Assembly: GCA_903862565.1 (NCBI GenBank)
Contig: CAIOYU010000643.1
Span: forward strand, 1 to 36,036
Reading direction: 5' to 3'
DNA: 36,036 nucleotides
DNA from: an uncultured Actinomycetes bacterium
Lineage (GTDB): Bacteria; Actinomycetota; Actinomycetes; Mycobacteriales; Mycobacteriaceae
The notes below the pieces were generated by a model. It ran no database searches. It had not been told where the DNA came from and worked only from the letters and a program-made list of their open reading frames with translations. This document shows, in pieces, positions 1-36,036 of the stretch. The translations under genes were made by a program, and so were the position numbers. Every line of letters begins with the position of its first letter. Positions within the stretch are counted from its first letter, which is position 1.

Positions 1-267
1 CACCACCGCAAGGACCTCACCTACCGTCCGATCACCGATGCGCCTACCTGCGTGGTGGCACTCGCCGTCCCGGAAGGCCCGCAAAGCGAACTCGTCGAGG
101 AGTTCATCGGGATTGTGCGGGGACGCAAGCCCGGTTCGTCGCGGGGTCAGGACCAGCAGGCGCCGAAACGCAAAGCCCGGGAAAAGACGCTCGCCAAGCA
201 GGCCGCCCGCGCCGCCGCCGGGAATGTCGCGCGCAAGCCGGGCCCAGCCAAGCGGGGCCGGCGCTGA
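1..267 (+). CDS. C-terminal fragment of a LysR-type transcriptional regulator (truncated by window edge) with basic Lys/Arg/Ala-rich tail
   Basis: Frame 1 open from base 1 to TGA at 265-267; 'LTYRPITDAPTCVVALAVPEG...LVEEFIGIVRG' resembles the end of a LysR substrate-binding domain, followed by a basic tail. Confidence 0.55.
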   Translation, partial: HHRKDLTYRPITDAPTCVVALAVPEGPQSELVEEFIGIVRGRKPGSSRGQDQQAPKRKAREKTLAKQAARAAAGNVARKPGPAKRGRR

Positions 268-268
268 G

Positions 269-739
269 TCAGGCCTTCTTGCGGGACCGCAGTACGTCCA
301 GGGCCTTGTCGGCGTGGGTGTCCATGTTGACTTCGCTGGAGATCACGTCGAGCACGGTGCTGTCGGAGTCGATCACGAAGGTGGTGCGTTTGACCGGCAT
401 GAACTTGCCCAGCAGGCCCCGCTTGACGCCGAACATCTCGGCGACTTTGCCGTCGGCGTCGGACAACAACGGATAGTCGAACCGCTGGGAGTCGGAGAAC
501 TTCGACTGCTTCTCCACCGCATCGGTGCTGATGCCCACCCGTGCCGCGCCGACGCCGTCGAACTCGCTTGCGAGGTCTCGGAAGTGGCAGGCCTCCTTGG
601 TGCAACCGGGGGTCATCGCGGCGGGGTAGAAGAACAACACCACCGGCCCGCCCGCGAGCAGGCTGGTCAGGGATCGCACCGTCCCGGTCTGGTCGGGTAA
701 TTCGAAGTCGGGCACACGGTCACCACGTTTCATGATCAC
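269..739 (-). CDS. bcp: Peroxiredoxin, BCP/thiol peroxidase family
   Basis: 156 aa; '[14 protein letters not shown]', '[23 protein letters not shown]' peroxidatic Cys motif. Confidence 0.9.
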
Positions 740-781
740 TACGTTATCGGGTGGTCAGCGCCGGGGAACAGGTCTGGGAAG

Positions 782-2326
782 ATGTACCCCGTGTCCACCC
801 TCGCCGTCACGACCACGCGCGACGAGTTCCGCGCGCTGGCCGCCGAACACCGGGTGGTCCCGGTGACCCGTAAGGTGCTCGCCGACAGCGAGACTCCGCT
901 GTCGGCCTACCGCAAACTCGCCGGCAACCGCCCCGGAACCTTCCTTTTGGAATCCGCCGAGAACGGGCGCTCCTGGTCGCGGTGGTCGTTCATCGGAGCC
1001 GGCGCGCCATCGGCGCTGACGGTCCGTGACGGTCAGGCGGTCTGGCTGGGTGCCAGCCCCAAGGATGCCCCTGCCGGCGGGGATCCGCTGGAGGTGCTGC
1101 GCGCCACCATCGATTTGTTGGCCACCGGACACCCGGCGGGATCGACAGTGCCTGGGATGCCACCGCTCTCGGGTGGATTGGTCGGGTTCTTCGCCTACGA
1201 CTTCGTCCGGAGGCTCGAGCGGCTGCCGGAGCTTGCCGTTGACGACCTGCATCTGCCCGACATGCTCCTGCTGCTGGCCACCGACCTGGCTGCCGTCGAC
1301 CACCACGAGGGAACCATCACCCTGATCGCCAACGCGGTGAACTGGAACGGCACCGACCAGCATGTGGACCAGGCCTACGACGAGGCCGTGGCCCGCCTCG
1401 ACGTGATGACCCGGGCGCTGGGACAGCCGCTGCCGTCCACGGTGGCCACCTTCAGTCGCCCGGAGCCCCGCCATCGGTCGCAGCGCACGATGGAGGAGTA
1501 CGGGGCCATCGTCGAGAAGCTCGTCGGGGAGATCGAGGCCGGCGAGGCATTCCAGGTGGTGCCGTCTCAGCGCTTCGAGATCGACACCGACGCCGACCCG
1601 ATCGACGTCTACCGGATGCTGCGGGTGTCCAACCCCAGCCCCTACATGTACCTGATGCAGATCCCGAATGAGGCTGGGGAGACGGCGTTTTCGATCGTCG
1701 GCTCCAGTCCGGAGGCGCTGGTGACGGTGCAGGACCGCTGGGCGACCACCCATCCCATCGCCGGCACCCGGTGGCGCGGCCACACCGAGGAGGAGGACCA
1801 GCTGCTCGAGAAGGAACTGCTGTCCGACGAGAAGGAGCGTGCCGAGCACCTGATGCTGGTCGACTTGGGCCGTAACGATCTGGGTCGGGTCTGCGTGCCG
1901 GGCACCGTGCGGGTCGAGGACTACAGCCACATCGAGCGCTACAGCCACGTCATGCACCTGGTCTCCACCGTGACCGGGCTGCTCGCCGAGCACCGCACCG
2001 CACTGGACGCCGTGACGGCCTGTTTCCCGGCAGGCACCCTGTCGGGGGCGCCGAAGGTGCGGGCGATGGAACTCATCGAAGAAGTCGAGAAGACCCGCCG
2101 CGGCCTCTACGGCGGAGTGGTCGGCTACCTCGACTTCGCGGGCAACGCCGACTTCGCGATCGCCATCCGCACCGCGCTGATGCGCGACGGCATCGCCTAC
2201 GTCCAGGCAGGCGGCGGTGTGGTGGCCGACTCCAACGGGCCCTATGAGTACACCGAGTCCGCAAACAAGGCCAAGGCGGTTCTCAGCGCGATCGCCGCCG
2301 CCGAGACTCTGGACGCACCGGCGTGA
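782..2326 (+). CDS. trpE: Anthranilate synthase component I
   Basis: 514 aa; chorismate-binding motifs 'FQVVPSQRF', '[12 protein letters not shown]', '[10 protein letters not shown]', '[17 protein letters not shown]'; alternative GTG start at 791 possible. Confidence 0.95.
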
Positions 2327-2928
2327 TCCGGGTCGCCCAGCTTCTGCTCCTGCTGGCCGCCGGCTTGCTGTGGGCGGCATCCCGCCTGCCCTGGGTATCG
2401 CTGGAATCCTTCGACGAACTCGGCCCTCCCAAAACTTCCGTGCTGACCGGCGGGGCCTGGTCGAACGCGCTGCTGCCGTTGGCCCTGCTGATGATCGCCG
2501 CTGCGCTGGCGGGGCTGGCTGTGCGGGGCTGGCTGTTGCGTGGAGTCGCCATGCTTGTCGCGGTGGCGAGTCTGGCGCTGGGCTATCTGGGCCTCAGCCT
2601 CATCGTGATGCCCGACGTCGCCCCGCGCGCCGCCGCGCTGGCCGACGTGCCGGTGGCGATTCTCGTCGGTAGCCATCGACACATCGCCGGTGCGGTTCTC
2701 ACGCTCATCGCGGCGGTGTGCGCCCTGCTGGCCGCCGTACTGATGGTGCGCACGGCCTCATCTGTGCGATACGCCGCGGCCACTTCTGCTTCCCCCGGGC
2801 GTGCAGTCACCGCGGATTCCGAGCGGTTGCTGTGGGACGCCCTGGATGCGGGCCGTGATCCTACCGATGGAGACGGTGACGGACCCGGCGATTCGTCGGG
2901 TCCGGGGCCCGGCTCAGAGGGGCGGTGA
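2323..2928 (+). CDS. Trp-associated membrane protein (TIGR02234-type)
   Basis: 201 aa multi-TM protein between trpE and trpC, start overlapping trpE stop. Confidence 0.8.
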
Positions 2929-3024
2929 CGGATGCCGGTAATCGGGCGGCTAATCTTTCAGCGGTATCGACGCTCAGGCGCGACACCGCAAGGCAGTACA
3001 TCGCAAGAGGGGAACCGGCTGTCC

Positions 3025-3843
3025 ATGAGTTCGGCAACCGTACTTGACTCCATTCTCGAAGGAGTTCGTGCGGACGTTGCCGCCCGTGAGGCTCGGGTGA
3101 GCATGGCTGAGATCAGGGCGGCAGCCGAGGCTGCGCCCCCGGCCAGGGACGCCATGGCTGCACTGCGCGCCCCGGGCATCGCGGTGATCGCCGAAGTCAA
3201 GCGGGCCAGTCCATCGCGGGGCCAACTCGCACCGATCGCCGATCCTGCCGACCTGGCCCGCGCGTACCAGGCCGGCGGGGCCCGGGCGATCAGCGTGCTC
3301 ACCGAGGAGCGGCGTTTCAAGGGATCGCTGGCCGACCTGGACGCCGTCCGCGCCGCGGTCACCATTCCGGTTCTGCGCAAGGATTTCATCGTGCGGCCGT
3401 ACCAGATCCACGAGGCGCGGGCGCACGGTGCCGACATGCTTCTGCTGATCGTGGCGGCATTGGATCAGTCGGCGCTGGTGTCGATGCTGGACCGGACCGA
3501 GTCGTTGGGCATGACCGCGTTGGTCGAGGTGCACACCGAGGAGGAGGCCGACCGCGCACTGCAGGCAGGTGCGAAGGTGATCGGTGTCAACGCCCGAGAT
3601 CTGAAGACCCTGTCGGTCGACCGCGACTGCTTCGGCCGTATCGCGCCTGGACTGCCGTCCAGTACCATCCGCATCGCCGAGTCCGGTGTTCGGGGTCCGG
3701 CTGACCTGCTGGCATACGCCGGGGCGGGAGCCGACGCCGTTCTGGTCGGGGAAGGCCTGGTGACCAGTGGTGATCCGCGCACCGCGGTGGCTGACCTGGT
3801 GACCGCCGGTGCTCATCCGTCGTGTCCGAAACCGGTACGCTGA
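3025..3843 (+). CDS. trpC: Indole-3-glycerol phosphate synthase
   Basis: '[25 protein letters not shown]', '[13 protein letters not shown]', 'VLRKDFIV', '[11 protein letters not shown]', 'AESGV'. Start trimmed from the ORF track (2932) to ATG 3025 based on family N-terminus. Confidence 0.93.
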
Positions 3844-3867
3844 AACCTCGCTCTGTCGAGTACACAC

Positions 3868-5133
3868 ATGGCTGATACCTCCACCCCGAACCTGCCCCGT
3901 GCCAGCACGGCGTTAGCAGAGCCCACGACCCACGACCCTGATGCTCGCGGGCATTTCGGCGTCTTCGGCGGTCGCTACATCCCCGAGGCGCTGATGGCCG
4001 TCATCGAGGAAGTCACCGCCGCCTACGAGAAGGCGCGGACCGACCAGACGTTCCTGGACAAGCTCGACGATCTGCAGACGCACTACGCCGGGCGGCCCTC
4101 GCCGCTGTACGAGGCGACGCGTCTCGGTGAGCACGCCGGCGGCGCGCGGATCTTCCTCAAGCGCGAAGATCTCAACCACACCGGATCGCACAAGATCAAC
4201 AACGTTCTCGGTCAGGCACTCCTGGCGCGACAGATGGGCAAGACCCGGGTGATCGCCGAGACCGGAGCCGGCCAGCACGGGGTGGCAACCGCCACGGCCT
4301 GTGCACTGCTGGGCTTGGACTGCGTCATCTACATGGGTGCGGTCGACACGGCCCGCCAGGCGCTCAACGTCGCCCGGATGCGTCTGCTCGGCGCGGAAGT
4401 GGTTGCGGTGCAGTCCGGCTCGAAGACCCTCAAGGACGCCGTCAACGAGGCGTTCCGGGATTGGGTCGCCCACGCCGACGACACCTACTACTGCTTCGGG
4501 ACGGCGGCCGGTCCGCATCCGTTCCCGGTGATGGTCCGCGATTTCCAGCGGGTCATCGGTATGGAGGCCCGCGCCCAGATCATTGCGCAGGCCGGCCGGT
4601 TGCCCGATGCCGTCACCGCCTGCGTGGGCGGTGGCTCGAACGCGATCGGTATTTTCCACGCCTTCATCGACGATCCCGGCGTCCGTCTGATCGGCTACGA
4701 GGCCGGCGGCGACGGCGTCGAGACCGGACGTCACGCGGCCACCTTCTCGGGTGGATCACCCGGCGCCTTCCAGGGTTCCTACTCCTACGTGATGCAGAAT
4801 CCCGATGGCCAGACCATCGAATCCCATTCGATCTCAGCCGGATTGGACTATCCCGGCGTCGGCCCCGAACACGCGTTCCTCAAGGAGATCGGCCGGGCGG
4901 AGTACCGGCCCATCACCGACACTGAGGCCATGGATGCCTTCAGCCTGCTGTGCCGGCTGGAAGGCATCATCCCGGCCATCGAGTCGGCCCACGCCATCGC
5001 TGGCTCGGTCGAACTTGGCGCCGAGCTCGGACCCGACTCGATCATCGTGGTCAACCTCTCCGGCCGCGGTGACAAAGACGTGGAGACCGCTGCCCGCTGG
5101 TTCGGTCTGCTCGACGGCCCGGGAGCCTCATGA
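3868..5133 (+). CDS. trpB: Tryptophan synthase beta chain
   Basis: 421 aa; '[16 protein letters not shown]' PLP-Lys motif, '[12 protein letters not shown]', '[10 protein letters not shown]'. Confidence 0.97.
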
Positions 5134-5939
5134 CCGTGCAGCACAGCCAGCCCGGTCGGCTGGGCCCGATCTTCGATGCGTGCCGTTCCGAGGACCGCGC
5201 GGCCCTGATCGGCTACCTGCCGACCGGCTATCCCGACGTGCCGACCTCGATTGACGCCATGGTCGCGATGTCCGGTGACTGCGACATCATCGAAGTGGGG
5301 ATGCCGTACTCCGACCCGGGAATGGACGGCCCGGTGATCGCCACGGCCACCGAGGTCGCGCTTCAGGGCGGGGTTCGGGTCACCGACACATTGCGGGCGG
5401 TCGAGGCCATCAGCGCCGCCGGTGGCAACGCGGTGGTGATGACCTACTGGAACCTGTTGGCGCACTACGGGGTTGACGCCTTCGCTCGTGACCTGGCCGC
5501 GGCCGGCGGGTTGGGTGTGATCACCCCCGACCTCATCCCCGACGAGGCCGAGGAGTGGATGGCGGCCTCGGAGCGCCATGATCTGGACCGGATCTTCCTG
5601 GTGGCGCCGTCGTCGACCCCCGAACGGCTCGCGCGCACCGTCGAAGCGTGTCGTGGATTCGTCTACGCGGCCTCAACCATGGGAGTGACCGGCGCTCGTG
5701 AAGCGGTGTCCCAGGCCGCACCGGATCTGGTCCGCCGGGTCAGAGAGATTTCCGACATACCCGTCGGGGTGGGTCTCGGGGTGCGCTCCCGGGCGCAGGC
5801 TGCCGAGATCGCGCTTTTCGCCGACGGGGTCATCGTCGGTTCGGCTCTCGTCTCCGCCCTGGGCGAGGGGGTGCCCGCGGTGCGGGACCTGACCGAGGAA
5901 CTTGCCGTCGGGGTGCGGAAAGAGGTGCCTGCCAAGTGA
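5130..5939 (+). CDS. trpA: Tryptophan synthase alpha chain
   Basis: 269 aa; '[10 protein letters not shown]', '[18 protein letters not shown]', '[12 protein letters not shown]'; ATGA overlap with trpB. Confidence 0.96.
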
Positions 5940-7753
5940 CGACAACGGTGCTTGCCTACATTCCGAGTCCCGCGCAGGGCGTCTGGCATCTGGGCCCGAT
6001 ACCGATTCGGGCCTACGCGCTGTGCATCATCGCCGGCATCGTCGCTGCTCTGCTGATCGGCGACCGGCGCTGGACGGCACGCGGCGGCGAACCCGGCGTC
6101 ATCTATGACATCGCGTTGTGGGCGGTCCCGTTCGGCTTGATCGGCGGCCGGCTGTATCACGTCATGACGGACTGGAAGACCTATTTCGGTCCGGGTGGAG
6201 CCGGTCCCGCTGCGGCACTTCGGATCTGGGAGGGTGGCCTCGGGATCTGGGGTGCCGTTGCGCTTGGCGCAGTGGGAGCGTGGATTGCCTGCCGCCGCAG
6301 GGGGATTCCCTTGCCCGCGTTCGGCGACGCCGTGGCGCCGGGCATCGTGCTGGCGCAGGCCATCGGCCGGTTGGGCAACTATTTCAACCAGGAACTTTAC
6401 GGCCGTGAGACAACCGTTCCCTGGGGCTTGGAGATCTTCTACCGGCGGGATCCGTCCGGGGTCGTCGACGTCCACTCTCTTGACGGGGTGTCGACCGGGC
6501 AGGTGGCCGCGGTTGTGCACCCCACCTTCCTTTACGAACTGCTCTGGAACCTCTTGGTTTTCGCTGTTCTGCTGTGGGCCGACCGCAAGTACCGGCTGGG
6601 TCACGGCCGCTTGTTCGCGTTGTACGTCGCGCTGTATTGCGTCGGTCGGTTCTGGATCGAACTGATGCGTGACGACGCGGCCACGCACATCGCCGGCATC
6701 CGCATCAACGTGTTCACCGCGACTTTCGTCTTCATCGGCGCAGTGGTCTACATGCTGCTCGCGCCCAAGGGCCGGGAGGATCCGGCGTCTCTGCGCGGCA
6801 AGCCAGTGGTAGCGCACCAGCACGAGTCGCTCACCGAGGAACTGGCGGCTGTTGCCAAGGGCAGTGGACTCATTGCGGCCGCGACGGTCGCCGGCGAGCA
6901 CGAGGCCGAGGATGCTCTCGCCGTCGGCGATGTCGAGGTGATCCCCGCCGACAGCCTCGTCGTGCAGTCAACGGCGGCGGAGGTAGTCGAATCGGACGCG
7001 GTGGACACCGCGACACAGATCGTCGAGACGGAGACGTCCGACGGTGCCGTGGTCGTCGAGACCGGCGAGGTCGTCGAGGCCGTCGAGCGTTCGGACGACG
7101 GCGATGCAGACGACACCATCGTCGTGTACTCCGCGCCGGTCGAGACGGACACCGTCCTGGTCTACGAGTCAGCCGACGAACCGGACTCTGAGGTTGTCGT
7201 GACTGAGACTGTTGTGACCGAGGCGGCCGAGTCTGAGGCGGCCGAGTCTGAGGCTGTTGTCACCAGCGCTGTCGTGACCGAGGCGGTCGTGACCGAGGTT
7301 GTCGAGTCTGAGGCTGTTGTCACCGAGGTTGTCGAGTCTGAGGCTGTCGTGACTGAGACCGTCGTCATTGATTCGGGTGACGCCGAGGTGCCCGAGAGTG
7401 ACACGATCGTGCATGACGCAGTCGTCACGGACGCGGTGAGCAGTGACACCGTGGTGATCGAGTCAGGGGCTGATGACTCGGAGGCAGTCGTTTCGGAGAC
7501 GGTCGTGTCCGACGACCCGCCTGCTGATGCCGTGGTGGTCGTCACCGAAGCCGTGGTCGTAACCCAAGCCGTGGTCGTCACCGAGGCCGAGGCAGTCGAA
7601 GCCGAACTGGCGCCTGGGCCGAAAGCCGTCCCCGCGGTTGAACTCCACCCGGAACCGAAGGCCGAATCCGCATCTGTGGTAGCCGACGATGAAGCCCCGA
7701 AACTGGGCTCGACGTTCAAGCGGTTGCTGTGGGGCGCGGGTAAGCGGGACTGA
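5936..7753 (+). CDS. lgt: Prolipoprotein diacylglyceryl transferase with about 320-residue acidic repetitive C-terminal extension
   Basis: GTG start overlapping trpA stop; '[13 protein letters not shown]'-type region, '[20 protein letters not shown]' Lgt signature, '[12 protein letters not shown]'; V/E/T/S/D-rich tail after about residue 285. Confidence 0.95.
7220..7351 (+). repeat. In-frame coding tandem repeats within the lgt tail
   Basis: 15-bp unit gaggcggccgagtct at 7220-7234 and 7235-7249; 30-bp unit accgaggttgtcgagtctgaggctgttgtc at 7292-7321 and near-identical copy at 7322-7351 ([10 protein letters not shown]). Confidence 0.85.
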
Positions 7754-7792
7754 CGGCCGTATGGCCACCCCGCCTTCTGGCATTCTGATTTC

Positions 7793-8320
7793 ATGACCGA
7801 GCCGCCGTTCGGAGGCGGAGAGATGCCGCCGCAGTACCAACCTCCGCCTGCCTACGCGCCGGAACAGCCACCAACGGGTTACATCCCGCCGGACAACACG
7901 GGCTACGGCGCCACCGGCTACGAACCCCCTGTCGCTGGTTACTACGGATCACCCGGCCAGTTCCCGCCGCCGGTCTACCCGGCACCGGGTCCGATTCCCG
8001 GGTACTACGTCGATCCGGTTGCCCCCTACGGCCGACATCCGTTCACCGGGGAACCGTTGTCCGACAAGTCGAAACTCGTGGCCGGGCTGCTGCAACTCAT
8101 CGGCCTTTTCGGCATTCTCGGCATCGGTCGGCTCTACCTGGGTTACACGGGCCTCGGCATCGCCCAACTGCTGATTGGAATATTCGGGGGGCTGATCATC
8201 GGGTTCCTGACGTGCGGGGTCGGCTTCCTCATTCCCGTCGTGTGGGCCATCGTCGACTCCGTGATGATCCTGAGTGACAAAGTGCGCGACCCACAGGGAC
8301 GTCCCCTGCGGGACGGGTGA
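7793..8320 (+). CDS. TM2-domain protein with Pro/Tyr/Gly-rich N-terminus
   Basis: 'KSKLVAGLLQLIGLFGILGIGRLYLGYTGLGIAQLLIGIFGG' TM2-type motif. Confidence 0.8.
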   Translation: MTEPPFGGGEMPPQYQPPPAYAPEQPPTGYIPPDNTGYGATGYEPPVAGYYGSPGQFPPPVYPAPGPIPGYYVDPVAPYGRHPFTGEPLSDKSKLVAGLLQLIGLFGILGIGRLYLGYTGLGIAQLLIGIFGGLIIGFLTCGVGFLIPVVWAIVDSVMILSDKVRDPQGRPLRDG

Positions 8321-8721
8321 GCATCATGACGGAACGCACAAAGGTCTACGGCGGGCTCGGCGCCGGTGTGTTGGCGCTCGGCGCACTGACCTACATCGGC
8401 GTGGCAGACCCGCACCGTCCTGGGTCTGTGTTCCCGCCGTGCCCATTCAAAATGCTCACCGGATGGAACTGTCCGGCGTGCGGGGGACTGCGGATGACCC
8501 ACGACCTGCTCCACGGAGACATCGCGGCCGCCGTCGTCGACAACGTCTTTCTCCTGACCGGCCTGCCGCTGCTGGCCGCGTGGGCGCTGTGGCGGCGCCA
8601 GCACGGACAGCGTGTGTTCACACCGGCAGTCGGGGTGCTGATCGCCGTGGCCGCGCTCATCTGGACGGTCGTCCGTAACGTGCCGGGATTTCCTTTGATG
8701 CCCACCATTCTCGGCACCTGA
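8317..8721 (+). CDS. DUF2752 family membrane protein
   Basis: 'CPFKMLTGWNCPACGGLRMTHDLLHGD' Cys motif; GTG 8317 or ATG 8326 start. Confidence 0.8.
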   Translation: MSIMTERTKVYGGLGAGVLALGALTYIGVADPHRPGSVFPPCPFKMLTGWNCPACGGLRMTHDLLHGDIAAAVVDNVFLLTGLPLLAAWALWRRQHGQRVFTPAVGVLIAVAALIWTVVRNVPGFPLMPTILGT

Positions 8722-8767
8722 TCAGACCCACCCCGCGGCGGCGGCAACCCGGCTATGCTCGGTCTTC

Positions 8768-10189
8768 GTGACACGCCGCGGCAAAATCGTCTGCACTCTA
8801 GGTCCGGCCACCAGCACGGACGAGATGGTCAGGGCCCTGGTTGAGGCGGGCATGGACGTCGCCCGGCTGAACTTCAGCCACGGCGATTACGCCGACCATG
8901 TCGCCTCCTATGAGCGCGTCCGGAGGGCTTCCGACGCCACCGGTCGGGCCGTCGGCATTCTCGCCGACCTGCAAGGTCCCAAGATCCGGCTAGGGCGCTT
9001 CGCCGAGGAAAGGACTGTCTGGGCCAACGGCGAGACGGTGCGGATCACCGTGGAGGACTGCGAGGGTACTCACGACCGCGTGTCCACCACGTACAAGAAC
9101 CTGGCGCAGGATGCCAAACTCGGCGACCGCTTGCTTGTCGACGACGGCAATGTGGCCCTGGTTGTCGAGCGCATCGAGGGCAACGACGTGGTCTGCTGCG
9201 TGACGGAGGGCGGCCCGGTCAGCAACAACAAGGGGTTGTCGCTGCCCGGTATGGCAGTTTCCGTTCCCGCTCTGTCCGGCAAGGACATTGAGGATCTTGA
9301 GTTCGCGCTGGAGCTCGGCGTGGACCTGGTCGCGCTGTCATTTGTCCGGTCGCCGGACGACGCCGGACTGGTCCATCAGGTGATGGATCGTGTCGGCCGT
9401 CGCGTGCCGGTGATCGCCAAGCTCGAGAAGCCCGAAGCGGTGGCCAACCTGGAAGCGATCATCGAGGCGTTCGACGCGGTGATGGTGGCTCGTGGCGATC
9501 TCGGCGTCGAACTCCCACTCGAGGAAGTGCCGTTGGTCCAGAAGCGGGCCATCCAGGTCGCCCGCGAGCATGCCAAGCCGGTGATCGTCGCCACCCAGAT
9601 GCTGGAGTCGATGATCGGCAACTCGCGGCCCACCAGGGCGGAAGCCTCCGACGTCGCCAACGCGGTCCTCGACGGTGCGGATGCCGTGATGCTGTCGGGG
9701 GAGACCTCGGTCGGGAAGTTCCCGGTGGAAGCCGTCCGGACGATGGCGCGGATCATCGAGCGGGTCGAGCAGGACGGGACGGTTTCGGCCCCGGGCCTGA
9801 CCCATGTACCCCGCACTAAAGCAGGGGTGATCTCCTACGCGGCCCGTGACATCGGCGAGCGTCTCGACGCCAAGGCACTGGTCGCCTTCACCTCGTCCGG
9901 CGACACCGTGCGCCGGTTGGCCCGGCTGCACAGCCCGCTTCCGCTGCTGGCCTTCGTCACGATCCCCGAACTCCGCAGCCGGTTGGCGCTGACCTGGGGC
10001 ACTGAGACGTTCATCGTCCCGGCGATGGACAGCACCGACGACATGATCCGGCAGGTGGACCAGGCTTTTCTCGCGCTCGGCCGCTACCAGCGTGGTGATC
10101 TGGTGATCATCGTCGCAGGTGCTCCGCCGGGCACAGTAGGCTCGACGAATCTGATTCATGTCCACCGGATCGGGGAGAACGACCACTAG
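8768..10189 (+). CDS. pyk: Pyruvate kinase
   Basis: 473 aa; 'RRGKIVCTLGPAT', 'ADLQGPKIR', 'VIAKLEKPEAV', 'MVARGDLGVELP', 'VIVATQMLESMI'. Confidence 0.97.
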   Translation: MTRRGKIVCTLGPATSTDEMVRALVEAGMDVARLNFSHGDYADHVASYERVRRASDATGRAVGILADLQGPKIRLGRFAEERTVWANGETVRITVEDCEGTHDRVSTTYKNLAQDAKLGDRLLVDDGNVALVVERIEGNDVVCCVTEGGPVSNNKGLSLPGMAVSVPALSGKDIEDLEFALELGVDLVALSFVRSPDDAGLVHQVMDRVGRRVPVIAKLEKPEAVANLEAIIEAFDAVMVARGDLGVELPLEEVPLVQKRAIQVAREHAKPVIVATQMLESMIGNSRPTRAEASDVANAVLDGADAVMLSGETSVGKFPVEAVRTMARIIERVEQDGTVSAPGLTHVPRTKAGVISYAARDIGERLDAKALVAFTSSGDTVRRLARLHSPLPLLAFVTIPELRSRLALTWGTETFIVPAMDSTDDMIRQVDQAFLALGRYQRGDLVIIVAGAPPGTVGSTNLIHVHRIGENDH

Positions 10190-10215
10190 ATCGGTGCGAA
10201 AGGAAGTGCGGCGAG

Positions 10216-11097
10216 TTGGCTGAACCGGTAGCCAGGTCGGACTTCGACGAACTGCTCGCCGTTCTTGAGCTGTCGCCGGGCGACGATGACGTTTACGTCG
10301 GTCGGCATCCGCGTAAGAATCCGATGCGCACCTTCGGTGGCCAACTGATGGCCCAGAGCTTTGTGGCCGCCAGCCGTAGCTTGGACCATGATCTGCCGCC
10401 GAGCGCGCTGTCGATCCACTTCATCGCCGGCGGTGACCCCTCGATTGACATCGAGTTCCATGTCGTCAAGTTGCGAGACGAACGGCGCTTCGCCAACCGG
10501 CGGGTCGACGCCATGCAGAACGGCAAGCTGCTGGCCACCGCCCTCGTGTCCTTCCTGGCCGGTGGTCACGGCCTCGAGCACAACTTCGAGATGCCCAAAG
10601 TGCCTGAGCCGCACACGCTTCCCACCATCGACGAACTGCTTGTCGGCTACGAGGAAGTGGTTCCGGCGTTCGTGAGCGCGTTGCGGCCGATCGAGTGGCG
10701 CTACACCAACGACCCGGCCTGGGTGATGCGCGACAAAGGCGGCCGGCTCGAGCGAAACCGGGTGTGGCTAAAGGCTGCCGGTGAGATGCCCGCCGATCCG
10801 GTGCTCCATACCGCGGCCATGATCTACTCCTCGGACACGACGGTCCTGGATACGATCATCACCACCCACGGACTGTCCTGGGGGTGGGACCGCATCTTCG
10901 CGGTCACCGTCAACCATTCGGTGTGGTTTCACCGCCAGGTCGACTTCGCCGACTGGGTGCTCTATTCCACTGCCTCGCCTGTCGCCGCGGAGTCACGCGG
11001 GCTCGGCATGGGCCACTTCTTCAACAGGTCCGGCCAGGTGATCGCCACAGTGGTCCAGGAAGGCATCGTCAAACACTTTCCGGGTGTCGCGAAATAG
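10216..11097 (+). CDS. tesB: Acyl-CoA thioesterase II
   Basis: 293 aa; 'RTFGGQLMAQSFVAA', 'SIHFIAGGDPSIDIEF', 'HSVWFHRQVDFADWVLY' double hotdog motifs. Confidence 0.93.
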   Translation: MAEPVARSDFDELLAVLELSPGDDDVYVGRHPRKNPMRTFGGQLMAQSFVAASRSLDHDLPPSALSIHFIAGGDPSIDIEFHVVKLRDERRFANRRVDAMQNGKLLATALVSFLAGGHGLEHNFEMPKVPEPHTLPTIDELLVGYEEVVPAFVSALRPIEWRYTNDPAWVMRDKGGRLERNRVWLKAAGEMPADPVLHTAAMIYSSDTTVLDTIITTHGLSWGWDRIFAVTVNHSVWFHRQVDFADWVLYSTASPVAAESRGLGMGHFFNRSGQVIATVVQEGIVKHFPGVAK

Positions 11098-11100
11098 GGG

Positions 11101-11691
11101 CTATCGGCCCGGTGACGGGGACTGGTTGCTGAACCGGTTTTCCACGGACTGACGGAAATCCGCCGTGCACTGGTCGACCTTGCTCTGGTCTTGACCGGCC
11201 TGCTGGACACAGTCGACGTAGTCCCCGCCCCCGACGGTCTTGAACACCCATACACCGAGCACCATGAGCGCCACGCTGACGGCGATCGCGACCACTCCGA
11301 GCACGATGCCGGCCAGAGCGACGCCACCGTTGTCGGCCTCTCCGCGCTTGACCCGCGATCTGGCGACGATACCCAGGATCACCGCGACCACGCCGAGTGC
11401 GATTCCACCGAAGATCGTGAACGACGAAATCACGGCGACGATGGCGGTGACGAGTGCTGCGATTCCCAAGCCGTTGCGCGGTGCGACGGGAGCGTTCGGG
11501 TAGGCGCCGTAGGGCATGGGCGGCGGGGGGTAGGCGCCCGGGTACAGACCCTGCGGCGGTACGCCGTACTGGCCGGCGGGACCGGGGACGCCGGGCGGAT
11601 AGGCGTAGGGGTACTGCGGCGGGCCCGCGGGGGGAGCAGGGGTGGCAGGTGGGATCTCAGGAGTGCCGTAGGACTCGGGTTTGTCGGTCAT
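11101..11691 (-). CDS. DUF4190-type membrane protein with Pro/Tyr-rich N-terminus
   Basis: 'NGLGIAALVTAIVAVISSFTIFGGIALGVVAVILGIVARSRVKRGEADNGGVALAGIVLG'. Confidence 0.8.
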   Translation of the reverse strand: MTDKPESYGTPEIPPATPAPPAGPPQYPYAYPPGVPGPAGQYGVPPQGLYPGAYPPPPMPYGAYPNAPVAPRNGLGIAALVTAIVAVISSFTIFGGIALGVVAVILGIVARSRVKRGEADNGGVALAGIVLGVVAIAVSVALMVLGVWVFKTVGGGDYVDCVQQAGQDQSKVDQCTADFRQSVENRFSNQSPSPGR

Positions 11692-11790
11692 TGGCTAGCC
11701 CTTCGCGTGTCTTCCGGTCGCTTTCCGTTTCGCGGATGGTGTTGGTCAGGGTACTGGTCGGTCGGTATGCGGAGAGCTCGAAACGATGAA

Positions 11791-11832
11791 GGCGCGGATC
11801 GGCGGACTGCGATGCAGCCACCGATCCGCGCC
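11791..11832 (-). terminator. Strong hairpin downstream of the hdeD-like gene, candidate terminator
   Basis: 12-bp perfect stem ggcgcggatcgg (11791-11802) / ccgatccgcgcc (11821-11832), 18-nt loop containing a small ctgc-gat-gcag hairpin; only a weak T-run follows on the minus strand. Confidence 0.6.
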
Positions 11833-11855
11833 CTATCAGGTTGCAGATGGCGAGA

Positions 11856-12467
11856 TCAGCGAGTGCCGAGAACCTCGTTGACGGTATTGCGCACCTCGTG
11901 GCCGGTGTGCCGAAGCTGCAGGCCGGAGATGATCTCGATGATGCCGATGATGATCAGCCAGATGGCGGTCACGAAGGTCAGCGTGACCAGGGAATCGAAC
12001 GGGTAGGCCAGCATGACGACGCCGGCGAGGATCGTGACGAGCCCGAAGAAGATGCTCCAGCCGCGTCCGGGAGTCCCGTGCAGTTCGCTGATCGCCATCG
12101 CGACGGTCGCGACGCCGCGGAAGATGAATCCCACTCCGATCCAGATCGCCAGCAGCAGCAGGGCCGTGCTCTTGTCGCTGCCGAAGTGACGGTAGGCCAG
12201 CACGGCCAGGATCAACGATGCTGCGCCGCTGAGGAACAGCAGGAACCGGCTTCCGGCCGAGGCATGCAGGCTGAAGGCCATCGCCACCTGGGCGATGCCC
12301 GAGACCAGCAGGTAGGCGGCGAACAGGAAAGCCGCGACCACCAGGGTCTTGCCCGGCCACGCCCAGATCAGGGCGCCGAGCGCGATGGCAAGGACACCGG
12401 ACAGAACGGTCGATTTCCAGAGGTTCTGAAAGAGGGAAGGTCGGTACTGCGTCGTGGAGGTTGTCAT
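11856..12467 (-). CDS. HdeD/DUF308 family membrane protein
   Basis: 'ALGALIWAWPGKTLVVAAFLFAAYLLVSGIAQVAMAFSLH' repeated paired-TM pattern; start trimmed to ATG at 12467. Confidence 0.75.
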   Translation of the reverse strand: MTTSTTQYRPSLFQNLWKSTVLSGVLAIALGALIWAWPGKTLVVAAFLFAAYLLVSGIAQVAMAFSLHASAGSRFLLFLSGAASLILAVLAYRHFGSDKSTALLLLAIWIGVGFIFRGVATVAMAISELHGTPGRGWSIFFGLVTILAGVVMLAYPFDSLVTLTFVTAIWLIIIGIIEIISGLQLRHTGHEVRNTVNEVLGTR

Positions 12468-12474
12468 TGTGGCA

Positions 12475-12494
12475 GTCTTACACATCGGTAAGAC
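12475..12494. promoter_or_regulatory. Inverted repeat GTCTTAC-N6-GTAAGAC, candidate operator
   Basis: Perfect 7-bp arms, 6-nt spacer, just upstream of the hdeD-like start in a divergent intergenic region. Confidence 0.5.
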
Positions 12495-12573
12495 AAATAG
12501 GCGCGTTGATCGTCAATTTGACCGGACTTTTGGCATGTGCCCTGATGGTCCGGTGCTGTGAGCGACGAAGAGA

Positions 12574-13509
12574 ATGAGGGTAGCCGTGATTACAGCCCAC
12601 CAGTATCGAGGACGTTTCTGGCGGACGTCGACCATCGTGGTCGCCGCGTGCGCGGTGGTCCTGTCGGGGTGCGCGACGAACAGCGAAACCGGCACCGGGA
12701 CGGGCGCATCCGGCCCGAGCACGGCAGTGAACGCCAAGAAGGTCGACGACATCGCCGCGACCCTCCCCGAGGAGATCCGCTCATCGGGCAAGCTCGTCGT
12801 CGGGGTCAACCTTCCCTACGCGCCAAATGAGTTCAAGGATTCCGACGGCAAGATCGTCGGGTTCGACGTCGACCTGATGAACGCTGTCGCGGCCACTCTC
12901 GGCCTGACCCCGGATTACCGTGAGTCCGACTTCGCCAAGATCATTCCGTCCATCGAGGGCGAAACCTACAACGTTGGAATGTCGTCCTTCACCGACACCA
13001 AGGAGCGCGAGAAGCAGGTCGACTTCGTCACCTACTTCTCGGCGGGCACGCTGTGGGCGCAGCGCCCGGGCGAGGCGATCGACCCCACGAACGCCTGCGG
13101 CAAGAAGGTGGCGGTGCAGGCCACGACCGTTCAGGAGACCGACGAACTCCCGGCCAAGAGCAAGGCCTGCGTGAACGCCGGCAAGCCGGAGATCGAGATC
13201 GTGAAGTTCGACGGCCAGGACGCCGTCACCAATGCCGTCGTTCTCGGCCAGGTCGACGCGATGTCCGCGGATTCGCCGGTCACCTCCTATGCCATCAAGC
13301 AGAGCAACGGCAAACTCGAGGGCGCCGGCGAGATCTTCGATTCGGCCCCCTACGGGTGGCCGGTGAAAAAGGGCTCGCCGCTGGCGAAGTCGCTGATGAA
13401 GGCTGTCGAGCACCTGATCAAGACCGGCGATTACAAGACCATCGCCACCAATTGGGGCGTCCAGGCCGGCATGATCGACAAGCCGGTTATCAACGGAGCC
13501 AAGAGCTGA
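12574..13509 (+). CDS. Polar amino-acid ABC transporter substrate-binding lipoprotein (family 3)
   Basis: Lipobox 'VVLSGCATN', 'GKLVVGVNLPYAPNEFKDSDGKIVGFDVDLMNAVA', 'DFVTYFSAG'. Confidence 0.92.
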   Translation: MRVAVITAHQYRGRFWRTSTIVVAACAVVLSGCATNSETGTGTGASGPSTAVNAKKVDDIAATLPEEIRSSGKLVVGVNLPYAPNEFKDSDGKIVGFDVDLMNAVAATLGLTPDYRESDFAKIIPSIEGETYNVGMSSFTDTKEREKQVDFVTYFSAGTLWAQRPGEAIDPTNACGKKVAVQATTVQETDELPAKSKACVNAGKPEIEIVKFDGQDAVTNAVVLGQVDAMSADSPVTSYAIKQSNGKLEGAGEIFDSAPYGWPVKKGSPLAKSLMKAVEHLIKTGDYKTIATNWGVQAGMIDKPVINGAKS

Positions 13510-13525
13510 CCGCACGGCCGACCGG

Positions 13526-14467
13526 ATGACGACCGAGCAGACCGGAGTGCCCGCGGTGCCCGGAATGCAGCCGGCCGCCATCGACGCAGTCCCGTTGCGG
13601 CATCCGTGGCGGTGGGTGGGTGCCGCAGCGATCGTCGCTCTCGTCGGGCTGTTTCTCTACGGCGCGGCCACCAACCCCGCCTATGGCTGGGCCACTTACC
13701 GTAAGTACCTTTTCGACCACCGGGTTTCGGAAGCGGCGTGGAACACGCTGCAGCTGACCTTCTGGTCGATGGCACTGGGACTGGCGCTCGGGGTCGCGCT
13801 GGCGGTGATGCGCCTGTCGCCCAACCCGGTCCTGAAATATGTCTCGTGGGTGTACCTGTGGATCTTCCGAGGCACTCCGGTTTATGTTCAGCTCGTGTTC
13901 TGGGGACTCTTCCCGACGCTCTACCAGAAGATTCAACTCGGTATTCCGTTCGGGCCCAGCTTCTTTCACCTTGATCTGCGCAACCTGTCGATCAGCTTCA
14001 TCCTGGCGATCGTCGGCCTGGGCCTCAACGAGGCCGCCTACATGGCTGAGATCATCCGTGCCGGAATCGCGTCGGTACCCGAAGGGCAGACCGAGGCCTC
14101 GACCGCACTGGGCATGTCGTGGTGGATGACCATGCGGCGCATCGTTCTTCCGCAAGCGATGCGGGTCATCATTCCACCGACCGGTAACGAACTGATCAGC
14201 ATGCTCAAGACCACGTCGCTGGTGACCGCGGTTCCCTACACGCTCGAGCTGTACACCCGTACCCGCGACATCTCGGCGGTGATTTTCCAGCCCATCCCGT
14301 TGCTGCTGGTTGCCGCAACGTGGTACCTGGCGATCACCAGTGTGCTGATGGTCGGGCAGTACTTCCTCGAAAAGCATTTCTCCCGAGGCATTTCCCGCAA
14401 GCTCACCGCCAAGCAACTCGAGGTGTTGGCCCAGGCGCAGATCGGCGCGAAGGAGGGTCACGTATGA
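13526..14467 (+). CDS. Polar amino-acid ABC transporter permease
   Basis: '[17 protein letters not shown]', '[12 protein letters not shown]', '[44 protein letters not shown]'. Confidence 0.93.
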
Positions 14468-15258
14468 CCGGGAGCGCTGTCCCCGCGGGGAGTGCGGAAA
14501 GGCCGATGGTCGAGGCCCAGCAGGTCTGTAAGGACTTCGGTGCGTTATCGGTCCTCAAGGGTGTGACCCTCTCGGTCGGCAGGGGCCAGGTGCTGGTGCT
14601 GGTAGGGCCGTCCGGTTCCGGCAAGTCCACGTTCCTGCGCTGCATCAACCACCTCGAGAACGTCTCGGCCGGAAGACTTTATGTCGATGGGCAGTTGGTC
14701 GGCTATCGGGAGAGCCACGGCAAGCTCTATGAAATGCCGCAGCGCGACGCGGCCAAACAGCGCCGCGACATCGGCATGGTGTTTCAGCACTTCAACTTGT
14801 TCCCGCACCGTACCGCGCTGGAGAACATCGTCGAGGCACCCGTGAACGTCAAGGGCGTGAAGAAGGCCCAGGCGGTGCAGCGAGCACGCGACCTGCTGAC
14901 CGAGGTCGGGTTGTCGGACAAAGCCGACGCCTACCCGGCGCAGTTGTCGGGCGGCCAGCAACAACGGGTCGCGATTGCGCGCGCCCTTGCGATGGACCCG
15001 AAGCTGATGCTCTTCGACGAACCCACCTCGGCGCTCGATCCCGAACTGGTGGGCGAGGTTCTGGCGGTCATGAAGAAGTTGGCCGCCGCCGGGATGACGA
15101 TGGTCGTGGTGACCCATGAGATGGGATTCGCCCGCGAGGTCGCTGACCAGTTGGTCTTCATGGATGCCGGGGTGATCGTCGAGAGCGGGCCACCCCGGGA
15201 GGTGCTCGCCAACCCGCAGCACGACCGCACCAAGGCGTTCCTATCGAAGGTGATGTGA
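14464..15258 (+). CDS. Polar amino-acid ABC transporter ATP-binding protein
   Basis: Walker A 'GPSGSGKST', signature '[17 protein letters not shown]', Walker B '[14 protein letters not shown]'; ATGA overlap with permease, start trimmed from ORF track. Confidence 0.94.
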
Positions 15259-15262
15259 GCGG

Positions 15263-16579
15263 TCAGCCCATAACGCTTTCCAGTTGATCGGGCGCCACTT
15301 CCACAGGCTGCTTGTGCCCGACGAGGTACCACGTGTGCATCGGGCCCTTCCCCTTGATCTGAATCGTTCCGCGTTCCTCGAGCACGAAAGCGTGCTGGAG
15401 GCGTTCAAAAATGTTCTGCGGAACTTGAATTCGGCCTTCGGGGTCGGTGGACTCCATCCTGGACGCAACGTTGACGGCGTCGCCCCAGACGTCGTAGAAG
15501 AACCGCCGGGCGCCGACGACGCCGGCGACCACCGGTCCCGCCGCCATGCCCATGCGCAGCGGCACCGGATCGCCGCGGGGATCGCGCAGGTCCGCAACTG
15601 CCCGGGACATGTCCAGAGCGAGCGCAGCGAGCGCCTCGACGTGGTCGGGGCGGGGGACCGGCACGCCACTGACCACCATGTAGGCGTCGCCGGTGGTCTT
15701 GATCTTCTCCAGACCGTGCCTGTCGACGAGCCTGTCGAAGGTGGTGTAGAGCCGGTCGAGGAACCGGACCAGCTCCGTCGGTGAAATCTCGCTGGCGCGC
15801 CGGGTGAATCCGGCGATGTCGGCGAACAGGATCGAGGCATCGTCGAAGCGGTCGGCGATCACGCCGTGGGCCGGGTCCTTCAGTTGTTCGGCCACGGTGG
15901 CCGGCAGGATGTTCGTCAACAGCGCTTCGGAGCGGTTGTATTCGACTTCCATCGCGGCTTCGGCGCGGGCCGCTTCCCTCATGGCGTACCACACAGTCAC
16001 AAAGATCAACGCGCACGCCGAGATCATCGAGATCACGAAGCCGGTGTTGACCAACCAGCGTGGCTGGATACGGGTGTCCCCGGGAACCATGAACTGCAAC
16101 GTGATCGCCAGCCCCGTGCCCAGCGCCACCACGGTCGCCGCCAACAGCGTGTGTTCCACACCGAGGATCAGCACCGCCAGCGACGCCGACACCAGATAGA
16201 AGAACTGCATGCCGGCGTCGGTGCCGATTTGCCAGCACACGAACGTCAGGGTCACGTAGGCGAAAATGATGAAGGCGAGTGATGCCACCAACTCGCCGAA
16301 CCGGTGCAGCAGCGGGATGAGCATGAAGACGATCGAGTTGGCGATGTTGAGCAGCCCGAGGTTGAACACCCCCGGTGAGAGCGTGGTCTCCACGACGCCG
16401 AAAACAAATGTGACAGCCGCGGTGATCCATGCGGCGAGGTTGAGCACCTGCATCCGGCGCTGGACGATCTGTGCCCAATGGTCATTCCTGGCCGATGGAC
16501 GGCGCTGGAACCGCTCGCAATCCGACCGGCGAAACCGTTCCGGCAGCAGCCGTCGAGCGTCTTTCCGCTCGGCATCCAT
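15263..16579 (-). CDS. Membrane-anchored class III adenylate/guanylate cyclase
   Basis: N-terminal multi-TM region then 'SILFADIAGFTRRA', 'EKIKTTGDAYMVVSG', 'RFFYDVWGDAVNVASRME' class III catalytic motifs. Confidence 0.93.
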   Translation of the reverse strand: MDAERKDARRLLPERFRRSDCERFQRRPSARNDHWAQIVQRRMQVLNLAAWITAAVTFVFGVVETTLSPGVFNLGLLNIANSIVFMLIPLLHRFGELVASLAFIIFAYVTLTFVCWQIGTDAGMQFFYLVSASLAVLILGVEHTLLAATVVALGTGLAITLQFMVPGDTRIQPRWLVNTGFVISMISACALIFVTVWYAMREAARAEAAMEVEYNRSEALLTNILPATVAEQLKDPAHGVIADRFDDASILFADIAGFTRRASEISPTELVRFLDRLYTTFDRLVDRHGLEKIKTTGDAYMVVSGVPVPRPDHVEALAALALDMSRAVADLRDPRGDPVPLRMGMAAGPVVAGVVGARRFFYDVWGDAVNVASRMESTDPEGRIQVPQNIFERLQHAFVLEERGTIQIKGKGPMHTWYLVGHKQPVEVAPDQLESVMG

Positions 16580-16644
16580 CGTTGCAGCGTAACGTGCCCG
16601 GAGGTTTCTTTTTTTGTTGTCCTGGCGAGTCGGAGGAGACAGCC

Positions 16645-17397
16645 GTGGCAGACGACCACGACGGTGAGAGCGTGCTGGACAAGGTCGACCATCTGGTCGA
16701 CGAGATGGTCGGGACCGACGTCCTGGGAACTGAGATCATGCCCGACGGGCCCGAGGACCCTTGGGAACGCCGGCAGCGCATCCTGGATTCGTGGACGGCG
16801 ATCATCCTTGCGTTGGCGGCGGTGGCGACCACATGGGCGTCGTTTCAGGCGAGCCAGTGGTCGAACGCACAGTCCGATGCCCAGTCCGCCTCGGCGATTC
16901 AGCGCAGCGATGCCAACCGGGCGGCGTCGGAGGCCACCAGTCAGTCGGTGGTCGACTCGCAGATGTGGATCTCCTGGGTAGAGGCGGTCGCCTCGGGGCA
17001 GAAGGACCGGGCCGGCTTCCTGCGGGACCGCTTTTCCTCAGCGCTTGACCGTGCCCAGAAGGAGTGGCTGGGCACGGTTCCGGTGGATGATGATGGCAAC
17101 CCCGCCAGGGTGCCCGACGGCACACCGTTGAACCTGACCAGTTACGTCGTTCCCGCTCAACTGCAGGCCGACATCCTGTCGAACAAAGCCGAGGAGAGCC
17201 TCGCCGATGCCGATGAGGCCAGCAACACCAGCACCAGGTACGTGATGCTGGCGGTGTTGTTCGCTCTGGTGCTGTTTTTCGCCAGTGTGGCAACCAAGTT
17301 CACCGCGCCCAAGATTCAGGTGGTGCTTATCTTGACGTCATTGCTTCTTCTGGCCACCACTTGCGTACGGATGTTCCTGCTGCCGCAGATGCTCTGA
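16645..17397 (+). CDS. DUF4337-like membrane protein
   Basis: 250 aa from GTG 16645 with upstream ggagga; 'WTAIILALAAVATTWASFQASQWSNAQSDAQS' plus two C-terminal TMs. Confidence 0.75.
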   Translation: MADDHDGESVLDKVDHLVDEMVGTDVLGTEIMPDGPEDPWERRQRILDSWTAIILALAAVATTWASFQASQWSNAQSDAQSASAIQRSDANRAASEATSQSVVDSQMWISWVEAVASGQKDRAGFLRDRFSSALDRAQKEWLGTVPVDDDGNPARVPDGTPLNLTSYVVPAQLQADILSNKAEESLADADEASNTSTRYVMLAVLFALVLFFASVATKFTAPKIQVVLILTSLLLLATTCVRMFLLPQML

Positions 17398-17429
17398 GGG
17401 GCGCGGCTTTTGGAGTAGGCGGTGCCTGG

Positions 17430-17913
17430 TCAGGACTTCGCGGTGTCCCCGGCCGTTTCGGATGCGGCCGCGTCTTCGACTGCGGTCTTCCGCATTTCAC
17501 GCATGAGGTGGGCGTAGACGATGATCACGCCGATCCCGAGGGCGATTTCGCACCAGAAGAAGGCGAAGAAATCGACGAGAACACGCAATGGCGGAACGCC
17601 CGGGGCGAAACTGCGGATCGCCGGGAATGCGAAGAGCAGCAAGAGAATCAGCGGAATCATGAACCGCACGCTCTCGGACGCTCCACCGCGCAGCAACCAG
17701 GAGATCGTCATCATGGCCAGAGTCGTGAGCGTCAACGGCCACATCAACGACATTCGCGGTGACACGAATGCCGTCTCGCAACTGCGGATCCCCTGCCACC
17801 AGCGACGAATGCCGCACCTCCAGGAACGAGGTCAGCATGAAGGCGATGAAGGTGATCGCGATGATCATCGGGAGCGCGACGACAAGCCACTTCCACTTCC
17901 GCCGCCGAGACAC
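17430..17913 (-). pseudogene. DUF4436-like membrane protein, frameshifted and internally deleted
   Basis: N-terminal piece from GTG 17913 'VSRRRKWKWLVVALPMIIAITFIAFMLTSFLEVRHSS' in one frame; C-terminal piece 'IRSCETAFVSPRMSLMWPLTLTTLAMM...VRFMIPLILLLLFAFPAIRSFAPGVPPLRVLVDFFAFFWCEI' in another frame; the large middle domain is missing. Confidence 0.6.
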
Positions 17914-17984
17914 GGGCGCGGCGGTATCGGCCGGTTCGGCTGGGACGCTTTACGTGGTCACCGATCGCCGTGGGGCGGGCACTT

Positions 17985-18233
17985 GTGAATCCCGTTATCC
18001 CGACCAAGGTTGAGATCGTGCACGTCGGCGCTGTGCGCGCTGACCAGCTGGTGGAAGGGGAGTGGATTCTTCTCGACGGCGTGGTGGGACAGGTCGTGCA
18101 AGTTGATTTCCATGACGCGTCCCGCGCGGAATTGAAAGTGCGTGTCGTCAACGACCGTGGCCAGATTTGCAACCGGAAACGGCTCGTGGAGAGGACCACC
18201 GAGTTCGAAAGTCTCGCCGTGGAGCTGGTATGA
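17985..18233 (+). CDS. Small hypothetical protein, 82 aa
   Basis: GTG start; 'VEIVHVGAVRADQLVEGEWILLDGVVGQVVQVDFHDASRAELKVRVVNDRGQ' reads as a plausible small beta-rich domain. Confidence 0.5.
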   Translation: MNPVIPTKVEIVHVGAVRADQLVEGEWILLDGVVGQVVQVDFHDASRAELKVRVVNDRGQICNRKRLVERTTEFESLAVELV

Positions 18234-18293
18234 GCAGGCGCAGTAACGGTTGGCGACAGGCCACTGGAGAGTAGTCCGGCTCCGGCGGGCGGG

Positions 18294-18449
18294 TCAGCCA
18301 ACGCCTCCCGGTTCTACCTCTGCTCTCGGCGAGATCTCGGCGACGTCGTCGTGCACGGCGACAGCGAGCCCGAGCAGCCCGAAGGCCCGGGCCGCAGTGA
18401 AGGGGTGGTCGGCGGTGTCGGCGGAGATCCCGACGAGACGGGCGGTCAT
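18294..18449 (-). CDS. Small hypothetical protein, 51 aa
   Basis: ATG 18449; 'MTARLVGISADTADHPFTAARAFGLLGLAVAVHDDVAEISPRAEVEPGGVG', 7 bp downstream of the HTH ORF. Confidence 0.35.
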   Translation of the reverse strand: MTARLVGISADTADHPFTAARAFGLLGLAVAVHDDVAEISPRAEVEPGGVG

Positions 18450-18456
18450 GGTGCGG

Positions 18457-18684
18457 TCAGGCCTCGGACAGCGCGCGGTACAGCGTCGAACGGCCAACCT
18501 TCAGCGTCTCCGCGACATCACCGACGCGGTGACCGGCGGCGACCAGCGTCCGCGCCTGGGCCAGCTGATCGGCGGTCACCACCTCGCGGCGGCCGACTTT
18601 CACGCCTTCGGCCCGGTCCCGCAGCTTGGCGTGGGTGCCGGCACTGACTCTGACGCTAAGGACGACGCCCGGCCAGTTGGGCAT
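18457..18684 (-). CDS. Small HTH protein resembling the C-terminal DNA-binding domain of serine recombinases, preceded by an RHH-like stretch
   Basis: 'LSVRVSAGTHAKLRDRAEG' + 'VKVGRREVVTADQLAQARTLVAAGHRVGDVAETLKVGRSTLYRALSEA'; no catalytic serine recombinase domain seen. Confidence 0.5.
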   Translation of the reverse strand: MPNWPGVVLSVRVSAGTHAKLRDRAEGVKVGRREVVTADQLAQARTLVAAGHRVGDVAETLKVGRSTLYRALSEA

Positions 18685-18713
18685 CGAGGACGCCCGGCCA
18701 GTTGGGCATCGAG
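18664..18713. repeat. Perfect 25-bp tandem duplication
   Basis: gacgcccggccagttgggcatcgag at 18664-18688 and 18689-18713. Confidence 0.95.
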
Positions 18714-18865
18714 ACGGTGCCGGGTTCGGGGTCCGGAGGCTCGATACCGGACAGCTCCGACCGGGGCGGTCCCGGTCTCCCTCTCGGCGCGTTCCACGGC
18801 GGCGACCTCCGCGGGGATCCGGGACAGGCGGTCCCGGAGCTCCTGGCCGAACTCCGCCGGACCCG

Positions 18866-18901
18866 CTTGGTAGTGCCCAGCGTCTTGGTAGTGCCCAGCC
18901 T
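18866..18901. repeat. 18-bp tandem duplication
   Basis: cttggtagtgcccagcgt (18866-18883) followed by cttggtagtgcccagcct (18884-18901), 17/18 identity. Confidence 0.9.
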
Positions 18902-19308
18902 CCACCGCACGCGACAACCGCGTGTACCGGTCGGCGCCGTCGTCGACGTCGGCCGCGCACGCAGCGCAGCGGTTCGGTGCCGGGCCGGCCGGGTTGTCGC
19001 ACCGGCCGCCGTTCCCGGCGTGCGGCTCGGGACAGTCGCAGGTGTGGATGATTTGCAAAGTTCGCGGCTGATCCGGGAAGCGCATCTCGGCCTGAGGCAA
19101 GTCGGAGATCCTCGGACCGCAGCGACGGGTTCTCACACCGGCCGTCGGCGGTGGGGTGGCCGGGATGGGAGCAGTCGCAGCGCGGGGATGGGTCAGGGTC
19201 GGCCATGCGTCGATTCTGCGGGGCGGCGGCGACAGTTTTTGGCCCCAGCGCAGGTGGCGGGCCATCCGGAAAACACCCTCGACCCGCCGAAATTCGGAGG
19301 GTGGTGAA

Positions 19309-19320
19309 ACAAAATTTTGT
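19309..19320. promoter_or_regulatory. 12-bp perfect palindrome ACAAAATTTTGT in a locally AT-rich patch
   Basis: Read directly; lies between the Cys-rich ORF start and the tRNA 3' end. Confidence 0.35.
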
Positions 19321-19405
19321 ATTTCTGTTGCATTTCCGGCCGCAACCCCGACCATGGGACTCAATTTATGCCGTCTGAGCTGCGAAAACGCTCGATCGAA
19401 CTGAG

Positions 19406-19479
19406 TGCCCTCGGTGAGATTCGAACTCACACTGCACGGGTTTTGAATCCGTTTCCTCTGCCAGTTGGGATACGAGGGC
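19406..19479 (-). tRNA. tRNA with CAA anticodon (formally tRNA-Leu), short variable loop
   Basis: Minus strand gccctcg-ta-tcccaactggcagagga-a-acgga-ttCAAaa-cccgt-gcagt-gtgag-ttcgaat-ctcac-cgagggc-a: 7-bp acceptor, perfect 5-bp T-stem, TTCGAAT loop, anticodon stem with one A-C mismatch. Confidence 0.85.
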
Positions 19480-19621
19480 GGCAGGTAGTCGCGCGGTGCC
19501 CGAAGACGAACGCGGTGCTTAAGGATAAATGATCGTCGGCGGGTGCCGACGCGGGTGCCCCACCGGAAGAGATGCGGTGCCCGCACGTGCCGGAGTGGGC
19601 CGCTGGCGTCACAATGACCCC

Positions 19622-20269
19622 ATGAGTACCGGCGAGACGCTTCCCCCCGAATCCACCAGGTCGCCCAGGCGCGTCCTGATCGCCGAGGATGAGGCCCTGA
19701 TCCGGCTGGACCTCGCGGAGATGCTCCGCGAAGAGGGCTATGACGTGGTTGGGGAGGCCGGTGACGGTCAGGAAGCCGTCGAGTTGGCCGAAAGCCTGCG
19801 GCCCGACCTGGTGATTATGGACGTCAAGATGCCCCGCCGCGACGGCATTGATGCGGCGGCCGAGATCGCCGCGAAGCGCATCGCGCCCGTCGTCGTGCTC
19901 ACCGCCTTCAGCCAGCGAGACCTCGTCGAGAAGGCGCGCGACGCCGGGGCGATGGCCTACCTGGTCAAGCCGTTCTCGATCAGTGACCTGATCCCGGCGA
20001 TCGAACTGGCTGCGAGCCGGTTCGCCGAGATCACCGGGCTGGAGCGCGAGGTCGCTGACCTGAGCGAACGGTTGGAAGCGCGGAAGCTCATCGAGCGCGC
20101 GAAGGGACTGCTGCAGGCCAAGCACGCGATGACCGAGCCCGAGGCGTTCAAGTGGATGCAGCGTGCCGCCATGGACCAGCGCACATCCATGAAGAAGGTG
20201 GCCGAGGTGGTCCTCGAGACGTTGGAGACTCCCAGTCAGCCGGGATCCGGCGGCGCTGAACCACGCTGA
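19622..20269 (+). CDS. pdtaR: ANTAR-domain response regulator, PdtaR-like
   Basis: Receiver domain 'RVLIAEDEALIRLDLAEMLREEGYDVVGEAGDGQEAVELAESLRPDLVIMDVKMPRRDG' and ANTAR tail 'LIERAKGLLQAKHAMTEPEAFKWMQRAAMDQRTSMKKVAEVVL'; start trimmed to ATG 19622. Confidence 0.93.
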   Translation: MSTGETLPPESTRSPRRVLIAEDEALIRLDLAEMLREEGYDVVGEAGDGQEAVELAESLRPDLVIMDVKMPRRDGIDAAAEIAAKRIAPVVVLTAFSQRDLVEKARDAGAMAYLVKPFSISDLIPAIELAASRFAEITGLEREVADLSERLEARKLIERAKGLLQAKHAMTEPEAFKWMQRAAMDQRTSMKKVAEVVLETLETPSQPGSGGAEPR

Positions 20270-20329
20270 CAGCGGGCGTTCGGGCTATGATCACGGGCAT
20301 CCCGGCCCGGCCCCGGCTATCTTCTACTC

Positions 20330-20350
20330 GAAGCTTCCACCCGAAGCTTC
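20330..20350. promoter_or_regulatory. Two direct copies of the palindrome GAAGCTTC upstream of the liv-type operon
   Basis: GAAGCTTC at 20330-20337 and 20343-20350 (within cgaagcttcc repeats). Confidence 0.4.
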
Positions 20351-20414
20351 CGCCCAAAGTCGTCGACGCCCCGTGTTGATGCCGGTCCTACGAACTACCC
20401 ACCTGGAGGTAAAC

Positions 20415-21659
20415 GTGCGCGCTCGTGCGACACGACATGCAATCGCCGTGAGCTCGGCGGCCCTGACCATGCTCGGTATCGCAGGCTGCAGCCAGCCGGC
20501 GCCAACCAGCGAGACGAGCAATAGCGCATCGTCGGCCAGCACGACAGCCGCTCCTGCCGAACTCAAGATCGTCGAACAGGTGCAGATCGACCAGAACGGC
20601 GCCGAGGTCAAGCCAGAGGCCGGAGTCCTCGCCGCCGACCCTGCCGGCGACGGCAAGGCCACGTGCGCCCCGGTGGCCCTTGCGATGGCCGGCGCTCTCA
20701 ATGGGCCCGATGCCGCGCTGGGCATCAACATCAAGAACGGCGTCCAGATGGCGCTGGACAAGCACAACGCCGCCAATCCCGGCTGCCAGATCGACCTGAA
20801 GACCTTCGACACCGAAGGTGATCCGCAGAAGGCCACTGCGATTGCGCCGCAGATCGTCGACGATGCGACGATCGTCGGCCTCGTGGGTCCCGCATTTTCC
20901 GGTGAGACCAAGGCCACCGGCGGAGTGTTCGACCAGGCCGGCCTACTGTCCGCGACCGCCTCGGCGACCAACGTGACGCTGTCCGAACAGGGTTGGAAGA
21001 CGTTCTTCCGTGGGCTGGCCAACGATGGCGTTCAGGGTCCGTCGGTCGCCAACTACATGAAGACCACCCTCGGGGACAAGAAGGTCTGCGTCGTCGACGA
21101 CAGCACCGACTACGGCAGCGGCCTGGCCAAGGCCGTGCGCGACACCCTCGGCCCGGTCGCCGACGCCGCCTGCAACATCTCGGTCAAGAAGGGCGACAAG
21201 GACTTCTCCGCCGCAGTGACCCAGGTCAAGGGCGCCGGGCCGGACTCGGTGTTCTACGCGGGTTACTACGCGGAGGCCGCTCCGTTCGTCCAGCAGTTGC
21301 GCGACGCCGGCTTCACCGGGAAGTTCGCCAGCGCCGACGGCACCAAGGACCCTGAATTCGTCAAGCAGGCCGGTCAGGCTGCCAAGGATGCCGTGCTGGC
21401 CTGCCCGTGTGGCCCGGCCTCGAAGGCTTTCTCCGACGAGTACACCAAGAAGTTCAGCCAGGCCCCCGGCACCTACAGCACCGAGGGCTACGACCTGGGC
21501 ACCATCCTGGCCAAGGGCATCGACTCCGGTGCCGTCACCCGGGAAGCCCTGCTGGACTACGTCCACAAGTACGACGGCCAGGGTGTGGCCCGCAAGTACC
21601 AGTGGACCGACACCGGTGAGCTCACCACCACGCTGATCTGGATCTACAAGGTCCAGTAG
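20415..21659 (+). CDS. Branched-chain amino-acid ABC transporter substrate-binding lipoprotein
   Basis: GTG 20415 preceded by ggaggt; lipobox 'LGIAGCSQ'; 'INIKNGVQMALDKHNAANPGCQIDLKTFDTEGDPQKA' periplasmic-binding pattern. Confidence 0.92.
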   Translation: MRARATRHAIAVSSAALTMLGIAGCSQPAPTSETSNSASSASTTAAPAELKIVEQVQIDQNGAEVKPEAGVLAADPAGDGKATCAPVALAMAGALNGPDAALGINIKNGVQMALDKHNAANPGCQIDLKTFDTEGDPQKATAIAPQIVDDATIVGLVGPAFSGETKATGGVFDQAGLLSATASATNVTLSEQGWKTFFRGLANDGVQGPSVANYMKTTLGDKKVCVVDDSTDYGSGLAKAVRDTLGPVADAACNISVKKGDKDFSAAVTQVKGAGPDSVFYAGYYAEAAPFVQQLRDAGFTGKFASADGTKDPEFVKQAGQAAKDAVLACPCGPASKAFSDEYTKKFSQAPGTYSTEGYDLGTILAKGIDSGAVTREALLDYVHKYDGQGVARKYQWTDTGELTTTLIWIYKVQ

Positions 21660-21672
21660 TCGCATCGGGCGG

Positions 21673-21711
21673 ACGCGTCCGGACGCCTGAATTCGGGCCA
21701 GCCGGACGCGT
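21673..21711 (+). promoter_or_regulatory. Intercistronic hairpin between substrate-binding and permease genes
   Basis: acgcgtccgg (21673-21682) / ccggacgcgt (21702-21711), perfect 10-bp stem, 19-nt loop. Confidence 0.5.
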
Positions 21712-21747
21712 TCTCGTCAGCGATACACACAAGGAGTCCGTCCCGGG

Positions 21748-22785
21748 ATGATCCACGACTGTCTCAGCCAGTGCGTCTACCTCGCCGGTGATATCGGTTT
21801 CAACATCGAGAACCTGCGAAAAGGCTTCTGGCAGTTGACCGTCGACGGCCTGGCCTGGGGAGCGATTTACGCGCTTGTCGCCGTCGGCTACACCCTGGTT
21901 TTCGGTGTGCTGAGGCTGATCAACTTCGCGCACTCAGAGATCTTCATGCTCGGAATGTTCGGTGCTTACTTCTGTCTCGACATCATCCTGGGCTTCACCC
22001 CCAGCGGCAACGCCTACAACCGGGGGGTGCCGCTGACGGTGCTGTACCTGGGCTTGGCGATGCTGTTCGCGATGCTGGTATCAGGTTTGGCGGCAGTCGG
22101 ATTGGAGGCGGTTGCCTACCGGCCGCTGCGCCGACGCAACGCCCGTTCGCTGACGTTTCTGATCACCGCAATCGGCATGTCGTTCGTGCTTCAGGAGTTC
22201 GTGCATTTCGTGCTGCCTAAGATCCTCAAAGGCTACGGCGGCAGCAACGCCCAGCAGCCGATCATCCTGGTGCAGCCCAAGACCCAGTTCCACGTCTTCG
22301 GAGCCTCGGTCACGAACATCACTCTGGTGATAATCATTTCCGCTCTGGTTCTGGCCAGGCTGACCTACCTTTTCGTCCATCACACGAAGTTCGGTCGCGG
22401 CATCCGGGCCGTCGCGCAGGATCCTACGACCGCGACGCTGATGGGGGTTTCGCGTGAGCGCATCATCATGACGACGTTTTTGATCGGCGGCGCCCTCGCC
22501 GGCGCCGCTGCACTGCTGTACACCCTGCGGGTGCCGCAGGGCATCATCTATTCCGGCGGTTTCCTGCTGGGAATCAAGGCCTTCTCCGCGGCCGTACTGG
22601 GAGGGATCGGTAACTTGCGGGGCGCCCTTCTGGGCGGTCTACTGCTGGGCATCATGGAGAACTACGGTCAGGCTGTCTTCGGAACCCAGTGGCGCGACGT
22701 CGTCGCGTTCGTTCTTCTGGTGCTCGTGTTGCTGGTCCGACCCACCGGGATTCTCGGTGAGAGCCTCGCGAAGGCACGCGCATGA
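21748..22785 (+). CDS. Branched-chain amino-acid ABC transporter permease (LivH type)
   Basis: 'GLAWGAIYALVAVGYTLVFGVLRLINFAHSEIFMLGMFGAYF'. Confidence 0.93.
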   Translation: MIHDCLSQCVYLAGDIGFNIENLRKGFWQLTVDGLAWGAIYALVAVGYTLVFGVLRLINFAHSEIFMLGMFGAYFCLDIILGFTPSGNAYNRGVPLTVLYLGLAMLFAMLVSGLAAVGLEAVAYRPLRRRNARSLTFLITAIGMSFVLQEFVHFVLPKILKGYGGSNAQQPIILVQPKTQFHVFGASVTNITLVIIISALVLARLTYLFVHHTKFGRGIRAVAQDPTTATLMGVSRERIIMTTFLIGGALAGAAALLYTLRVPQGIIYSGGFLLGIKAFSAAVLGGIGNLRGALLGGLLLGIMENYGQAVFGTQWRDVVAFVLLVLVLLVRPTGILGESLAKARA

Positions 22786-23960
22786 CGCACCGCGCGACGA
22801 GCACCGTGTTGGCCCCCGGTGACCGCCTCCGCGGGTGGTGGTCAGAGTTGACGCGGGTCCAGAAGTGGGGCTTCGGTGTCCTCGGTTTCGGTGCCCTGGC
22901 GCTTCTCCCGATCTACACACCGTCGTTTCTGAAGACACCGGGTATCAGCTTCGGCGGCACCATGGCCCAATTCGCGATGGTGGCCATCATCGCCATCGGC
23001 CTCAACGTCGTGGTCGGCCAGGCGGGTCTGCTCGACCTCGGTTACGTCGGCTTCTATGCCGTCGGCGCCTATACCGTCGCGCTTCTCACCAGCCCCGACA
23101 GCCCATGGAACAGGGTGAGTCCCAACGGTTTTCTGAACGAGAACTGGGCATGGCTGTCCTGTGTGCCGATCGCCATGATGGTTACTGCGCTGGCAGGTCT
23201 GATTCTGGGTATCCCCACGCTGCGGTTGCGCGGTGACTACCTGGCCATCGTCACTCTCGGCTTCGGCGAGATCATCCGCTTGCTCGCCGACAACCTTTCA
23301 AGCGTCACCAATGGCCCCCGCGGCCTCAACGAAGTCGCCTACCCGCACATCGGGGCCACCTCCACGTTGCCCGACGGGATGTTCTCCAGCGGCAATTCCC
23401 ACGGGCAGGCGAACTACGGCACCTGGTGGTTCTGGCTCGGGCTCATCCTCATGGTGGCGATCCTGATGCTGGTCGGGAACCTCGAACGCAGTCGGGTAGG
23501 TAGGGCCTGGGTCGCCATCCGCGAGGACGAGGACGCCGCGGAGGTCATGGGCGTCAACACCTTCCGCTTCAAACTGTGGGCATTCGTGATCGGCGCAGCG
23601 ATAGGCGGACTTTCCGGAGCGCTCTACGCCGGGCAGGTGCAGTACGTCGCGCCGCCGACGTTCAACATCATCAACTCGATGCTGTTCCTCTCTGCGGTGG
23701 TGCTCGGCGGGCAGGGCAACAAACTGGGCGTGATCTTCGGGGCGTTCGTCATCGTCTACCTGCCGAACCGACTGCTCGGCGTGCACGTCGCCGGGATCAA
23801 CCTCGGGGACTTGAAATACCTGTTCTTCGGTCTGGCGCTGGTGGTCCTGATGATCTTCCGGCCGCAGGGTCTGTTCCCGGTGCGACAGCAGCTGCTCACC
23901 TACGGCAAGTCGGCACGCAAACTGCTCTCCCGCGCGGACGACAGCAAGGCGGCGGCGTGA
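22782..23960 (+). CDS. Branched-chain amino-acid ABC transporter permease (LivM type)
   Basis: '[34 protein letters not shown]', '[23 protein letters not shown]'. Confidence 0.93.
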
Positions 23961-24793
23961 TGGAGCCGGTGCTCGATGAGGAGATGGCCGCGCTGCACCG
24001 TGATGTCGGAGTGGCAGCTGGGGAAAATCTGTTGGAGGCAAAGGATCTCACCGTCAAGTTCGGCGGGCTCACGGCCCTCGACGAGGTGAGCTTCGAGATC
24101 CGGAGGGGTGAGATCCTCGGCTTGATCGGCCCGAACGGTGCCGGCAAGACCACCTGCTTCAACGCGATCACCGGTGTCTACCGCCCCACCTCGGGATCGG
24201 TGACCTTCGATGGGTCGGCCCTGGGCCGGATGAAGCGGCACCAGATCACGCGCCTGGGTATCGCACGGACCTTCCAGAACATCCGGCTGTGGGGCGAGAT
24301 GACCGCGCTGGAGAACGTCGTGGTCGGTACCGATGCCCGGCACAAGACCTCGGTACCCGGGGCGCTGTTCCGAGGTCCGCGCCACCGTCGCGAGGAACTC
24401 GACGCCATCGAACGTGCGGCCGCGCTGCTGGAGTTCGTCGGAATCGCCGACCGGGGCGAGGAGAAGGCCAAAAACCTGCCCTACGGCGACCAGCGCCGGC
24501 TGGAGATCGCCCGTGCGCTGGCCACCGAACCCAAGCTGCTCTGCCTGGACGAACCTGCGGCCGGTTTCAATCCGAGCGAGAAGGCTGCGCTCATAGACCT
24601 CATCCGCGCCATCCGCGACGACGGCTACACCGTGCTACTGATCGAACACGACATGCGCCTGGTGATGGGGGTGACCGACCGGATCGTCGTGCTGGAGTTC
24701 GGCCGCAAGATCGCCGACGGTCTGCCCGCCGATATCCGTGACGACCCCGCAGTGATCGCCGCCTATCTGGGGGTTCCCGATGACCAACTCTGA
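23960..24793 (+). CDS. Branched-chain amino-acid ABC transporter ATP-binding protein (LivG type)
   Basis: Walker A '[16 protein letters not shown]', '[17 protein letters not shown]', '[15 protein letters not shown]'; start trimmed to ATG 23960. Confidence 0.93.
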
Positions 24794-25547
24794 GGCTGCG
24801 GCGATGAGCGACTCGCGCGCAGGGCAGACGGCACTGCTCGAAGTCCGCGATGTCAAAGTCAGCTACGGCAGAATCGAAGCGCTGCATGGTGTCTCGCTGG
24901 TGGTCAACCACGGCGAGTTGGTGACGCTCCTGGGATCCAACGGCGCCGGAAAGACCACGCTGATGCGGGCGATATCCGGGTTGCGGCCGCTGTCGGCGGG
25001 TTCGGTGTGGTTCGACGGCCGGGATATCAGCAAGGTCAAGGCCCATCAGCGGGCCATCGAGGGCCTGGTCCAGGCGCCTGAGGGGCGTGGCGTGTTCCCG
25101 GGGATGACCGTGACGGAGAACCTCGAAATGGGTTGCTACGGGAGGAAGTTCGAGTCCAAGGCGGCTCACGACGAACGCCTTGACTGGGTTTTTGGGACCT
25201 TCCCGCGGCTTGCGGAACGCCGCAAGCAGATGGGTGGGACGCTCTCCGGCGGAGAACAGCAGATGCTTGCCATTGGGCGGGCACTCATGGCCCGGCCGCG
25301 CGTGCTACTGCTCGACGAGCCGTCGATGGGTCTGGCGCCCATGATGATTTCGCAGATCTTCAAAATCATCGCCGAGATCAATGCATTGGGTACGACGGTG
25401 CTGCTGGTGGAACAGAACGCCCAGCAAGCGCTGACCCGTTCCGATCGCGCGTACATCCTGGAGACCGGCTACGTGACACGCGAAGGCTCGGCGCGGGAAT
25501 TGTTGGCCGACGACAGTATTCGTGCGGCGTATCTCGGGGTCGCTTAG
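24780..25547 (+). CDS. Branched-chain amino-acid ABC transporter ATP-binding protein (LivF type)
   Basis: 'GSNGAGKTTLMRAISG', 'LSGGEQQMLAIGRALMA', 'LLLDEPSMGLAP'. Confidence 0.93.
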   Translation: MTNSEAAAMSDSRAGQTALLEVRDVKVSYGRIEALHGVSLVVNHGELVTLLGSNGAGKTTLMRAISGLRPLSAGSVWFDGRDISKVKAHQRAIEGLVQAPEGRGVFPGMTVTENLEMGCYGRKFESKAAHDERLDWVFGTFPRLAERRKQMGGTLSGGEQQMLAIGRALMARPRVLLLDEPSMGLAPMMISQIFKIIAEINALGTTVLLVEQNAQQALTRSDRAYILETGYVTREGSARELLADDSIRAAYLGVA

Positions 25548-25548
25548 C

Positions 25549-25815
25549 CTAGTCGTCGATCTGGAAGCGCTTCACCTTGGACGTCGCGCCCGAGACGAGG
25601 TGGACACGGCTCGGCGGCAGACCGAGGTGTTCGGCGAGCACCTTGGTCACGGCTGCGGTGGCCTTGCCCTCAATTGCCCGCTCGCGCACATAGATCGTCA
25701 GGGAGCCGTTATCGTCGGCCTCCACCAGCGGTCCCTTCTTGCTACCCGGTTTGACCGTCACCACGACGTCGAACGTCGAGTCGTTGTCGCGTTTTCCGCT
25801 AGATCGCGCCATCAA
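25549..25815 (-). CDS. DUF167/YggU family protein
   Basis: 'VVVTVKPGSKKGPLVEADDNGSLTIYVRERAIEGKATAAVTKVLAEHLGLPPSRVHLVSGATSKVKRFQI'. Confidence 0.85.
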   Translation of the reverse strand: MMARSSGKRDNDSTFDVVVTVKPGSKKGPLVEADDNGSLTIYVRERAIEGKATAAVTKVLAEHLGLPPSRVHLVSGATSKVKRFQIDD

Positions 25816-25850
25816 GTCGACGTTCGGCGCACGACGGTCTGGCTCACCTG

Positions 25851-27164
25851 TCAGCGCGCCACAATCACCGACGAGCCGTGACCGAACAAGCCCTGGTTTG
25901 CGGTGACGCCGACGGTGGCGCCCTCGACCTGTCGCCCGTCGGCCTGCCCGCGCAACTGCCAGGTCAGTTCACACACCTGCGCAATCGCCTGAGCCGGGAT
26001 CGCCTCGCCGAAACAGGCCAGGCCGCCGGACGGATTGACCGGAATGCGTCCACCGACCGCGGTGGCGCCCGACCGCAGCAACTGCTCGGCCTCGCCCTTG
26101 GCACACAGGCCCAGGTGCTCGTACCAGTCGAGTTCCAGCGCGGTGGACAAGTCGTAGACCTCCGCCAGGCTCAGGTCCTCCGGTCCGATGCCGGCTTCGG
26201 CGTAGGCGACATCGAGGATGTGGTCCTTGAACGCCCGATCGGGGGCAGGCACGACGGCGGTGGAATCGGTGGCGATGTCGGGCAGCTCGGGCAGGTGCTG
26301 CGGGTAGACCGGCGTCGCGCAGGACACCGCCCGCACCGACGGCACCCCGGCCGTCGACCCCAGGTGTTTCTCGGTGAAGGCCCTGCTCGCCACGACCAAC
26401 GCGGCCCCGCCATCGGAGGTGGCGCAGATGTCCAGAAGGCGCAGTGGGTCGGACACCACCGGGCTGGCCAGGACGTCGGCGATCGAGCTTTCCTTGCGGT
26501 AGCGGGCATTCGGGTTGTTCAGTCCATGGCGGGAGTTCTTGACCTTCACCGCCGCGAAGTCCTCCAACGTCGCGCCGTACAGGTCCATCCGGCGGCGGGC
26601 CAGCAGCGCGAAGTAGACGGTGTTGGTGGCGCCGATCAGGTGGAACCGCTGCCAGTCCGGGTCGGTGCGGCGCTCCCCGCCGACCGGGGCGAAGAACCCC
26701 TTCGGGGTGGTGTCGGCGCCCACCACCAGTGCCACGTCGCACAGCCCGGCCAGGATCTGCGCCCGGGCGGACTGCAGGGCCTGGGACCCCGACGCGCACG
26801 CGGCGTAACTCGACGACACAGGAATGCCGGTCCAGCCCAGTTTCTGGGCGAACGTTGCACCGGCGACGAAGCCCGGATAGCCATTGCGGATGGTGTCCGC
26901 GCCGGCGACCAGCTGGATCTGTGCCCAATCCAGGCCGGCGTCGCGCAGCGCGGCTCGGGCAGCGACGACGCCGTAGTCGGTGAAGTCGCGGCCCCATTTG
27001 CCCCACGGGTGCATGCCTGCGCCGAGGATGTAGATGGGATCCGGCGGGTAGGAGCGGAGCGACCCGGGGAGCGGATCCGGCGGGTAGGAGCGGAGCGACC
27101 CGGGGAGCGGATCCGGCGGGTAGGAGCGGAGCGACCCGGGGAGCGGATCCGGCGGGTAACTCAT
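25851..27164 (-). CDS. Thiolase-like lipid-transfer protein (SCP-x/Ltp family) with repeat-derived N-terminus
   Basis: 'SSYAACASGSQALQSARAQILAG', 'NPSGGLACFGEAIPAQAIAQV', 'GLFGHGSSVIV'; ATG overlaps upstream TGA. Confidence 0.9.
   Translation of the reverse strand: MSYPPDPLPGSLRSYPPDPLPGSLRSYPPDPLPGSLRSYPPDPIYILGAGMHPWGKWGRDFTDYGVVAARAALRDAGLDWAQIQLVAGADTIRNGYPGFVAGATFAQKLGWTGIPVSSSYAACASGSQALQSARAQILAGLCDVALVVGADTTPKGFFAPVGGERRTDPDWQRFHLIGATNTVYFALLARRRMDLYGATLEDFAAVKVKNSRHGLNNPNARYRKESSIADVLASPVVSDPLRLLDICATSDGGAALVVASRAFTEKHLGSTAGVPSVRAVSCATPVYPQHLPELPDIATDSTAVVPAPDRAFKDHILDVAYAEAGIGPEDLSLAEVYDLSTALELDWYEHLGLCAKGEAEQLLRSGATAVGGRIPVNPSGGLACFGEAIPAQAIAQVCELTWQLRGQADGRQVEGATVGVTANQGLFGHGSSVIVAR
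27037..27158. repeat. 36-bp perfect tandem repeat (3 full copies plus 14 bp)
   Basis: ggatccggcgggtaggagcggagcgacccggggagc at 27037-27072, 27073-27108, 27109-27144, partial 27145-27158; encodes (SYPPDPLPGSLR)x3. Confidence 0.97.
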
Positions 27165-27607
27165 TGCGCCACCCTCCAGGCGTAGACGGAGCGCTCGACG
27201 CCGTCGTCGTCCAGATACAACGGCATCGTGGTCAGTTCCATCTCCACACCGACTTTCAGATCAGCAGCCAGCGTGCCGTCGGCGACCTTGCCCAGCACAA
27301 TGATCCCCTCGTCGGCCAACTGCACCGCGGCGATCGCGAACGGCTCGAACGGCTCCTGCTGCGGGTACGGGGGCGGTGGCTGGTAGCGGTTCTCGGTGTA
27401 GCTCCACAAGGTGCCGCGCCGGGAAAGCGCCACCGGCTCCAGTTCGTCGGCCTCGCAATTCGGGTTCGGGCAATTGCCGGCCCGCGGCGGGAAGACGTAC
27501 GTCCCGCAGCCCGGGCACTTCGCGCCGGCCAGATGGGGGGCGCCGGAATCATCGAAGGCCCACCAACCGTCGATGGCGGGGGAGTCTGGCACTCGCGAGT
27601 CCGACAC
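27161..27607 (-). CDS. DUF35 OB-fold, zinc-ribbon acyl-CoA-associated protein
   Basis: 'HLAGAKCPGCGTYVFPPRAGNCPNPNCEADELEPVALSRRGTLWSYTENRY'; GTG 27607 chosen; the 1005-aa ORF in the track is extended upstream antisense to polA. Confidence 0.88.
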   Translation of the reverse strand: MSDSRVPDSPAIDGWWAFDDSGAPHLAGAKCPGCGTYVFPPRAGNCPNPNCEADELEPVALSRRGTLWSYTENRYQPPPPYPQQEPFEPFAIAAVQLADEGIIVLGKVADGTLAADLKVGVEMELTTMPLYLDDDGVERSVYAWRVAQ

Positions 27608-27634
27608 AAAGGCAGCGTAGCCCGTGCATAGAGT

Positions 27635-30325
27635 ATGGGCGTGAGCGAGAAGCCGACATTGATGTTGCTGGACGGCAATTCGCTGGCCTTCCGGGCGTTC
27701 TACGCGCTGCCCGCCGAGAACTTCAAGACCAAGAACGGTCTGACCACCAACGCGGTCTACGGATTCACCGCGATGCTGATCAACCTGCTGCGCGACGAGG
27801 CACCCACCCACATCGCCGCCGCCTTCGACGTCTCCCGGCAGACCTTTCGCGCCGAGCGTTACCCGGAGTACAAGGCCACCCGCAGCGCCACCCCGGATGA
27901 GTTCAGGGGCCAGATCGACATCACCAAAGAGGTGCTCAACGCCATGGGCATCACTGTGTTGGCAGAGTCGGGTTACGAGGCCGACGACATCATCGCCACC
28001 CTCGCCACGCAGGCCGATGAGGCGGGTTACCGCGTCCTGGTGGTCACCGGCGATCGCGATTCGCTGCAACTGGTGAATCCGAACATCACCGTGCTCTACC
28101 CGATCAAGGGCGTCAGCGCGCTGACCCGGTTCACCCCCGAGGCGGTCGTCGAGAAGTACGGACTGACCCCCGAGCAGTACCCCGACTTCGCGGCTCTGCG
28201 CGGCGATCCCAGCGACAACCTGCCCGGCATTCCGGGCGTGGGGGAGAAGACCGCTGCCAAGTGGATCGTCGAATACGGCTCGCTGCAGGATCTGGTGGAC
28301 AACGCCGACACCGTGCGCGGCAAGGTCGGAGATTCGTTGCGCACCAACCTCTCCAGCGTGGTGCTCAACCGGGAACTCACCCACTTGGTGCGCGACGTGC
28401 CGTTGGCCCAGACCCCCGACACCTTGCGACTGCTGCCCTGGGATCGTGACCAGATTCACCGGTTGTTCGACGATCTCGAGTTCCGGGTGCTGCGTGACCG
28501 GTTGTTCGACACCCTTGCCGCCGTCGAACCCGAGGTCGACGAAGGTTTCGACGTGCGGGGCGGGGCGCTCGAACCCGGAACCGTTGCTGCCTGGCTGGCC
28601 GCCCACGGAACCGACGGACGCCGGGCCGGAATCGCGGTGGCCGGCACCCACGCCACCTATGACGGCGACGCCACCGCACTGGGAATCGCCACCGCCGACG
28701 GCGAGGGTGCCTACCTCGACACGGCCGCGCTCACCCCCGACGACGAGGCTGCACTGGCAGCCTGGCTCGGTGATCCGTCGGCCCCGAAAGCGTTGCATGA
28801 GGCCAAGATCGCGATGCACGATCTCGCCGGGCGGGGCTGGCCGCTGGCCGGGGTGACCTCCGACACCGCACTGGCGGCCTACCTGGTGCGGCCCGGTCAG
28901 CGCAGCTTCGCACTCGATGATCTGTCGCTGCGGTACCTTCGTCGCGAACTGCGCGCGGAAACCCAAGAGCAACAACAACTGTCGCTGCTCGACGACACCG
29001 ACGGGGTCGACGACCAGGCGGTGCAGACGCTGATTCTGCGGGCCCGCGCCGTCGCCGACCTGGCCACCGCGCTGGACGAGGAACTGGCCAGGATCGAGTC
29101 GTCGTCGCTGCTCGGTGAGATGGAACTGCCCGTGCAGACCGCGCTCGCCGAAATGGAAGCGGTGGGTATCGCCATCGACCAGGACGCCCTCGGCATCCTC
29201 CAGCACGAATTCGGTGACCAGATCCGCGACGCCGCCGAAGCCGCTTACGCGGTGATCGGCAAGCAGATCAACCTCGGATCGCCCAAGCAGCTTCAGGTGG
29301 TGCTGTTCGACGAACTGGGCATGCCCAAGACCAAGAAGACCAAGACCGGCTACACCACCGATGCCGATGCCCTGCAATCCCTGTTCGACAAGACCGGCCA
29401 CCCGTTCCTGGAACACATGTTGGCTCACCGCGATGCCACCCGGCTCAAGGTCACCGTCGACGGTCTGCTGAAGTCGGTGGCCGCCGACGGACGCATCCAC
29501 ACGACCTTCAACCAGACGATCGCGGCCACGGGCCGGTTGTCCTCCACCGAGCCGAACCTGCAAAACATCCCGATCCGCACCGAGGCGGGCCGGCGCATCC
29601 GCGACGCGTTCGTCGTGGGAGACGGCTATTCGGAACTGATGACGGCCGACTACAGCCAGATCGAGATGCGCATCATGGCCCACCTCTCGAAGGACGAGGG
29701 ACTCATCGAAGCGTTCAACACGGGGGAGGACCTGCACACCTTCGTCGGGTCCCGGGCCTTCGGCGTGCCGATCGACGAGGTCACGCCGGAACTGCGCCGA
29801 CGGGTTAAGGCGATGTCCTACGGCCTGGCCTATGGCCTGAGCGCTTACGGTTTGTCGCAGCAGCTCAAAATCTCCACCGAAGAGGCCAAAGAGCAGATGG
29901 ATCAGTACTTCAGCCGGTTCGGGGGAATCCGGGACTACCTGCTCAATGTGGTCGACCAGGCCCGCAAGGACGGCTACACCTCCACCGTGCTCGGGCGCCG
30001 GCGCTACCTGCCCGAACTGGACAGCAGCAACCGGCAGCTTCGGGAGGCTGCGGAGCGGGCGGCGCTCAACGCGCCGATCCAGGGCAGCGCCGCCGACATC
30101 ATCAAGGTGGCGATGGTCGGTGTGGACACCGCGTTGCGCGAGGCGGGCCTGACCTCCCGGATTCTGCTGCAGGTGCACGACGAACTGCTGCTCGAGATAG
30201 CGCCGGGCGAGCGGGACGTGGTCGAGAACCTGGTGCGCGAGCGGATGGGCGGTGCGTACCCGCTCGACGTGCCGCTGGAGGTATCAGTGGGCTACGGCCG
30301 CAGCTGGGATGCGGCAGCGCATTAG
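27635..30325 (+). CDS. polA: DNA polymerase I
   Basis: 896 aa; 'LLDGNSLAFRAFYALP', 'ATGRLSSTEPNLQNIPIRTEAGRRIRDAF', 'TADYSQIEMRIMAHLSKD', 'LLQVHDELLLE'. Confidence 0.97.
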   Translation: MGVSEKPTLMLLDGNSLAFRAFYALPAENFKTKNGLTTNAVYGFTAMLINLLRDEAPTHIAAAFDVSRQTFRAERYPEYKATRSATPDEFRGQIDITKEVLNAMGITVLAESGYEADDIIATLATQADEAGYRVLVVTGDRDSLQLVNPNITVLYPIKGVSALTRFTPEAVVEKYGLTPEQYPDFAALRGDPSDNLPGIPGVGEKTAAKWIVEYGSLQDLVDNADTVRGKVGDSLRTNLSSVVLNRELTHLVRDVPLAQTPDTLRLLPWDRDQIHRLFDDLEFRVLRDRLFDTLAAVEPEVDEGFDVRGGALEPGTVAAWLAAHGTDGRRAGIAVAGTHATYDGDATALGIATADGEGAYLDTAALTPDDEAALAAWLGDPSAPKALHEAKIAMHDLAGRGWPLAGVTSDTALAAYLVRPGQRSFALDDLSLRYLRRELRAETQEQQQLSLLDDTDGVDDQAVQTLILRARAVADLATALDEELARIESSSLLGEMELPVQTALAEMEAVGIAIDQDALGILQHEFGDQIRDAAEAAYAVIGKQINLGSPKQLQVVLFDELGMPKTKKTKTGYTTDADALQSLFDKTGHPFLEHMLAHRDATRLKVTVDGLLKSVAADGRIHTTFNQTIAATGRLSSTEPNLQNIPIRTEAGRRIRDAFVVGDGYSELMTADYSQIEMRIMAHLSKDEGLIEAFNTGEDLHTFVGSRAFGVPIDEVTPELRRRVKAMSYGLAYGLSAYGLSQQLKISTEEAKEQMDQYFSRFGGIRDYLLNVVDQARKDGYTSTVLGRRRYLPELDSSNRQLREAAERAALNAPIQGSAADIIKVAMVGVDTALREAGLTSRILLQVHDELLLEIAPGERDVVENLVRERMGGAYPLDVPLEVSVGYGRSWDAAAH

Positions 30326-30357
30326 TGCCTGCCCGGCTCCCTGACCTCAGGGTGCGG

Positions 30358-31524
30358 TCACGCGACGGGAAACCGGAAGCGGTCGAGTTGCTGGAGTGCC
30401 GGTGCCGCGACCGCCCGCATGGCCAGCACCCGGTGCGCTTCCTCGTTCTGCAACGCGAACACCCGCGGATCGCCGAACCCGCGGTCGATGCGGTCGCGCA
30501 CGTAGGCCAGTTCGACGACCTGCTGAACGAAGGCCTTGACCGCCGAGGCGGCGGGTCGGCCCCCGTAACGCTGAGCGGTCGCGACCGCCGTCTTTCTGGC
30601 CCGTATCGAACCCAGCCAGGCTGCCTCGTTGGGTGTCACCAGCCGATTGGCCACCATCCCGGGCAGTTTCGCGGCGATGATGTGGCGCTCCCGTCTGCGA
30701 CTGGTGACGCCGAGGGTGATCGCCAGCGCGAGCATCGGCAGCATCCACAATGCGTAGACACCCAGATAAGCCTTCGCGCCCAGCAGGGCCGATCCGTTCC
30801 AGAGTCCGTGCATGATCACCGCGCCGATGTAGCCCAGCAGCACACAACCGACCTTGCCGAACGTGCTGCGCCGCTGCAGCGCGAAATACACCCCGATCGC
30901 GGTCATCGTGGTGAACAGCGGATGGGCGAAAGGGCCGAGTACCAACCGCAATGCGGCGATGACCAGCGAACTCGCCAGCGACTCCCCGTTGGCGATGTAG
31001 AAGATGTTCTCCATCCAGGCGAAACCCACTGCGGTGAACCCGGCATAGACCAGGCAGTCGGTCAGCGTGTTGAGCTCGTTGCGGCGTCGGCCGGTCATCA
31101 TCAGCACCAGGAACAGACCCTTGGCTGCCTCCTCGGCCAGCGGCGCCCCGATCGCCATCGTGATGGGGTTGGCGCTCGGCTCGCCGTCGGGCAGGGGCGG
31201 CCGGCCCGCGGCCAGTGAGGCCTCCAGCAGGTGCTCCAGGATGACCGAGGCCACCACCGCGACCGAGGCCCCCCACAGGAAGGCCATCACCAGCAGGCGC
31301 GGCGGCTCCGGCTCCCAGCGGTCCAGCCAGAGGTAGCAGAGCAGCACCACCGCCATCGCGGTCGTGGCCAGCACGAACCCCAGAGCGGTGCCGCCGGGGT
31401 TGACGGCGGTCATCAGCGTCAGGATCAGGGCGGTCGCCGTGCCCAGGCCGATGATGACGGCCAGCGGTGCGCCGACTTTGCGGACGGGTGTCGGCATCGG
31501 GGGCACTGTGGCGTAGGGCATCAC
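30358..31524 (-). CDS. PrsW family intramembrane protease-like protein
   Basis: 388 aa multi-TM; 'APLAEEAAKGLFLVLMM' EExxK motif, 'HPLFTTMTAIGVYFA', 'IMHGLWNGSA'. Confidence 0.85.
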   Translation of the reverse strand: MMPYATVPPMPTPVRKVGAPLAVIIGLGTATALILTLMTAVNPGGTALGFVLATTAMAVVLLCYLWLDRWEPEPPRLLVMAFLWGASVAVVASVILEHLLEASLAAGRPPLPDGEPSANPITMAIGAPLAEEAAKGLFLVLMMTGRRRNELNTLTDCLVYAGFTAVGFAWMENIFYIANGESLASSLVIAALRLVLGPFAHPLFTTMTAIGVYFALQRRSTFGKVGCVLLGYIGAVIMHGLWNGSALLGAKAYLGVYALWMLPMLALAITLGVTSRRRERHIIAAKLPGMVANRLVTPNEAAWLGSIRARKTAVATAQRYGGRPAASAVKAFVQQVVELAYVRDRIDRGFGDPRVFALQNEEAHRVLAMRAVAAPALQQLDRFRFPVA

Positions 31525-31588
31525 AGGAGAGTAGCGGGCACGCGCCCCGGGTTTGGCCAGCTTGATGCCGGTCGAGTAGGCTCAGGCG

Positions 31589-31610
31589 CGTACCCGTGTG
31601 TATAGGTACG
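31589..31610. promoter_or_regulatory. Inverted repeat flanking a -10-like TATAGG upstream of rpsA
   Basis: cgtacc (31589-31594) ... ggtacg (31605-31610), tatagg at 31601-31606. Confidence 0.35.
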
Positions 31611-31665
31611 GGAACACCCCAAAAAACTGTCCCTACGATTAACCCTGTCCGGAGCACCCCAACAC

Positions 31666-33114
31666 ATGCCTAGTCCCACCATCACCTCGCCGCAAGTAGC
31701 CATCAACGACATTGGCACTGCCGAGGACTTCCTCGCCGCTATCGACAAGACCATCAAGTACTTCAACGATGGCGACATCGTCGAGGGGACCTTCGTCAAG
31801 GTGGTCCGGGACGAGGTCCTGCTCGACATCGGCTACAAGACCGAGGGTGTCATTCCCTCGCGTGAGCTCTCCATCAAGCACGACGTCGACCCCAATGAGG
31901 TTGTGTCCGTCGGCGATGCGATCGAAGCATTGGTCCTCACCAAGGAGGACAAAGAAGGCCGCCTGATCCTCTCCAAGAAGCGCGCCCAGTACGAGCGCGC
32001 CTGGGGCACCATCGAGGAGCTCAAGGAGAAGGACGAGGCCGTCAAGGGCACCGTCATCGAGGTCGTCAAGGGCGGCCTGATCCTCGACATCGGGCTGCGC
32101 GGCTTCCTGCCCGCCTCCCTGGTCGAGATGCGCCGCGTTCGTGATCTGCAGCCGTACATCGGCAAGGAGATCGAGGCCAAGATCATCGAGCTGGACAAGA
32201 ACCGCAACAACGTCGTTTTGTCCCGCCGCGCCTGGCTTGAGCAGACGCAGTCCGAGGTCCGCAGCGAGTTCCTCAACCAGCTGGTCAAGGGCGCCGTCCG
32301 CAAGGGCGTGGTGTCCTCGATCGTCAACTTCGGCGCCTTCGTCGACCTCGGTGGGGTCGACGGCCTCGTGCACGTTTCCGAGCTGTCCTGGAAGCACATC
32401 GACCACCCGTCCGAGGTCGTGCAGGTCGGCGACGAGGTCACTGTCGAGGTTCTCGACGTCGATATGGATCGCGAGCGGGTTTCGCTGTCGCTCAAGGCCA
32501 CTCAGGAAGATCCGTGGCGCCACTTCGCCCGTACCCACGCCATCGGCCAGATCGTGCCCGGCAAGGTCACCAAGCTGGTTCCGTTCGGCGCGTTCGTCCG
32601 TGTCGAGGAGGGCATCGAGGGTCTGGTGCACATCTCCGAGCTGGCTGAGCGCCACGTGGAGGTACCCGACCAGGTTGTGGCCGTCGGCGACGACGCCATG
32701 GTCAAGGTCATCGACATCGACCTGGAGCGCCGTCGGATCTCGCTGAGCCTCAAGCAGGCCAACGAGGACTACACCGAGGAGTTCGACCCGTCGAAGTACG
32801 GCATGGCCGACAGCTACGACGACGCGGGCAACTACATCTTCCCCGAGGGCTTCGACGCCGAGACCAACGAGTGGCTCGAAGGCTTCGACAAGCAGCGCAC
32901 CGAGTGGGAGGCCCGCTACGCCGAGGCCGAGCGCCGGCACAAGATGCACACCACGCAGATGGAGAAGTTCGCCGCTGCCGATGCCGCTGCGGCCGCGGAG
33001 CGCCCGTCGGGCACCACGTCGTCCAGCTCGCCGGGTGCGGAGGAGGCCGGCGGCTCGCTGGCCAGCGATGCCCAGTTGGCGGCGCTGCGCGAGAAGCTGG
33101 CCGGCAACGCCTAA
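31666..33114 (+). CDS. rpsA: 30S ribosomal protein S1
   Basis: Four S1 domains, e.g. 'GDIVEGTFVKVVRDEVLLDIGYKTEGVIP', 'VSSIVNFGAFVDLGGVDGLVHVSELSW', 'LVPFGAFVRVEEGIEGLVHISELA'. Confidence 0.97.
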   Translation: MPSPTITSPQVAINDIGTAEDFLAAIDKTIKYFNDGDIVEGTFVKVVRDEVLLDIGYKTEGVIPSRELSIKHDVDPNEVVSVGDAIEALVLTKEDKEGRLILSKKRAQYERAWGTIEELKEKDEAVKGTVIEVVKGGLILDIGLRGFLPASLVEMRRVRDLQPYIGKEIEAKIIELDKNRNNVVLSRRAWLEQTQSEVRSEFLNQLVKGAVRKGVVSSIVNFGAFVDLGGVDGLVHVSELSWKHIDHPSEVVQVGDEVTVEVLDVDMDRERVSLSLKATQEDPWRHFARTHAIGQIVPGKVTKLVPFGAFVRVEEGIEGLVHISELAERHVEVPDQVVAVGDDAMVKVIDIDLERRRISLSLKQANEDYTEEFDPSKYGMADSYDDAGNYIFPEGFDAETNEWLEGFDKQRTEWEARYAEAERRHKMHTTQMEKFAAADAAAAAERPSGTTSSSSPGAEEAGGSLASDAQLAALREKLAGNA

Positions 33115-33137
33115 GCTGCTCCACAACTGAGATTGGC

Positions 33138-33181
33138 ACCACGCACCGGGCTGGCGAATAGCCCGGTGCGTGGTTTCGTTT
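33138..33181 (+). terminator. Rho-independent-like terminator after rpsA
   Basis: Perfect 15-bp stem accacgcaccgggct / agcccggtgcgtggt (33138-33152 / 33160-33174), 7-nt loop, then ttcgttt. Confidence 0.85.
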
Positions 33182-33193
33182 AGGAGCCCGACT

Positions 33194-34360
33194 ATGCTTC
33201 GTATCGGCCTGACCGGCGGGATCGGCGCCGGAAAGTCCACCGTGTCAAGGGCTTTCGCCGAGTGCGGTGGGGTGATCGTCGACGGTGACGTGATAGCCCG
33301 CGAGGTGGTGCAACCGGGAACCGAGGGCCTTGCGGCACTGGTCGACGAGTTCGGCCACGACATCCTGCTGCCCGATGGGGCGCTGGACCGTCCTGCCCTA
33401 GCGGCCAAGGCGTTCGCCGACGACCAGCAGCGGGCCAAACTCAACGCCATCGTCCACCCGCTCGTCGCACGGCGCAGGTCGGAGATCGTCGCGGCGGTGG
33501 CCGAGGACGAGGTCGTCGTCGAGGACATCCCCCTCCTGGTCGAATCCGGGATGGCACCGTTCTTTCCGCTGGTCGTGGTTGTCCACGCCGATGCCGAGGT
33601 GCGACTCGAGCGGCTGATCTCCGTGCGTGGCATGGACGAGGCCGATGCCCGGGCTCGTATCGCCGCGCAGGCTGCCGACGAGCAGCGACGCCGGGTGGCC
33701 GACGTCTGGCTGGACAACTCCGGCAGCGAGGGTCAACTTGTCGAGCGGGCCCGCGAACTCTGGTATCAGCGGATCCTGCCTTTCGCCCACAACGTCGCCA
33801 CTGAGACACCCGCCCCCGACCCGAACCGGTTGGTGCCTGCCGACCCGACCTGGCCCCAGCAGGCCGACCGGATCCTGGTTCGGCTGCGCACCGCATGCGG
33901 TCACCGCGCGGTGCGGATCGACCACATCGGTTCCACGGCGATCGATGGCATGGACGCCCGCGACGTCATCGACGTGCAGATCACCGTGAACTCGTTGGAT
34001 GCTGCCGACGAATTGGCTGCGGATCTTCTGCAGGCCGGCTACCCGAGGGTCGGCTCCGTGACTGCCGACCGGCGCTTCGACCGCGCTGGGTCGACGGGGG
34101 AAGAAGCGTTCTGGCACAAGCGTTTCCACGCTTCCGCCGATCCCGGTCGGCCCACCCACCTGCACATCAGGGTCAACGGGCAGCCCAACCAGCAGTTCGC
34201 TCTGCTGTTCGTGGATTGGCTCAACGCCAACCCGGGAGCACGTGCTGACTACCTCACTGCCAAACGCGACGGCCACGCCGTAGGGCAGTGGTTCGTCGAC
34301 GCCTATCCACGCGCCTGGGCATGGGCCGAGTCGACCGGATGGCCGACCGCCCTCACCTGA
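33194..34360 (+). CDS. coaE: Dephospho-CoA kinase fused to a GrpB (UPF0157) domain
   Basis: 'MLRIGLTGGIGAGKSTVSRAFAECG' P-loop; C-terminal 'VPADPTWPQQADRILVRLRTACGHRAVRIDHIGSTAIDGMDARDVIDVQI' GrpB pattern. Confidence 0.93.
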   Translation: MLRIGLTGGIGAGKSTVSRAFAECGGVIVDGDVIAREVVQPGTEGLAALVDEFGHDILLPDGALDRPALAAKAFADDQQRAKLNAIVHPLVARRRSEIVAAVAEDEVVVEDIPLLVESGMAPFFPLVVVVHADAEVRLERLISVRGMDEADARARIAAQAADEQRRRVADVWLDNSGSEGQLVERARELWYQRILPFAHNVATETPAPDPNRLVPADPTWPQQADRILVRLRTACGHRAVRIDHIGSTAIDGMDARDVIDVQITVNSLDAADELAADLLQAGYPRVGSVTADRRFDRAGSTGEEAFWHKRFHASADPGRPTHLHIRVNGQPNQQFALLFVDWLNANPGARADYLTAKRDGHAVGQWFVDAYPRAWAWAESTGWPTALT

Positions 34361-34907
34361 GGGGGGCGTCGAGGTCCGCAGCAGGAACGTCGCTGGGAAC
34401 GCCGGAAACCGGCGGGGTGCTGGTCGTCGGAGTTGCCGGGGCGGTGATCGGGGCCCCGGGGGCGTTGCTCAGTGGGGCCCCGCAGTTCATCGCCCCGTAG
34501 TCCGGATCATCGCGCGCCGGGACCACCCGCGGGCTGACGAACTGATCGGCCTGAACCATGATCTGGTCGTCCACCAGGATCTCGCAATGCAGATTCGCCG
34601 AGTAGGGCCATTGGATCGAGATCCGCATACCCGCCTCTTTGGGGTCGGACAGCACCGCCGTCGTTTCGAACGTCCGACCGGGCAGCATTGTGGGATCGGC
34701 GCTGTTGACCTGCGTGTCACTGATCCGGTACGTGATCACCGCGCCGCGCGCCAACCCGTCGACCCGGGCGCGGTAGGTCACGTTGTGCTGGCCGTCCTCG
34801 GGAGGTTCGTCGGCGCGGGCCGGCCCGGCCACCATGATCGACGCCGGCCCGGCCAGCAGTGCAGACGCCAGCGCCATAGTTGCGCCGATCGTGGCCAAGG
34901 GTCCCAT
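34353..34907 (-). CDS. Secreted hypothetical protein with signal peptide and Pro/Thr-rich C-terminus
   Basis: 'MGPLATIGATMALASALLAGPASIMVAGPARADEPP' signal peptide; ATG 34907 chosen. Confidence 0.75.
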   Translation of the reverse strand: MGPLATIGATMALASALLAGPASIMVAGPARADEPPEDGQHNVTYRARVDGLARGAVITYRISDTQVNSADPTMLPGRTFETTAVLSDPKEAGMRISIQWPYSANLHCEILVDDQIMVQADQFVSPRVVPARDDPDYGAMNCGAPLSNAPGAPITAPATPTTSTPPVSGVPSDVPAADLDAPLR

Positions 34908-34933
34908 GCGTCCCACGGACGTCGAGGGTACGC

Positions 34934-35440
34934 CTAACGCCAGGTGAGTTCGATGCCGGTCTCGGCCAGCCACGTACGCAGATCGTGGCCGTGAACGGCG
35001 AGGCCGTCAATCGCGGTGGCCGCGGTCTGCAGCGCACGGTGTGCGGCATCGGTACTCAGCAGGCCGATGCGGTGCGCGTCGAGCAACTCCTCGACATCGA
35101 CCAACTCGGTACCGCGTCCGGTGCGCACCACGAGATCCAGGTAGTGGTCCTCGGCGTACCAACAGCTGTCACCGACCGTGATGCGGCCGATGTCGAGGTA
35201 GTAGTCCTGGTCTCGTTCGTAGCCCGGGTTGAAGTGAAACACGTTGGCCCGCAGTTCCAATGACGGGAGAAGCCAGGACTCCAGGTAGTGGAACTGGACG
35301 CGGCCGGGTGTGGGGCGGGCCATGTAGAGCCCCCACGGGTGCAGGCGGTACTCGTCAACCTCGCGAACTATGCCCTTGGGGTCGGTGTTGGTGCCGGCGG
35401 ACAGGTCGAAGGCCTCACGCTTGGGCGGGTGGATGCTCAT
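34934..35440 (-). CDS. DUF402 domain protein
   Basis: 'YYLDIGRITVGDSCWYAEDHYLDLVVRTGRGTELVDVEELLDAHRIGLLSTDAAHRALQTA'; ATG 35440 chosen. Confidence 0.8.
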   Translation of the reverse strand: MSIHPPKREAFDLSAGTNTDPKGIVREVDEYRLHPWGLYMARPTPGRVQFHYLESWLLPSLELRANVFHFNPGYERDQDYYLDIGRITVGDSCWYAEDHYLDLVVRTGRGTELVDVEELLDAHRIGLLSTDAAHRALQTAATAIDGLAVHGHDLRTWLAETGIELTWR

Positions 35441-36036
35441 CGACCCTCTCCTGAGTCCCATCAACCTTGTCGGTGGCGCCGCCCGGGGCGGGTGGACGGT
35501 CCGCACCGACAAGGGGGTACGCGGCGATTGCGAGCGGAATCGTGTCGAAGAACCGGGTCTTGCCCAGCAGCTGTGCGAATCCGCCGCCGTGGAAGGCGCG
35601 CAGTGCCCGTCCCTCCTGGACGACCACCAGAAACGGTACGTCACGAAGTGCGGCGATGTCCGCCACATCCGAGAGTGCCTCGGCCCCGGTGAAGTCGACG
35701 TCGTCGATCCGCCGGGCGTCGAGGACAAGGAGGTCGGGCTTCTGTCCGGGCTTCTCCTCGTTGGTCGGGATCGCGCCGATCAGCTGCATGCGGAACCAGT
35801 TCGCGTTGCCGAACCACAGTGGACCGTTCAACGCGAATGCGGCGATGCCGGGAACCGCGGCGGACCGTTCGTCGCTCAGGGGCAGCCAGGTCCCCAGCGG
35901 GGAGCGGCCCAGTTGCAGAAGTTCCGGCCGGGCAGTCCGCGACGCCTGGTAGATGAACGAGATGATGACGGCGAAGAGGACCCCGTCGACGATGCCGAAC
36001 ACCACGGTGCCGATCATGGCGATCAGCATCAGGGCG
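35415..36036 (-). CDS. SulP-type anion transporter C-terminal region with STAS domain (truncated by window edge)
   Basis: 'DGVLFAVIISFIYQASRTARPELLQLGR', STAS-like 'PDLLVLDARRIDDVDFTGAEALSDVADIA'. Confidence 0.75.
   Translation of the reverse strand, partial: ALMLIAMIGTVVFGIVDGVLFAVIISFIYQASRTARPELLQLGRSPLGTWLPLSDERSAAVPGIAAFALNGPLWFGNANWFRMQLIGAIPTNEEKPGQKPDLLVLDARRIDDVDFTGAEALSDVADIAALRDVPFLVVVQEGRALRAFHGGGFAQLLGKTRFFDTIPLAIAAYPLVGADRPPAPGGATDKVDGTQERVDEHPPAQA

Follow-up and report, generated by a model that had tools for sequence, protein, structure and literature searches.

Mycobacterial minisatellites, such as the MIRU-VNTR and ETR loci, are tandem repeats of tens of base pairs whose copy number is potentially variable. 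Most known cases of small repeats that invade protein genes in frame come from Rickettsia, Wolbachia, and certain Proteobacteria rich in REPs. The Rickettsia palindromic elements (RPEs; Ogata 2000) are small dispersed repeats of 105 to 146 bp that lie between genes and also fused in frame within conserved protein genes, where they are tolerated, and their presence varies between species (PMC2229807). REPs, with their GTAG and CGTC families and RAYT transposases, are dispersed, high-copy sequences of 20 to 40 bp; some stand in tandem together with the DNA that flanks them, and some lie within ORFs or N termini (PMC3733652).

We analyzed a 36,036-nucleotide stretch of DNA (the window), which is one whole contig (C643) of a 781-contig draft, with 5.6% contamination, from the genus Mycobacterium in the broad sense. 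It carries a tandem array of a 36-bp unit at the start of a thiolase-like gene. Like the RPEs, this mycobacterial element occurs between genes and in frame in moeA, dacB, FAS-I, and an MBL-fold hydrolase gene, and its presence varies between species. Unlike them, it is 36 bp long and not palindromic, and its arrays run head to tail in steps of 36 bp. Judged by its sequence, the element works like the RPEs and is not a member of that family. It shares with REPs a short length, high copy number, and dispersal, with some copies in tandem and some in ORFs or N termini. However, it lacks a palindrome (z about +1) and a consistent GTAG or CGTC tag, has no link to RAYT/Y1 proteins, and is found as aligned in-frame copies in five genes, all in one genome, that serve core metabolism or the cell envelope. 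Identity with the REP/RAYT system was rejected because the element is non-palindromic and has no transposase association. The thiolase array itself resembles a minisatellite or VNTR in that its near-identical tandem units are locally homogeneous; between species, the site holds zero to three copies. Unlike MIRU-VNTR and ETR loci, however, the unit recurs across the genome as 36-bp insertions into unrelated sites and also occurs as single intragenic copies. The present case combines a mycobacterial host, a shorter non-palindromic unit, filled and empty pairs at conserved genes, and the lack of an obvious transposase.

The array at the thiolase start

Tandem Repeats Finder (TRF) placed the array at positions 27037 to 27158 of the window, with a period of 36, 100% match, and a score of 244, above every other tandem array in the window; its copy number of 3.4 is as given by the 781-contig draft assembly. 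The array consists of three 36-bp units and a 14-bp partial unit. A sequence-only reading had described a perfect repeat encoding M-(SYPPDPLPGSLR)x3-SYPPDP directly ahead of the enzyme's conserved start, and the TRF result and the minus-strand ORF confirmed both points. Defined by the consensus of 135 single copies and by pattern matching, the element cores lie on the plus strand in element orientation. The first, CCGGCGGGTAGGAGCGGAGCGACCCGGGGA, is at 27041 to 27070, an identical copy at 27077 to 27106 follows GCGGAT, a 6-bp spacer specific to the array, and a third, also identical, is at 27113 to 27142. A partial fourth core, CCGGCGGGTA (27149 to 27158, plus), is an in-register echo of the element start and is the equivalent of the native -PxP- codons in empty orthologues. 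Matches to the core in the window are confined to this array (3 with at most three mismatches versus 0.28 expected by chance). Two other repeats in the window are a perfect 25-bp tandem duplication at 18664 to 18713, which is not a multiple of three and lies where ORFs overlap and code poorly, and a degenerate 15/30/60-bp array with the unit GAGGCTGTCGTGACC at 7187 to 7365, which probably encodes a Glu/Ala/Val/Thr-rich stretch.

The host gene (25851 to 27164 including the stop, minus strand) encodes a 437-residue thiolase-like lipid-transfer protein of the Rv1627c type. It scored 778 bits against the NF004715/PRK06059 family model, above the curated cutoff of 424, it matches Pfam Thiolase_C_1, and its closest solved structures are SCP2-thiolases. 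The NF004715 match spans residues 41 to 437, and the repeat-derived insert of 36 residues (residues 2 to 37) is therefore outside the family model. The ORF begins MSYPPDPLPGSLRSYPPDPLPGSLRSYPPDPLPGSLRSYPPDPIYILGAGMHPWGKWG, and the conserved protein starts with IYILGAGMHPWGKWG directly after SYPPDP. Upstream is the gene for its DUF35/OB-fold partner (27161 to 27607, minus strand), of the Rv1628c type and with a weak match to BbsA. The thiolase ATG (27162 to 27164, minus strand) overlaps the DUF35 stop (27161 to 27163) as ATGA, as the sequence-only reading had stated, and a Shine-Dalgarno-like GGAGGG lies 7 nt upstream of it (27172 to 27177, minus strand). There is no in-frame ATG, GTG, or TTG between this ATG and the conserved core. 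Across 90 genus orthologues, the thiolase starts at this junction too, and most of them also share the stop/start overlap; those that are empty open with M(S/T)PEPVYILGAG or similar. Because the orthologues share the start junction, a Shine-Dalgarno sequence is present, and no later start codon exists, the repeat is almost certainly translated, which supports the earlier view that translation was probable. An AlphaFold model of the thiolase, made from a shallow alignment (mean pLDDT, 35), was uninformative for the N terminus.

Comparing orthologue N termini, as the sequence-only reading had proposed, showed one to three element copies at this site in 11 of the 90 genus members, with the window's own gene counted in. 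On a tree of 30 genes, parsimony required six changes of this trait, at least three of which are forced by well-supported branches. Two sequence types occur at the site, PGSLRSCPP near the window's species and SPESLRSGPP in other lineages, and their sequences point to separate gains. In the window, the best reading of the three identical copies is a single insertion followed by local amplification. Three other species (L034, L264, and L270 in G078, G154, and G197) have another short insert, GCGGACGCGAGGAGC-like, in the stretch from the DUF35 gene to the start of the thiolase; it may represent a second dispersed repeat family at this junction.

Anatomy and range of the dispersed repeat

When the 122-bp array was used as a query against its own genome, related arrays and single copies appeared on many contigs. 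These copies share a common core in unrelated contexts, some in tandem and some at contig ends. The pattern GGAGCGNAGCGACYSGGG gave 29 exact matches in this genome. With the stricter pattern GGNNGGAGCGNAGCGACYSGGG, 100 of 198 genus genomes were positive, with a maximum of 138 copies (G160), and a reversed-pattern control gave no match in any of the 198; as pattern searches with an exact core, these counts underestimate degenerate copies. An order-wide sample had 21 positive genomes among 399, all from the genus except one from another genus of the family. That one was the single positive among about 40 genomes of the family's other genera, and no genome from other families of the order was positive in the sample. 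The idea of a minisatellite bound to this gene was thus half right: the array is tandem, but its unit is not private to the gene and belongs to a genus-wide dispersed family that lies in frame in many genes.

Named matches were chiefly to Mycolicibacterium and Mycobacterium, with one Nocardia, some uncultured Actinomycetes, and some Burkholderiales. In the Burkholderiales (L134, L144, L147, L153, L187, L190, and L193), the same 22-nt core, GGCAGGAGCGNAGCGACTGGGG, is embedded in a GC-rich repeat of greater length that resembles a terminator (GGCGCCCCTCGGGGGCAGGAGCGAAGCGACTGGGGGGC and similar) and is found in Piscinibacter, Albitalea, Rubrivivax, and Rhizobacter. This likeness may stem from shared origin or from convergence, and the reading of the element given below does not account for it. 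Carriage by phage or plasmid was rejected, since viral contigs had no pattern match, no phage hit was found, and plasmids gave two weak hits, both in unrelated Proteobacteria. An Rfam search gave no match for the element. Searches of the open-access literature by core sequence, encoded peptide, and topic found no description of it; a description elsewhere is possible.

Alignment of the 135 single copies showed a sharp-edged 30-bp core, CCGGMGGGCAGGAGCGNAGCGACYSGGGRA, followed by about six weakly conserved bases. In two complete genomes, 24 of 37 array steps were exactly 36 bp and the remainder were 34 to 39 bp. When homologous loci were compared by their 300-bp flanks with the element removed, the gaps clustered around 0, 36, 72, and 108 bp, which indicates that the inserted unit is 36 bp, single copies included. 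We rejected selection for reading frame as the source of this period, since intergenic arrays are also mostly 36 bp. Within arrays of the two complete genomes, 48 of 54 pairs of units were identical, whereas only 4 to 16% of pairs between loci of one genome were; arrays therefore grow locally. These numbers bear out the earlier proposal that zero divergence in the thiolase array reflects recent expansion.

At the edges of the element, the four bases to its left match the bases 36 bp downstream more often than in shuffled pairs (z about +4, independently in singles and in arrays), and position +25 shows an excess of CCGG. Both features are compatible with ends that carry a direct repeat or microhomology. 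The flank echo is statistical and not universal: the clean 36-bp gain at dacB left no target duplicated. Where a MITE would have a target-site duplication, the element shows in-register flank similarity.

Copies inside genes

Alignment of filled and empty orthologues located in-frame copies in the window's genome. In moeA, a 3 × 36-bp insert reads ELTDAG-(GQERSDPGNRAG)x3; it is absent from the other genus orthologues displayed and from other families, and a structural model predicts its residues 120 to 153 to be disordered (pLDDT below 50) and the remainder to be mostly confident. A single unit of exactly 36 bp sits between GGCGG and AATGGAC in dacB, and an MBL-fold hydrolase gene carries 2 × 36 bp. 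A single copy in FAS-I adds a net 39 bp, and 20 or more relatives are empty. The aftA gene also contains 2 × 36 bp in frame. In another genome, the FAS-I gene (L432, in G005) carries at the exact position of the element an insert, VRRGGSEGTRRSGSDTE, that is either different or strongly decayed, which suggests an insertion hotspot or an old copy.

Beyond these five aligned genes, intragenic sites rest on a codon-usage classifier, which placed 31 of 177 sites within genes, 62 between same-strand frames (mostly gene junctions), and 24 between opposite strands, and left the rest unclear. Among the 30 intragenic actinobacterial sites, orientation was 26:4 in favor of the plus direction of the element, and 22 of the 30 copies are read in one frame, which encodes GGQERSDPG. 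Copies between genes were oriented nearly at random (35:25; P = 0.25). This near-random intergenic orientation, together with the excess of one frame in genes, indicates that insertion orientation is near random and that proteins filter the outcome. Each unit in a protein gene adds 12 codons in frame, as anticipated from the observation that 36 bp preserves the reading frame. All six frames of the element are open unless the N of the consensus is T, which gives TAG in one frame, and T is the rarest base at that position.

Origin and spread of the element

From these comparisons, the unit is likely to be a micro-element, dispersed and non-palindromic, that belongs to Mycobacterium in the broad sense, including Mycolicibacterium, and that inserts, amplifies locally, and is filtered by what proteins tolerate. 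It stands at many unrelated loci and in both orientations, and its presence at a site differs between relatives in 36-bp steps. The element is probably neutral or selfish and no functional part of the enzyme.

The main rival is a nonautonomous transposon, micro-MITE or REP-like, mobilized in trans by a putative transposase, which we regard as possible, if on balance doubtful. The fixed 30- to 36-bp unit with sharp edges, its two orientations, and the short direct-repeat-like echo that flanks single copies are consistent with such an origin, for which REPs and RPEs are precedents. However, unlike in a MITE, there are no terminal inverted repeats in the element consensus, neither end of which carries a GTAG or CGTC tag; the core and the unit fold no better than dinucleotide shuffles (z from +1.5 to −0.2); and dacB lacks the classical target duplication. 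The Y1/IS200/RAYT-type transposase family (PF01797) was present in 36 of the 198 genus genomes overall versus 7 of the 31 with at least 20 element copies; it is thus absent from 24 of these 31 and not clearly commoner there, and the window's genome does not have it.

A functional DNA or RNA site spread by selection, such as a protein-binding motif, a terminator, or an mRNA element, would account for the many copies at gene junctions and for the terminator-like look of the related Burkholderiales repeats. We think this unlikely, since copies interrupt highly conserved coding regions in moeA, FAS-I, aftA, and dacB, and site occupancy is erratic between relatives. A replichore-skewed motif of the Chi or KOPS type was rejected on the full lists from two genomes that start at dnaA, where the strand bias was not significant (35 of 57; P = 0.11), and the lack of an Rfam match also speaks against a functional site.

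Replication slippage of sequence native to the thiolase gene, with no mobile element, is improbable as the origin of the repeat. The copies are perfectly identical, the native start already has CCGCCGG-like codons, and the homogeneity within arrays fits local slippage, but the same 30-bp core stands at dozens of unrelated loci in this genome and in 100 of 198 genus genomes, with no match to the control. Dispersion refutes a private minisatellite as the full explanation; slippage still holds for the growth of one copy into three. No more credible is a selected protein module, a linker or tag: the strong preference for GGQERSDPG in genes would suit it, but at least five of the six frames are used there, the thiolase reads the opposite strand, most copies are outside genes, and the host proteins are unrelated. 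An assembly artifact is the least credible of all, because independent genomes carry the element at orthologous loci and the same arrays, with as many as four copies, occur in two genomes whose chromosomal contigs, of about 6.1 Mb, start at dnaA, even though the window's assembly is a draft with contigs that end in the element.

If the unit is a dispersed micro-element, its history at the thiolase would begin with insertion into the native M-S-x-x-P-E/D-P start codons, and one copy would then become three, either by slippage or because flanking direct repeats recombined unequally. Most insertions that disrupt or damage proteins would be lost, and the survivors would resemble flexible polar linkers or N-terminal extensions. 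Least certain is how new copies arise: a 36-bp unit may be copied from an array by template switching or by integration of short single-stranded DNA at CCGG-like microhomology, and the element may spread with no dedicated transposase. We favor this route over a transposase acting in trans. The full proposal, in which a genus-specific element copies single units from arrays at CCGG-like microhomology without a transposase, and a length of 12 codons together with the tolerated GGQERSDPG frame permits its entry into essential genes, is offered tentatively.

The repeat also matters in practice. Contigs C530, C713, and C490 of the window's draft (G000) begin or end inside element copies, and the element is probably one cause of fragmentation when genomes of this group are assembled from short reads. 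It can also pass for a conserved N-terminal peptide or a gene-specific minisatellite. Many of the mycobacterial hosts are culturable environmental species; with this, the short non-palindromic unit, the filled and empty pairs, and the lack of an obvious transposase, how such repeats move becomes directly testable. If the proposal is true, a selfish micro-repeat would repeatedly extend mycobacterial proteins.
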